Below are positions 1 to 54,545 of a stretch of 54,545 bases of DNA, one piece after another; the first letter of the stretch is position 1, and the number at the start of each line of letters is the position of its first letter. The stretch comes from Leptolyngbyaceae cyanobacterium C42_A2020_001 (GTDB lineage: Bacteria; Cyanobacteriota; Cyanobacteriia; Leptolyngbyales; Leptolyngbyaceae). The position numbers and the translations under genes were made by a program. The notes below the pieces were generated by a model that saw nothing but the letters and a program-made list of their open reading frames with translations, searched no databases and was not told the origin of the DNA. The stretch covers positions 1 through 54,545 of the forward strand of contig JACYLN010000102.1 of the NCBI GenBank assembly GCA_015272515.1, in the 5' to 3' direction.

Positions 1-19
1 TGCCAGGTTAATATTGCTC

Positions 20-52
20 AAAAGCTCTTACTCTCACACAGTAGGAGCTTTT
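20..52 (+). terminator. hairpin, probable terminator of a gene left of the window
   Basis: Positions 20-32 and 40-52 form a 13-bp stem with one G-T pair around a 7-base loop; the right arm ends in TTTT. No gene precedes it inside the window, so it probably ends a gene lying to the left. The U-tract beyond the stem is weak, hence moderate confidence. Confidence 0.5.
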
Positions 53-416
53 GTAGTTACTGGTTGTTAATCACACACTAATTTAACGTGAGTTCATCGA
101 GATTAGAAAATCGTAGTGGGTAGAGGAAATAGACCTTTCAACTTCAAGTCTAAAAATGTTCAATCTCTGCGAGTCAATTCTCCGCAGCTATGCGGCATGA
201 AATGCAGAATGGGCGGAGTATATCCATAAAAGTCACAACGCACCCGTTTTACTTATTAAGAGTCAAATCCCTGGGTGTGGCGATGGATTATATTTTTCGT
301 AAAAGTTTTGTCCGGACTATTGTTTGTATGGCCTTGTTGAAACTCTGCTGTTAGTTTTCTTCTGTTTGGGGAATTCTAAGTTAACAAGTTTTTATCGGTT
401 TTATCGGGGGCATATT
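53..416. other. intergenic region upstream of the SSB-like gene
   Basis: No convincing coding frame is visible in this stretch. It holds a short GC-rich hairpin (CCGCA-GCTA-TGCGG, near 182-195) and presumably the promoter of the SSB-like gene. I see no recognisable RNA family. Confidence 0.5.
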
Positions 417-968
417 ATGTCGAGTGTTGGGCTAAATAAATGGATTGTTAGTGGACACTTAGCAGCAGACGCAGAGATCAAGACAGTTGATTTAAAGAGT
501 GGCGAAAAGGCTAAAGTTGCTAAAGCAACCATCTATGTTCGTAAGGCAAGAAGCCGGGATGAGTCTTTTACTGTTTCTTTGAGTATTTGGGAGGGAGCGA
601 CTGCTTGGCGAAAACTATCTTTTCTCAAAAAGGGTTCCCTGATTATCTGCACAGGTAGCCTAGAGCCTAACCCATATGTGTCTAGTACTGATAACCTGCC
701 GAGAGCGGGCTTATCGATGAACGTTTTAGATATTGATTTAGACAATGTTCGGAACTCTGAAGACGAAGAGCTTGCTTCTGAAGGTGATTCACAACCAGCG
801 GTTGCTGAGCAAGAGTTTTTATCTCAGCCAACAAACCAGAAATTGCAGGTCGAGAAAGTGAATGGAAAGCACTCTGCTAAATCTCAGCAGAGTGATGCAA
901 CACCAGGAGAAGCTAGGAATGCGGTGGTTTCTAGAGAAAGTCAGCAAAAACAGAAAGCCTCTGCATAA
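417..968 (+). CDS. single-stranded DNA-binding protein-like (OB fold)
   Basis: This 183-residue protein has an N-terminal OB-fold domain of the SSB type (about residues 1-110: it begins SSVGLNKWIVSGHLAADAE and continues with strand-rich segments). A polar, Gln/Ser-rich tail of about 70 residues follows. SSB-type proteins coat single-stranded DNA in replication and repair. The frame is open upstream to 324, but I chose the ATG at 417 because homology to the fold starts there and a G-rich ribosome site (GGGGG) lies just before it. The C-terminus ends QQKQKASA and lacks the acidic DDxPF-like tip through which housekeeping SSBs recruit partners. It is therefore probably a paralogue rather than the main SSB. 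Confidence 0.75.
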   Translation: MSSVGLNKWIVSGHLAADAEIKTVDLKSGEKAKVAKATIYVRKARSRDESFTVSLSIWEGATAWRKLSFLKKGSLIICTGSLEPNPYVSSTDNLPRAGLSMNVLDIDLDNVRNSEDEELASEGDSQPAVAEQEFLSQPTNQKLQVEKVNGKHSAKSQQSDATPGEARNAVVSRESQQKQKASA

Positions 969-1021
969 TTGAAGTTTGGAGGAAATTCTAATCTATTCTG
1001 ATGTTAAATTTCATTATTGAG

Positions 1022-2413
1022 TCAGCACTTTAAACTTTTGTCAATAGTTTGGCTGATGATGGAGGACGATCGCGCCTGAAAACCAGCTTGAGCGAGTGCC
1101 TGAACAGCAGTTTGGTAGTCTCGCACTCGAAATTGCGCTCCAAAACGGACGAACTGGCGTTTTTCTTGACTGCCAACGATCGCAACGACTGGGGTTTTTG
1201 CGCGTTCGTCTTCGCCTCGATTTTCTAGCAGTACTGTCCTTAGACGGTGTTGTTGTTCAATATCACCAGCAGTAGTAGGTTCTAGTTCAACCATCACCAT
1301 GTGAATTGCCTCGATTGGTTCTGCATCTTCCACGATGAATTGGGTTTGGTCGTCGCGTCGATCTACTTTGCCCCACAACATAAGGCGTGTGTCGGCTTGA
1401 ATATGTTCATGAATGCGCTCGTAGGATTTAGGGAAGATGACGGCTTCGGTGTGCCCGGTGATATCTTCAATTTGCAGAATTGCCATGCGATCGCCCTTTT
1501 TAGTAACAACCGGTTTGATCGAAGCGACGATGGCGATCGCGCTTACTGATGTACCATCTGCGTAATCTCCCAAGTCACTTAGGTTGACGGGAGCTAATAT
1601 ACGGGCAGCTTCGTGAATTGCGCGAAGCGGATGATCTGAGATATAGAAGCCTAAAATTTCCTTCTCCATTTGCAGTTTTTTAGGAGGAGGCAAATCAGGA
1701 ACGGGTGGTGCTTTCGGAGTTGAATCGAATGTGGCAGCAGTTTCTTGAACAGAACTATTGCCCATTAGATCAAATAGATTTCCTTGCCCACTGGCGCGAT
1801 CTTTTGCTCTAGATTGTGCCCATTCCAGCACCACTTCCAAATCATGAATTGACTGGTTGCGGTTGGGTTCAAGCTTGTCAAAGGCTCCAGAGTAGATTAA
1901 GGCTTCTAGGGCACGGCGGTTGAGAGCACGAGGATCGATGCGATCGCTCTCCGCACAAGCGACTCGCGCACATAAATCGGCCAGAGATTTGAAGGCTCCC
2001 TCTTCCTCTCTCACAATCAAAATTGCTTCAATTGCACCCATGCCTACGTTGCGAACTGCGGACAACCCAAACAGAATTGTTTCCCCAGTTGGCGTAAAGT
2101 CAATTCCCGAACGATTGATGTCGGGCGGTTCAACCTGAATTCCCATCGCCAGACAAGACGCAATGTATTTCTGCACCTTATCTTGATCACCACTGTTGAT
2201 TGTCAACAATGCCGCCATATATTCGACGGGGTAGTTGGCTTTGAGATAGGCAGTTTGGTAGGTTACATAGCCATAAGCGAAAGAATGTGACTTGTTAAAA
2301 CAATTAGAAGCAACAACTCCGTTGGCTAGAAGGAAATTGTGATCCTCTGATTGAACGCCAATATCAAAAACTGGCTGAGTTCCTAACAGCTTGCGACTAA
2401 TAATTTTAACCAT
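1022..2413 (-). CDS. dnaE: DNA polymerase III alpha subunit, C-terminal half, preceded by the C-part of the split DnaE intein
   Basis: Residues 1-37 are the C-intein (starts VKIISRKLLG, ends NGVVASN). The catalytic terminal Asn is residue 37 (codon 2303-2305). It is followed by the +1 extein Cys (2300-2302) and the FNKSHS context typical of the DnaE insertion site. The remaining 426 residues are the C-terminal part of the replicative polymerase: the end of the fingers region, a helix-hairpin-helix segment and an OB domain (TSVSAIAIVASIKPVV onward). After trans-splicing with the product of 4636-7263 the whole subunit would be about 1,192 residues, normal for cyanobacterial DnaE. A good AGGAG site precedes the ATG. 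It is the last gene of a four-gene co-directional block, starting 27 bp after the stop of the gene at 2441-3865. Confidence 0.97.
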   Translation of the reverse strand: MVKIISRKLLGTQPVFDIGVQSEDHNFLLANGVVASNCFNKSHSFAYGYVTYQTAYLKANYPVEYMAALLTINSGDQDKVQKYIASCLAMGIQVEPPDINRSGIDFTPTGETILFGLSAVRNVGMGAIEAILIVREEEGAFKSLADLCARVACAESDRIDPRALNRRALEALIYSGAFDKLEPNRNQSIHDLEVVLEWAQSRAKDRASGQGNLFDLMGNSSVQETAATFDSTPKAPPVPDLPPPKKLQMEKEILGFYISDHPLRAIHEAARILAPVNLSDLGDYADGTSVSAIAIVASIKPVVTKKGDRMAILQIEDITGHTEAVIFPKSYERIHEHIQADTRLMLWGKVDRRDDQTQFIVEDAEPIEAIHMVMVELEPTTAGDIEQQHRLRTVLLENRGEDERAKTPVVAIVGSQEKRQFVRFGAQFRVRDYQTAVQALAQAGFQARSSSIISQTIDKSLKC

Positions 2414-2440
2414 TTTCTCCTCTCTATTTAGCCTAGAAAA

Positions 2441-3865
2441 TCACAATGAAAGCGGCTCAGCCGGAATGATATACATCAAGTTTGATCCTTCAGGTAAAGG
2501 TTCTTTGGGTTTTAACTGCATCCAACCGTGAAAGGTAACACCAAGTTGCGAAATTGCTTTCACCTCTGCTTGGTAAGCTTCAAAACGGTAGCTTGTCTCA
2601 ATCATTGACTCCATCGTTTGTAGAACTTCTGGCAAGCGTCTCATTGCTTCTTGATTGGTCTCAGCCTTATTGCCCAGGATGCTACCTTTCACTTCAGATT
2701 TATCTACAATGGCTGGCGGAAGAGTGGTAACCCATCCATAACCAGACTCCTGTCCTTGATCTTTCTTCAAGTTGTATAAGCTTGCACGCAAAAGCTCAAA
2801 TACAGAATTCTCATTTGTTGAAGAGTCAATCCACTGATAGATTTTTGTTAGTCTTTGAAGATCAATTTGTCCTTTGAACTGTGGATGAAGATACGCAGCA
2901 GGATTGGATGTAAGCAATAGTTCAACATATTTTTGAATACGAGTACGAATTTTCTGAGAGCCTTCTTGAAATCTACGAATTGCTGTATCAAATTCTTCTA
3001 ATTCCAGATAGCACCGCGCTTCAGCAAGATAAGCTAAACATAAAGTCAGTAAATATTCATCTGTAATTTGACTCTTTTGCTCAAGTTCTTGATCTACAAA
3101 GTCAGTGTAAATGTGTTCAGCTTCTAAGAAGCGATTGATAGCTGCTAATGCGCTGCTTCTCCGATTTTCTACTTTGCTCATCGAAAAAGCATTAGCGGCT
3201 AGATCTAGCGCGGCTCGAAAATTTGCATAGAAACTGAGATCAATCTTTCGATTAACTTTATTTAACAGTTCCTGTGATCGCTGCAAACGCTGTTCTAATT
3301 CGCCGAGACAGTGAGCAATTACAGAAAAGCCGACAACTGAAACACCAAGATTAAGAATACTGCCAGCAGAAGACAAGCGTACCAGTCCCTCTACTTGTTG
3401 TAAGTTTTGTCCAATGAATCCTAACTGTTCTCCAACGCCATTCAATTTGTGATTTACATCAGAAAATCCTTTAATTGATACTCCAGTATTCACTCCTGAC
3501 ATTACTAAGTTGAGTACACCAGTAACAGGATCAATCATCATCGGAAGTTTAAGGCTTTGCGTAATACCTCCCAACTGCTGTCCTATTCCGTCTAAACGCT
3601 GATCTACGCTGAAAAACCCATCGCTCGTGAGTTTGGCGCTTCCTGCTGATGCACCCAAACTTAGTACATTGATGATGGTGTTGGTTAGAGAGCCAGGTAA
3701 AATGCCTGAACTTCCAGCTTCCCGAAGCATCACCACAATGCGTCCAGTCGCCGCTTCTCGAATTACACCGCCAAATCTTTTATACTTCCCAGTTGCCAGT
3801 CCTTCAACAATTTTTGGAGTAAGACGCAATGCTACTTCTAATGCTGCTGATGGCAATGTGACCAT
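2441..3865 (-). CDS. unrecognised protein with three internal Gly/hydrophobic repeats and a helical C-terminus
   Basis: This 474-residue protein has no function I can name. The N-terminus (MVTLPSAALEVALRLTPKIV) resembles a class of cyanobacterial hypothetical proteins that I remember only loosely. Between about residues 80 and 200 there are three degenerate repeats, each with a GF-x(4-7)-L-x-G-[IV]-[GE]-x-[QR]-L core. They are joined by small-residue-rich hydrophobic stretches that could insert in or lie on a membrane. The C-terminal half (about 200-420) is all-helical and TPR-like (YLAEARCYLELEEFDTAIRRFQEG). AGGAAG precedes the ATG. The gene lies between a Uma2-type gene and the C-half of dnaE on the same strand, so it may be co-transcribed with polymerase genes without being functionally related. 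Confidence 0.8.
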   Translation of the reverse strand: MVTLPSAALEVALRLTPKIVEGLATGKYKRFGGVIREAATGRIVVMLREAGSSGILPGSLTNTIINVLSLGASAGSAKLTSDGFFSVDQRLDGIGQQLGGITQSLKLPMMIDPVTGVLNLVMSGVNTGVSIKGFSDVNHKLNGVGEQLGFIGQNLQQVEGLVRLSSAGSILNLGVSVVGFSVIAHCLGELEQRLQRSQELLNKVNRKIDLSFYANFRAALDLAANAFSMSKVENRRSSALAAINRFLEAEHIYTDFVDQELEQKSQITDEYLLTLCLAYLAEARCYLELEEFDTAIRRFQEGSQKIRTRIQKYVELLLTSNPAAYLHPQFKGQIDLQRLTKIYQWIDSSTNENSVFELLRASLYNLKKDQGQESGYGWVTTLPPAIVDKSEVKGSILGNKAETNQEAMRRLPEVLQTMESMIETSYRFEAYQAEVKAISQLGVTFHGWMQLKPKEPLPEGSNLMYIIPAEPLSL

Positions 3866-3946
3866 TGTTGCTTCCTAAATCCTTCGATTTTCCCTCTTAT
3901 TCTTCCCTGTTCATTTGCCCAATTCTCATTTCTGACTGAACATTGT

Positions 3947-4612
3947 CTACTTCAATAACTCTTGCTGAATCCACGATCGCAACTCTTTGACAGCTTGAAC
4001 TTCGCTGATACGGGATTCTGTTAAAAATTGGTAGAGGCGAGTTTGGGGAGAAAATTGAAAGGTAGGACTAATTTCGACTTCTACATATTCGTGGTTTTGT
4101 AATTGATAAATCCGTAAAACTTGCCCGTCGAATCGCCAAAATTCGGGAACCCCAATGCTGGCATAGAAACGATTTTTGTCAATATCGGTGTGGGTAATAT
4201 CTATCTCGACGACAATATCTGGAGGTGGATCTTCGTTGAAGTTAACTGTGCGTCCTGCCAAGTTGGGTTGGTTTTGGATATAGAAGGCTTCATCGGGTTC
4301 AACACCCCTCTTTAACTCCGGATAGTTCATCGTGGTAGAACCCATCGTTTTCATATCGAAGTTTCTTGATTCGCTTAATACTTCCACCAAAATCCAAATA
4401 AAGCGTCCAATTAAACGTCCGATAAATTCGTGATCTTCACCGGGCATGGTCATCTCCAACGTGCCATCGTCGTAAATTAAGCGAGTGCTGCGAGTTTCGG
4501 GTAATGCCGCCAAAATTTGGAGATAGCCATTCCAGGTGACGTGATGGATCACAACTCGTTGTTCACCTTTCAATGTCAGGCTGGCAGTGGATTGAGGAGT
4601 AGTGCTAACCAT
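3947..4612 (-). CDS. Uma2 family (DUF820) putative endonuclease
   Basis: This 221-residue protein is of the Uma2/DUF820 family, which has a PD-(D/E)XK restriction-endonuclease-like fold and is multicopy in cyanobacteria; its biological role is unknown. Visible family marks are GVEPDEAF (Asp107), PPDIVVEID (Asp132 and Glu137 as the metal-binding pair) and IGVPEFWRFD near 153-162. GGAGG lies 8 bases before the ATG. It starts 23 bp after the stop of the dnaE N-half. It therefore occupies the gap between the two intein fragments, where an uninterrupted intein would carry a homing endonuclease. That position is suggestive only, because these genes are scattered throughout cyanobacterial genomes. 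Confidence 0.9.
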   Translation of the reverse strand: MVSTTPQSTASLTLKGEQRVVIHHVTWNGYLQILAALPETRSTRLIYDDGTLEMTMPGEDHEFIGRLIGRFIWILVEVLSESRNFDMKTMGSTTMNYPELKRGVEPDEAFYIQNQPNLAGRTVNFNEDPPPDIVVEIDITHTDIDKNRFYASIGVPEFWRFDGQVLRIYQLQNHEYVEVEISPTFQFSPQTRLYQFLTESRISEVQAVKELRSWIQQELLK

Positions 4613-4635
4613 GCGATCGCCTCCAGTGTGAGCAG

Positions 4636-7263
4636 CTATGCTTCAACGGTAACAGGTGCAACGACTTGAATTTGAATCTGCTGCAACTCCAAGCCTCGTG
4701 CAAAAATCTCGTCAATTGGCAACATTTGCCCCTCTACGGTCATGAATTTGTGATCTTTGGTGGCACGGAGCGTTGAACCGTCTTCGAGTTGGTATTCAAA
4801 GACTTCCTGCGAACCACGATCGTGCCATTGCAGGATCGGTTGGGTATAAACGTAACCAGATGGAGTGACGCTGTAAACAGTGCAGGGAAGACGCTTTTCC
4901 ACAATTTCACCGATCGCGATCTCTCCATATTCCACTGTCAAAATCGCTGTATTGTAACTGAGGCAATATTCGGCAAACTTGACCATCTGATCAAATAAGT
5001 CAGCGGCGACTTTCTTTTCTACGCCTCGCTCCTTCGCGCCACTTACAAAAATTTCTTGATGCTTTTGCATCTCAGACACTTTCTTTTTACCCATTGCCCG
5101 ACGCAAAAGGTCTGCTTGTCCGAGTGAGTAGCCTGCCATGTCCTGGGCAATTTTCATGATCTGTTCTTGGTAAACCATGATGCCGTAGGTTTCATTCAGG
5201 ATGGGTTGCAGAATTTCATGGGGATAGTCGATTTTTTCGCGACCGTGTTTACGATTGATGAATTTGGGAATCAATCCTGCGTCGAGTGGTCCGGGGCGAT
5301 AGAGGGCTAACACCGATGAAATATCTTCTAGCCCAGAGGGTTTGAGATCGCGCACAATCTGACGCATCCCAGATGACTCTAGCTGAAATACGCCTTCCAG
5401 TTCGCCACGGGCAAGCAGTTTGTAGGTTTCGGGGTCATCTAGGGGGAGGAGATCGAGATCAATTGCGGTGTTGCGAGCTTTTTCGATGAGGGCAACGGCT
5501 TTTTGGATCATGGTCAGGTTCTTGAGTCCCAAAAAGTCCATTTTGAGCAGACCCAGGGCTTCAATATCTTCCATGTAGTATTGGGTGAAAACGGCTCCGT
5601 CGTCGTTGCGTTGAAGCGGCACAATTTCATCCAGTGGTTGAGCGGAGATGACGACTCCAGCCGCGTGAATACCAACGCTTTTGTTAGTCCCTTCAATCCG
5701 CATTGCCATATCAATCCAGCGGCGATAGGGAATCGGTGGCTCGGTGCCAGGAACCATCAGGTCTTTGTCGTATTTCTCTTTAAATTCGGGTGAGGGCGTT
5801 TCATCCGAAATCATGACCTTAAGCTTGGTCGGTTTGCCGCGGACGACAGGGATCATTTTGGTCATGCGATCGCTCTCGCCGTAGGGGATGTTGAGCACTC
5901 GTGCCACATCTTTAAGCACGGCGCGGGAAGTCATGCGGTTATAAGTAATGATCTGAGCGACCCGCTCGGTGCCGTATTTTTCAGTGACGTATTGAATCAC
6001 CTCATCGCGGCGATCGATACAAAAGTCGGTGTCAATATCCGGCATGGATTTGCGTTCAGGGTTGAGAAACCGCTCGAACAGTAAGCCGTGGTGAACTGGG
6101 TCAATGTTGGTGATGCCCATAGCGTAGGCAACGAGAGAACCTGCGGCAGAACCACGTCCTGGACCTACGGGAATGCCCTGGTCACGGGCAAATTTAATGT
6201 AGTCCCAAACAACCAAAAAGTAGGTGGCAAACCCCATTTGCATCATCATTTGGAGTTCGTATTCCAGGCGATCGCGATAGTCTTGCCCAACCTCTTCCAG
6301 CGAGTTGCAGCGACGGCGTTGCACCAGTCCCTCTCGTGCGATTTCTTCAAGATAGGTGGCTGCGGTGTAGCCATCGGGAACGGGATAGTCGGGAATCCGT
6401 GGTTCTCCCAGGATGTCATAGGTTTCGATTTTGCTGGCGACTTCAAGGGTGTTGGCGATCGCCGCTTCAACCACATCTTCCGTCAGGTGATCGCGGAACA
6501 GAAAGCGCATCTCATCGGCAGACTTCAAATATTCGGTGCCCGTGTAGCGCAGGCGTTTGTCTTCCGTAATCAGCTTGCCCGTTTGAATGCACAGCAACGC
6601 ATCATGCGCTTCTACGTCGTAGCAGGAAATGTAGTGAGAGTCGTTAGTGCAGACAATCTTAATGTCAAGCTCCTGGGAGATTTTGACAATTTCAGGATTG
6701 ACGATACGCTCCTCACATAAGCCGTGGTCTTGAATTTCCAGATAGTAGTCATCTCCGAACAAATCCTTATACCATTGGGCAATGCGCCGCGCTACTTCAG
6801 GTCTGCCCTGCAAAATTGCTTGGGGAATTTCGCCACCGAGGCAGGCGGAGGTCACAATCAGACCTTCGTGATACTGCTCTAGCAATTCTTTGTTGATGCA
6901 GGGGCGTGAGAAAATGCCCTTGCCTTGAATACCTTTGAGGTTGGAAATGGTGGTAAGTTTGACCAGGTTTTTGTAGCCCAGAGTATTCTTCGCGAGCACA
7001 ACCTGATGGTAGCGGGGACGGCGTTCTTGCTTGGTGATGTCGCCGTTCATGATGTACATCTCGTTGCCGAGAATGGGTTTGACTGCGTCACCTTTGCTTT
7101 TACAGACCTTTAGCATCTCGATCGCACCGTACATCACGCCGTGATCCGTCAGGGCGATCGCGGGCATTCCTAACTCAATAGCGCGATCAATGAGCTGCGG
7201 GATCTGACTTGCCCCATCCAGCAAACTGTAATCACTGTGAATGTGCAGACCAACAAAGGACAT
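4636..7263 (-). CDS. dnaE: DNA polymerase III alpha subunit, N-terminal half, followed by the N-part of the split DnaE intein
   Basis: Residues 1-766 are the N-extein: a PHP domain ([11 protein letters not shown] at 7-17), then the polymerase palm with PGRGSAAGS (368-376) and the catalytic PDIDTDF (408-414). At residue 767 (codon 4963-4965), after KFAEY, the N-intein begins with the nucleophilic Cys and [14 protein letters not shown]. It has block B (ATKDHKF) and ends [12 protein letters not shown] plus a short tail, 109 residues in all. The lengths and insertion site match the Synechocystis and Nostoc split DnaE inteins. The product ligates to the C-half encoded at 1022-2413 by protein trans-splicing. 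The stop is 23 bp before the Uma2-type gene. The upstream region is shared with the divergent bestrophin gene. Confidence 0.98.
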
Positions 7264-7302
7264 ACGCTCTCAAACCACTCAACGGCTGAGAAAAAGAGTA
7301 CA

Positions 7303-7343
7303 CCATATCTAGGGGGTTGTTTGATAAATTCCTCTAAATATGG
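7303..7343. promoter_or_regulatory. imperfect inverted repeat in the dnaE-N/bestrophin divergent promoter region
   Basis: CCATATCTAGGGG (7303-7315) and CCTCTAAATATGG (7331-7343) are inverted copies matching at 11 of 13 positions, with a 15-base spacer. They sit 40-80 bp upstream of the dnaE N-half start and also upstream of the divergent bestrophin gene. They could be an operator or a transcript hairpin; I know no matching regulator. Confidence 0.4.
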
Positions 7344-7472
7344 CACAGTAAAACAACCATTCTTAGTACCAATGTATCAAGTTTTTGCCCTAAGAAAATT
7401 ACTTAAACGGTTGACGCTGTTACTCTAACCTAGTCAAACTGTTGAAGGACAGTAGACCCAGGCTCAATATTT

Positions 7473-8426
7473 ATGGAACGACGACACTGGTTTAGCATTG
7501 CCTTGCAAGTCAAAGGCTCCGTCATTCCTTCCATTCTTGGGCGTACATTGATTTGCGGTTTGTTTGGGGTGCTGATTTCGATCCTGTTTTACTACAGAAC
7601 TCCAGTATCGCTTCCGATATTAGCCAGTCTTATTCCCAATATTGTGTTGGGGTTGCTGTTAGTGTTTCGGACGAACACCGCTTATGAACGTTTTTGGGAA
7701 GGGCGTAAGCTGTGGGGCACGATTGTTAACACGACGCGCAATCTGGCACGCCATATCTGGATCGTGGTACCTGCAAAAAGTGATGCCGATCGCCACGGAA
7801 AAATTGCCGCCCTGCGATCGCTAGTTGCCTTTGCTGTTGCCACCAAACTACACCTGCGTCAGGAACCTGTGAACGACGAACTAGAGGGATTGCTGACCCC
7901 TGAGAAGTTTCAGAAACTTAAGAGGATGAACAATCCGCCGCTAGAAGTAGCATTTTGGATTGGCGATTACTTGCAGAATCAATACAAACATCAGTCGATT
8001 GACAGTTACCAGCTCACTGCAATGCAAGAGTTGCTCAATGGGCTAGTTGATTGCCTGGGGGGGTGCGAACGAATTCTAAAAACTCCCATGCCACTCGCCT
8101 ATTCGATTCACCTGAAGCAGTTGATCTTGCTGTATTGCCTGTCGTTGCCGTTTCAAATGGTTGGTAGTTTGCAATGGTGGACTGGACCCGTTGTGGCGTT
8201 GATTAGCTTTACGCTGTTTGGCATTGAAGAGATTGGAATTGAGATTGAAAATCCGTTTGGGCGCGACCCTAACGACCTCCCACTAGATGCAATTTGCGAA
8301 ACAATGCTCCGTAACATTCATGATCTGATTACGCTTACTCCCTGCACAGATGTAAATTCCTCAGACCATGAAGAGACCCAACGGACTCTCAGCGGCATTC
8401 ATCCAGACGCTAGCCCAATGAGATAA
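7473..8426 (+). CDS. bestrophin-like chloride/anion channel
   Basis: This 317-residue membrane protein of the bestrophin family (RFP-TM, formerly UPF0187) has several hydrophobic segments: 20-40, 46-65, and a pair near 205-255. It carries the family-typical stretch FRTNTAYERFWEGRKLWG (about 68-85), in which Arg and Trp residues are conserved. Bacterial bestrophins are pentameric ion channels. In cyanobacteria and chloroplasts some family members are linked to thylakoid ion balance and bicarbonate supply, but assigning that here would be inference. The gene is convergent with the [2Fe-2S] protein gene, and the two coding regions overlap by 17 bp at their 3' ends. Confidence 0.9.
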   Translation: MERRHWFSIALQVKGSVIPSILGRTLICGLFGVLISILFYYRTPVSLPILASLIPNIVLGLLLVFRTNTAYERFWEGRKLWGTIVNTTRNLARHIWIVVPAKSDADRHGKIAALRSLVAFAVATKLHLRQEPVNDELEGLLTPEKFQKLKRMNNPPLEVAFWIGDYLQNQYKHQSIDSYQLTAMQELLNGLVDCLGGCERILKTPMPLAYSIHLKQLILLYCLSLPFQMVGSLQWWTGPVVALISFTLFGIEEIGIEIENPFGRDPNDLPLDAICETMLRNIHDLITLTPCTDVNSSDHEETQRTLSGIHPDASPMR

Positions 8427-9033
8427 ACTCTGAATTGCTGGGTTCTTGGGCTTGCACGTGGGGAAAATGACGATCGATCAGATCAGGAATTTCGGCAGCT
8501 TGAATGCGGCTGTACCGAGTTTTGTTGGGCATTACTACTAGGTTAGGACCTGCTTTGCACTCTTTCATGCAGCCTACGCCCTTAATTGCTACCTGCCCCT
8601 CTAAGCCGCGATCGCTCAAGGTTGCCTGCAACGCCTGACACACGGCTTTACCACCCCGCTTCATGCAATCCGATTTCTGGCAAACCAAAACGGTTGCTTG
8701 CGGTTTCGATTTTTGACTTGCTTTTGCCTCTGTTGGTGTGGGTGCCGTCAGCGCTGGAGTTTGACCAGGAACCGCTTGTTTAATCAAATAGGCTTTGTAT
8801 TTGATGCTTGCTGTGTCAGGGCACGAATATTGTTTTCCAAACACCCAGATCCAATCGCCCGGAGTTAAAACTCCTTTCACCGAAGCTCTGGCTTCTTTCG
8901 AGAGCTTGACGCAAATTTCGCCATCCGCCGTTGCCAAATTTAAGCGCTTAATCTTATAGCCGTCTTCTACTTCAAAGCTTAAAAAGCGTCCTTCCAGGCT
9001 AAAAGCAGAGACTTGTTTTGGATTTTTGCCCAT
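8410..9033 (-). CDS. (2Fe-2S) ferredoxin domain protein, thioredoxin-like fold
   Basis: This 207-residue protein has two parts. The N-terminal part (about 1-85) is beta-rich and resembles a small OB-like module (EGRFLSFEVEDGYKIKRL). After a Pro/Ala/Thr linker, residues 113-200 form a thioredoxin-like [2Fe-2S] domain. Its cluster ligands are visible as Cys118-x4-Cys123 and Cys155-x3-Cys159 (LVCQKSDC and GVGCMKECKAGP). Such domains occur in NuoE-like subunits and in small cyanobacterial ferredoxins of unknown partner. It lies 26 bp downstream of the 88-residue gene at 9060-9326 on the same strand, probably as one operon. Confidence 0.88.
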   Translation of the reverse strand: MGKNPKQVSAFSLEGRFLSFEVEDGYKIKRLNLATADGEICVKLSKEARASVKGVLTPGDWIWVFGKQYSCPDTASIKYKAYLIKQAVPGQTPALTAPTPTEAKASQKSKPQATVLVCQKSDCMKRGGKAVCQALQATLSDRGLEGQVAIKGVGCMKECKAGPNLVVMPNKTRYSRIQAAEIPDLIDRHFPHVQAQEPSNSEFISLG

Positions 9034-9059
9034 AGCAATGACCAGTGTGGATGTGTAAA

Positions 9060-9326
9060 TTAATGATTAGGCGTGGAGGAATCAGGGGTTTGCCAGCATC
9101 GCCCCAGCCAAGAGATGAGGTCTGGACGTGTGGCGGTGAGTTGCTCGATCACACTCTTGAGTTGAAGGATGTCAACAGGGTGATTAATCTCAACGTGCAA
9201 CTGCCCATCAGCGGAGCAACTGCAAGGAATCGAGAGATCTTGAAGGCGTTGGCTAACTTGCCAGCGATCGCAGCGAGAAATAGTTGATACCTGAACCGTT
9301 AACGTTGTCGAACCCGATTGAAGCAT
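9060..9326 (-). CDS. small conserved cyanobacterial protein (88 aa)
   Basis: This 88-residue soluble protein contains TISRCDRWQVSQRLQDLSIP and ends WLGRCWQ. I recognise it as a conserved small cyanobacterial family without known function. Three features argue that it is real: coherent alternating beta/alpha composition, Trp and Cys residues at the ends, and tight placement before the [2Fe-2S] gene. The ATG at 9324-9326 has only a weak ribosome site (AGAGCA). Confidence 0.7.
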   Translation of the reverse strand: MLQSGSTTLTVQVSTISRCDRWQVSQRLQDLSIPCSCSADGQLHVEINHPVDILQLKSVIEQLTATRPDLISWLGRCWQTPDSSTPNH

Positions 9327-9660
9327 TGCTCTAATAATGAGAAATATTCCTACAAATAAACTGTGCTGAGTAGAATCATCCCTATCTGCAACTGCAAAAT
9401 TGAGAATACCCTATGAACAAATAGACCATTCCACACTCTTACAGCTCTGGATGAGCCATGCAGCTTATAATTCCCACGTTTCTTTCAAATCGCATCTCTA
9501 TTCAGTGCATAGAAAACGCCCGTCATCTAAGGATGGACATTCCTATTCACACCTCTAGTTGCGAAAGTTATTCAATAACTTACTTTCACGATACACCAAA
9601 AATGCACACTTGCGCTTAGTTCTCAATAAGCAATCATTTTTGCCAGATTTCGTGAAGTTT
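9327..9660. other. intergenic region between slipin and the 88-aa gene
   Basis: This AT-rich stretch separates the slipin gene (which ends at 9661) from the start of the small gene at 9326. It shows no convincing reading frame, RNA or repeat. It presumably holds the promoter of the 9060-9326/8410-9033 operon. Confidence 0.5.
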
Positions 9661-10512
9661 CTATATGGTTTCGTTGGTTAAATTGTCAACTGGTTTGGTA
9701 TTAATCACAACCTCTGGAGTAAACGGAGCAGATGATGGTTGAGCTTGAGTAGCAGTAGGTTGAGATTCAGCCCAGCGACGCGCCACGTTAATGAAATCAG
9801 ACGGCATCATGATGATAGTGGTTGTGTTGTTTTCTGCACCAATTTCTGTCAACATCTGCAACCGTCGCAGTTCCAGAGCGGAAGGATTAGCGCTGATATT
9901 CTGTGATGCTTCCGCCAGTTTGAGTGAGGCTTCTTGTTCAGCAGCGGCTTTGATCAGTCGTGCGCGTTTTTCTCGAATCGCTTCGGCTTCTTTTGCCATT
10001 GCCCGCTGCATTCCCGTGGGGATTTCTACGTCCTTCATCTCTACCCGTTCAATCACGATGCCCCATGGTTCCGTGATTTCGTCTACGATTTCTTGGACTT
10101 TGATGTTAATCTTGTCGCGATTCTGCAATACGTCATCCAAAATGTTTTGCCCAACGACGTTGCGAAGGGTTGTGAGCGCAACCTGATAAACGGCTGTCTC
10201 GTAGCTTTCAACCCGGTTGATGGCTTTAGATGGGTCGAGAATTCGGTAGTAAAGCACTGCGTTGACGCGGATTGTAACGCTGTCGGCGGTTACGGTTTCC
10301 TGGGGTTCAATGTTAACGGTTTTAGTCCGCACATCTACCTGTACTTTCTGATCTACCCAGGGAATAATGAAATACATTCCTGGCCCGCGAACGCCCCTTG
10401 AGCGTCCTAACCGAAAGATTACGCCTCGCTGATATTCGCGATCAAGTTTGACCCCTGTGGCGATCGCGATCGCCAAAAATGCTGCTAAAACACCGCCGAT
10501 AATCCCTTCCAT
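9661..10512 (-). CDS. slipin (SPFH/band 7 family membrane scaffold)
   Basis: This 283-residue stomatin-like slipin has a single N-terminal membrane segment (about 1-20). It is followed by the SPFH signature (REYQRGVIFRLGRSRGVRGPGMYFIIPWVD) and the band 7 core (VDVRTKTVNIEPQETVTADSV). A charged coiled-coil region (AKEAEAIREKRARLIKAAAEQEA, about 165-200) comes before a flexible Pro/Ala/Thr tail. Such proteins oligomerise at membranes and organise microdomains, often beside an NfeD partner. No nfeD gene is adjacent here. Transcription probably starts in the short gap after 10512. Confidence 0.95.
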   Translation of the reverse strand: MEGIIGGVLAAFLAIAIATGVKLDREYQRGVIFRLGRSRGVRGPGMYFIIPWVDQKVQVDVRTKTVNIEPQETVTADSVTIRVNAVLYYRILDPSKAINRVESYETAVYQVALTTLRNVVGQNILDDVLQNRDKINIKVQEIVDEITEPWGIVIERVEMKDVEIPTGMQRAMAKEAEAIREKRARLIKAAAEQEASLKLAEASQNISANPSALELRRLQMLTEIGAENNTTTIIMMPSDFINVARRWAESQPTATQAQPSSAPFTPEVVINTKPVDNLTNETI

Positions 10513-10572
10513 GACCTTTATCCTCCGCTCATACCTCCATTTTAGGTCTAGGCTTATCTAAAGGGATGGAAG

Positions 10573-11673
10573 TTAATAGGCGAGTGAGGCAGAGTCAACT
10601 GGACATTGTACAGTGGCACCTGTTGGTTGGGATAGAACGGGTGGAAAGGTGGAAGCTTGATTTGTTTTGCAGATAATTCCAATGGCTGATTCGGAACGGG
10701 TGGAGTTTTGAGCCAGCAAAACTGTTCCTGCATAACTCCTCAAATCTTTTGATTTGGGAGTGGCGGTGAGAACTGATTGAGTTTGATCTCGAATCACTAA
10801 CCGATAGGAATAATGAGAACTGTGCGAGATGATAGATGCCGATCGCTCCAGTTCTTCCAGCGTTGCTGCAAACCGCTGATTGCTTTGATAGAACGCTTGT
10901 TGTGCTTTGTTCATTTGCACTAAATACTTCTCAGCCTGGGCTTCCGTGGTATTTGCAGGTTGAGGATTCGTTGGGAGCGAGAGTTGATTGCTTGCCCCTG
11001 CGATCTCGGCTGATGGGCGTAGCGCAGGTACTTGAGAATTGCTACTTGCTTGAGAGTGGAGCATTGCAGCCACCCCTCCTCCAATCAAAAACGCCCCAAC
11101 TCCAACACTTAAAGCAATTTTGCTACGGCGAGAAGTCCCGAAACGTTCCCAGACTGGATGGTGCCACAAACGCCGCTTTTGTTGCGCTTGGTATTTAATA
11201 GCAGGAGAGATGGGGCGTTTTGTTGACTGGCTGAGGGGGCGCTTGTTCCGCTTTTGGGCAGGTAAGGCAGCCGTTACTGAGGTTGGGTGTAGCGGAAGTT
11301 GAGGTTGTATGGCTGGCAGCGAATTGATCTGCGGAGTTGAGATCGCGGGGTTTACCGGGTTAGAACTTGGTGAGAATGTTGAATCAATGACCCATTCATC
11401 AACCCAGATGGGAGTTGATTGTCCAACTTTTTGGGCATAAAGCTTCACTTTGCCAAATGATCGTGCTCCTAAGGTTTTCAGTCCACTTTGCACAAAGCTG
11501 GCGATCGTTGCTTTACTAAGTAGTTGCTCTGAGGTAAAGAAGATGTGTAGACAATTCTCCTTTAAAGTGACTTTCGCAGTCACACCTTTGGGTTCTAAAA
11601 CAAAATTCATCAAAGTTGCGATCGCCTGCGGATTACCGTCTTTAGCAAGCTCCAATAAGTTGGACTGAGTCAT
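10573..11673 (-). CDS. membrane-anchored protein with type IV pilin-like C-terminal domain
   Basis: The product has about 366 residues. An N-terminal soluble domain (about 1-100, MTQSNLLELAKDGNPQAIATLMN) is a module shared by several cyanobacterial proteins. A Pro/Ser/Gln linker, a basic stretch and one membrane segment near 185-205 (VGVGAFLIGGGVAAML) follow. The C-terminal domain (QMNKAQQAFYQSNQRFAATLEELE onward) resembles the globular part of cyanobacterial pilin-like G/H proteins. A TTG five codons upstream also opens the frame, but I chose the ATG at 11671-11673, which has GGTGGG a few bases before it. Function is unknown; possibly envelope or secretion associated. Confidence 0.75.
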   Translation of the reverse strand: MTQSNLLELAKDGNPQAIATLMNFVLEPKGVTAKVTLKENCLHIFFTSEQLLSKATIASFVQSGLKTLGARSFGKVKLYAQKVGQSTPIWVDEWVIDSTFSPSSNPVNPAISTPQINSLPAIQPQLPLHPTSVTAALPAQKRNKRPLSQSTKRPISPAIKYQAQQKRRLWHHPVWERFGTSRRSKIALSVGVGAFLIGGGVAAMLHSQASSNSQVPALRPSAEIAGASNQLSLPTNPQPANTTEAQAEKYLVQMNKAQQAFYQSNQRFAATLEELERSASIISHSSHYSYRLVIRDQTQSVLTATPKSKDLRSYAGTVLLAQNSTRSESAIGIICKTNQASTFPPVLSQPTGATVQCPVDSASLAY

Positions 11674-11887
11674 TATCAAACCCACCAAACGCGAGAGGTT
11701 GAAGAGTCTTTATCACGATACTCGCAAACTTAAAAATGGGAACAAATTCGTTACGCCTGAACCTCGATAGTTGCGTGGCAGGCGATGATCGTTGGTGCAA
11801 GTAGTTTCTCTGACACGTTTTTCGTTAACCATTTCGCTTTACAATCTTGGCAATTCCTATTCCCTTTAACCCGTCCTAACCGTCCTT

Positions 11888-13477
11888 ATGAGTATTGGAT
11901 ATCTCGCCCTCGTACTGCACGCTCACCTGCCGTTTGTCCGGCATCCAGAGAGCGATTACGTTCTGGAAGAAGAGTGGCTGTTTGAAGCGATTACAGAAAC
12001 TTATGTTCCCCTAATCCAAAGCTTTGAAGGGTTAAGGCGAGATGGGGTTAATTTTAAACTCACCATGAGTTTAACACCGCCGCTGGTATCGATGTTGCTC
12101 GATCCCCTCTTGCAAGAGCGCTACGATGAGCACCTTTCCAAGTTAGAAGAATTGGCGGAGATGGAGATAGAGCGGAATGCTTACAACGGGCATCTGAAGT
12201 ATCTATCAGAGCACTACGCCACAGAATTCAAAGGAGTTCGCCAAACGTGGGAAAAGTATCACGGCAATCTGGTTGCGGCATTCAAGCAGTTTTTTGATAG
12301 CAACAACCTTGAAATTATTACCTGCGGTGCAACCCATGGCTACTTACCCCTGATGAAGATGTATCCACAAGCAGTTTGGGCACAAATTCAGGTTGCTTGT
12401 GAACATTACGAACAGACTTTTGGTTGCCCGCCGAATGGAATTTGGTTACCCGAGTGTGCCTATTACGAAGGGCTAGAGCGAATGTTGGCAGATGCCGGGT
12501 TACGCTACTTCCTAACCGATGGTCACGGCATTTTGTATGGTCGCCCCCGTCCCCGCTTTGGTACCTATGCTCCAATTTTCACGACAGCGGGAGTTGCAGC
12601 ATTTGGGCGAGATCATGAATCGTCTCAACAAGTCTGGTCATCGGAAGTGGGCTACCCGGGTGCGCCAGAGTATCGCGAGTTTTACCGGGACTTGGGCTGG
12701 GATGCGGACTATGAGTACATCAAGCCCTATGTAATGCCAAATGGTCAGCGCAAGAATGTTGGGATCAAGTATCACAAAATTACTGGACGTGGTCTAGGTT
12801 TAGGCGACAAACAGTTGTATGACCCTTACTGGGCGCGGGAGAAATCGGCAGAGCACGCTGGTAACTTTATGTTTAACCGGGTGCAGCAGGTCGAGCATCT
12901 CTACGGCATTATGCAGCGCAAGCCGATTATTGTGTCTCCCTATGATGCGGAATTGTTTGGGCATTGGTGGTATGAGGGACCGTGGTTTTTAGATTACCTG
13001 TTCCGCAAAACCTGGTTTGACCAAAGCACCTATGAGATGACCCATCTTGCGGACTATCTCAAAACCAATCCCACTCAGCAGGTTGTTAACCCAGCTCAAT
13101 CTAGCTGGGGATTCAAGGGTTTCCACGAATATTGGCTCAATGAGACAAACTCTTGGATATATCCACACCTGCATAAAGCAACCGAGCGCATGATCGAGCT
13201 ATCGAAGCGGAATGCTGTGGATGAATTAGAAACGCGCGCACTCAACCAGGCAGCTCGCGAACTGCTGTTGGCTCAGTCTTCTGATTGGGCGTTTATTATG
13301 CGAACGGGAACGATGGTGCCTTATGCGGTTCGCCGCACGCGATCGCACCTGATGCGATTCCACAAACTGTATGAGGATGTGCTGCAAGGCAAAATTGACT
13401 CTGGCTGGTTGGAAAAAGTGGAAGCGATCGACAACATTTTCCCAAACATCAACTATAAAGTGTATCGCCCACTCTGA
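11888..13477 (+). CDS. GH57 family 1,4-alpha-glucan branching enzyme
   Basis: This 529-residue glycoside hydrolase is of family 57, branching-enzyme type. The conserved regions are HAHLPF (11-16), the nucleophile region WLPEC (Glu189) and the acid/base region SPYDAELFGHWWYEG (Asp353). The C-terminal DUF1957-like helical domain contains the W-rich sites of the family. It would make alpha-1,6 branches in glycogen in the cytoplasm, probably alongside the classical GH13 GlgB elsewhere in the genome. The length fits the family. It stands alone, about 200 bp after the divergent pilin-like gene. An amylase-type activity cannot be excluded from sequence alone. Confidence 0.92.
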   Translation: MSIGYLALVLHAHLPFVRHPESDYVLEEEWLFEAITETYVPLIQSFEGLRRDGVNFKLTMSLTPPLVSMLLDPLLQERYDEHLSKLEELAEMEIERNAYNGHLKYLSEHYATEFKGVRQTWEKYHGNLVAAFKQFFDSNNLEIITCGATHGYLPLMKMYPQAVWAQIQVACEHYEQTFGCPPNGIWLPECAYYEGLERMLADAGLRYFLTDGHGILYGRPRPRFGTYAPIFTTAGVAAFGRDHESSQQVWSSEVGYPGAPEYREFYRDLGWDADYEYIKPYVMPNGQRKNVGIKYHKITGRGLGLGDKQLYDPYWAREKSAEHAGNFMFNRVQQVEHLYGIMQRKPIIVSPYDAELFGHWWYEGPWFLDYLFRKTWFDQSTYEMTHLADYLKTNPTQQVVNPAQSSWGFKGFHEYWLNETNSWIYPHLHKATERMIELSKRNAVDELETRALNQAARELLLAQSSDWAFIMRTGTMVPYAVRRTRSHLMRFHKLYEDVLQGKIDSGWLEKVEAIDNIFPNINYKVYRPL

Positions 13478-13532
13478 AGCCTTACTGAATTTATTCCCTC
13501 CTTAGCTCACTGGCAACTGCTACAACCTCCAG

Positions 13533-13772
13533 CTACAGGTAGAAGCATGAAGGACAGGAATGAGGATCGAAATCAACATCAAGGTCTTGAGCTTTAGGAG
13601 CGCTGGTTGAAAAATTTGTTGGGGGGTGAGCGGGCGCACCAGATGCGCGATCGCCTACAAGTGGAGGTGCCCAATGGGAAAGCGAGTACTGAGAAGGTGG
13701 GGTATCCAGATCGCTGGCACTGACTTCCGCCTCTTCATTTAGTGCTAGGTAGATGTAAGCTAAATCTTCCAT
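13533..13772 (-). CDS. small hypothetical protein with a cyanobacterial envelope-protein-like N-terminus
   Basis: This 79-residue protein begins MEDLAYIYLALNEEAE. I remember a similar N-terminus from longer cyanobacterial peptidoglycan-binding and other envelope proteins (MExLAYLHLA-type). The rest is Pro/Ser/Ala-rich, low in structure, and ends HSCPSCFYL with two Cys. It may be a degraded remnant of a longer protein, or a small protein using the same N-terminal module. AGGT is the only ribosome-site-like sequence before the ATG. Confidence 0.45.
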   Translation of the reverse strand: MEDLAYIYLALNEEAEVSASDLDTPPSQYSLSHWAPPLVGDRASGAPAHPPTNFSTSAPKAQDLDVDFDPHSCPSCFYL

Positions 13773-14227
13773 GATTGGGACCTATTAGGGGACTACTATC
13801 TAAACACGCATAATCCGTTGCTTTATCGGGACAGTTCAACCACTTGGTGAGCAGTCTGTCATTTGCTGGCAACTACTCCAGTTTGACAAGAGGTTCGAGA
13901 TCGCTAGACGAAGGACAGTTCAAAAAGTGCCTCACTTCACGAACAAAATTAGCACCCTATGAGCTTTGACGTTACCCTACTGCCTAAAATGCTGCCAACG
14001 CAAGATATCGTCGCAATTTGCAATTAAATCTTGAGCATGTCTAAATTAATAGTGTTTCTCAAAAGAAATTGTGGTTATTGAGTTGAACATGGTTTAACTG
14101 GCTGCTTGGGGCAAGCTTTGCCTGAACAACACGAAGAAAGACAGCAAAAACTTGGAAACTACTTGCATATTCCCCTGGTAATACTACACTTGTATTACAG
14201 TAGTGTCTGAACATGCCGGAGGATTCT
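13773..14227. other. intergenic region upstream of the RHH gene
   Basis: No supported gene is present. Apart from the palindromic operator candidate at 14178-14198, I see only AT-rich sequence. An open minus-strand frame (14059-14277) has an implausible composition and covers the palindrome. Confidence 0.5.
14178..14198. promoter_or_regulatory. palindromic operator candidate upstream of the RHH gene
   Basis: GTAATAC (14178-14184) and GTATTAC (14192-14198) are perfect 7-bp inverted arms with a 7-bp spacer. A second, nested pair is ACTAC/GTAGT (14083+100 to 14104 on the same sequence, i.e. 14183-14187 and 14200-14204). The site ends 29 bp before the RHH start, and TGGTAATAC could serve as an extended -10. 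Autoregulation is inferred from position. Confidence 0.55.
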
Positions 14228-14560
14228 ATGCATACATTAACTCGTACTCCAACGACCGAAATGGAAGTTACCAGCATTCGCCTAGAGCGGGAGTTAAAGG
14301 AGAAGCTGAAAGAGCTTTCTGGTAACCAGGGCTATCAGGCGTTGATTCGAGATATTTTGTGGAACTACGTGCAGCAGCGATCGAGCGAATATTCCCCTTC
14401 AGTTTCTCGTTCCGAAATTCGTGCCACCATTGCAGCGATCGCTCAGCAGGAGGAGCAGTGCGCGTTGACAGGCAAAACCATTCACCCTAATGAATCCATG
14501 TTCTTAGGGTTGACTTTGAATGGAGTGATGATTCCTCTCAGCTTAGACAGCTTAGGTTGA
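14228..14560 (+). CDS. ribbon-helix-helix (CopG-like) DNA-binding protein
   Basis: This is a 110-residue protein. Residues 12-50 (MEVTSIRLERELKEKLKELS, then a second helix ending WNYVQQ) fit a ribbon-helix-helix fold: one beta strand with alternating polar residues, then two helices. A linker precedes a second small module (CALTGKTIHPNESMFLG, 78-94). The frame is open from 14213, but I chose the ATG at 14228 because CGGAGG lies 6 bases before it. RHH proteins bind DNA as dimers and usually repress their own promoter. The perfect inverted repeat just upstream supports this. No toxin gene follows, so a toxin-antitoxin role is not supported. Confidence 0.8.
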   Translation: MHTLTRTPTTEMEVTSIRLERELKEKLKELSGNQGYQALIRDILWNYVQQRSSEYSPSVSRSEIRATIAAIAQQEEQCALTGKTIHPNESMFLGLTLNGVMIPLSLDSLG

Positions 14561-15508
14561 CAAACGTCAAGACTTTCTCTAAATGGGCATTGCAGCGCTG
14601 CTTTCCGTTAAAACTGCTCACCAGAAATGGACCTACCATCTCATCAATTAACGCTATGAATCTAGGATTTACTTAGGGCAGAAAGCACGCTGTAATTTGC
14701 GTAGAGAAATGATAAAGACTGAAGACTGTAACTTCCGTGGAACTACGGTCAAGCGGTTGTAGGTACTTACCTTTCCAGCCTGAATTGAAAGAAAAGGCAT
14801 TAAGTAAGTTAGTAATTTCTAGTTGCAATCCAACGGTAGTCTCGGTTCCTGTGGTTCTACCGATGAGATTTACCAGAGACAGCAATAGGCTGAGGAGTTT
14901 GAAACAGTGAGTTTGAAACAGCCATACTGCCCTTTTAAGCCAGGTACAACTAATCACTAAGCTAAATTCCAGCAGTATAAATTTTTTGGTGTTAGTAATA
15001 ATTTCAGAAAAGGTGAAATCAAGCCAACAGTTTTCTAATCAAGGTTGGAAAGCTGTTTGAGTGGAAGACATTAATGTAATAGTTGATAAAAATAAGCTTT
15101 CTTTAAAGAGCAAAGTCTTTAACTCATAAAAGTTTCATAAAACTCGGGTTCCTATTACTGATAATAGCTAATAGGAATTAGCTGATCTTCTGCATACTTG
15201 TATCAAAGATTGTCAGTATAAATTCGGTTCCTGGGTGAGGCTTAAAAAGGTTTACGTGCAATATATTTATGTCATTAAATTTCCGCTATTTTGCCGATCA
15301 TAGATATTGGACAGGGAATGCTAGTTTTAGGATGTGAACAGCTTTCAATTTCTCTAAAAAGTGAACGAGTGATTGGGCGATCGCTAATTTGCATTAGGAT
15401 TTTCAGCTAACTTTTTGATGGCTAACTGACTTTTCAAGTTAAGTGATAATTCAAAGCCGCTAGTGCAATTAAACCTCCATTTTCTGTCAACAAGGAATAC
15501 TTTTACAG
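14561..15508. other. 948-bp gene-poor region
   Basis: No convincing coding frame is seen. A 94-codon minus-strand frame at 14673-14957 has no ribosome site and an implausible composition. A short direct repeat (GAGTTTGAAACAG, twice around 14893-14920) is present. Much of the rest is AT-rich. A small RNA could lie here, but I recognise none. Confidence 0.5.
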
Positions 15509-15790
15509 ATGCAATACGATCCTTTGAAATACCCTGAAACTTCAACCGTTGAAGTGGGAGTATATGAATGTGAAGTTCATTTGAAATTTAGGCTCATTGA
15601 AGAAAAGGGTGCGCTCAGTGAACGGAGTCGCTTACTAGAAGCGCTAATGGATGCATTTATTTATGGCGCAGATGAATACATGGAGCCTGTGCAGGTCGAG
15701 GTAGCGGCTCAAGAAATTTCCGAACTGCAAGCATCCCCCCACATGCGGCGGCAGTTAATTCGACTGCGAAATTCTAGTGAATTGGTTTGA
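15509..15790 (+). CDS. conserved cyanobacterial protein (93 aa)
   Basis: This 93-residue acidic soluble protein runs from MQYDPLKYPETSTVEVGVYE to ASPHMRRQLIRLRNSSELV. I recognise the sequence type as a conserved small cyanobacterial family without assigned function. The predicted structure is alternating strands (10-33) and helices (37-60, 70-87). AAGGA lies 12 bases before the ATG. It stands alone, 163 bp before tRNA-Glu. Strong coding character and the conserved N-terminus make it a real gene. Confidence 0.8.
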   Translation: MQYDPLKYPETSTVEVGVYECEVHLKFRLIEEKGALSERSRLLEALMDAFIYGADEYMEPVQVEVAAQEISELQASPHMRRQLIRLRNSSELV

Positions 15791-15953
15791 AAAGGAGGCG
15801 ATCGCTTCTATTCAAGTGCAAGCTGCGCTAGTATTGTTGAAGAACATGAAGCGGTTTGCTTCACTTCCTCTGCTCAATGGTTAGCTTAAGTGAGATTTAA
15901 GGGGTTGCTGTTTCCGCAAATGTTTGTTATCTTAGTAAAGGTCTAAAGTCCAA

Positions 15954-16026
15954 GCCCCCATCGTCTAGAGGCCTAGGACACCTCCCTTTCACGGAGGCGA
16001 CGGGGATTCGAATTCCCCTGGGGGTA
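15954..16026 (+). tRNA. tRNA-Glu (UUC)
   Basis: A full cloverleaf is visible. The acceptor is GCCCCCA pairing with TGGGGGT (G1-T72 wobble), with A73. The anticodon stem is CCTCC/GGAGG around loop CTTTCAC (anticodon TTC). The T-arm has GGGGATTCGAATTCCCC. CCA is not encoded. In cyanobacteria this tRNA also feeds tetrapyrrole synthesis through glutamyl-tRNA reductase. Confidence 0.97.
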
Positions 16027-16127
16027 TTTAATGCAGGCCTTCTGAACCCTTCGCTACACGGGCACAAGCCCAAACAGCGAGGAGTTTTCAGTATTTGTAA
16101 ATTTTGTTAAATCCTGACCATTACTTA

Positions 16128-16252
16128 CTAAGCAGTCTCAACACTCCCAGTAGCACCATTGACCTCATTTTCCCACTCGGCATTGGTTAAGTCGCTGTCG
16201 TAGAGAGGTTCAGTCAGGGTCAAAGCATCAGAATCACGGATTCCTTTGACAT
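16128..16252 (-). pseudogene. frameshifted mini-gene (41 codons if one base is restored)
   Basis: On the minus strand a strong ribosome site (AAGGAGG) precedes the ATG at 16250-16252. The frame starts MSK and then breaks. If one A is added to the AAA run near 16244-16246, an uninterrupted 41-residue acidic peptide results: MSKGIRDSDALTLTEPLYDS, then DLTNAEWENEVNG to a TAG at 16128-16130. The combination of ribosome site, start, and coherent downstream frame with a clean stop argues for a real small gene that lost one base. A sequencing error or translational slippage are alternatives. Its function is unknown. It is too short for usual gene calling. Confidence 0.5.
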
Positions 16253-16604
16253 ATCATTCCTCCTTGTCTCACAGTATTCCTGCTTTATGATCATGTGCAA
16301 ACTGTTTTTAAACCCTTACTAAATGGTCAAGAGTTAGTTGGAGGTTTCTAGCATAGGTGAGGGATTCTGCAAATCTTAGTCATAGCTAAAGTGGTTTAAT
16401 TTTGCTTTCCCGGTTACTTCTGAGAATGTCTGTTAATTAAGCAAAGTGATTTGCAGCGATCGCGTCCAAATTGCATCAAAGTTTGAATAAACGTATTGTT
16501 CTCTAACAGTACGGTATCGGATACGGTAAATTCTTCTACGCTAATAAATAGACTGTTCCTGAGTAATGGAACGTTTGCTGATTATCCATTGCGGAGGTGA
16601 CCGT

Positions 16605-16775
16605 ATGAGTATCCGAGAAATGAGAGGGATGCGCTTCACCCCTCTTACAGAAGAAGACCGCAAGCGGAATGCCTATCTAGATCACGTTAACCATGCCCCT
16701 TACTTCACGATTTTCCTGGTCATTGGAGGCGTTTTCTGTTTGTTCACAATAGCGATGCTGCTGGCCGCATTCTAA
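16605..16775 (+). CDS. small single-pass membrane protein (56 aa)
   Basis: This 56-residue protein has a charged N-terminal part (MSIREMRGMRFTPLTEEDRK) and one C-terminal transmembrane helix (about 33-55, FTIFLVIGGVFCLFTIAMLL). The ATG at 16605 is preceded by an excellent GGAGGTGA. That decides the start over the ATG at 16566, which is in the same frame. The size and topology recall accessory subunits of photosynthetic membrane complexes, but I cannot match it to a named one. A strong terminator follows at 16811. Confidence 0.75.
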   Translation: MSIREMRGMRFTPLTEEDRKRNAYLDHVNHAPYFTIFLVIGGVFCLFTIAMLLAAF

Positions 16776-16810
16776 CGGTTTGTCTGATTTTCGTGTCTCA
16801 ATCTTGATGA

Positions 16811-16839
16811 GGGTAAGCAGACAGCTTACCCTTTATTTT
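16811..16839 (+). terminator. rho-independent terminator after the 56-aa gene
   Basis: GGGTAAGC (16811-16818) and GCTTACCC (16824-16831) form a perfect 8-bp stem with a 5-base loop, followed directly by TTTATTTT. It ends the transcript of the small membrane protein gene. Confidence 0.85.
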
Positions 16840-17021
16840 GAGGAACTTCTGATGGGCAAAGACTTCAAGATGCGATCGCTCCAGCCTTGCCAACTCGACA
16901 CGCTACCCTAAAGTTATTGCAGCCATGCCTATGGCAAACCACTATGACCAGTACCATCTAACCCAAAACTTTTGGGACAACTTCATAGATAATCGTTCCT
17001 AGTTCTTCACGTGCGATCGCC

Positions 17022-18083
17022 ATGTCTCAAGAAAGTCATGTTTACCCTGTTATTTGGTACGACGACCATGTACGGCTAATCGACCAAACCCGTTTACCTA
17101 ATGAGTTTGATTGGGTTGAAATTCGTCGCTATGAAGATATGGCAATGGCGATTGAAACCATGATTGTGCGGGGTGCCCCAGCGATTGGGGTTTCAGCGGC
17201 TTATGGGGTTTATCTGGGTGCACGGGAGATTTTGACCCGCGATCGCACCGTGTTTTTGGCTCAGCTCGAAAAAGTGGCAGAGCGGTTGCGGGCAACCCGT
17301 CCAACAGCCGTGAATTTATTTTGGGCGATCGACCGCATGACAAAGGTGGCCCATCAAACTCTTGGCTCTGTGGATTACCTTAAGCAAGTGCTATTAGAAA
17401 CCGCGCAAACTATTAATGCGGACGATATTCGTACCTGTCAGCAAATTGGCGATCATGGGTTAACCGTCTTGCCACCTGATCCTGAAAAACTGCGAATTTT
17501 GACCCATTGCAATGCCGGAGCATTGGCAACCGCAGGCTATGGGACTGCGTTAGGTGTGGTGCGATCAGCATGGCGAGCAGGGCGATTGGAGCGGGTATTT
17601 GCCGATGAAACCCGCCCCCGCTTGCAAGGAGCTAAATTAACCGCCTGGGAGTGTGTGCAAGAAGGCATCCCAGTCACCGTGATTACCGACAATATGGCGG
17701 CGCACTGCATGAAACTTGGCATGATTGATGTGGTTGTTGTTGGGGCTGACCGGATCGCCGCCAATGGCGACACCGCCAATAAAATCGGCACCTACAGCGT
17801 GGCGCTGGTAGCGAAGGCACACAACATTCCCTTTTTTGTGGCGGCTCCTCTATCTACGATTGATTTTGCGATCGCCGATGGTTCCCACATCCCGATTGAA
17901 GAACGCAATTCCAGTGAAGTGTATCAGGTGAGTGAAACGCGACTGTGTCCCAAAGGTGCAGAGTTTTATAATCCAGCGTTTGATGTCACCCCAGCAGAAC
18001 TAATCACTGGCATCATTACCGAATACGGCGCGATCGCCCCTGCTGACCTAAAGCACAAATTACAAGACAAACACGTGAGCTAA
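17022..18083 (+). CDS. mtnA: S-methyl-5-thioribose-1-phosphate isomerase
   Basis: This 353-residue protein has all the family marks: [13 protein letters not shown] (50-62), the catalytic Cys in [14 protein letters not shown] (Cys163) and the catalytic Asp in [18 protein letters not shown] (Asp243). It converts 5-methylthioribose-1-phosphate to the ribulose form in the methionine salvage pathway, which recycles methylthioadenosine from polyamine synthesis. No other salvage gene is adjacent. An Hsp70-like gene starts 17 bp after the stop on the same strand, probably in one operon. Confidence 0.97.
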
Positions 18084-18100
18084 GAAAGGGCTATTAACGC

Positions 18101-19699
18101 ATGGGCATCGCGATCGACTTTGGCACCAGCAACACCGTCATCGCCCGGTGGAATCGGGTGACGCAACAACCCGAAACCCTTTCATTGCCAGAAATCACCT
18201 GGAAAGCGGTACAAAATCCGCCGCTGATTCCCAGCCTGGTGTATGTGGAAAATGCCAGTCAGGGAAAGGTTGTAGTGGGGCAGGCAGTCCGAGATCGCGC
18301 CCTTGATCTCGCCAATGACCAGCGTTTCTTTCACAATTTCAAGCGTGCGATTGGGGCACAGGTTCAGGGGTTTCTACCAGAACTGGATGGGCAGACCGTT
18401 CGGTTTGAACAGGTGGGGCAATGGTTTTTAACCACTATCATTCAGCAACTTAGAGCCATTGACCCGGAAGTCATGCAATCTCTCGTGTTCACGGTTCCAG
18501 TAGACAGCTTTGAAACCTATCGGTTGTGGCTGGGGCAGGTATGCCAAGCGCTCCAAGTTGAACAAGTACGAATGCTGGATGAACCCACGGCTGCTGCGTT
18601 AGGGTACGGGTTGGGCGATCGCGAAACCCTACTCGTTATCGATTTTGGTGGTGGCACGTTGGATCTTTCCCTGGTGCAACTCAATAGCAACACCCAAACC
18701 GGAAAACCCCTCGGCTTCATCCTTAAATGGGGACAGAAAAACTTTGCCGAACAATCGGGACAGAAGCCTAAAATTGCGCGGGTGTTGGCAAAAGCTGGAC
18801 AAAACCTGGGAGGTTCCGACCTCGACAACTGGCTGGTAGACTACTTCGCGCAAACCCTGGGACTTGCTGCCAGCCCGCTTACGGTGCGATTGGCAGAACG
18901 TTTGAAAATTCAGCTATCGCTTCAGCCGCAGGCCCAGGAAGTGTATTTCAACGATGAGACGTTTGAGAGCTACGAATTGCAACTCAGCCGCGACCAGTTT
19001 GAAGCCATCCTGAACCAGCACCAGTTTTTTGAGCGGTTGGATGAGTGCATGACGCAGGTATTGCAACAAGCGAGACGACAAGGCCTAGAAATAGGCGATA
19101 TTGATGCCGTGTTGCTGGTGGGTGGAACGACGCAAATTCCAGCGGTGCAAACCTGGGTACAGCAGTATTTTGACAGCCACAAAATCCGCTGTGAAAAACC
19201 GTTTGAAGCGATCGCCCAGGGTGCCTTGCAACTTAGTCAAGGCGTGGAGTTAAAAGACTTTCTTTATCACAGTTACGGTGTCCGCTACTGGGATCGTCGC
19301 AATAATTGCCATAACTGGCATCCCATTATTAAAGCGGGGCAGCCCTACCCGATGGAAACCTCGATTGAGTTGATGCTAGGAGCTTCTTTAGAGAACCAGC
19401 CCAGCATTGAATTAATTGTGGGCGAGTTGGGCAGTGAATCAGAGCAAACGGAGGTTTACTTTGATGGCGATCGCCTCGTCACTCGCCGGATTGGAGCCAG
19501 CCAAACGCAAGTACAGCCCTTGAACGATCGCGATGGTGCCCGCAGCATTGCTCAGTTAAACCCACCCGGACAACCTGGCAGTGATCGTGTGAAAGTGCAG
19601 TTTCGCATTGATGACCAGCGCTTTCTTCGCATCACCGTTGAAGATTTGCTGGCATTGCAAACCCTGATTGACGATCAACCAGTTGTGCAATTGAGTTAA
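18101..19699 (+). CDS. Hsp70 family protein (short, DnaK-like ATPase)
   Basis: This 532-residue protein has an actin-like ATPase domain: phosphate-1 motif DFGTSNT (6-12), DEPTAAALGYG near 165, phosphate-2 motif VIDFGGGTLDLSLV near 182, and the adenosine motif LLVGGTTQIPAV near 345. The region after about 390 is short and beta-rich, without the helical lid and the EEVD-like end of true DnaK. It therefore resembles YegD-type Hsp70 homologues of unknown clients. It is tightly coupled to mtnA, with a 17-bp gap. Confidence 0.92.
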   Translation: MGIAIDFGTSNTVIARWNRVTQQPETLSLPEITWKAVQNPPLIPSLVYVENASQGKVVVGQAVRDRALDLANDQRFFHNFKRAIGAQVQGFLPELDGQTVRFEQVGQWFLTTIIQQLRAIDPEVMQSLVFTVPVDSFETYRLWLGQVCQALQVEQVRMLDEPTAAALGYGLGDRETLLVIDFGGGTLDLSLVQLNSNTQTGKPLGFILKWGQKNFAEQSGQKPKIARVLAKAGQNLGGSDLDNWLVDYFAQTLGLAASPLTVRLAERLKIQLSLQPQAQEVYFNDETFESYELQLSRDQFEAILNQHQFFERLDECMTQVLQQARRQGLEIGDIDAVLLVGGTTQIPAVQTWVQQYFDSHKIRCEKPFEAIAQGALQLSQGVELKDFLYHSYGVRYWDRRNNCHNWHPIIKAGQPYPMETSIELMLGASLENQPSIELIVGELGSESEQTEVYFDGDRLVTRRIGASQTQVQPLNDRDGARSIAQLNPPGQPGSDRVKVQFRIDDQRFLRITVEDLLALQTLIDDQPVVQLS

Positions 19700-19781
19700 T
19701 ATCAGCATCAGAAACCCTAAATAGGGTTGACGACAGGCTACAGTTTTATGCTACTTTGGTAAAGTTGCAAAATTCATATGA

Positions 19782-19853
19782 GGGTCGCTAGCTCAGCGGT
19801 AGAGCACTCGGCTTTTAACCGATTGGTCTTGGGTTCGAATCCCAGGCGACCCA
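19782..19853 (+). tRNA. tRNA-Lys (UUU)
   Basis: A complete cloverleaf is visible: acceptor GGGTCGC/GCGACCC with A73, D-arm GCTC-AGCGGTA-GAGC, anticodon loop CTTTTAA (anticodon TTT), and T-arm TGGG-TTCGAAT-CCCA. CCA is not encoded. Confidence 0.97.
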
Positions 19854-19854
19854 T

Positions 19855-19882
19855 AAAAAAATCCCCCAGCAAGACCGGGGGA
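19855..19882 (-). terminator. rho-independent terminator of the DUF4278 mini-gene
   Basis: Read on the minus strand, TCCCCC and GGGGGA form a stem around GGTCTTGCT and are followed by a run of seven T. It lies 40 bp after the stop of the 57-codon gene at 19922-20095 and faces the end of tRNA-Lys. Confidence 0.8.
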
Positions 19883-19921
19883 ACGAACTGTGCCAGATAA
19901 GAAAAGATGGAAGAACTAAAC

Positions 19922-20095
19922 TCAACGGGTGTAGTTCACGCCGCGATAAGTTAGGTGAACTTTGGCAATATTGGCAGGACGTGATTCAGAAAATCTCGTA
20001 GCAATACCACGATATTTGCCAGTCAGATTAGTTTCAACCGAATTGAGCGCTATACAGGCAGACTCATATTTTTGTCCGAGGAATGTCAGAGTCAT
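19922..20095 (-). CDS. DUF4278 family small protein (57 aa)
   Basis: The 57-residue product starts MTLTFLGQKYESACIAL and ends KVHLTYRGVNYTR. Both ends resemble the DUF4278 motif (LTYRGxxY) found in many small cyanobacterial proteins of unknown function, so the motif seems to occur twice. AAAGGAGAAAG precedes the ATG. The 5' leader contains a perfect hairpin (20122-20145), and a T-run terminator follows. It therefore looks like a self-contained transcription unit of roughly 250 nt. Its size puts it below common gene-calling cut-offs. Confidence 0.82.
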   Translation of the reverse strand: MTLTFLGQKYESACIALNSVETNLTGKYRGIATRFSESRPANIAKVHLTYRGVNYTR

Positions 20096-20121
20096 GGGGG
20101 CTTTCTCCTTTTGTAGGTTGC

Positions 20122-20145
20122 GAACGGATGGGGGCGTATCCGTTC
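20122..20145 (-). promoter_or_regulatory. perfect hairpin in the 5' leader of the DUF4278 gene
   Basis: GAACGGAT (20122-20129) and ATCCGTTC (20138-20145) are perfect 8-bp inverted arms around an 8-base loop. The hairpin ends 26 bases before the start codon. The minus-strand loop carries CCCCC, and a second CCCCC sits directly before the ATG. It could be a leader RNA structure or an operator. Confidence 0.55.
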
Positions 20146-20186
20146 ATTACTACGTTACTTTCTAAAAAATTTGTCCACATCGAATA

Positions 20187-20211
20187 AATGTCATTGTTCC
20201 GGGATGACATT
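20187..20211 (-). terminator. inverted repeat after oligopeptidase B, possible terminator
   Basis: AATGTCAT (20187-20194) and ATGACATT (20204-20211) are perfect inverted arms with a 9-base spacer, just past the stop of the peptidase gene on the minus strand. A third copy, TGTCAT, lies at 20213-20218. The T-tract is short, so it could instead be an operator of the DUF4278 gene. Confidence 0.45.
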
Positions 20212-20219
20212 TGTCATGG

Positions 20220-22286
20220 TTAAGCGGTTGCTAGACCCCATTGATCCAGCAAAAACGCATATTCAAAGGCGATTTCCTTCAGGCTTTCGTATCGTCCAGA
20301 AGCACCACCATGCCCGGCACCCATGTTAGTTTTAAGTAGCAATACGTTGGTGTCAGTTTTGAGCGATCGCAGCTTTGCCGTCCACTTGGCAGGCTCCCAG
20401 TACGCCACGCGCGAATCATTCAAGCCTGCGGTGATCAGCAAATTGGGATAGGCTTTTGCTTCCACATTGTCGTAAGGCGAATAGGACTTCATGTAATCGT
20501 AGTAGAGTTTGTCGTTTGGGTCGCCCCATTCCTCCCGCTCCATCACCGAGAGCGGCAAGTCATCATCCAGAATTGTCGTTACCACGTCCACAAAGGGAAC
20601 ATCTGCCACCACTGCATGAAACAGGTCAGGGCGCAGGTTGATTACCGCTCCCATCAACAATCCCCCCGCACTGCCTCCTGAAATTGCTAACTGTTGGCTG
20701 GAAGTCCAACCTTGCTCAATCAAGTACTCAGCACAGGCAATAAAGTCGGTGAATGTATTTTTTTTCTGAAGAAATTTTCCGTCTTCATACCAGCGCCGCC
20801 CCATCTCGGAACCACCCCGAATATGAGCGATCGCTACCAACACACCTCGATCCAGCAGCGACAACCGATTTGATGAAAAGCCTGGATCATAGCTGTAGCC
20901 ATAGGAGCCGTAGCCAGTTAGCAGCAAGGGGTTATCGCCTGTTTGCTGGATCCCTTTTTTATAAACAATTGAAATCGGAACAAGTGTACCATCAAGGGCG
21001 GTTGCCATCAGGCGATCGCTGGTATATTGGGTGCGATCGTACCCGCCCAACACAGGTGTCTCCTTCTTCAATTCTCGTTCTTGTGTATCCATGTTGTAGT
21101 CAAACACAGACCACGGTGTGACCAGAGACGTGTAATTGAATCGCAAAATGTTGGTATTGAACTCTGGATTTGCGCCTTCTCCCACGTTGTAAGTAGGGTC
21201 AGGAAAGGAGATGTAGTGACTTTCGCCTGTGGTAAGCTGCCGAATTTGTAACGTAGGCAACCCTGCTTTCCGTTCGTGGATTACAAGATGGTTGGCAAAA
21301 GCACTCACTCCTTCCAGCAACACGTCTTCTCGATGCGGAATGACTGTTTCCCAGTGCTCTTTGGCAGGAGCCGTAACCGGAGCCTTCATCAGTTTGAAGT
21401 TGAGCGCTAGTTCGTTTGTTGTGATGTAGAAGTAATCACGGTGATGCTCAACGCTGTACTCCACACCCTGCGATCGCGGCTGAATCACCTGGAACTCTCC
21501 AGTTGGTCGATTCGCATCCAAAAAATGCACTTCCGAGGTGATTTTGCTGTGCAACCCCAGCAGGAGGTAAGCTTGGCTGCGGGTCTTGCCAATATCTAGA
21601 TAGAAGAACTCATCGGTTTCGTGGTGTAGCAACACATCGTCCGTTGAGGCATTGCCCAAAGCGTGTCGCCACAGTTTGTAGGGACGATTCGCCTCATCCA
21701 ACTGAGCATAAAATACTGTCTGATTATCATTGCCCCAAGCAACACCCGCCGTATCCAAAATTTCTTCAGGAAAATGCTCTCGCGTTTCCAGATTCAAAAA
21801 GCGCAACCTGTAGCGTTCGGCTCCTGTAGTATCGATTGAGTAGGCAAGCACACGATGATTGGGGCTGACTGCCAGCACCCCAATTTCTAAAAAGTCGTGC
21901 CCTTCGGCTAATGCGTTCTGATCTAGCAAAATTTCTTCGGGAGCATCTAGACTGCCCTGTTTGCGGCAGTAGATCGGGTAGGCTTTACCCGTCTCCGTGC
22001 GGGAATAGTAGTAAAACTCGCCTTTGCGGTAGGGAACGGAGAGATCGGTCTCCTGAATGCGTCCCAGCATTTCGTCGTACAGTGCAGTTTGCAGCGATTC
22101 CGTATGCGCCATCACAGCCTGGGTATGATCATTTTCAGCGTCCAGGTAGGCAAGTACTTCTGGATTGTCGCGATCGCGTAGCCAATAGTAGTCGTCAATG
22201 CGTTGATCTGCGTGGGCAGAGAGGATTGTCGGACGCTTCTGAGCGATCGGGGGCCTGGTTGACGAGTTTTCAGAATTCAAATTCAT
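20220..22286 (-). CDS. ptrB: oligopeptidase B-type serine peptidase (S9A)
   Basis: This 688-residue protein has an N-terminal beta-propeller (about 70-410) and a C-terminal alpha/beta-hydrolase catalytic domain. The triad can be read as Ser539 in GGSAGG, Asp624 in GLNDSRV and His659 in GAGHGG. HIRGGSEMGRRWYEDGK (488-504) is typical of the prolyl-oligopeptidase group. Family members cleave short peptides in the cytoplasm, usually after basic residues. Acidic residues of the oligopeptidase B subgroup favour this over prolyl specificity. It stands alone, divergent from the aldolase gene, and no signal peptide is seen. Confidence 0.92.
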   Translation of the reverse strand: MNLNSENSSTRPPIAQKRPTILSAHADQRIDDYYWLRDRDNPEVLAYLDAENDHTQAVMAHTESLQTALYDEMLGRIQETDLSVPYRKGEFYYYSRTETGKAYPIYCRKQGSLDAPEEILLDQNALAEGHDFLEIGVLAVSPNHRVLAYSIDTTGAERYRLRFLNLETREHFPEEILDTAGVAWGNDNQTVFYAQLDEANRPYKLWRHALGNASTDDVLLHHETDEFFYLDIGKTRSQAYLLLGLHSKITSEVHFLDANRPTGEFQVIQPRSQGVEYSVEHHRDYFYITTNELALNFKLMKAPVTAPAKEHWETVIPHREDVLLEGVSAFANHLVIHERKAGLPTLQIRQLTTGESHYISFPDPTYNVGEGANPEFNTNILRFNYTSLVTPWSVFDYNMDTQERELKKETPVLGGYDRTQYTSDRLMATALDGTLVPISIVYKKGIQQTGDNPLLLTGYGSYGYSYDPGFSSNRLSLLDRGVLVAIAHIRGGSEMGRRWYEDGKFLQKKNTFTDFIACAEYLIEQGWTSSQQLAISGGSAGGLLMGAVINLRPDLFHAVVADVPFVDVVTTILDDDLPLSVMEREEWGDPNDKLYYDYMKSYSPYDNVEAKAYPNLLITAGLNDSRVAYWEPAKWTAKLRSLKTDTNVLLLKTNMGAGHGGASGRYESLKEIAFEYAFLLDQWGLATA

Positions 22287-22559
22287 GGGTAGAAGTGAGC
22301 TTGACAGTACAGTAACAAAGCGATGGCAACGACTTAATGCCCATCATTGCATTGCTTGTCGTCATTCATGATCCGTAAAGAGTCGTAGACCATTTCTCGC
22401 GACAAAATAACCTATAAGTAAATTAAATAGTAATTTTTGCCTAAGCTCGTGGGTTCAGCCCCTCTTCACACCTTAACAGGATGTAGAAATGTCTTAATAT
22501 TGTCCTAAGAATCAAGTTTGCTTAAGACTGAATCATCAATTAACCCAGGAGGACTCTTT

Positions 22560-23639
22560 ATGGCGCTCGTACCTATGCGACTGCTGTTGGATCACGCGGC
22601 AGAGAACGGTTACGGCATCCCTGCATTTAACGTCAACAACATGGAGCAAATCCAGGCAATTATGCAGGCTGCCCATGAAACCGACAGCCCTGTGATTTTG
22701 CAAGCGTCTCGCGGTGCTCGCAAATATGCAGGAGAGAACTTCCTCCGTCACCTGATCTTGGCTGCGGTGGAAACCTATCCCCACATTCCCATCGTGATGC
22801 ACCAGGATCATGGTAACGAACCTGCAACCTGCTATTCCGCGATTAAGAATGGCTTCACCAGCGTCATGATGGACGGGTCTTTGGAAGCAGACGCAAAAAC
22901 TCCCGCCAGCTACGACTACAACGTTGCGGTAACCAGCGAAGTAGTGAAAGTGGCGCACGCGATCGGAGCTTCCGTAGAAGGTGAACTGGGTTGCCTCGGT
23001 TCGTTGGAAACTGGCAAGGGCGAAGCAGAAGATGGTCACGGGTTTGAGGGTGAGTTGGATCACTCTATGCTGCTCACCGACCCCGATGAAGCCGTTGATT
23101 TTGTAGAGCGCACTCAGGTAGATGCTTTGGCAGTTGCGATCGGAACTAGCCACGGGGCCTACAAGTTCACTCGTAAACCAACGGGTGAAATTTTGGCAAT
23201 CAGCCGCATTGAAGAAATTCACAAGCGTCTACCCAACACTCACCTGGTCATGCACGGTTCTTCTTCTGTGCCTGAAGACCTGATTGCTTTGATCAACCAG
23301 TACGGTGGTGCCATCCCCGAAACCTACGGGGTACCCGTTGAAGAAATTCAAAAAGGGATCAAGAGCGGTGTTCGCAAAGTTAACATTGACACCGACAACC
23401 GCCTGGCGATCACGGCTGCGGTGCGTGAGGCACTGGCTGCCAATCCGAAGGAATTTGATCCCCGTCACTTCCTCAAGCCTTCTATCAAGTATATGCAGAA
23501 GGTTTGTGCAGACCGTTATCAGCAGTTCTGGACGGCTGGCAATGCAAGCAAGATCAAGCAGATCTCACTGGAAGAGTATGCTGCGAAGTATGCAAAGGGT
23601 GAATTAACCCAAGTTGCGAAGAAAGCCGTTGGTGTTTAG
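22560..23639 (+). CDS. fbaA: fructose-bisphosphate aldolase class II, Calvin-cycle subtype
   Basis: This 359-residue zinc enzyme cleaves and condenses fructose-1,6- and sedoheptulose-1,7-bisphosphate in the Calvin cycle and glycolysis. Visible marks are [10 protein letters not shown] (21-30), the zinc and substrate region VMHQDHG (79-85), [24 protein letters not shown] and NIDTDNR. An in-frame ATG lies at 22518, but the ATG at 22560 has CAGGAGG at ideal spacing and matches the usual N-terminus [11 protein letters not shown] strong terminator follows at 23668. An upstream pair GTCTTAA/TTAAGAC (22491-22528) may be regulatory. Confidence 0.97.
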
Positions 23640-23667
23640 TCTAAGTTTAGTTCACTAAACTTATAAG

Positions 23668-23697
23668 AAGCCGGATAGCTCTCACTATCCGGCTTTT
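23668..23697 (+). terminator. rho-independent terminator of the aldolase gene
   Basis: AAGCCGGATAG (23668-23678) pairs perfectly with CTATCCGGCTT (23685-23695), with a short loop, and ends in TTTT. It lies 28 bp past the stop codon. Confidence 0.92.
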
Positions 23698-24012
23698 GAG
23701 TTGGTTTAAACGCAGAGAGAGCAGAGATGCTGTTCAAAGGTTTCTCTTCGTGGGTACCTTAATAACAGGCTTCTCGATGTTTCTGTAACATTAGGAGGCT
23801 TTTAGCAGATTCTACAAGTTCGTTGTGTTTTTGATCACTTAACTGAGCGATCGCGATCACTGCACATTTATAGAATTTCCTTAAGCTTTCATGAGGGGCA
23901 CTATGAGTAAATGGTTACATTGCGAGTACCGACCTGTTTTTTAACCAGATCCATTGAATCTAGCCTCTCGCCCTGCGAGAAACATCATTGAGAGCTACAA
24001 GAGACACCCAAT
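23698..24012. other. intergenic region upstream of the MBL hydrolase gene
   Basis: Nothing is visible beyond one HIP1-type site and AT-rich sequence. It presumably holds the promoter of the hydrolase gene at 24013. Confidence 0.5.
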
Positions 24013-24912
24013 ATGTCCAGTTCGCCAAAACACTTTGTGGTCAACTTCTGGGGAGTTCGAGGAAGTATTGCCAGTCCAGGTGTGGGAACCGTGCGCTATG
24101 GAGGCAATACCCCCTGTGTTGAGATGCAAGTGGCTGGGCACCGCCTGATATTTGATGGCGGTACCGGTATCCGAGTGTTGGGGCAGTCCTTGCTGGCACA
24201 GATGCCAACCGAAGCCCACTTGTTTTTTACTCATTCTCACTGGGATCACATTCAAGGGTTTCCGTTTTTTGTCCCAGCTTTTGTGAAAGGGAATCAGTTT
24301 TCGATTTACGGCGCGATCGCCCCAGATGGTTCTAACATTGAGCAACGCTTGAACGACCAGATGCGCCACCCTAACTTTCCCGTGCCGCTGCAAATTATGG
24401 GAGCTGATCTGCAATTTTTTGACATCGAAATTGGAGCACCTATTCAGATCGGAGAGGTGGTGGTTGAAAATGCACCGCTCAACCATCCCGGACAAGCGAT
24501 CGGCTACCGGGTGAATTGGCAAGGTTATGCTGCTGCTTACGTCACCGATACCGAACATTATCCAGATCGACTGGATGAAAATGTGCTGTACCTGGCACAC
24601 GATGTGGATGTGTTGATCTACGATGCGACGTACACCGACGAGGAATACCACTCTCCCACAGCCAGCAAAGTTGGGTGGGGGCATTCTACCTGGCAAGAAG
24701 CGGTCAAAATTGCCAGGGCTGCCAACGTTAAAACTCTGGTGATTTTTCATCATGACCCGCTTCATGATGACGATTTTTTGGATGAGATGGGTTTTCAGGT
24801 TGCTCAAGCCTTTCCCAGCGGAGTCATGGCTCGTGAGGGCATGTCAATTCATTTAACACCTCTAGAAGTTCCTCCCAGTGAAACAATTGAAAGTGTGAGT
24901 GTTTCAGTTTAG
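24013..24912 (+). CDS. MBL-fold metallo-hydrolase
   Basis: This 299-residue metallo-beta-lactamase-fold protein has the metal-binding motif HSHWDH (the HxHxDH variant, about 75-80), YVTDTEH near 177-183, and a late His pair (IFHHD, about 238-242). The N-terminus (NFWGVRGSIASPGVGTVRYGGNT) is typical of a cyanobacterial and bacterial group near cyclic-nucleotide phosphodiesterases and RNase Z-like enzymes, with unknown substrate. The following ribF gene starts 27 bp after the stop, so co-transcription is likely. Confidence 0.88.
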   Translation: MSSSPKHFVVNFWGVRGSIASPGVGTVRYGGNTPCVEMQVAGHRLIFDGGTGIRVLGQSLLAQMPTEAHLFFTHSHWDHIQGFPFFVPAFVKGNQFSIYGAIAPDGSNIEQRLNDQMRHPNFPVPLQIMGADLQFFDIEIGAPIQIGEVVVENAPLNHPGQAIGYRVNWQGYAAAYVTDTEHYPDRLDENVLYLAHDVDVLIYDATYTDEEYHSPTASKVGWGHSTWQEAVKIARAANVKTLVIFHHDPLHDDDFLDEMGFQVAQAFPSGVMAREGMSIHLTPLEVPPSETIESVSVSV

Positions 24913-24939
24913 GCGGCTGGATGTGTCAAAATGTAAAGC

Positions 24940-25893
24940 GTGCGGGTAACCTTATCGCTCACTCCTGTTTTTACTCCAACTGCGGTTGCGCTCGGAAATT
25001 TTGATGGCATACATCAAGGGCATCGGCAGGTCATTCAACCTATCTTGAAGCCGTTGGAGCAGACCGATAATTTATTGTGCAAAACGGTAGTCACGTTTCA
25101 TCCTCATCCACAAGAATTTTTTTCTGGGCAACCCCGCAGTTTACTTACTCCATTAGATGAAAAAGTGGCTCAACTGAAAGAGTTGGGTGTTGAGCAACTG
25201 GTGCTGTTGCCGTTTGATCGGGAATTGTCAAGCCTTAGCCCAGAGCAGTTTGTGGAGCAGATTTTGGTAGAGAAGCTTCAGGCTCGGCTGGTGAGTGTGG
25301 GGTTGGATTTTTGTTTTGGCAAAGGGCGGCAAGGCAGCGCGCAAGATTTGAAAGAATTGGCAAGCCGCTATGGGGTGGAAATTGCGATCGCTCCGCTCAA
25401 GGTGCTAAACGAAACGCGCGTCAGCAGTTCTCGGATTCGGCAAGCATTGTTGGAAGGGAACGTGCAGTACGCTAATTACCTGCTGGGTCGCCCTTACAGT
25501 CTGGTTGGGCAGGTGGTGCAGGGGCAGCAACTGGGTAGAACGATTGGATTTCCCACGGCAAATCTTCAGCTTCCGCCTGAAAAATTTCTCCCCTGTGCGG
25601 GGGTGTATGCGGTGCAGGTGCAGGTGTGCGATCGCCCCGATGGGTTGCTCACCTGTGAAACTGCCCAACTGCCCGGTGTCATGAATTTGGGCACACGCCC
25701 CACAGTGAACGGAACTGGCTTGGTTGCCGAAGTTCACGCCCTTGATTGGTCAGGGGATTGGTACGGCAGGATTCTCTCCGTCCAACTTGAACATTTCATT
25801 CGCTCGGAGCAAAAATTCGCATCGCTAGAGCAACTAACAGCCCAAATTCGGACAGACTGCGAAACAGCTCGTACCCTGCTAGCTTCCGCCTGA
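24940..25893 (+). CDS. ribF: bifunctional riboflavin kinase/FMN adenylyltransferase
   Basis: This 317-residue enzyme makes FMN and FAD from riboflavin. The N-terminal adenylyltransferase domain has GNFDGIHQGH (19-28) and the ISSxR-like VSSSRIRQAL near 160. The C-terminal kinase domain has GRTIGFPTANLQLP near 200-213 and GVMNLGTRPTVNG-type residues. The start is a GTG at 24940: a stop lies two codons upstream in the frame, and RVTLSLTP fits the family start. The gene is convergent with the kinase gene, 6 bp away. Confidence 0.95.
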   Translation: MRVTLSLTPVFTPTAVALGNFDGIHQGHRQVIQPILKPLEQTDNLLCKTVVTFHPHPQEFFSGQPRSLLTPLDEKVAQLKELGVEQLVLLPFDRELSSLSPEQFVEQILVEKLQARLVSVGLDFCFGKGRQGSAQDLKELASRYGVEIAIAPLKVLNETRVSSSRIRQALLEGNVQYANYLLGRPYSLVGQVVQGQQLGRTIGFPTANLQLPPEKFLPCAGVYAVQVQVCDRPDGLLTCETAQLPGVMNLGTRPTVNGTGLVAEVHALDWSGDWYGRILSVQLEHFIRSEQKFASLEQLTAQIRTDCETARTLLASA

Positions 25894-25899
25894 TAACCG

Positions 25900-27087
25900 T
25901 TAACTGATTGGTAGCTTCAGCCAACTGGAGAGTTCATAGGCGAGCCAATCAAGTTCGGGTTTGGTAAGCGGTGGGGTGCCGCGCAACTCATATTTCTGAT
26001 CGCCTGCCCAAATTGCGATGTGGGGATCTTCTTCGCCGCCTGAGGTAAAGGGTGCGGCTGGCTTTTGATATTCCAGGCGATGAATATCTTTGCGGGCAGA
26101 GACGGGAGAACGTCCCGCTGAGATGCCCAGTTTTTTGCTGGAGAGGGTGATCTGGTACTGATCAATTTGCAGTTGGATTTGCCCCATGCGAGATGGAATG
26201 GTGATTTCTAAAAAGGTGGGGTCTTTGCTGAGGGTGATTTTGGTGTCGGCGGGTTTGCGGATGGGGGCGATCGCGGGGGCAGCGGGTGGAGGGCTGGGTC
26301 GTCCGTGGTCCAGGGCTTCTAACGCTTCTTGCACAGACTTGGCGCGGCGATCAAGATTGGCTTCGTAAAGCCAGCCTAGCCAATCAGCAAAGGATGGGCT
26401 AATGCTGGAGATTTTGCTGAAGTCGATGTTGGTGCCTGCCCGCGCCAAACTGGAGGGGTGCGTTCCGGTGACCAGTGCCAGCAGCGTTGCACCCAGGCTG
26501 TAAAGGTCGGAGGCTGGAACGGCACGTCCACTGAACTGCTCTGGTGGCATGTAGCCGTAGGTACCGACTACCGTAAACGCGGTGGTGTCATTGCCGGATA
26601 CGCGTTTGACGGAGCCAAAATCTACCAGGTAAAGCTGGCGATTGGCAAGCAAAATGTTGCTGGGTTTGATGTCGCGGTGAATAATCGGTGGCGTGCGCCC
26701 GTGCAGGTAAGACAGGATTCCCAGTAGCGCTTTGGCAAGTTGTTTGGTTTCGGCTTCGTTGAATAATCGCCCTTGCTGGAGGCATTGTTCTAGCGATCGC
26801 CCCTCCACGTAAGTCTGAATCAACGCTAGCGCTTTGGCATTGGGCAAATCTTGCTCAAAGTAGCCCAGATAACGAGGAATAGAGGGATGGGACAGAGATT
26901 TCAGAATCTCCACCTCGCGTTCAAACAGTTTCAGGTCGTCTGGTTCCAATTGTTCATCAATGAATATCAACTTGATGACGACTCGCTCCTGAGTTTGCAG
27001 GTCACGCGTCAGCAGCGTCCAGCGTCCCGTTTGTTTGCCAAGCTGCCGCTCTACCTGGTAGCGATCGCCCAAAATTTGACCTGCCAT
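25900..27087 (-). CDS. serine/threonine protein kinase
   Basis: This 395-residue Hanks-type kinase has an invariant Lys39 (VVIKLIF), the catalytic loop HRDIKPSN (137-144, Asp139), DFGSVKR (156-162) and the activation-segment end GTYGYMPPEQ. The domain ends near 270. After a Pro/Ala linker, a cyanobacterial C-terminal domain of about 115 residues (FLEITIPSRMGQIQLQ onward) follows, predicted all-beta and of unknown ligand. There is no transmembrane segment, so it is a soluble kinase. The first half of the Gly-rich loop (LGKQTGRWTL) is atypical, which could lower ATP affinity. The target is unknown. Confidence 0.93.
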   Translation of the reverse strand: MAGQILGDRYQVERQLGKQTGRWTLLTRDLQTQERVVIKLIFIDEQLEPDDLKLFEREVEILKSLSHPSIPRYLGYFEQDLPNAKALALIQTYVEGRSLEQCLQQGRLFNEAETKQLAKALLGILSYLHGRTPPIIHRDIKPSNILLANRQLYLVDFGSVKRVSGNDTTAFTVVGTYGYMPPEQFSGRAVPASDLYSLGATLLALVTGTHPSSLARAGTNIDFSKISSISPSFADWLGWLYEANLDRRAKSVQEALEALDHGRPSPPPAAPAIAPIRKPADTKITLSKDPTFLEITIPSRMGQIQLQIDQYQITLSSKKLGISAGRSPVSARKDIHRLEYQKPAAPFTSGGEEDPHIAIWAGDQKYELRGTPPLTKPELDWLAYELSSWLKLPIS

Positions 27088-27175
27088 CGTTTGTCTCCAG
27101 CCTTACAGCTCCATCTAACTCTGGGATGGGTACCAGCCGCAACCCAGGATTTTCGTAATTTGGACTGGGTCTATT

Positions 27176-28471
27176 TTAATGGAGATTATTGATTCGGTCT
27201 GCCTCGCGCCAACCTGAAAGCAAGGCACCATGCACGGTGGCAGCGTACTTGCGAGAGGTGGCTTCTCCGGCAAAAAACAAGCGATCGCCCACAGGTTTTG
27301 CCAGAGCTTCAATATCTTTAGGAGACGCACCTTTGGCGATAAAGGAATAGGCTCCTTGAGCGAAGGGATCTGCCGTCCAGCGGGTCACTAGCGTTTTAAG
27401 CGGGTCAGGTACGGCGGCACCATAGACTCTTCTCAAGACCTGCATGGCGGCGGCAACGGTTTCTGAGTCCGTCCAGGTTTCAATGTTGCGCCCGTAGCTA
27501 CCAGCATTAAAACCTACCAGGATGGGCTGACCCGTGACTCGATGCAGATTGTAAAACTCTACCCACTCACCTCTGGTTTTGGGAATACATCCCAAAACTT
27601 CTGCCTCGTCTTCCCAAAATACCGATGGGAAGTGCAGGACTAACTTGTTGAGCGTGCCCATACCTAAGCGCTGAATGGCGGTTTGCTTACGAGTGGGTAA
27701 GGCTGGCGAGAATGCCACAGCGTTTGATTTGAGCACACCGAGGGGAAGGGTAATCACTGCATGAGCTGCCTGCAGCGTAGCGCGATCGCACTGCACTTCC
27801 ACCCCTGCATCGCTATAAGCGATCTGCTGAACAATCTGCTGCAGGCGAATATCTAATCCGGTTGCCAGGTGCTCAACCAACTGATCGTAACCCTGGGGAA
27901 ACAGGCTGTCGTCACCCTCAAATTGTTCGCCCTCATCCCAGTAGTAGCAAGAAAGTTCGCGGCAGTCGGCGGCATACTCGTGTTCAATTTCTGCGGCGAT
28001 CGCGTAATCCAGTTCTCGGCGTTGGCTGGGCGATAGCTTCCAGTGGCTCAACACAATCTCCAGCGCATCTTGCAGGGAAATATCATCCTCATCGCCATCT
28101 TCCATGTGTTCCCGGAGGGTATCCAGTTCTTCCAGCACGTCATCCAGGCAGTCTTCTAGCTCTTCCTGGATGTTGTCTGGTACCAGTTTGCCCTTTGTGT
28201 CGTACAGCCAGTGATTATCGTAGTTGGTCACTTGCATTTTCAGGTTGCACTGCTGCACCAGCTCCATCAATGGGTTGTCTTCGGTACCATGCAGCCAGGT
28301 TGCACCCAACTCCACTGGAATCTCCCAGGTGCGATTGGTAAAAACTCTGCCGCCGATGCGATCGCGAGCTTCCAGTACCACCACCTGCCACCCCGCTGCC
28401 TGGAGTTTACTGGCGGCTGCCAAGCCAGCAACGCCCGCACCAATTACCACAACATCTGTAGACTGCGACAT
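27176..28471 (-). CDS. FAD-dependent amine oxidase (polyamine/monoamine oxidase-like)
   Basis: This 431-residue flavoprotein has an N-terminal Rossmann motif (VVVIGAGVAGLAAASKL), the VLEARDRIGGR motif and the C-terminal FAD-binding segment LFFAGEATSRKYAATVHGA. It belongs to the flavin amine oxidase family, with closest resemblance to polyamine/lysine-specific oxidase-like enzymes. The acidic insert about residues 100-125 (EELEDCLDDVLEELD) may attract cationic amines. The substrate cannot be fixed from sequence. mtnA elsewhere in the window would salvage a polyamine by-product, but no functional link is shown. Confidence 0.92.
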   Translation of the reverse strand: MSQSTDVVVIGAGVAGLAAASKLQAAGWQVVVLEARDRIGGRVFTNRTWEIPVELGATWLHGTEDNPLMELVQQCNLKMQVTNYDNHWLYDTKGKLVPDNIQEELEDCLDDVLEELDTLREHMEDGDEDDISLQDALEIVLSHWKLSPSQRRELDYAIAAEIEHEYAADCRELSCYYWDEGEQFEGDDSLFPQGYDQLVEHLATGLDIRLQQIVQQIAYSDAGVEVQCDRATLQAAHAVITLPLGVLKSNAVAFSPALPTRKQTAIQRLGMGTLNKLVLHFPSVFWEDEAEVLGCIPKTRGEWVEFYNLHRVTGQPILVGFNAGSYGRNIETWTDSETVAAAMQVLRRVYGAAVPDPLKTLVTRWTADPFAQGAYSFIAKGASPKDIEALAKPVGDRLFFAGEATSRKYAATVHGALLSGWREADRINNLH

Positions 28472-28607
28472 AAAAAAGACTGCAATAAACCTTGCCTATA
28501 AAAGCTTACTGCTCTGCGTTTCCCGCAAAATCAACCTTTTTGTAAATATCGTTAAGGAATGAGAACTAATTCAATCTTTACCAGAGGTGGGCAGACGTGG
28601 TGATCGA

Positions 28608-29966
28608 TTAGCTTACTAACTGTTGAGCCAGTTGGTTAGTGTTTTCAATTAAGCGTGTTTGATCAATGGTGGTTAAGCGTCCTTCTGAAATCACGTTACG
28701 CCCATCGATGAAGCTGTAATCAACCGAGTGCGCCAAACACAGGACGATCGCCGCCACGGGATCATGCAAGGCTCCGGCGAATTGGGGGCGATCCAGGTTG
28801 ATCGCAATGAAATCCGCGGACATGCCGGGAGCCAGTATGCCAATGTCATCCCGTCCCAGCACCTTTGCGCCGCCAAGTGTTGCCACTTCTAGAATGTCTC
28901 GTGCGGTCATGGCAGACGCATCGCGATCGCGCACCCGTGCCAGCAGAAATGCCGTTCTCGCCTCTTGCAGCAAATTACCCGTGTCATTAGATGAGGAGCC
29001 ATCCACGCCCAAACTCACCGGAACTCCCGCATCCAGCATTTTACGAATCGGCGCGATGCCACTGGCAAGGCGGGTGTTACTGCCCGGACAGTGACTCACG
29101 CCCGTTCCCGTTTCACCAAATTTTTGAATCGTGGCATCATCCAGCATGACGCAGTGCGCGTGCCACACATCGCTGCCCAGCCAACCCACAGATTCGGCAT
29201 AGTCACCCGGAATCGTGCCAAACGTCTCCAGGCTGTAATCTACATCCGATTGATTTTCCGCCAGGTGGGTGTGCAGGCGAACCCCGGAATGCGATCGCGC
29301 CAACGCGGCTGATTCTCGCATCAAATCTGTTGTCACTGAAAACGGCGAGCAAGGAGCCAGCGTAATTCGTAGCATGGCATGACGCGACGGATCGTGATAC
29401 TGCTCGATCAACCGTTGAGAATCCTTCAAGATGTCGTCTTCCTTTTCCACCACTGAGTCGGGAGGCAACCCACCCTGGCTCTCACCTACACTCATGCTGC
29501 CCCGACTGGCATGGAACCGCAGCCCAATTTCTTGCATGGCGGCAATTTCATCATCCAACCTGCAACCGTTGGGATAGATGTAGAGATGATCGCTGGATGT
29601 GGTGCAACCAGACAGCATCAGTTCAGCCGCCGCCATTTGAGCACTGGTGTAAATGGCTTGAGGCGTGAGGTTTGCCCACACGGGGTAGAGGCTTTGCAAC
29701 CAGTGAAATAAACTACCGTTCTGAGCGCTGGGCAATACACGGGTTAGCACTTGATAAAAATGGTGATGAGTGTTTACTAACCCCGGTAGCACAATGAAGC
29801 GCCCCCGCAAATCCAAGACTTCATCCGCCGTTTGGGGCAAGTCTTGCGTGGTGCCAACCAGTTCGATCACGCGATCGCGCACAAACAACGCACCATCAGC
29901 AATTTCTCGCCGCTCTGCATTCATCGTCACTAACGTATGAATATTTTTTACCAGCAGTGTTGCCAT
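28608..29966 (-). CDS. amidohydrolase, probable 8-oxoguanine deaminase
   Basis: The product has about 452 residues. It is a metal-dependent amidohydrolase of the AtzA/TrzN/SsnA cytosine-deaminase-like group. The N-terminal HxH metal site is in NTHHHFYQ. The later metal and catalytic residues lie in THLAENQSD, WHAHCVMLD and SLGVDGSSSNDTGN. The group includes 8-oxoguanine deaminase, hydroxydechloroatrazine ethylaminohydrolase and guanine deaminase-like enzymes. I favour 8-oxoguanine deaminase because its product, urate, is the substrate of the divergent gene at 30256. An in-frame ATG at 29981 is an alternative start; neither start has a good ribosome site. Confidence 0.85.
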   Translation of the reverse strand: MATLLVKNIHTLVTMNAERREIADGALFVRDRVIELVGTTQDLPQTADEVLDLRGRFIVLPGLVNTHHHFYQVLTRVLPSAQNGSLFHWLQSLYPVWANLTPQAIYTSAQMAAAELMLSGCTTSSDHLYIYPNGCRLDDEIAAMQEIGLRFHASRGSMSVGESQGGLPPDSVVEKEDDILKDSQRLIEQYHDPSRHAMLRITLAPCSPFSVTTDLMRESAALARSHSGVRLHTHLAENQSDVDYSLETFGTIPGDYAESVGWLGSDVWHAHCVMLDDATIQKFGETGTGVSHCPGSNTRLASGIAPIRKMLDAGVPVSLGVDGSSSNDTGNLLQEARTAFLLARVRDRDASAMTARDILEVATLGGAKVLGRDDIGILAPGMSADFIAINLDRPQFAGALHDPVAAIVLCLAHSVDYSFIDGRNVISEGRLTTIDQTRLIENTNQLAQQLVS

Positions 29967-30091
29967 AGATCGTGAAAACATCAGGAAACTTGATCGTACT
30001 GCATCCGTGGTTGAGCAGTTGGCACGAAGAGAACACTTTTACCAGCCAGGCAGGAGGCTTAATTTTGGGCACTGCTGGTTCTTTGAGAAAT

Positions 30092-30106
30092 TGTATACAG
30101 TATACA
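30092..30106. promoter_or_regulatory. perfect palindrome, operator candidate of the purine-oxidation cluster
   Basis: TGTATAC-A-GTATACA is a perfect 15-bp palindrome (7-bp arms) in the divergent intergenic region between the deaminase and urate hydroxylase genes. The shape resembles GntR-family operators (TNGTNNNACNA-like). The inner GTA-TAC spacing is 7, not 8, so it is not a canonical NtcA box. No regulator gene is adjacent. Confidence 0.6.
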
Positions 30107-30255
30107 GCCAGAGGCGGTATGCTAAATCAGGATGGGAGATCAAAAATGCTGCTCCAATTCCGTTGTGAAAATGACGGCGCGATCGCCCCTACGATGGTTA
30201 CAATGCATTTTCTGATGATGCACATTCTGAGCAGCAAGCGGAGGACACAACCAGC

Positions 30256-31416
30256 ATGGACAGCCTAAAAGTCATTGTTGTGGGCGCAGGAATGGGCGGC
30301 TTGACGGCTGGAATTGCGCTAAAACAAGCAGGCTATGAGGTAGAAATTTATGATCGGGTGGCGGAATTGCGTCCGGCGGGTGCTGGAATTTCGCTCTGGT
30401 CAAATGGCGTGAAGATCCTGAACCGCTTGGGATTGGGCAAGCAGATCGCGGCGATCGGAGGGCAAATGAACCGCATGGAGTATCGTACGACTACAGGCGA
30501 ACTCCTCAACAATATTGATCTGCTGCCGCTAGCCCATGATGTGGGGCAACGCCCCTACCCTGTCGCCCGAACCGATCTACAGCACATGTTGCTCAAAGCC
30601 TTTCCCGATGAGGTAAAGCTAGGCTACTGCTGTGTAGCTGTGGAACAGGACGACGAACAAGTGACAGCAATTTTTGACAATGGGCATCGGGCAACGGGAG
30701 ATCTCCTGGTTGCGGCCGATGGTATACGCTCAGTCTGCCGCAAGTATGTACTGGATGAAGATGTTGCCCCTCAATACGGCGGCTATGTGAACTGGAACGG
30801 CTTGGTTCCAGTCAGCGAAGATCTGGCTCCTAAAGACACCTGGGCAATTTATGTGGGTGAACATAAGCGAGTGTCGATGATGCCTGTGGCGGGCGATCGC
30901 TTCTACTTTTTCTTTGATATGCCCATGTCCCCAGAAGAGGCATCGCAACCAGGTGACATTCGGGAAGATTTGACGAAATTCTTCGCGGGTTGGGCAGAGC
31001 CAGTGCAAGCGTTGATCCAACGCCTCGACCCTGAGAAAACCAATCGGGTGCTGATTCACGACTTGGGACCGCTAGATCGCATGGTGCGGGGGCGGGTTGC
31101 GTTGCTAGGGGATGCGGCTCATGCCACCTGTCCCGATTTGGGGCAGGGCGGATGTCAGGCAGTGGAAGATGCACTCGTGTTGACCAACTATCTGATGAGC
31201 ACCAATATCAGCGTGGCAGATGCTTTAAAGCGATACGAGGCAGAGCGGGTGGAACGGACGGGAGCTGTGGTGCAAAAAGCGCGTAAACGGGCGGAGCAAA
31301 TTCACGGTAAAGATCCTGTTGTGACGCAACAGTGGTACGAACAACTGAGTCAGGAAAAACCGTCGGATGTGAGAAATGCGATCGCCAAAGTGATCTTGGG
31401 CGGTCCCTTGCGCTAG
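30256..31416 (+). CDS. hpxO: FAD-dependent urate hydroxylase
   Basis: This 386-residue group A flavin monooxygenase has VVGAGMGGLTAG (8-19), the DG motif ADGIRSVCRKY and GDAAHATCPDLGQGGCQAVEDA. The stretch KRVSMMPVAGDRFYFFFD and the C-terminal KARKRAEQIHGKD closely resemble Klebsiella HpxO as I remember it. HpxO oxidises urate to 5-hydroxyisourate using NADH and O2. GGAGG lies 13 bases before the ATG. The gene is followed after 11 bp by 5-hydroxyisourate hydrolase, the next step, which strongly supports the assignment. Confidence 0.93.
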   Translation: MDSLKVIVVGAGMGGLTAGIALKQAGYEVEIYDRVAELRPAGAGISLWSNGVKILNRLGLGKQIAAIGGQMNRMEYRTTTGELLNNIDLLPLAHDVGQRPYPVARTDLQHMLLKAFPDEVKLGYCCVAVEQDDEQVTAIFDNGHRATGDLLVAADGIRSVCRKYVLDEDVAPQYGGYVNWNGLVPVSEDLAPKDTWAIYVGEHKRVSMMPVAGDRFYFFFDMPMSPEEASQPGDIREDLTKFFAGWAEPVQALIQRLDPEKTNRVLIHDLGPLDRMVRGRVALLGDAAHATCPDLGQGGCQAVEDALVLTNYLMSTNISVADALKRYEAERVERTGAVVQKARKRAEQIHGKDPVVTQQWYEQLSQEKPSDVRNAIAKVILGGPLR

Positions 31417-31427
31417 GAGTTGCAAAA

Positions 31428-31790
31428 ATGGCAGGCAAATTAACCACTCATGTGCTGGATACCGCTCATGGCAAGCCAGCAGCAAATATGACCATTGAGC
31501 TTTGGGCAGTGGATGGGCGATCGCAGGAAAAAACCCTGTTGAAAACCACAAAGACCAATACTGATGGACGGACTGAGACCCCGTTATTAGTTGATGACGA
31601 ACTACAATTAGGCATCTATGAACTGGTGTTTGCCGTTGGCGAATACTTTACAAATTTTCCAATTAGCACTTCAAATCCACCCTTTTTGAATCGAGTTCCA
31701 ATTCAATTTGGCATTGCTGATGCTTCCGCTCACTATCATGTACCGTTATTAACTTCGCCCTGGGCTTACAGTACCTATCGAGGCAGCTAA
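31428..31790 (+). CDS. uraH: 5-hydroxyisourate hydrolase (transthyretin-like)
   Basis: This 120-residue protein has the family N-terminus THVLDTAHGKPA, the central ELVFAVGEYF and the invariant C-terminal YRGS tetrapeptide. It opens 5-hydroxyisourate to OHCU. The frame is open further upstream inside hpxO, but TAGGAG sits directly before the ATG at 31428 and the family starts there. OHCU decarboxylase and allantoinase genes are not in the window, so the rest of ureide breakdown must lie elsewhere or be missing. Confidence 0.96.
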   Translation: MAGKLTTHVLDTAHGKPAANMTIELWAVDGRSQEKTLLKTTKTNTDGRTETPLLVDDELQLGIYELVFAVGEYFTNFPISTSNPPFLNRVPIQFGIADASAHYHVPLLTSPWAYSTYRGS

Positions 31791-31853
31791 AACTTACCAA
31801 AATGATCTAGATAGATTCACTAACGGTAATCAAACTGAAGATAAATAAATTCA

Positions 31854-31879
31854 TTAGGGTGAGCAATCACTCACCCTAA
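31854..31879. terminator. bidirectional hairpin between uraH and dxs
   Basis: TTAGGGTGAG (31854-31863) and CTCACCCTAA (31870-31879) form a perfect 10-bp stem with a 6-base loop between two convergent genes. T-tracts on both sides are weak. The position suggests termination in both directions. Confidence 0.7.
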
Positions 31880-31886
31880 CACGCCT

Positions 31887-33797
31887 TTAGATGCTGACGG
31901 TTACTTCCTGTGTACTAAAGAATTTACTCAGGATGCGCTCTGCCATCTGGGCGGGAGTCAGTCCCAATGACGCTTTCGATTGATCGGGGCTGGCGTGATC
32001 TACCAAAATGTCAGGAACACCAATACGGGTGAGTGGAACACGAATATCGACATCTAGCAAGGCTTCGGCAACGGCAGAACCAAATCCACCAGGGAGGCAA
32101 CCTTCTTCCAGGGTTACGACGCGACCAATTTTCTCAGCCAGAGGCAAAATTAACTCTGTATCCAGGGGTTTGGCGAAGCGGGCATTCACTACCGTTGCTT
32201 CAATGCCATGTTCGTGCAGAATTTCAGCAGTTTGCATGGAGGGATACACCATTGAGCCATAGGCAACCAGCAACACATCGTCGCCTGTGCGAAGGATCTC
32301 ACCTTTGCCAATTTCCAGCGGTTCCCAGCCTTCTTCCATGAGGGGAACGCCATAGCCATTACCGCGCGGGTATCGGAGTGCGATCGCCCCTTCGGTATAC
32401 TCAATTCCTGTGACGATCATGCGTTGCAGTTCAGCTTCATCTTTCGGAGCCATTAGTACCATATTGGGAATACAACGCAAGTAGGCGATGTCGTACATTC
32501 CCTGGTGGGTGGGGCCATCAGCCCCAACAATCCCAGCGCGATCAAGACAGAAGAAAACAGGCAGTTTTTGAATGCAAACGTCGTGAATAATCTGATCAAA
32601 GGCGCGTTGCAGGAAAGTGGAGTAGATCGTAGCAACCGGGCGCATCCCTTCGCAAGCCAAGCCAGCAGCAAGGGTCACCGCGTGTTGTTCGGCAATGCCT
32701 ACGTCGATATATTGATCAGGCAAACGTTTTTGCAAAATATCGAGTCCGGTTCCAGTTGCCATCGCGGCTGTAATTCCGATGACTCTGGGGTCGTTTTCGG
32801 CGATTTTAGTCAGGGTTTCGCCAAACACTTTAGAGTAACCAGGGGGTTTGGGTTTATTGGAGGGAATGGCTTTTCCAGTTGCCAGATTAAACGGATTTTG
32901 GGCATGATAGCCAACTTGATCTTGCTCAGCAACTTCGTAGCCTTTACCTTTCACGGTTGCCACATGCACTAGAACAGGTCCTGGAGTTTTGTGCGCCTGC
33001 TGAAAGGTTGCAATCAGTTCTTCCAGGTTATGCCCATCAATGGGACCCATGTAGGTAAAGCCGAGTTCTTCAAACACAGCTCCTACTTTAGGCACTGCGA
33101 GCCGCTTCATTCCTTCTTTGAGGCGATTCAGATCAGGAGAGATAGATTCACCTACAAAAGGAAGATGTTTGAGCTGTTCTTCCAGGTTATCGCTGAGGAA
33201 CTGAACGGGTGGGCTAAGGCGCAGTTTGTTGAGATAGCGAGGAATCGCGCCAACGTTAGGCGAAATAGACATCTCGTTATCGTTGAGCACAACGAGCAGA
33301 TTTGTTTTTGGCAGGTGCCCAGCGTGGTTAATCGCTTCCAACGCCATGCCACCTGTGAGCGCGCCATCCCCAATTACAGCAGCCACTTTGAACTTTTCAC
33401 CTTTATGATCGCGGGCAAGTGCCATCCCCAGAGCGGCGGAAATACTGGTGGAAGCGTGCCCTGCTCCAAAGTGATCAAATTTACTTTCGCAGCGTTTGAG
33501 GTAGCCAGCAATGCCATCTTTTTGGCGCAAGGTGTGGAAGCGAGAATAGCGCCCAGTTAGCATTTTGTGAGGGTATGCCTGATGTCCTACATCCCAGATC
33601 ACTTTGTCCTGGTCTAGATCGAGGGTGTAATACAATGCGATCGTCAGTTCGACAACACCCAAACCTGGTCCCAAATGTCCTCCGGTTGCAGCTACCGTTT
33701 CCAGATGCTTTTCTCGAATCTGGCGGGCAATCTGCTGAAGCTGATAGGTGGACAAGCCGTGTAACTGGTTAGGGTGTGTTAGCTCACTCAAATGCAT
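31887..33797 (-). CDS. dxs: 1-deoxy-D-xylulose-5-phosphate synthase
   Basis: This 636-residue thiamine-diphosphate enzyme catalyses the first step of the MEP isoprenoid pathway, condensing pyruvate and glyceraldehyde-3-phosphate. The TPP motif [18 protein letters not shown] ends with NDN. The transketolase-like pyrimidine domain (about 315-480) has [15 protein letters not shown], and the C-terminal domain holds [14 protein letters not shown]. The length is typical. An inverted repeat 33 bp upstream may lie in the leader. Confidence 0.98.
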
Positions 33798-33829
33798 ACC
33801 CGGAATCCTCGGTGTATCAGTGAATTCAT

Positions 33830-33847
33830 CTACTCTTAACAGAGTAG
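33830..33847. promoter_or_regulatory. inverted repeat upstream of dxs
   Basis: CTACTCT (33830-33836), TAAC loop, AGAGTAG (33841-33847): a perfect 7-bp hairpin or operator, 33 bp before the dxs start codon. It may lie in the 5' leader. Confidence 0.4.
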
Positions 33848-33964
33848 TAGATTAATGGCTGTGAATTGGGGTAACAGTTGAGGTTTTTTGGTATCAGTTG
33901 TGCAGCAAAAATTTGTTTTTCTTCATAGGGCAGGTTAGGAGTGTATCGCTATCGCGCCTCAGTC

Positions 33965-33999
33965 TGCTCCAGGTTGGGGCAGTGCTCCAGGTTGGGCAA
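33965..33999. repeat. short tandem duplication (about 18 bp x 2)
   Basis: TGCTCCAGGTTGGG occurs twice head to tail, with 4-base differences at the junction. It lies in the 332-bp gap between dxs and the Cys-repeat gene. That gap otherwise shows only the dxs leader hairpin. Confidence 0.55.
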
Positions 34000-34129
34000 A
34001 TGTGCGAAAATGGACGAGTCTTTTGTTAGATGCCGTCTACAATGTGCGGATGGCACTGACACAGCGATACCCACTAACCCCGGTGGTCGCCAACAGAAAT
34101 TAACCTGGATTTTTTGCGGTGTTAGGACT

Positions 34130-34825
34130 ATGAACGGATTGAAGTCTCACGTAAAACATTCTATGAATGCAAATCAGCGCTCTCATCGGTTTATGTACTT
34201 TTCAGCAGGCATGATTGCCCTGAGTGGATTGGTTGCCGCCGCTTTTCCGGGAACACCTGCGATCGCAGCGAAGGATTCTCGCGATGACTTCAGACGGTGT
34301 GCAGCGAACCTGGCAAGACTGGAATTGCCTCAAGAAGAAGTAGTTTCTGCATGTTCTAGAGCCTTTAACCCACAAGGACTTTGGAACTGTGTGACGGATG
34401 TTACCAGAGACGGATATGCTGCCACAGATGCGTTGAATGCCTGCCGTCAGGTTCGCCAACCAGAAGAAATGGCATCCTGTGTCTCTTCAATCCGCAGAAC
34501 CCTGAAAGATGCGGCTGTGCCTGAGGTCTTGGATAGCTGTCGTCGTAGCCTGTTACCTGTCCGCTACTCGGATTGTGTGGTTGGAGTAAGCCGAGGTGAG
34601 TCTGGTGTGGCAACGAATGCATTGCAGTCGTGCAACGATGAACTCTACTTCCCGCGCGAAGTTGATCCTACTTTCATTCCGTACACTGCCGAGCAACCCT
34701 CCCTGATCACGCCGGATACACTCACTCCTTCGGCTCCTGTTGCGCCTGCTCCAGAACCAGTTGTACCTGCCCCTGTGCCCAGCCCTACGCCTGCGCCTGC
34801 GGCACCTGTTCGAGGCTTGTATTGA
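34130..34825 (+). CDS. secreted protein with four regular cysteine repeats and a Pro-rich tail
   Basis: This 231-residue protein has a signal peptide or N-anchor (hydrophobic 22-47, ending PAIAA). Residues 50-170 hold eight Cys at 57, 75, 87, 105, 117, 137, 149 and 168. They form four units of about 30 residues with alternating spacings of roughly 18-20 and 12. A Pro/Ala/Val-rich tail (about 190-231) looks like a cell-wall-spanning or linker segment. The frame is open upstream, but I chose the ATG at 34130, with TTAGGA before it, because the signal sequence follows. No family I can name; likely periplasmic with disulfide-stabilised helical hairpins. Confidence 0.75.
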   Translation: MNGLKSHVKHSMNANQRSHRFMYFSAGMIALSGLVAAAFPGTPAIAAKDSRDDFRRCAANLARLELPQEEVVSACSRAFNPQGLWNCVTDVTRDGYAATDALNACRQVRQPEEMASCVSSIRRTLKDAAVPEVLDSCRRSLLPVRYSDCVVGVSRGESGVATNALQSCNDELYFPREVDPTFIPYTAEQPSLITPDTLTPSAPVAPAPEPVVPAPVPSPTPAPAAPVRGLY

Positions 34826-34843
34826 TTTTTGTTGTCTCGTTTT

Positions 34844-36190
34844 CTAGGTTTCGTTCATATTCTTGTAGGTGGCAACGGCAGATGGCGAAATCCGGTTCAA
34901 GTAGCGGAAAATCCAGTATTTGAAAATCGTATCGAGAATCACTGGAAAGGTTGCAATGAACAGGAAAATGAAATTGCGATTTGCAGGTAGTCCAATGTGC
35001 CTTGCAATTCCTTCAAGCAAAACTTCCCACCCGTGAGGCGAGTGGAAGCCGACAAACATGTCTGTAAACAGGATGATAATGAATGCTTTGGCACTGTCGC
35101 TTAAGCCGTAAACTGTTTCATCAATAAACGACTTCAAGATTTCCAGTCCTTCTCGATTGGTCACCAAAACAACGACAAAAGCAACAAGCGATAGCAGGTC
35201 AGAGAAGATGTTCTTGATAGCATTGGCACTCATACCTGAATAGCTTTGGGCGATTTCCTGTGCCTTTTCTTGTAACAGTGCTTCTTCATCTTTTACGTCC
35301 TGCTCGATCGCAGGTGCAAAGGTGCCCACCATTTTTCTAAACTCTAATCGTTCCTTAAATGCATTAAATTCTTTTAAGGCTTCTTCTTCCAGTTCATAGT
35401 TTAGAAAAACGGCAGATTGTGAAGGTTTCCAGATCCGATCAACAATCGGACCAACCACAAATGATTTTGATAATTGTTGAACTAGTAGAGGAACAATAAT
35501 TAGCAGCAGAATCAATCGAATTGAGATCAGGGTTTTAACTTTAGAAGTGCGGAATGTTTGAATAACTTGTTCTTCTGCTTTGGGGTCTAAGTCTCGTTTA
35601 ATTCGATTTAGTGTCCCTAGAATGGATCGAGGTAGCACACCCGTTTTATCTAAGATACTATTATCATCTCCGCTAAATTTTATATTGCTGCCTGTAGTGT
35701 CTATAAAGCCGTTGTTGTCTACATTCAAAGCGGCGCAGCTGGGCATATTGACTTCTCTGGTTGAAGCAACGGGAACGATCGCTTTTGATTGTTGAGCTTG
35801 CGGTTTATACCGTGCAATGATTTCATCAATAAAGCGTAATTTCTCAAGCGTTGCCGCTGCCCGATCGCGATCGCTAGCAGAAGAAACCGGACGATTGTAA
35901 AGCGTGGAATTGGTTGAATCCACAATGTATCGGCTAGCTCTAAACTCTTTTAAGCGTACATCTGCAAACTGTAGATATTTTCTTAGCTCCGTTTGAAAAT
36001 AGGCGAAGACGCGATCGCTATGAATATTTGAGCGATTGGATATTTTGTCGCCATTAAAGTGCTGGTCCTCAATCGCTTTGATCATTAACGCGGCATCATA
36101 GGCTTGATCCAGTGCTCTATCCGGTGTTTGAATCAGCCACCGATTGGCGGTTCTCAGCGAGCGACCAATAGACGTTAAAAAAGATGTCAT
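34844..36190 (-). CDS. pxcA: proton extrusion protein PxcA (CemA/CotA family)
   Basis: This 448-residue protein starts with the cyanobacterial PxcA N-terminal region (TPDRALDQAYDAALMIKAIE). It ends with the CemA domain, which has about four hydrophobic segments (around 220-240, 325-345, 365-385, 412-432). PxcA supports light-induced Na+-dependent proton extrusion and helps inorganic carbon and nitrate uptake. The acidic/charged stretch about 275-315 (FKERLEFRKMVGTF, then EQDVKDEEALLQEKAQE) precedes the transmembrane core. It is divergent from the helicase-like gene, which starts about 75 bp away. Confidence 0.94.
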   Translation of the reverse strand: MTSFLTSIGRSLRTANRWLIQTPDRALDQAYDAALMIKAIEDQHFNGDKISNRSNIHSDRVFAYFQTELRKYLQFADVRLKEFRASRYIVDSTNSTLYNRPVSSASDRDRAAATLEKLRFIDEIIARYKPQAQQSKAIVPVASTREVNMPSCAALNVDNNGFIDTTGSNIKFSGDDNSILDKTGVLPRSILGTLNRIKRDLDPKAEEQVIQTFRTSKVKTLISIRLILLLIIVPLLVQQLSKSFVVGPIVDRIWKPSQSAVFLNYELEEEALKEFNAFKERLEFRKMVGTFAPAIEQDVKDEEALLQEKAQEIAQSYSGMSANAIKNIFSDLLSLVAFVVVLVTNREGLEILKSFIDETVYGLSDSAKAFIIILFTDMFVGFHSPHGWEVLLEGIARHIGLPANRNFIFLFIATFPVILDTIFKYWIFRYLNRISPSAVATYKNMNET

Positions 36191-36265
36191 GTTATGCAGT
36201 TGAGGTAATTCAACAGTGATTGAAGTGCACCCTTGACCAACTGTAGTCGCTCAATCTTTAGAAGA

Positions 36266-38530
36266 ATGAAATCTTCAAGGACGAGAAGATTTTTAAGCGC
36301 TAAAGTTAGAGTACGAAGCGATTTTAACAAAATCATCGGAGAACGATTGGTTGCCTCTGAACGAATTTGGATCATTGGAACTACCCGCAGCGGTAAAACC
36401 ACACACCTCATTCGCCAATTCTGTGCCTGGCTACAAATTGAGGCGGATTCAGCATTTGCTGTGGCAACTGCCCCATCTCCACCAGCAAGAGCTACGACGG
36501 CAAAGTATTCTACGTTAACCCCTCCTGGAGTATTAGTCTTTGCAGCTATTGGGGATAATCGCCTGGATCTTAGCGATCGCCTGACTATCGCAACCCACGG
36601 CAACTACCCCGTTTATTCCACCACGCCTCTGGGCTTTTTTCAGGATGAAGTTGCATTATTCTATCCCTTACTGGTGCAGCAGTTGGGGGTAAGCGCCCAA
36701 TTTCCCCTGCGGCTCAATCCTGAAAACGAACAAGAACTGGCAACCCAACTCTGGCAACCAGAACTGGACTCTATCATCAGCCAGCAACCTGCCATTAATA
36801 GTGATCGCTTGGTGCGGCGCATTCTCGACTTGCTACAACTGGCAGCACTGGCGGGTATTCCCATCGAAGATTTACCAACGGTTTTGCAGCAAGGGTTAGC
36901 TGGGCAGGAAAGTGAGCTACCGCTGCCGTTTGAGCAGCTTACTGAACTCTTGCATCGTTGGCAACAATGGTGTTTAGAACGGGGATTGCTTTCCTACGGA
37001 TTGATCGCAGGTTTGTATTGGCAGTATTTATTGCCCAACCCCACGTATCAGATGCATCTGGCGCAACGCTACCAAATTTTGTTAGCAGATGATGTGGATG
37101 AGTATCCTGCGATCGCCCGTAACCTTTTTGAGGTTTTGATCAATCAGGGAGTTCATGCGGCATTTACGTTCAATCCTGATGGAGCGGTGCGGTTGGGACT
37201 GGGGGCGGATCCTGCCTACCTGGCAGAACTGGCAGATCAGTGTCAGGTTGAGCGTTTGGCGGAGCGTCCGGTGCCTGCCCTGGAAACAGAATGGGGAGAC
37301 GCGATTGCCGAGTTTGTGATGAACCCCCTTGCCTTTTGGGTGCCACCAGAATCAGTCCGCACGATTCAAACCTCGTCACGAGCAGAATTACTGCGTCGAA
37401 CGGCAGAAGTCATCATTGAAGCAATTCAAACCCGGCAGGTAGAACCTAGCGAGATCGCGGTTATTGGTCCCGGTTTAGATGCGATCGCGCGCTACACCTT
37501 TATCGATATCTTGACTAAAAATAATATTCCCATCGCCTCTCTGAATGACCAGCGCCCTCTCAACAGTTTTCCGGTAATTCGTGCCTTACTCACTTTATTA
37601 GCGTTGGTGTATCCCGGGGCGGGGCGTTTGGTTGATCGAGATGCGATCGCCGAAATGCTCGTGATTCTCAGCCAGAAACAGATAATCAATCCTCCCTCCA
37701 CAACGGATTCCGATTCCCAATTCCCAGTTTCCTCTCCCTTCAGCACTTCCCTCATCGATCCAGTGCGGGCAGGGCTACTAGCCGACTATTGCTTTGCACC
37801 CCACCCAGAGCATCCGCGATTGTTACCACCTACCACCTTTCCCCGTTGGGATCGATTAGGCTACCAGGCTTCTGATGCCTATCAAAGCGTTATTCAGTGG
37901 ATTGCCAAGCAGCAGGCACAGCTAGAACAGCGTTTGATTCCCAATCCGGTTGCTCTATGCGATCGCGCTATTCAACACTTCTTCCTGGGTGGCGGAACTT
38001 TACCCTATAATCAACTTGCCGCTATCAGGCAGCTCATCGAAACTGCTCAACATTACTGGGAAGTGAATAACCGACTGCGAAAAGGACAACGCAGCGATCC
38101 GCCTGCTTCAGTGACGCTCACCCGCTTCATTCAGTTACTCCGCACAGGAACCATCACTGCAAACCCCTACCCCGTCCGTCCCATTGGACCAGAAAGCAAC
38201 GCGGTAACTCTGGCAACGGTTTTTCAATATCGCTCTAATCGTGGTGTCCATCGCTGGCAATTTTGGCTAGACGCTGGTTCACCTCGTTGGCTGAGTGGAG
38301 TCGATTCGCTGTTTGCCGCCCATTTGTTTTTGCATGACTGGTCAGGACGTACCTGGACGGGTGCGGACGCATTGACTGCGAATGAACAACGCCTGCGCCG
38401 TATTTTACTGGATCTGTTAGGGCGGGTAGGGGAAAGAGTGTACCTCTGCCACAGTGACTTAGCAACCAGCGGGCAGGAACAGACAGGGGTATTGCTGCCG
38501 CTGGTAAACCTAGCCACACCGTTGGGATAA
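36266..38530 (+). CDS. helicase-like P-loop protein (UvrD/AddB-related, cyanobacterial)
   Basis: The product has about 754 residues. A Walker A motif GTTRSGKTTHL lies near 38-48, an acidic ILLADDVDEYP (a DExx-like motif II) near 270-280, and further segments resemble superfamily 1 helicases of the UvrD/AddB type. An insertion after the P-loop (about 75-95) is Ala/Ser/Pro/Thr-rich. A TTG 33 bp upstream also opens the frame; I prefer the ATG at 36266. Complete helicase motifs IV-VI are not obvious to me, so it may be an inactive AddB-like partner in recombination rather than an active motor. Confidence 0.7.
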   Translation: MKSSRTRRFLSAKVRVRSDFNKIIGERLVASERIWIIGTTRSGKTTHLIRQFCAWLQIEADSAFAVATAPSPPARATTAKYSTLTPPGVLVFAAIGDNRLDLSDRLTIATHGNYPVYSTTPLGFFQDEVALFYPLLVQQLGVSAQFPLRLNPENEQELATQLWQPELDSIISQQPAINSDRLVRRILDLLQLAALAGIPIEDLPTVLQQGLAGQESELPLPFEQLTELLHRWQQWCLERGLLSYGLIAGLYWQYLLPNPTYQMHLAQRYQILLADDVDEYPAIARNLFEVLINQGVHAAFTFNPDGAVRLGLGADPAYLAELADQCQVERLAERPVPALETEWGDAIAEFVMNPLAFWVPPESVRTIQTSSRAELLRRTAEVIIEAIQTRQVEPSEIAVIGPGLDAIARYTFIDILTKNNIPIASLNDQRPLNSFPVIRALLTLLALVYPGAGRLVDRDAIAEMLVILSQKQIINPPSTTDSDSQFPVSSPFSTSLIDPVRAGLLADYCFAPHPEHPRLLPPTTFPRWDRLGYQASDAYQSVIQWIAKQQAQLEQRLIPNPVALCDRAIQHFFLGGGTLPYNQLAAIRQLIETAQHYWEVNNRLRKGQRSDPPASVTLTRFIQLLRTGTITANPYPVRPIGPESNAVTLATVFQYRSNRGVHRWQFWLDAGSPRWLSGVDSLFAAHLFLHDWSGRTWTGADALTANEQRLRRILLDLLGRVGERVYLCHSDLATSGQEQTGVLLPLVNLATPLG

Positions 38531-38531
38531 A

Positions 38532-38942
38532 CTACGACCGAATCGGTCCGTTGTAGTCTACTTTTACCGTCCACCCGTTGCTATTCACGGTGACAACCGT
38601 TTCTTTGGTAGGCGTGGTGAAACCAGGTTCTCCACCCTTCACGGTAAACGTCCAGCTACCATCGCCATTATCCACACACGGGGCATCTGATACTCTGCCG
38701 TGCATGGATGCATCTGCCCGATACACCCCTAACCCGCCATTGGCTGCTTCTGCTGCTTGCCGGGCTAAGTTTCTGGCTCGACCCAATGCTGTAATTTGGG
38801 CAGCAGCGTTATCGCTCTCAATTGCTTTTGTGGCGCACTCCGAGAGGTCTGTGGAGGTTTGGGCACTGGCCGGAACAATGCTCAGGGCTAATATTGACAG
38901 CAAAACGCTTTGGGAAATTACTGTACGAATCACGCCGTTCAT
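38532..38942 (-). CDS. secreted hypothetical protein (136 aa)
   Basis: This 136-residue protein has a signal peptide (hydrophobic 10-27, cleavage likely after ASA near 28). The mature part begins QTSTDLSECATKAIE and continues with helices and a beta-rich end (GDGSWTFTVKGGEPGFTTPT). Two Cys (about 38 and 90) could form a disulfide. I know no function. It is convergent with the helicase-like gene, 1 bp from its stop. Confidence 0.72.
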   Translation of the reverse strand: MNGVIRTVISQSVLLSILALSIVPASAQTSTDLSECATKAIESDNAAAQITALGRARNLARQAAEAANGGLGVYRADASMHGRVSDAPCVDNGDGSWTFTVKGGEPGFTTPTKETVVTVNSNGWTVKVDYNGPIRS

Positions 38943-39068
38943 CTCAATTCTCCAGGTCTAGATTCTTGTTAATTTATCAACCTATGGATAAAACTCTGAG
39001 TTTGCGAAAAAACATTTCATTTTTGGCGATCGCGATCGCTCTCGGTGATTATCGACTCAAGTCGTGGT

Positions 39069-39083
39069 AACCTGTCACAGGTT
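39069..39083. promoter_or_regulatory. perfect 15-bp palindrome upstream of the DUF4330 gene
   Basis: AACCTGT-C-ACAGGTT is a perfect palindrome 88 bp before the DUF4330 start and 127 bp upstream of the divergent secreted-protein gene. A shorter palindrome, GACTCAAGTC, lies beside it. An operator role is inferred only from symmetry and position. Confidence 0.4.
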
Positions 39084-39170
39084 CGCGGATGTTTTTTGTT
39101 CGTTAATGAACAGTTTCGCTAGACTGGATAGCACTTAACCCATTGAATTTGCAGACTTGAGGTAAGTTAC

Positions 39171-39704
39171 ATGGCTGTTGTGGATTCCCAGGGTCGCCTG
39201 TTTGGCAAAGTAAGCATTTTAGACATTGGAGCAGCCCTGGTCATTCTGCTGGTTCTGTTTGGCATCTTCGTTTTTCCTGGTGCTTCTGGCTCGGTTGCCC
39301 AAATCAACACGCCAACAAAACCAGTTGAAGTAGAGGTTGTGGTGCGGGTAGCAGCTCAGAATACAGATGGATTATTGAAGCCAGGTGAAAAAACCAGTGT
39401 CATTATCCGTAACCAGCCCTACGGGGAGGTCAAGATCAAGTCTGTGAAGGAACTGCCGGACACCGTGTACATTCCGCTTGAGAATGGTAGCGTTAAAGCA
39501 ACGCCAGATCCTCGCCCTGAAGTGGCATTGAGCAAAAACCTGTTGGTGGTTTTAGAAGGGAACGCTCAAATTACTAAGAATGGACCTGTATTGGGCAACA
39601 ACAAAATAAAGATCGGCACCCCCATTGAGCTGGAAGGCTTCACGTACAACTTTACAAATTTAAATGTGCGTGACATCCGGATCTTAGATGACAAGAAGGC
39701 GTAA
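39171..39704 (+). CDS. DUF4330 domain membrane-anchored protein
   Basis: This 177-residue protein has one N-terminal transmembrane helix (about 18-37, LDIGAALVILLVLFGIFVFP) and a periplasmic or lumenal beta-rich domain. It matches the cyanobacterial DUF4330 type (start MAVVDSQGRLFGKVSILDIGA). Function is unknown. Its 3' end overlaps the convergent alpha/beta-hydrolase gene by 21 bp. Confidence 0.85.
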   Translation: MAVVDSQGRLFGKVSILDIGAALVILLVLFGIFVFPGASGSVAQINTPTKPVEVEVVVRVAAQNTDGLLKPGEKTSVIIRNQPYGEVKIKSVKELPDTVYIPLENGSVKATPDPRPEVALSKNLLVVLEGNAQITKNGPVLGNNKIKIGTPIELEGFTYNFTNLNVRDIRILDDKKA

Positions 39705-40577
39705 GTAGCGCTGAATCAGAGCGATCGCGATCGCGGGTTGTTCCAGTTGTGGTGTTAATCCCACATCGTCTAACACTTGAAAGGCGTAAACGGTTTGCGG
39801 ATTCAATTCTGCCAGCCGTTTGCCAATATCTGGACCTGTAAATTGCGATCGCTGCCCCCAAAAAATTGCGGTCGGTACTTTGAGGTGGGGCATATACATC
39901 GCCAGATCAAAACATAAATCCCCCCGCACAAATGCCAGCGCTGCATACTCTGCATTCGGTTGTTGGGCCGATTCGACATAAGCCTCCACAATTTCGGGAA
40001 ACACCCGCTCTGGACGAGCAAACTGGCGTTGTTCCAAAAATGTCCGAACTCCTTCGCGAGTTGCCACACCCACACTGTAGATGAGCCGATCTAAAAACGG
40101 CGTTTTCACAAGGTTGGCAAACAAACTGCGTGTATAGTTTTCGCCAAAATCCGACAATCCCGCAGGTGTACTCAAAATTAAGCACTTAAATAATTCGGGA
40201 CGGGCGATCGCAGCCCGGATGGTCATTGCTGCTGTCAGCGAGGATGCCACTACGGGAACAGTTTCGGTGCAGGTTTGCTCTAGAAACTCGGTAATTGTGG
40301 TGATGTAATCCTCTACTCGGTAGTTGAGCGCTGGATGCTCAGACCGCCCCCACCCAATCAAATCGGGTGCTAAGACCCGATGACTGAAAGCAAATGCCGG
40401 ATACACCTTCGACCACTCGTAGGCAGAAGATCCACCGCCAAACCCATGTAGAAATACCAGCGATGGTAAAGGTTGTCCGTCTACAGATTGGTTTGCGATC
40501 GCCTCTGCTGTGTAATACACCATTCTTCCCAACGAAGTTGCAACAGAGCGCTGGCAAAAACCAGGAGGAATAATCAT
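39684..40577 (-). CDS. alpha/beta-hydrolase-fold protein with altered catalytic residues
   Basis: This 297-residue protein has an alpha/beta-hydrolase core: oxyanion region LVFLHGFGGG (40-49), PDLIGWGRSEHP (71-82) and FWGQRSQFTG near 239-248. The nucleophile elbow reads VASSLTAA (Ser113 in place of the usual GxSxG frame). The C-terminal segment where the catalytic His normally sits in a GH motif reads DDVGLTPQLEQP, with Leu instead of His. So the fold is clear but a standard triad is not. It may be a pseudo-enzyme or use other residues. It lies 6 bp downstream of the phasin-like gene on the same strand. Confidence 0.85.
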   Translation of the reverse strand: MIIPPGFCQRSVATSLGRMVYYTAEAIANQSVDGQPLPSLVFLHGFGGGSSAYEWSKVYPAFAFSHRVLAPDLIGWGRSEHPALNYRVEDYITTITEFLEQTCTETVPVVASSLTAAMTIRAAIARPELFKCLILSTPAGLSDFGENYTRSLFANLVKTPFLDRLIYSVGVATREGVRTFLEQRQFARPERVFPEIVEAYVESAQQPNAEYAALAFVRGDLCFDLAMYMPHLKVPTAIFWGQRSQFTGPDIGKRLAELNPQTVYAFQVLDDVGLTPQLEQPAIAIALIQRYLRLLVI

Positions 40578-40583
40578 CGCTTG

Positions 40584-40907
40584 TTAGCGCCAAAGTTTGT
40601 TTTCTAAATCTCGAATCTGTCGCTCTAAGCGGTCAATCCGTCCCCGCAGTTCATCCATTTCTGCTTGTCGGGGTACACCAATATCTTGCAAAAGATTGCG
40701 GAGTTGACGCTGCATCTGGGTTTCTAAGTTCCCCTGCTCACTCTTCATTTTTTGCAGTAGGTCATCCATTACAGCTTTTGCCTGGTCGGGGTTGAGTTTG
40801 CCATTTTTCACCAGTTCATCGCTAACTTCTCGCATTTTCTCAGCCACAAGCGATGTGGTTCCCACTCCAAACATCAAAAGCTGCGTCAACCAATCATTGC
40901 TATCCAT
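40584..40907 (-). CDS. phasin-like coiled-coil protein
   Basis: The 107-residue protein is almost entirely helical. An N-terminal amphipathic segment (LTQLLMFGVGTTSLVAEKM) leads to a C-terminal coiled coil (MDELRGRIDRLERQIRDLE). This pattern matches small cyanobacterial phasin-family-like proteins. Binding to PHA granules would be inference. I chose the ATG at 40905-40907 with GGAAGG before it, over a TTG five codons upstream. The alpha/beta-hydrolase gene follows closely, so an operon is likely. Confidence 0.72.
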   Translation of the reverse strand: MDSNDWLTQLLMFGVGTTSLVAEKMREVSDELVKNGKLNPDQAKAVMDDLLQKMKSEQGNLETQMQRQLRNLLQDIGVPRQAEMDELRGRIDRLERQIRDLENKLWR

Positions 40908-41093
40908 GCTGCCTTCCTGCAATCAAACGAAGATCTGAGAGCGATCGCCCAAAAAAATTGGTCACTTACTGCAAGCGATTTCCCAGTGAACACTCCCCTA
41001 TTCTGTCAGATTTACTTTAATAGAGGAGGTGTGGGTTAGTACGGCTCACCGCACATTGATTTAAGCACAGCTAGCAGTTACGGCAGATAGGCT

Positions 41094-41411
41094 ATGGTGA
41101 TTGAATGGCTAAAGGTTCAGGTTTCTGAAACGTTGCGCGAAACTTTTATTCAAAAGGATGAGGAGATCTGGACAACCGCATTGGCAAAATATCCAGGCTT
41201 CATGGGGAAAGAAGTTTGGCTCACAACCGACAAGCCAGACGAGGTGGTGTTTGTGATTCAGTGGCAAAGTATGGATGCCTGGAAGGCGGTTCCAGCAGAG
41301 GTGCTAGAAGCAACGGAGAAAGTTTTTCGTCAACAAATGGGAGAAGGTACCTACAAAATTGTGGAGTCTAACGCCTATCAGCTTCGCAAGTTTGCTCGAA
41401 CAGTTTCTTAG
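41094..41411 (+). CDS. TIGR03792 family protein (ABM-like fold)
   Basis: This 105-residue protein is of a small family found mainly in cyanobacteria and related to antibiotic-biosynthesis-monooxygenase-like dimeric barrels. The pattern MVIEWLKVQVSETLRETFI and GFMGKEVWLTTDKPDEVVFV is typical. Function is unknown; heme or small-molecule handling is speculative. A HIP1 palindrome followed by TTTTTT (about 41409-41427) may terminate the transcript. Confidence 0.85.
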   Translation: MVIEWLKVQVSETLRETFIQKDEEIWTTALAKYPGFMGKEVWLTTDKPDEVVFVIQWQSMDAWKAVPAEVLEATEKVFRQQMGEGTYKIVESNAYQLRKFARTVS

Positions 41412-41727
41412 CGATCGCTGATTTTTTCCAGATACACCCAAAGGTGGCAACAAACCGATATAATTCAGAATGTTTGAAGGGGAGTAGCTGCTGGTGTACC
41501 CAGCCCATCTGAATCAACACACTGGTGATGAGCCTGGTTCAGATGACAAGCTGTTTCTAGCCATTTGTCACAGTTAACCAAGTCTTTACCGATGGTTAGC
41601 TTGGGGCAGCGCTGATAGCAACTTGCAAGCGAGACCTTCACTAAGTTCACTTGAGTGAGCTTGGTGAAGCGATCGCTTCGATCAAGCCACTCAGAAACTC
41701 ACTGCCGATTCTGAGGAGTTTGATTTG
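41412..41727. other. intergenic region upstream of the GDT1/Mnx gene
   Basis: An open 61-codon minus-strand frame (41465-41650) encodes several Cys, but it has only a GTG start and no ribosome site, so I do not call it. I looked for a manganese (yybP-ykoY) riboswitch before the transporter gene and saw none of its conserved blocks. Confidence 0.45.
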
Positions 41728-42345
41728 ATGCTCACAGCCTTCACCGCAGGTTTATTACTAATTACAATTTCCGAGCTAGGCGATAAGACCTTTTGTATTG
41801 CCATGATTTTGGCGATGCGGCATTCTCGTCGCCTGGTTTTTATCGGAGTGGTGGCAGCCCTGGCAGCGATGACAGCACTTTCGGTGCTGATGGGACAAGC
41901 GGTTTCCTTCTTGCCCAAAACCTACATCTGGTATGCCGAAATTTCGCTCTTTATTGGCTTTGGCTTAAAACTGTTGTACGACGCGTATCGAATGCCTGTC
42001 TGCCCTGCTTGCGACGACATTGAAGAAGCCAAAGAAACCATTGAACAGGCTGGTTTGATGGACTCTGGCGCGGGCGTAAATTATTCGGTGGTGGTGCAGG
42101 CTTTTCTGCTCACCTTTGTGGCGGAGTGGGGCGATCGCACCCAATTTGCCACCATCGCTTTAGCCGCATCGAATAATCCCTGGGGGGTCACCATCGGGGC
42201 AACATTAGGACACGCTGTTTGTGCAGCGATCGCAGTTGTGGGAGGTCGCCTGGTCGCCGGACGCATTTCCGAACGGGTTGTAACGGCGTTAGGTGGCGGC
42301 TTGTTCATCATTTTCGGCATTGCTGCGGCCATTCAAGGCAAATAA
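41728..42345 (+). CDS. mnx: GDT1/TMEM165 family manganese exporter
   Basis: This 205-residue membrane protein has two copies of the GDT1 motif, ELGDKT (about 17-22) and EWGDRT (about 130-135), each opening a three-helix half. Cyanobacterial Mnx moves Mn2+ out of the cytoplasm, probably into the thylakoid lumen or periplasm, protecting against manganese overload and helping photosystem II. The loop between halves (PVCPACDD) carries a CxxC pair that is not needed for the family and may bind metal. I chose the ATG at 41728 over the adjacent TTG. GAGGAG lies upstream. Confidence 0.9.
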   Translation: MLTAFTAGLLLITISELGDKTFCIAMILAMRHSRRLVFIGVVAALAAMTALSVLMGQAVSFLPKTYIWYAEISLFIGFGLKLLYDAYRMPVCPACDDIEEAKETIEQAGLMDSGAGVNYSVVVQAFLLTFVAEWGDRTQFATIALAASNNPWGVTIGATLGHAVCAAIAVVGGRLVAGRISERVVTALGGGLFIIFGIAAAIQGK

Positions 42346-42361
42346 AACCAACGGCTTCCAT

Positions 42362-42385
42362 TAAAAAGACGCTCTGGAGAGCGCC
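42362..42385 (-). terminator. rho-independent terminator of the TPR gene
   Basis: On the minus strand CGCTC-TCCA-GAGCG (core at 42370-42383) is followed by TCTTTTT. It lies about 30 bp past the stop of the TPR gene and faces the end of mnx. Confidence 0.75.
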
Positions 42386-42411
42386 CTCAGATGAATAACC
42401 GCATGTGAAGG

Positions 42412-43311
42412 TTAATTAGCGGGAGCCGGACTGGGCTGAACGACTGGCGGCGGTGCTGGCAGGGTAGAACCTGGAGCAACTCCACCAGGGGCATTAGCAG
42501 GGGTTGGATTGGCTGCCAACTGGTTGATTTGATCCTTGTACTTCGCTGGAGCCAGTTCAGCCGCTTTTGTGAATAGTGGTTTGGCTTCTTCTAGCTTCCC
42601 TTGTTGTTTCAAGACCATCGCTTTGCCCACAACTGGACGAAAGTCTTGTTTGTTGGTTTTTGCAACTTCATCGTAGATGGCAACTGCTTCGTCATAGCGT
42701 TTTTGGCTAACGTAGACATCCGACAACAGCATTTGTACCGTTGCTACATCAATACTGTTAGGCTGCACTTGGTTTGCTTGTGTTGCTGTTTTCAGTGTGT
42801 CTTGCAGCAAGGAAATTGCTGCTTCCGGACGATTCTGCTGCACAAGTAACACGACTAAGCCGCTGAGTGCGTTCGTATCTCCCGGTTTTGTTTTCAAAAC
42901 TTCCCGGTAGGTTTGGGCTGCCCCTTCACGATCGCCCGTTTGTTGTTTTGCCTGCGCCAATAGCACAGCATACAGCGATTCATTTGGGTTCAACTTCACC
43001 AGTTTTTCTAGAGGGGCGATCGCGCCTTGCACATCATTCAGTGCCAGTCGAGTTTCCAATAGCCCCCGCAGTGCTGTTGGGTTCTCAGGCTCCCGTTGCA
43101 ATACCAACTCATAGCCCTTTGCTTGTGCCTCTAATTCAGTTTTTCTAGCGGCAGGGCTTGCGTTTGTGGTCGGTGCCGGAGAGTTTGTAGCGGTCGAAGG
43201 TCCCGCTTGAAAGAAGCCACTCAAAAGCGGTGCCAACGAAATTCCTACAAAGGCAAGAAACGCCAACCCCATTACTACACTTACAATCCAGCGATTGCGC
43301 TTTTCACTCAC
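42412..43311 (-). CDS. membrane-anchored TPR protein
   Basis: This 299-residue protein has an N-terminal membrane anchor (about 9-30, IVSVVMGLAFLAFVGISLAPLL), a Pro/Ser/Thr linker, five to six tetratricopeptide repeats (about 60-265, for example YREVLKTKPGDTNALSGL), and a Pro-rich tail. It presumably scaffolds protein contacts on the membrane or in the periplasm. The partner is unknown. It is divergent from the exosortase cluster, with 312 bp between them and no notable structure there. Confidence 0.88.
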   Translation of the reverse strand: MSEKRNRWIVSVVMGLAFLAFVGISLAPLLSGFFQAGPSTATNSPAPTTNASPAARKTELEAQAKGYELVLQREPENPTALRGLLETRLALNDVQGAIAPLEKLVKLNPNESLYAVLLAQAKQQTGDREGAAQTYREVLKTKPGDTNALSGLVVLLVQQNRPEAAISLLQDTLKTATQANQVQPNSIDVATVQMLLSDVYVSQKRYDEAVAIYDEVAKTNKQDFRPVVGKAMVLKQQGKLEEAKPLFTKAAELAPAKYKDQINQLAANPTPANAPGGVAPGSTLPAPPPVVQPSPAPAN

Positions 43312-43623
43312 GGCAGTGCCTTGAACTCATTATTGCCACTCCATTATCATCCACAAACGCGATTTGACACGGAAGCATCAACTTCTTAACCATTTCGCAG
43401 CCTGTCGCAAGGATATTTTTAACAATTCGAGGGCTGGCATTAGTCTTTTGCGAATGTAGCAAATCTATGCAGGAGAAAACTAAGTTGATCAACCAACTTT
43501 TATCTGTTCAGAATTAACTTTTGGCTAAGTTTTTTCATGAGGGTTTACAGATTGAGAAATGCAGGGAACTCTTTTAAAGTGAAGCCCTAGCGGGAACTTT
43601 GACGTTGCTGAGCTTGTGAGCAA
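43312..43623. other. intergenic region between the TPR gene and cyanoexosortase
   Basis: AT-rich sequence without a convincing gene or repeat. It should hold divergent promoters for both flanking genes. Confidence 0.5.
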
Positions 43624-44484
43624 ATGGATTGGTCAAGAACCCTTCGAGAACCGAAATTTTGGCTATTAGCGATCGCGGCAGCTATTGCCGTTATTCATCT
43701 CAGCCTCCTGAATCGATTTGATAATTCTGATATTTTTGCAACCAGCATTTTGTTTTGGTTAGCAGCGGGTTCCCTGATTTGGGATAATCGCGAAACTTTC
43801 AATCTTGAAAGTGGATGGGTTGCCAGCCTGGTTGGATTTTTGCTTCTGGCAATGGTTTTGTTGCGGACTGCCCTTTCACCTGACTCCATCTCATCTGCCT
43901 GGGCACTGCCGTTTGTTGCCGCCTTGGGGTTGGGGCTTTTAGCATCCGGTTTTGGCGGATTGCGGCAATTTTGGAAAGAGTTGACGATCTTTGGACTGTT
44001 GGCGGTCTATCCCCTTTTACAGCTCACGCTTCAGGCAATTGATTTGTCTGAGCTAACAGCGATCGCGGCTGGCTTCAATCTTTCATACCTGGGATTTCCA
44101 GTCCAGCGGCAGGGAGTTTTTCTGGTTCTCCCGACGAGCCGAGTGGAGGTGTATGGAGCCTGTTCTGGAATTCAAAGCATTTTGCAGTTACTTTGCATTT
44201 CAGTACTGTTTTTGTTGATGTTTCCGCTGCGATCGCGCTGGCAACGAGTGATTACTGTAATTGCGGCGATCCTGATCGCGTTTGTGGTTAACGCCTTTCG
44301 GGTGGCACTGATGGCAATTTTGAATAACGCTGGCGATAAAAATGCGTTTGAATATTGGCACGAGGGCAATGGTTCGCTGATTTTTTCGGCGATCGCGGTT
44401 TTGATTTTTGGCGGCTTCTGCTGGTTTACCTTCTTGCGTAACTCAGGGCAAAAACCAGACTCAGGAGCGCAAGAAAATGCTTAA
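43624..44484 (+). CDS. crtA: cyanoexosortase A
   Basis: This 286-residue protein with about eight transmembrane helices is of the exosortase family. The catalytic residues are readable: Cys180 in YGACSGIQS, Arg226 in VNAFRVALM and His246 in YWHEGNGS. Exosortases cleave and sort PEP-CTERM-type proteins to the envelope in organisms that make exopolysaccharide. The symbol follows the cyanoexosortase naming and is unrelated to carotenoid crtA. The next gene starts within its stop codon region. No PEP-CTERM substrate gene is in the window. Confidence 0.93.
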   Translation: MDWSRTLREPKFWLLAIAAAIAVIHLSLLNRFDNSDIFATSILFWLAAGSLIWDNRETFNLESGWVASLVGFLLLAMVLLRTALSPDSISSAWALPFVAALGLGLLASGFGGLRQFWKELTIFGLLAVYPLLQLTLQAIDLSELTAIAAGFNLSYLGFPVQRQGVFLVLPTSRVEVYGACSGIQSILQLLCISVLFLLMFPLRSRWQRVITVIAAILIAFVVNAFRVALMAILNNAGDKNAFEYWHEGNGSLIFSAIAVLIFGGFCWFTFLRNSGQKPDSGAQENA

Positions 44485-45163
44485 ATCAAGCTGGCAAACT
44501 GTTCGCATGTCTATTCTGGCATTTACCTTTGTCGGCACATTAGTTGTATGGGCAAAACTGCTAACTTCCCCCAAAGCCGATAGCACCGCCCAGCGGGAGA
44601 AAGATACTCTGCAAGCATCCGTGCCACTCCCTGGATGGCAGTTGATTAATAGCGAACCCATTACAACTAACACCGAAGCAAAAGCAGGACGGCGGTATCG
44701 GTTTCAGCGAGATGCAGTAACACTGAATGCAGAGCAGTATTACATGGCAAGCGATGGCAACGTCAGTCGCTATTTGTTTGTGCATTCTCCTATCAAAACG
44801 GCAAATGCCAGCATGAAGGTAAAATTCAAGCCCGATGTTGGACACTACGGTCTGGTTTCCCATAACGGGAATGCTTATCTGAGTGCTTGCATCAATCCCC
44901 GTGGAAGCAGTACGGTAACGGAGTCACAGTTCACCCAAAATCGCTATGCCAACGATTTGCAAATCGCACGCATTGCACCGTGGTTGCTGGGGCAGGAGTC
45001 GCTGATTGATTACCGCTGTTTGTGGACGTTAATGTCTATTCCACTAAAAAATAGCTCTCAATCTGACGCGATCGCCGCAGAATCAGGAGCCTACCAGCGT
45101 TTGGAAGACGCATGGGTTTCCTGGCATCAATGGTGGCAAGCAAACTTTCCCCCGTCTCGATAG
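44477..45163 (+). CDS. cyanoexosortase A system-associated protein
   Basis: This 228-residue protein has one N-terminal transmembrane helix (about 10-30, MSILAFTFVGTLVVWAKLL) and an exported domain. It is placed exactly where the cyanoexosortase A-associated protein occurs. Its ATG at 44477 overlaps the crtA stop by 8 bp (ATGCTTAA) with AGGAGC before it, indicating translational coupling. The role, probably to assist the exosortase or polymer assembly, is inferred from context. A longer upstream frame inside crtA is ignored. Confidence 0.88.
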   Translation: MLKSSWQTVRMSILAFTFVGTLVVWAKLLTSPKADSTAQREKDTLQASVPLPGWQLINSEPITTNTEAKAGRRYRFQRDAVTLNAEQYYMASDGNVSRYLFVHSPIKTANASMKVKFKPDVGHYGLVSHNGNAYLSACINPRGSSTVTESQFTQNRYANDLQIARIAPWLLGQESLIDYRCLWTLMSIPLKNSSQSDAIAAESGAYQRLEDAWVSWHQWWQANFPPSR

Positions 45164-45205
45164 CCTCCGCACATTTCAACTATTTCTCAACAGGAGCCAG
45201 CCGTT

Positions 45206-45892
45206 ATGGCGATTTCATCTGATGAAGCCGGCGAAAATTTAACAGCGTATCGATTTCGCTGGATTGGTTATGGGTTTTTGGTGTTTGCCCTGATTGACAC
45301 GATCCATATTTTGCTGACATTACCCACAGGACAACCAACCTGGGTTTTATCGACAATTGGGCAGTTTGTAGAACGAGTCGTCGTTCCCATCCTGGGTTTT
45401 GCCCTGGTGTTTTTTGGAGAGTACTACGGACGCAAGAATGCCGAAAAAATTGGGCTGAAAGTTCTGTCCTGGCTGAGTTTGGTGCTGGCGCTGGTGTTTT
45501 TGTTGATGATTCCGCCAGTTTTCCTGCAAACATTCAACGTCAACAACCAGGCTCAACAAACGGTGAATAAAGAAGTTGAACAGCGACTAACCCAATTAAA
45601 GCAACTGGAAGACCAACTTGCCCGCAGTAATCCCGAACAATTGAAAGCCCTTGCTACCCAACTCAGCAGTGTAGGAGTCTCGGTTGACCCCAACAACCCC
45701 GAAGCAGTAAAAACCCAAATTCAAGCCCGCATTAAAACTGTGCGTGACCAATTGCAAACTCAAGCACAGGGAGCAACCGCCGGGCAAACCTCTAATCTCT
45801 GGAAAAATGCCATTAAGTGGAGTTTGGGTGCCTTAGTTGCTGCTGCCCTCTTCTTTTACCTGTGGAAGAGTAGCGGCTGGGCACGGAGTTAA
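45206..45892 (+). CDS. hpsJ: HpsJ-like membrane protein (exosortase/polysaccharide associated)
   Basis: This 228-residue protein has about four transmembrane segments (20-38, 52-72, 85-108, 205-222). A cytoplasmic or periplasmic coiled region (about 118-200, QTVNKEVEQRLTQLKQLEDQ) separates the last two. It matches the HpsJ type first linked to hormogonium polysaccharide in filamentous cyanobacteria and often found with cyanoexosortases. CAGGAG precedes the ATG. It is 42 bp after its neighbour, so the three genes form one operon. The exact Hps function is not established. Confidence 0.85.
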   Translation: MAISSDEAGENLTAYRFRWIGYGFLVFALIDTIHILLTLPTGQPTWVLSTIGQFVERVVVPILGFALVFFGEYYGRKNAEKIGLKVLSWLSLVLALVFLLMIPPVFLQTFNVNNQAQQTVNKEVEQRLTQLKQLEDQLARSNPEQLKALATQLSSVGVSVDPNNPEAVKTQIQARIKTVRDQLQTQAQGATAGQTSNLWKNAIKWSLGALVAAALFFYLWKSSGWARS

Positions 45893-45964
45893 ACCACGTC
45901 CAACTCGAAAGCTGAAGGTTCTTCAAGGGAAAAACCACGGATTTGGATGTGGACAAGGTTTTGG

Positions 45965-46687
45965 TTAAGCGGCCGCCATTAGATGGCTCATCTCATCCGG
46001 TGTGAGGCTGGAATTCATTACTTTGCCGTCCTTAAACCAGATGATGCGACGGGTAGATCGGGCGACATCGGGTTCATGCGTCACCATGACTACGGTCATG
46101 CCACTAGCATTGAGTTCGGCAAAGATGTTGAGAATTTCAACGGTGGTATGAGAGTCTAAGGCTCCAGTTGGTTCATCTGCCAGTAGGAGAACGGGACGAC
46201 CGACGATCGCCCGCGCAATGGCAACCCGTTGTTGCTGTCCTCCGGAAAGCTGGTTGGGTTTGTTATGCAAGCGATGGGCTAGACCGACGCGAGTCAAAGC
46301 TTCTACAGCGCGATCGCGGCGATCTCGTTCCGACACACTGGCATATACCAGAGGCAGCATCACATTCTCCATTGCTGATAGCTGGGGTAACAGATGGAAT
46401 TGCTGAAATACAAAACCCAATTTGCGGTTCCGCACATGCGCCAGAGCCGTATCATCCAGATGGGAAACGTCTACGTTATCCAGGTAGTAACGCCCGGAGG
46501 TGGGTTTGTCTAAGCAACCGATGATATTCATCATGGTGGATTTCCCAGAACCAGAAGCTCCCATAATGGAGCAAAATTCTCCCTGCTCAATGGTTAAATC
46601 TACGCCGTCTAGCGCTCGGACTTCCGTTTCGCCGGAACCGTAGATTTTGTGAATATCTTCCAATCGCACAATTGTTGTTGTAGGCAT
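45965..46687 (-). CDS. MacB-type ABC transporter ATP-binding protein
   Basis: This 240-residue ATPase has Walker [10 protein letters not shown] (about 43-51), the signature [14 protein letters not shown], Walker [14 protein letters not shown] and the H-loop VMVTHEP. It belongs to the MacB/LolD group, which powers permeases acting on periplasmic substrates. It is the last gene of the MarR-adaptor-permease-ATPase operon, separated from the permease by 2 bp. Confidence 0.95.
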
Positions 46688-46689
46688 AA

Positions 46690-47907
46690 TTACGCACTCC
46701 GCAGCGCCACAATCGGATCAAGTTTGGCTGCCTGACGAGCAGGTACCACTCCAAAGAACAAGCCAATTCCGCCAGAAACGCCAGTTGCAACAGCGATCGC
46801 CACTGGGGAGACTCCAGCCTGTAGAGGAGTGAATGCACCTACCAGCACTACGCCACCTACCCCAATCGCCGTTCCCAGTAGCCCACCCGCGGCTGAAAGG
46901 ATCACGGCTTCGATGATGAACTGAATCAAAATGTCTTGCTGGGAAGCACCGATCGCTTTACGTAGACCAATTTCTTGGGTGCGTTCAGTGACCGACACCA
47001 GCATAATGTTCATAATGCCAATACCGCCGACCACCAGCGAAATCGCCGCGATCGCTGCCAGCATGATCGTCAAACCACCCGTGACCGTACCCACAATTTG
47101 CAGTACATCTTTTTGTGTCTGAACGGTGAAGTCGTCCTCCGTCGTGATTTTGTGGCGCAAGCGTAGCAAATTGGTAACCTGAAACTCGGCTGCGGGAATG
47201 CTAGCTTCGTCTTTTGCGGTGATGGAGATAAAGGTGAGATCCAAGCCATAGGGAGAGTTGCGCCCCGTCAAACGGTTTGCCAGCGTGGTTAATGGCACAT
47301 AAACCGCGTCATCCTGGTTGTTGCCTAAGAACGCCCCTTTCGCCTGGAGCACACCCACCACGCGAAATGTAGTACCGCTGATCCGAATTTCTTGACCAAT
47401 GGGGTCGCGGTTGCCAAAGAAGCGAGTGGCAAGATCGGCACCCAGCGCCGCTACTTGAGTGTTACGCTCCACATCCTGTTGGCTAATAAAACGTCCCCGT
47501 TCCATATCAAAACTCCGAACGGAGAGGAATTCCGGTGTAGTGCCCACAACCAAAGAACTGGTGTTGAGGTTGCGATAGACAATGGGAAGCTGGCTCTGGC
47601 GTTGGGCAGCCACTTCTTTCACTGAGGGAACCTGCGCTGCGATCGCTTTGGCATCATCCCACACCAGCGTTCTGGGTAGATCAAATGTGCGATTTCGCAT
47701 CTGCCGACTTCCCGGTGAAACGAACAACACATTAGGACCAAGTGACTCAAATTGCTCCGATGCGAGCTTCTGCGCTCCCTGACCGATCCCAATCATGGCA
47801 ATAACAGAAGCATTGCCAATAATGATCCCAAGCATTGTCAGGGTACTTCTTAGTTTATTAGCGGTTAGTGTTTTAACCGCCATTCGGGTACTTTCAAACA
47901 GATCCAT
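46690..47907 (-). CDS. MacB-like ABC transporter permease
   Basis: This 405-residue permease has a first transmembrane helix near 20-40, a large periplasmic MacB_PCD domain (about 45-235) and three C-terminal helices (FtsX-like, 280-400, with GLRKAIGAS). It would work with the adaptor and ATPase of the same operon to export a drug, peptide or lipid. Its ATG overlaps the stop of the adaptor gene by one base (TAATG), indicating coupled translation. Confidence 0.95.
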   Translation of the reverse strand: MDLFESTRMAVKTLTANKLRSTLTMLGIIIGNASVIAMIGIGQGAQKLASEQFESLGPNVLFVSPGSRQMRNRTFDLPRTLVWDDAKAIAAQVPSVKEVAAQRQSQLPIVYRNLNTSSLVVGTTPEFLSVRSFDMERGRFISQQDVERNTQVAALGADLATRFFGNRDPIGQEIRISGTTFRVVGVLQAKGAFLGNNQDDAVYVPLTTLANRLTGRNSPYGLDLTFISITAKDEASIPAAEFQVTNLLRLRHKITTEDDFTVQTQKDVLQIVGTVTGGLTIMLAAIAAISLVVGGIGIMNIMLVSVTERTQEIGLRKAIGASQQDILIQFIIEAVILSAAGGLLGTAIGVGGVVLVGAFTPLQAGVSPVAIAVATGVSGGIGLFFGVVPARQAAKLDPIVALRSA

Positions 47908-49256
47908 TACTGTTTCTCCATGCCCTTAATAATGTTTTCCAGCTTTTGTCCTTCGGGCAATTCAACAAATACTGGGTCGCCGGGCTTCACTCCGTCCATA
48001 ATCTTGGTTTCATTGCCGATGTTGGGACCGATGGTGACGGGTTGGAATCTGGGTTTGTTGTTCCGATCGGGCACGAGCACACCCGTTTGTCCTTTGTTGG
48101 TAATGATTGCCACCGTTGGCACCATCAGGGCGTTATCAACTCGCTGGCCTAAAAACGCTAAATCTGCTGTCATACCCGAGCGCAATTTATCCTTGCCAGT
48201 GATCATCCGAACCCGCACTTCAAACGTAATTACGCCACGCTGGGATGGATCTTCCTTCGCTTCAGGCGAGACCAATCGCACCATGCCTTTAAAGACCTGA
48301 TCAGGATAGGCATCGACCTTAATTTCTACTGTTTGATTGGGCTTAATTTGCCCAATATCAACTTCTGGCACCTTCGCCAAAATTTCTAAATCATTTGCCA
48401 GGGTGACAATCGACGTTGCCGATGAAGTGCTAGAAGCAAAGCTGGTAGGAGTAACGAAATCTCCTTCGGTTGCGTTCTTTTGAGTGATTACGCCCGCAAA
48501 GGGTGCACGAATCACGGTATCTTCAACCTGCGTTTCGATCGCTTGCAAATTTGCCCGTGCTGCCTCTACTTGAGCGGCGGCTTGAGCAATATCTTCAACG
48601 CGAGAACCGTTTCGCTCTTGCCGCAGTTGCTCGGCCGAACTGTTGTAGCGGGCTTTTGCTTGCTCCAGATTGGCTTGGGCACTGCGTTGCTCATTCACTA
48701 CTTCATCCAGGCGATCGCGGCTGATAGCTCCTTCGGCAGCCAGCGATTGATTCCGCTGCGCCCGTTGGGTTGCCAGATCTAATCGGGTTTGGGCAGCGGC
48801 GATTTCTGCCTGTGCCTGGTTCACTCCCGCTTCTGCTCGTCCCACCGCTTCCGGGCGGCTACCCGCTTTCAACAAGTCCAGATTTGCTTGCGCCCGTGCC
48901 AGGTCTGCCAGTGCTTTTTGCCGTTGAGCTTGCAGTTCGCGGCTATCCATACGGGCAATAATTTGTCCCTGTTGAACGCGATCGCCCTGCTCTACATACA
49001 GCTCTGCGAGCCGACCAGCGGTTTTAGGGTTCAGATTCAGCCGTTGAACGGGAATTACCTCACCGTTTGCCGTGATGCGAACCGTAACATCTTTTTGCGT
49101 AACGGGCACCGTGTATTCCTTAACATTAGTTGGCGGAGCATTGCCACGCCAAGCAACAAAGGTGGCGGCAGGAACGCCAACTAAACCAGCAGCAAGCAGT
49201 CCCAAAAGCCAGGGATTTGATTTTTTTGTGACCTTGTTAATAATGGGGAGTTGCAT
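47907..49256 (-). CDS. HlyD/MacA-type periplasmic adaptor
   Basis: The protein of about 449 residues has an N-terminal anchor (about 15-35, LLGLLAAGLVGVPAATFVAW), a split barrel-sandwich domain (RITANGEVIPVQRLNLNPK and VIRAPFAGVITQKNATEGDFV) and a long alpha-helical hairpin (about 105-235, Gln/Ala-rich). A beta-barrel and membrane-proximal domain complete it. It links the inner-membrane ABC exporter to an outer-membrane channel not encoded here. I placed the start at the ATG 49254-49256, since earlier codons look like upstream sequence overlapping the MarR gene. Confidence 0.93.
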   Translation of the reverse strand: MQLPIINKVTKKSNPWLLGLLAAGLVGVPAATFVAWRGNAPPTNVKEYTVPVTQKDVTVRITANGEVIPVQRLNLNPKTAGRLAELYVEQGDRVQQGQIIARMDSRELQAQRQKALADLARAQANLDLLKAGSRPEAVGRAEAGVNQAQAEIAAAQTRLDLATQRAQRNQSLAAEGAISRDRLDEVVNEQRSAQANLEQAKARYNSSAEQLRQERNGSRVEDIAQAAAQVEAARANLQAIETQVEDTVIRAPFAGVITQKNATEGDFVTPTSFASSTSSATSIVTLANDLEILAKVPEVDIGQIKPNQTVEIKVDAYPDQVFKGMVRLVSPEAKEDPSQRGVITFEVRVRMITGKDKLRSGMTADLAFLGQRVDNALMVPTVAIITNKGQTGVLVPDRNNKPRFQPVTIGPNIGNETKIMDGVKPGDPVFVELPEGQKLENIIKGMEKQ

Positions 49257-49299
49257 AAGTCTTTGAGGATGAGAAAGGCGGACGGGAAAGGCAAGCGGC

Positions 49300-49869
49300 T
49301 CAAAAAGTATGGGGAGACAATGGAGAGACTGAACGGTCATCTTCCAGGCGATCGCTGCCAGAGGATGTTTGTGAAGTGCGGTACTCTTGCCATCGATCAA
49401 TCATGCGAGGTAGTTCGGCTTCAAAAAAGGCATGAATATCATGCATCTCCTGTAAGCGTTCATTCAGGTGGGGGGCTTCTCCTTTCATCAGATCAAGTCC
49501 TCGCTCGGCAAGTTTCCGAAATGCCGTAATTTGATCCAGTCGCCGTTTAGACATTTCTGACCAGGCATTGAGCTTGATGCGGAAATAGTCCCGTCGGTGA
49601 CCCGGGAGGCTAACTCGTTCGATTAAACCAATCTGTTCTAGAAGTCGAGTCATGGTGCTGATTGAGCCTTTGCTTGCCTGCAAAATGTTGGCAAGCTCTC
49701 CAGGAGATTGATGGGGAGGGTTAGAGATTAATAACCAACCAAAGACGCGACCTGCCATACGGGGGAACCCAATCGTTTCAAACAGCAGCCCAACTTCTTC
49801 GACAAACTGTTTTTGTTCGGTTTCTTGCTGTTTACGGTGAATGAGATTGTTACTAATCACGTTTTCCAC
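49300..49869 (-). CDS. MarR/GbsR-type transcriptional regulator
   Basis: This 189-residue winged-helix protein has a helix-turn-helix core at about 35-100 (FGWLLISNPPHQSPGELANI, then SKGSISTMTRLLEQIGLIERV). The GbsR-like helical C-terminus carries a Ser/Asp-rich tail. It heads the efflux operon (43 bp before the adaptor). A perfect palindrome lies 64 bp upstream and overlaps a possible -35. The likely role is repression of its own operon, relieved by the exported compound; this is inference. Confidence 0.93.
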   Translation of the reverse strand: MENVISNNLIHRKQQETEQKQFVEEVGLLFETIGFPRMAGRVFGWLLISNPPHQSPGELANILQASKGSISTMTRLLEQIGLIERVSLPGHRRDYFRIKLNAWSEMSKRRLDQITAFRKLAERGLDLMKGEAPHLNERLQEMHDIHAFFEAELPRMIDRWQEYRTSQTSSGSDRLEDDRSVSPLSPHTF

Positions 49870-49932
49870 AAAGACTCACTTCATTAGAGACTCCCTTCTT
49901 AGCTATTAATGTAACATAACTTAGTTCTTTTT

Positions 49933-49950
49933 GTTCAATATGTATTGAAC
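49933..49950. promoter_or_regulatory. 18-bp perfect palindrome, likely MarR operator
   Basis: GTTCAATA-TG-TATTGAAC is perfectly symmetrical. Read on the minus strand its right end supplies TTGAAC as a possible -35 of the efflux operon, about 60 bp before the regulator's start codon. That is the expected position for an autorepressor site. Confidence 0.7.
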
Positions 49951-50210
49951 GTTTTGAAAATTTAGTTTATTCAGATCGCTGCATTGAGTGCTTTTGGATA
50001 TGATGGTGGAACGATCTTGCTGCCTGAGGCTTCAAGTGTTAAGAATGAAATCTCTACTACGTGTGTTTTGTTGCAGCAATTTTGATTGAAGTGCGCTGCA
50101 ATGCCTTTTATGCTTAGGTTGAATCCTAAACAGCACGTACTAGCCTGAAAGTTGTTCCGTAGTCTTCATCTCATGAACGAATTTAAGAAGTGAGATCTAC
50201 TGAGATTTCC

Positions 50211-50231
50211 TTTGTGTAAAATTTACACAAA
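50211..50231. promoter_or_regulatory. 21-bp perfect inverted repeat upstream of the 50316 gene
   Basis: TTTGTGTAAA, a central A, then TTTACACAAA. It lies 85 bp before the start codon and about 35 bp before a -10-like TAAAAT (50265-50270), so it is placed as an activator or repressor site would be. The TGTG/CACA spacing is one base longer than a CRP site. The 446-bp gap 49870-50315 otherwise holds only the palindrome at 49933. Confidence 0.6.
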
Positions 50232-50315
50232 CTTTTCTGATTCGTTTGTGCCTTGTTGCAGACATAAAATAAGCTGACCGAAGCCTTCTCGCATCCAAGC
50301 CTCCAACTAGTGCCT

Positions 50316-51461
50316 ATGAGTTCCTCGCCCGATTTGTCCCCCCAACCCTCTAACTCCTCTTCAACTGAACCCAATCAATCTGAGGAGTCCGTACAACCTG
50401 TTCCTTCCGAGGAAAGCACGCCTTCCGTGACCTCTGTGGATGGTGAATCTGATGCGTCTAAAACGGAGACTCCGGTTCTTCGTAAACCGCCGATGCGACC
50501 TGTTCGTCCTCAGCCGCCTGCTTCTCCACCCGCTAGTAAAACTGCCACATCTACAGTCGGTCAGCCTGCAAGCGCACCAGATGTAGTATCAAAGCCAGCA
50601 ACTCCAAAACTAGAAATTGTTTCTGTTTCCGCTGCGGCAGTCCAACCTGAGCCACCTAGTCCAGAAGAACAGGCAGCTCAGGCAGCTTTGAGACAACAGC
50701 CGATTCCGCCTCCCAGTGAGCCAAAGCAGTATCGAGCGATTGGCTTAGTCCGCGGGCTATACATTCCTTCGGAAGAAGAATTTACCCGAGGAGATTTTAA
50801 AGCGGCAGATGGTTCAGACCTGAAAGCGGTGCTTTTGGGGCGTGTTATGAGCCTGGTCAAAAATCATATTGATCTTCAGAAAGAGCATCTTTGGGTGGTT
50901 TATCCCCGTACTCGTGAGGGAGAAAAAGAGTTGCACCTGCAAATTGTGGGTGTTTGGGAACCGGAAACGCTGAAAAAGACTGAAGACGGGGAGGAGGGTT
51001 CTGCTGCTGAAGAAACGTATGATGGCGGCTTTATCGACCCTCGTTTAGAAGACGATTACTTTTCAATTCGAGGCGAGATCGTCTTTATTTCACCTGAGGA
51101 AAAGCATATTGTTGTTAAGATTCAACAAACGCCTCGAAAAAACTCTCAAAAAGCAAAAGCGTTTAAGTTGAGTTTGCAAGGTGAAATCGATAACCCTAGA
51201 ACGGTTGGTTATTTTTGGGATCTTCATATCAAGCGACAAGACAATTCCCTGGTTGTAACTGATGGAACTTGCATTGGTCTGGCACCACCTAAGAAGCGTG
51301 GCAAGGACATGGTGGGTCAGGGTCGCCCCAGAAGACCAAGCTTTGGACGGGGTAAGCCTCCTATTGGCAGAACTCCACGACCAGGTGGCTCTCGTCCGCC
51401 GCGGGAACCTGCATCCAAACCGATTAAACGTTCTGAGCAGACTCCTAAAAGCGACGACTAG
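50316..51461 (+). CDS. conserved cyanobacterial protein with disordered ends, possibly nucleic-acid binding
   Basis: This is a 381-residue protein. Residues 1-140 are Ser/Pro/Glu-rich and probably disordered. The central region (about 145-320, AIGLVRGLYIPSEEEFTRGDF onward) is a conserved beta-rich domain known to me only as a cyanobacterial hypothetical. The tail (330-381) is rich in Arg, Gly, Pro and Lys (RGRPRRP-like), suggesting RNA or DNA binding. An in-frame GTG at 50310 is 2 codons upstream; I prefer the ATG. It is convergent with the next gene, 7 bp apart. Confidence 0.8.
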   Translation: MSSSPDLSPQPSNSSSTEPNQSEESVQPVPSEESTPSVTSVDGESDASKTETPVLRKPPMRPVRPQPPASPPASKTATSTVGQPASAPDVVSKPATPKLEIVSVSAAAVQPEPPSPEEQAAQAALRQQPIPPPSEPKQYRAIGLVRGLYIPSEEEFTRGDFKAADGSDLKAVLLGRVMSLVKNHIDLQKEHLWVVYPRTREGEKELHLQIVGVWEPETLKKTEDGEEGSAAEETYDGGFIDPRLEDDYFSIRGEIVFISPEEKHIVVKIQQTPRKNSQKAKAFKLSLQGEIDNPRTVGYFWDLHIKRQDNSLVVTDGTCIGLAPPKKRGKDMVGQGRPRRPSFGRGKPPIGRTPRPGGSRPPREPASKPIKRSEQTPKSDD

Positions 51462-51468
51462 TGTGCCC

Positions 51469-52650
51469 CTAATCCATTGTTAAGTGTGACCCCCAGATAT
51501 TCTGTGGTAGAAAGGCACGATCGCCAGCGATCGCGGCAACAGGTTGTGTCAAGTAAAACTTGCCAGCTTCAATCCAGTGCTTCAATTCCAATGCCACCTG
51601 GCGAGATAAATAAATGCTAGCCAGGGGGGCAACTCTCACTGTCTTACCGTCAATCCCAATCCGCCCCGATTTCAACTGGGCATAACTTACCAAGCCAAAT
51701 GTAGGGCGAACTCTTCTGGGGATGGAAAAATCAACAATTGGCGCAACTAGATCTGCATCTTGCACGGCGCAGTGAGCGATCGCGGCTTCGTCCAAAACAG
51801 GTAAGGGAATGCCAACTCCCAACATCAATGAGGGACCATAACTTTTGAAATAACAACCGCGTACCCAGCGGGCATCCATTTGCTTTGCGTCTCCAATGAG
51901 GGCAAGAGTGGCAGCGGGTCCAATGGGTGTACGGTTGGGTAACCGCTTTTGTAAAGGAAAGTGCTGGGTTCCTTCCCAGGCGACGTAGCCAATGCCGCCT
52001 CCTAAAAAAATCCGGGTACCGATACCCACCAGTTGCAAATCAGGGTCATTGAGCAAGGGAGCGATCGCACCTGGGTTGGAGTAAACCGCGTTGCCGAGTC
52101 GTGGTTGAAGAGGTCCCAGATAGGTGTAAAGGGGGCGATCACCGCCGTTTACTCCTACGATAAAGTTCTGGTAAAGATTCCGTGGGTTGAACAAATAAAA
52201 CTGGTTGATCGTATCTTTCGTGATTGTGGTTTCAAACGAGGCGCGTGGGTAGCAATCAGTGACCTGCCCTAATGCCCTGAGATGGACAGGTTTACCCGCA
52301 ATCAGTTCGGCAATAACGTGTCCGCCACCCCGTTCTCGTACTTCTTCACCCTCGGCAGACTCGCCGACATGGGTTGCGCCAAGATATAAATCAACTGCAC
52401 CAAAGCCAGAGTATGCAGGAACTCCATCCATCCAGCACTGACGAATTTTGATGGGCGGGTCCGTGTGTCCCAGGTTGATAATTGCGCCTGAGGATTCCAT
52501 CGGTTCAAAGGTGCCCGTTGTGATGACATCTACTTCCTTAGCGGCCTGTGCTGTGCCAACTTCCGCAACTCGAACTTTCGCTTCTTCGACTGTCCAAACA
52601 ACAGCCGATCTACGAGTGATTTTGTCATTAATTTCGGCGATTGTTCGCAT
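51469..52650 (-). CDS. homocysteine biosynthesis protein (HcyBio/DUF39 family)
   Basis: This 393-residue protein resembles the DUF39 family shown in methanogens and sulfate reducers to help convert aspartate semialdehyde to homocysteine using sulfide. Typical stretches are MRTIAEINDKITRRSAVVWTVEE, TTGTFEPMESSGAIINLGHTDPPIK and GIGTRIFLGGGIGYVAWEGTQH. The family normally works with a ferredoxin or NIL-domain partner. None is adjacent, so its role in an oxygenic phototroph is unclear. The 634-bp upstream region has no other gene. Confidence 0.88.
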   Translation of the reverse strand: MRTIAEINDKITRRSAVVWTVEEAKVRVAEVGTAQAAKEVDVITTGTFEPMESSGAIINLGHTDPPIKIRQCWMDGVPAYSGFGAVDLYLGATHVGESAEGEEVRERGGGHVIAELIAGKPVHLRALGQVTDCYPRASFETTITKDTINQFYLFNPRNLYQNFIVGVNGGDRPLYTYLGPLQPRLGNAVYSNPGAIAPLLNDPDLQLVGIGTRIFLGGGIGYVAWEGTQHFPLQKRLPNRTPIGPAATLALIGDAKQMDARWVRGCYFKSYGPSLMLGVGIPLPVLDEAAIAHCAVQDADLVAPIVDFSIPRRVRPTFGLVSYAQLKSGRIGIDGKTVRVAPLASIYLSRQVALELKHWIEAGKFYLTQPVAAIAGDRAFLPQNIWGSHLTMD

Positions 52651-53113
52651 GGAACCTCAAGGGAAGAGAACGTCTATTAGCGCTCAAGCTGCAACAGTAT
52701 GCTTACTTAAAGTTCTGATAAAGATTTGATGTGTTGAAGAGTGAATGACTAGCAAACGTAGACGATGAGTCCGATCTTCGTTATAACCTAATATTATTGG
52801 CGTTTTTGTCGCGCAAATATTCAAAATCGCCAGTGGTCAGGGGCTTTTCCTTTCAAAAAGACAAAGCGCATCTCCAAAAATCTCTTAATTGCGTATTTGG
52901 CTAATGAACCTGTTTAGGGTTGCTAGGTTTTACTAGTACTTCAAACAGAGTTTATTTGTTGGTGCTAAACACCGATTATTACGTAGAACCAGCAGAAAGG
53001 GTGTAATGATTTTTCTTTCGCTCTCCGTATATGAAAGGGGCTTTGCGCTCCAATTTTCAACTTTCTTAAGGATTAATCGCTGGATTAGGGGCTTTTATCA
53101 AGAGTTCATCAAG

Positions 53114-53127
53114 GTAATTTTCTTTAC
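53114..53127 (+). promoter_or_regulatory. NtcA box candidate (GTA-N8-TAC)
   Basis: GTA at 53114-53116 and TAC at 53125-53127 match the NtcA consensus spacing. A TAN3T -10-like element (TAGAGT, 53148-53153) follows about 20 bases later, as at NtcA-activated promoters. It lies 158 bp upstream of the metalloprotease start. Such short motifs occur by chance. Confidence 0.4.
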
Positions 53128-53163
53128 CGAGTTTCTATGTAACATCCTAGAGTGCTAATCGAT

Positions 53164-53205
53164 ACAATTTGGCTAAATAACAGGACAATTTGGCTAAACA
53201 ACAGG
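53164..53205. repeat. tandem repeat, 21 bp x 2
   Basis: ACAATTTGGCTAAATAACAGG is followed directly by a copy with one change (C for T). It lies just upstream of the metalloprotease gene. Two copies suggest slippage or a duplicated site; the function is unknown. Confidence 0.75.
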
Positions 53206-53284
53206 GTCGTTAGCCTTCTAAGTAGGTGTGCCTTTAACTCTGGAGGGTTTGCTCCAGTTAGCTTTTTTCATCAATTTTTGGTAG

Positions 53285-54545
53285 ATGTTGCTCCCTATGT
53301 TGAAAGATTTTGCTCAACTCAATCTAGGCATCTCAGATGCAAGCATTGACTCATCGCAGTGGGATTCTGAGTATGCAGTTGCACCCTGTTTTTCATCTAC
53401 TGAACTGACAAATTCTTTTTGCGTCCGACCCTTCAAACCAAGTATCAGTCTTGATAGTCGTGCATCTGCTACTTCGACTCGTTCTGAGCCTGTTTTAGTG
53501 CAAACAACGACAGTCAATAGTTCTACTGCTCAATTGATCGCGACTCCCAGTGCTGCGCCTTCTACAAGCGATCGCCCTGCAACTGGTACTACAACTCCTC
53601 CAGGAAACTCTGGTGCAATCGGCATTGCAACACCGGGAGTTGTGAATTTCAGTAACCTTGTTTTTAGTGGCAACGAAGGCGCAACTGGGACATTTCAGTT
53701 GCAACTCAATTTGCCCCAAGCGCCTACCTCGTCTGTTACGCTCACCCTTGCTCCAGGGAATTTTTTGGTAGTGGATGGGGATAACAATTTAGCCAACGGA
53801 ACCCAAAACACGATTACATTTACTCCAGCGGATTGGAATCTGCCCCGCACCGTTTGGTTTATTGCTGAAAAAGATGGAGTTGGTACTGATCGCCTCACTG
53901 GCAATGCGATCGCCTACTCGCTCAATATTGGTGGTAGCCTCTCTACGGGTACGTTTGATATTGGGGTGGTTAAAAATACCTATACTCCAGATACTACGCG
54001 CTTCAATATTGAACTCGACTTCCGCAACGACACCACTGGATTTTGGACTCCGGCTCGGCAAGCGATCGCCCAAAAGGCTGCTGACGATTGGGTTTATCGA
54101 ATTGATTTAGGCTACCAAATTGTTAGCGAGTGGACAGGTATTCAGCTCAACAATTCCATCAGCAAAATTGGCAATGATGGTAACTATACGGCTCAGACAT
54201 TCTCAACCAAGCAATATGTGGATGACCTCCTCGTTTTTGTCAACACCATCAACACCGGGGGCACCGCCGGAGGTTATGGGGGACCGGAGTATGAGATTGG
54301 GGGCTGGCTAACATCCCCTGATTTAATGCCACGGGTTGGGCAGATTGCCATTGATCCTGCTGTAGGCGATCGCTACCTTTACAACGCTGTTTCTCACGAG
54401 ATTGGACACACTCTGGGACTCGTAGGACTGAATTGGGCAGGGTTCCTTCAGCAAGATCTCACAACGCCGCAAACTGCCGTCTTCAAGGGCGCTTACGCAA
54501 CAGCCGTGAATGGCGGCATTCCCGTTCCGCTGCAATCCCAGGATG
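53285..54545 (+). CDS. large extracellular metalloprotease, N-terminal part (runs off the right edge)
   Basis: 420 codons are visible without a stop. After an unstructured Ser/Thr-rich N-terminus (about 1-110), a beta-sandwich domain follows (about 115-230, VVNFSNLVFSGNEGATGTFQ onward; Calx-beta/cadherin-like). A metalloprotease region comes next, with the zinc motif HEIGHTLGL (371-379; HExxHxxG). No signal peptide is present. Together with the domain type this suggests type I secretion with C-terminal RTX repeats beyond the window, which is inference. The start is the ATG at 53285 just after an in-frame TAG; an ATG at 53297 is an alternative. Both have weak ribosome sites. Confidence 0.82.
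   Translation, partial: MLLPMLKDFAQLNLGISDASIDSSQWDSEYAVAPCFSSTELTNSFCVRPFKPSISLDSRASATSTRSEPVLVQTTTVNSSTAQLIATPSAAPSTSDRPATGTTTPPGNSGAIGIATPGVVNFSNLVFSGNEGATGTFQLQLNLPQAPTSSVTLTLAPGNFLVVDGDNNLANGTQNTITFTPADWNLPRTVWFIAEKDGVGTDRLTGNAIAYSLNIGGSLSTGTFDIGVVKNTYTPDTTRFNIELDFRNDTTGFWTPARQAIAQKAADDWVYRIDLGYQIVSEWTGIQLNNSISKIGNDGNYTAQTFSTKQYVDDLLVFVNTINTGGTAGGYGGPEYEIGGWLTSPDLMPRVGQIAIDPAVGDRYLYNAVSHEIGHTLGLVGLNWAGFLQQDLTTPQTAVFKGAYATAVNGGIPVPLQSQD

What the first reader, a model, noticed from the sequence alone, without database searches (positions are those of the whole stretch)
1022..7263. Both halves of a trans-splicing DnaE intein gene lie 2.2 kb apart on the same strand
In the well-known case (Synechocystis 6803) dnaE-N and dnaE-C are about 745 kb apart on opposite strands. 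Here the N-half ends at 4636 and the C-half starts at 2413, co-directional, with only two genes between and gaps of 23, 81 and 27 bp. All intein residues needed for splicing are present (Cys767 at 4963-4965, terminal Asn at 2303-2305, +1 Cys at 2300-2302). This could be close to the ancestral state, before genome rearrangement separated the halves, or a later re-approach. One transcript may even carry both halves, which would fix their stoichiometry.
Basis: partly seen in the sequence, partly recalled or inferred. Interest (0 to 1): 0.85.

Follow-up and report, generated by a model that had tools for sequence, protein, structure and literature searches.

The report
Split DnaE intein cassette with cargo
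A cyanobacterial DNA-polymerase gene is interrupted by a 2.7-kb cassette whose ends encode the two halves of a protein-splicing intein; relatives with uninterrupted, unsplit or endonuclease-carrying versions suggest that the famous split DnaE intein began as a mobile homing element.

Summary
Its rarity is not: halves lie close together in the same order in 10 of 20 split genomes with both halves placed among 58 relatives, and in 26 of 68 with the class listings added (capped lists). What is there is better called a cassette. A species of the same genus (G002) has the same locus with an uninterrupted, inteinless dnaE. The window has exactly 2,663 bp inserted between Tyr766 and the +1 Cys: IntN, a Uma2 gene, a gene partly like JukB, IntC. 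On a DnaE tree of 84 genomes the filled/empty state needs 23 changes, 19 forced. In other lineages the gap holds a LAGLIDADG endonuclease gene; its stop overlaps the IntC start in 5 of 6 loci. In 388 genomes its close relatives occur only at dnaE; one remote 27% hit lies elsewhere. Its tail also precedes a C half far from its N half. Unsplit versions exist. So adjacency is probably old, and the split DnaE intein looks like a decayed fractured homing element. Splicing and mobility were not tested.

The parts
4636..7263 (-). dnaE-N: 766-residue N-extein of DNA polymerase III alpha + IntN + stop
4639..4965 (-). IntN, 109 codons (Cys1 at 4963-4965; TxxH in ATKDH, motif name recalled)
3947..4612 (-). 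Uma2-family gene (putative restriction endonuclease; PADLOC candidate PDC-S17), 221 aa
2441..3865 (-). 474-aa gene; residues 9-162 resemble PADLOC JukB (Juk anti-phage system); no Pfam or NCBIfam family
1022..2413 (-). dnaE-C: IntC (37 residues) + 426-residue C-extein
2303..2413 (-). IntC, ends in Asn 2303-2305
2303..4965 (-). Whole cassette absent from the same-genus empty site in G002: exactly 2,663 bp
324..968 (+). downstream flank (SSB-like), kept beside intact dnaE in G002
7473..8426 (+). upstream flank (bestrophin), kept beside dnaE in G002 and dnaE-N in G001

Best explanation
The two genes make two DnaE fragments that an intein joins by trans-splicing (inferred from residues and family; not assayed). 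In DNA, the halves are the two ends of one cassette, IntN-stop-cargo-IntC, inserted exactly between two codons of an otherwise ordinary dnaE (shown against G002). The cassette descends from a 'fractured' homing intein in which a free-standing LAGLIDADG endonuclease gene lay between the halves, its stop overlapping the IntC start; such loci still exist in other families (the loci are shown, the descent is inferred). An active endonuclease would let the cassette copy itself into intact alleles; homologous recombination with intact alleles would remove it (inferred; it would explain the repeated changes of state). In the window's lineage no endonuclease of this family is left, and a Uma2 gene and a gene partly like JukB occupy the gap. 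In other lineages rearrangement then carried the halves apart.
For: Exact empty site in G002 with shared flanks, and six further filled/empty pairs whose homology breaks within about 25 bases of the same point. Split/intact label needs 23 changes, 19 of them forced by starred branches, on the extein tree of 84 genomes; a model with both gain and loss fits better than loss only or gain only (lnL -54.1 against -65.2 and -65.1). Full LAGLIDADG gene between the halves in G039, G140, G144, G175 and in named Planktothrix and Microcoleus metagenome-assembled genomes. Of 388 genomes 7 have a hit; six of these hits lie at the dnaE halves, the seventh is a 27% match elsewhere. HEN stop begins 5 nt into the IntC start in 5 of 6. 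dN/dS 0.12-0.18 in the three pairs with unsaturated dS. HEN tail directly before IntC in L255 and in L234, the latter with the N half elsewhere on the chromosome. The 8 Uma2 genes of the window's subfamily beside dnaE-N (7 genomes, 3 families) group together with one outsider, support 91/86, not starred.
Against: No HEN remnant in the window gap. Only 5 of the 167 intein-bearing genomes keep HEN coding sequence at the halves, four complete and one cut by contig edges; one more keeps a tail. No exchange tract beside the junction. The intein tree largely follows host families (18 changes, minimum 12, shuffled mean 35.3) and distances correlate with exteins (Mantel r 0.55), so much inheritance is vertical. 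Unsplit inteins nest inside split ones, so the order unsplit to split is not settled. HEN-bearing loci are scattered on the intein tree hardly more tightly than shuffles (111 of 500 as low), which fits old presence with losses but also repeated arrival. The tree's genomes were picked by hand. Neither splicing nor cleavage was tested.
Confidence: 0.72

Rival explanations
1. Plain vertical decay: one ancient split, adjacent at first; intact dnaE in some lineages arose by rare recombination with inteinless alleles; the cargo is neutral insertion. No homing in recent times.
For: Intein tree clusters by host family (18 changes, minimum 12, shuffled mean 35.3); Mantel r 0.55; Uma2 long resident (support 91/86); no conversion tracts.
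Against: Loss-only fits 11 log units worse than gain and loss; HEN under purifying selection; cross AU tests on 16 genomes put the window's extein (p 0.034 against grouping with G007) and intein (p 0.014 against its extein kin) in conflict.
Confidence: 0.3
2. Later re-approach: halves separated long ago and were brought together again in this lineage.
Against: The G002 empty site shares both flanks, so N and C halves sit at the original dnaE place; related Uma2 beside dnaE-N in three families.
Confidence: 0.03
3. The gap is mainly a safe landing site for small defence or toxin-antitoxin genes inside an essential gene, kept for the cargo's value.
For: Cargo includes Uma2 in 8 of 26 adjacent gaps, and in single gaps MazE/PIN, PemK, D12 methylase, SLFN_AlbA_2, XisI; genes partly like JukB in 3 gaps and PD-(D/E)XK-like genes in 2.
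Against: Several gaps carry nothing recognised or unrelated genes (G003, G012, G051, G201, G055 group); Uma2 is common genome-wide (44 of 58 genomes at E 1e-35); the JukB likeness covers a third of the protein and is weaker in its relatives (5e-9 to 8e-5); six neighbouring genes of the window match no PADLOC model; no defence assay.
Confidence: 0.25

Closest known systems
Cyanobacterial split DnaE inteins (Synechocystis Ssp DnaE, Nostoc Npu DnaE)
   Same: Same gene and split-gene layout; NCBIfam models of the two half lengths and of both intein ends match. That the insertion and split points equal those of Ssp and Npu is recalled.
   Different: Halves 2.2 kb apart on one strand with two genes between; [quoted passage not shown]
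Fractured genes with split inteins and a free-standing endonuclease (Dassa et al. 2009, not held; content recalled, title seen in PMC3403396)
   Same: Gene broken in two by a split intein with an endonuclease gene between the halves, as seen in relatives of this locus.
   Different: The window has no such endonuclease; in the relatives it is LAGLIDADG, with a weak HTH match in one, not the endonuclease family of that paper (recalled).
Homing inteins with a nested LAGLIDADG domain
   Same: LAGLIDADG endonuclease in the middle of an intein (site recalled as the usual one).
   Different: Endonuclease is a separate gene with its own start and stop; the intein is split around it.
JukB of the Juk system (PMC13282480, passages)
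   Same: Residues 9-162 of the 474-aa protein match PADLOC JukB at 7.9e-13.
   Different: Two thirds of the protein is unmatched; six neighbouring genes match no PADLOC model; function untested.

Membership tests
Split DnaE intein | Two genes, N-extein+IntN and IntC+C-extein, at the Tyr|Cys site of dnaE | tested here: met
Split DnaE intein | Cys1, TxxH, terminal Asn, +1 Cys | tested here: met
   (motif names recalled)
Split DnaE intein | Trans-splicing activity | not testable with these tools
   needs protein work
Fractured gene with split intein and endonuclease | Halves adjacent and co-directional | tested here: met
Fractured gene with split intein and endonuclease | Homing-endonuclease gene between the halves, in the window | tested here: not met
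   no useful HEN hit in the gap (best E 1.5); Uma2 there is only a putative restriction endonuclease
Fractured gene with split intein and endonuclease | Homing-endonuclease gene between the halves, in relatives | tested here: met
Mobile homing element | Empty and filled alleles at one exact site | tested here: met
Mobile homing element | Endonuclease cuts the empty allele | not testable with these tools
   bench work
Mobile homing element | Element tree conflicts with host-gene tree | tested here: inconclusive
   AU p 0.034 and 0.014 on 16 genomes; overall correlation r 0.55
Uma2 | Pfam PF05685 above cut-off | tested here: met
   75.2 bits, cut-off 27
JukB | Full-length match to JukB | tested here: not met
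   match to residues 9-162 of 474 only
JukB | JukA gene nearby | tested here: inconclusive
   no PADLOC match in six neighbouring genes; whether that library holds a JukA model was not checked, and the rest of the genome was not searched

The most novel reading that the evidence does not exclude
IntN-cargo-IntC is a live mobile element with intein ends: the split intein makes a multi-kb insertion into an essential polymerase gene harmless, so it can carry passenger (defence-like) genes. In the window's lineage the Uma2 nuclease has replaced the lost LAGLIDADG enzyme as the homing nuclease.
Probability: 0.12. Interest if true: 0.92.

Novelty: new variant of a known kind. Interest (0 to 1): 0.7.

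Why it matters
Split DnaE is the textbook split intein and a cited case of neutral complexity (PMC3403396, passages). Papers read here in passages call it a 'rare genetic characteristic' used as a clade marker (PMC2823733) and an 'evolutionarily stable arrangement' (PMC3403396). The data here point the other way: the state changes often among close relatives, the intact gene occurs in the same genus, and unsplit, endonuclease-bearing, cargo-bearing and dispersed forms of one intein all survive. That makes the open question of how inteins become split directly testable, and it offers natural pairs, including unsplit DnaE inteins, for protein engineering. In eight intein-related paper searches, of which I saw listings, the starts of abstracts and passages of ten papers, I saw no mention of an endonuclease gene between the DnaE halves. 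The two key papers (Caspi 2003, Dassa 2009) are not held, so this is not proof of novelty.

Tried and rejected
Rejected: rarity of adjacency; later re-approach (shared flanks). A search for exchange tracts beside the junction in G000/G002 and G234/G187 found none, so the data do not say whether G002 lost or G000 gained the cassette. A HEN remnant in the window gap: best E 1.5, chance level. The fold of the 474-aa protein was useless (pLDDT 34.6, one sequence). Intein/extein distance ratios of the window's pairs were not striking. No name for the window's species was obtained.

Full report
What is there. The window is a whole contig of a draft genome of 5.55 Mb. On its minus strand lie dnaE-N (4636-7263), a Uma2 gene (3947-4612), a 474-aa gene (2441-3865) and dnaE-C (1022-2413), with gaps of 23, 81 and 27 bp. 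Each half matches an NCBIfam DnaE model of its own length and an intein-end model. One polymerase domain and one match to each half were found in the genome. There is no terminator-like site on the coding strand in 900-7600; promoter-like sites are no more than shuffles give (6 against a mean of 8.4).

How common it is. Among 58 relatives I counted by hand 20 split genomes with both halves placed, 2 with one half (G001, G019), 35 with intact inteinless dnaE and 1 unresolved (G034); in 10 of the 20 the halves are adjacent, N then C, one strand, within 10 kb. In the class survey of 388 genomes only about the best 150 matches per search are listed; these add 48 split genomes with both halves, of which 16 are adjacent, 6 are near in another order or orientation, and 26 are far apart or on different contigs. 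The lists favour genomes close to the query, and different contigs may hide adjacency in drafts. Among 80 named loci kept of 336 found, 17 are adjacent and split, 3 are unsplit, 50 show no N half in the stretch held (3 kb or more upstream), and 10 cannot be judged; some of these are the same genomes as above.

The empty site. G002, same genus, one contig, has an uninterrupted DnaE frame of 1189 codons. The window and G002 align through the upstream genes to the N-extein end, break, and resume at the +1 Cys codon through the downstream SSB-like gene. The insert is 2,663 bp and is exactly IntN to IntC. Six further pairs show the same point, with alignment edges within about 25 bases of it: G032/G005, G033/G023, G292/G234, G187/G234, G107/G046, G012/G024, with inserts of 789 to 2,517 bp. 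In 26 adjacent genomes the cassette is 580 to 8,603 bp.

Changes of state. On a tree of 84 DnaE exteins (52 split, 32 intact, hand-picked; 4 of 88 dropped) the state needs 23 changes, 19 forced by starred branches, and is scarcely clustered (shuffled mean 25.8; 68 of 500 as low). Gain plus loss fits better than either alone (midpoint root, simple model). The window's DnaE is sister to intact G002 (support 100) inside a clade with three more intact genomes; in an N-extein tree a third member of the genus, G001, is split and sister to that pair (99/95). The window's intein is nearest to that of G007 (96/90); cross tests on 16 genomes disagree mildly (extein against G000+G007, p 0.034; intein against the extein clade, p 0.014). 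Across 52 split genomes intein and extein distances still correlate (r 0.55). So inheritance is mostly vertical with some exchange; whether the window's cassette was gained or G002 lost it is open. No exchange tract was seen beside the junction.

The endonuclease. Gaps of about 750-800 bp in G039, G140, G144, G175 and in named Planktothrix (UBA8402) and Microcoleus (bin48) loci hold a gene of about 260 aa with LAGLIDADG motifs (Pfam LAGLIDADG_3 in all six; an HTH match below cut-off in one); Microseira wollei has a frame-shifted copy. The only solved-structure match is a putative homing endonuclease, 2dch (E 4e-4). Its first possible start lies between 25 bases before and 2 bases after the end of the IntN stop, and in 5 of 6 loci its stop begins 5 bases after the first base of the IntC start codon; in G039 it ends about 30 bases before it. 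Of 388 genomes 7 have a hit: four full copies between the halves, one broken by contig edges at the halves (G090), one tail beside dnaE-C (G380), and one remote 27% hit elsewhere (G058). Tails are clear in L255 and L234 and weak in L306 and L287, of 101 IntC loci examined. dN/dS is 0.12-0.18 for the three pairs with unsaturated dS. The unsplit intein in L246 and G334 lies in one open frame with both extein parts; it nests among Planktothrix split inteins, so it may be a re-fusion. One of 167 intein-bearing genomes of the class set is unsplit by the matches listed.

Cargo. Uma2 is in 8 of 26 adjacent gaps and the LAGLIDADG gene in 3. The 8 Uma2 genes of the window's subfamily beside dnaE-N, from seven genomes of three families, group together (91/86, not starred), with G007's copy as the one outsider among 25 others tested; in two of the seven, G011 and G278, the C half is on another contig. 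Uma2 genes of a second subfamily in G083, G103 and G113 were not in that tree. G007's copy stands beside a relative of the 474-aa gene and a PD-(D/E)XK-like gene that is 56-58% identical to gap genes of another family, although G007's halves are apart. The 474-aa gene recurs at length in two gaps (G172, G083), as a stump in G032 and G278, and 0.9 kb after dnaE-N in G013. Other gaps hold toxin-antitoxin, methylase, Schlafen-like and XisI genes. Uma2 is common in these genomes (44 of 58), so residence there is not proof of function. Six neighbouring genes of the window match no PADLOC model.

Comparison and verdict. The protein-level system is an ordinary split DnaE intein. The DNA-level arrangement of the HEN-bearing relatives matches what I recall of 'fractured genes'; for the window itself the defining endonuclease was tested and not found, so I do not file the window as a fractured homing element, only as its likely descendant. 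Papers read as passages treat split DnaE as stable, a clade marker, or as two distant genes.

Noticed in passing
L246 7301-11413; L323 (G334); L281 6074-11515: Natural unsplit (cis) DnaE intein at the site where it is otherwise split; 1 of 167 intein-bearing genomes in the class set, plus named loci.
   Followed up: partly
L281 6074-11515 (Oscillatoria sp. HE19RPO): The DnaE frame is about 450 aa longer than expected even without the cis intein, so a second intein may lie upstream.
   Followed up: no
L100, L101 (genus g46): C half lies about 10 kb upstream of the N half on the same strand (order C then N) in four genomes of one genus (G088, G131, G168, G076).
   Followed up: no
L088 (G204), L094 (G180): Halves 15 kb and 6 kb apart but in opposite orientation, perhaps local inversions on the way to separation.
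   Followed up: no
L103 1-346 and L102 4218-4432 (G278): Both contig ends carry the same stump of the 474-aa gene, so the contig break probably lies inside the dnaE gap and the halves are probably adjacent there too.
   Followed up: partly
G056:C24:20434-22194: Three extra short copies of the IntN end lie downstream of dnaE-N (61-64% identical), as if the 3' end had been duplicated repeatedly.
   Followed up: no
L071, L098, L099 (family f22): Gaps of 6-8 kb hold long genes on the strand opposite to dnaE; by eye, without a family search, a kinase-like gene and one that starts like a FAD-dependent carotenoid enzyme.
   Followed up: no
window 324-968: SSB-like gene immediately downstream of dnaE-C in convergent orientation; below Pfam's SSB cut-off.
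   Followed up: no
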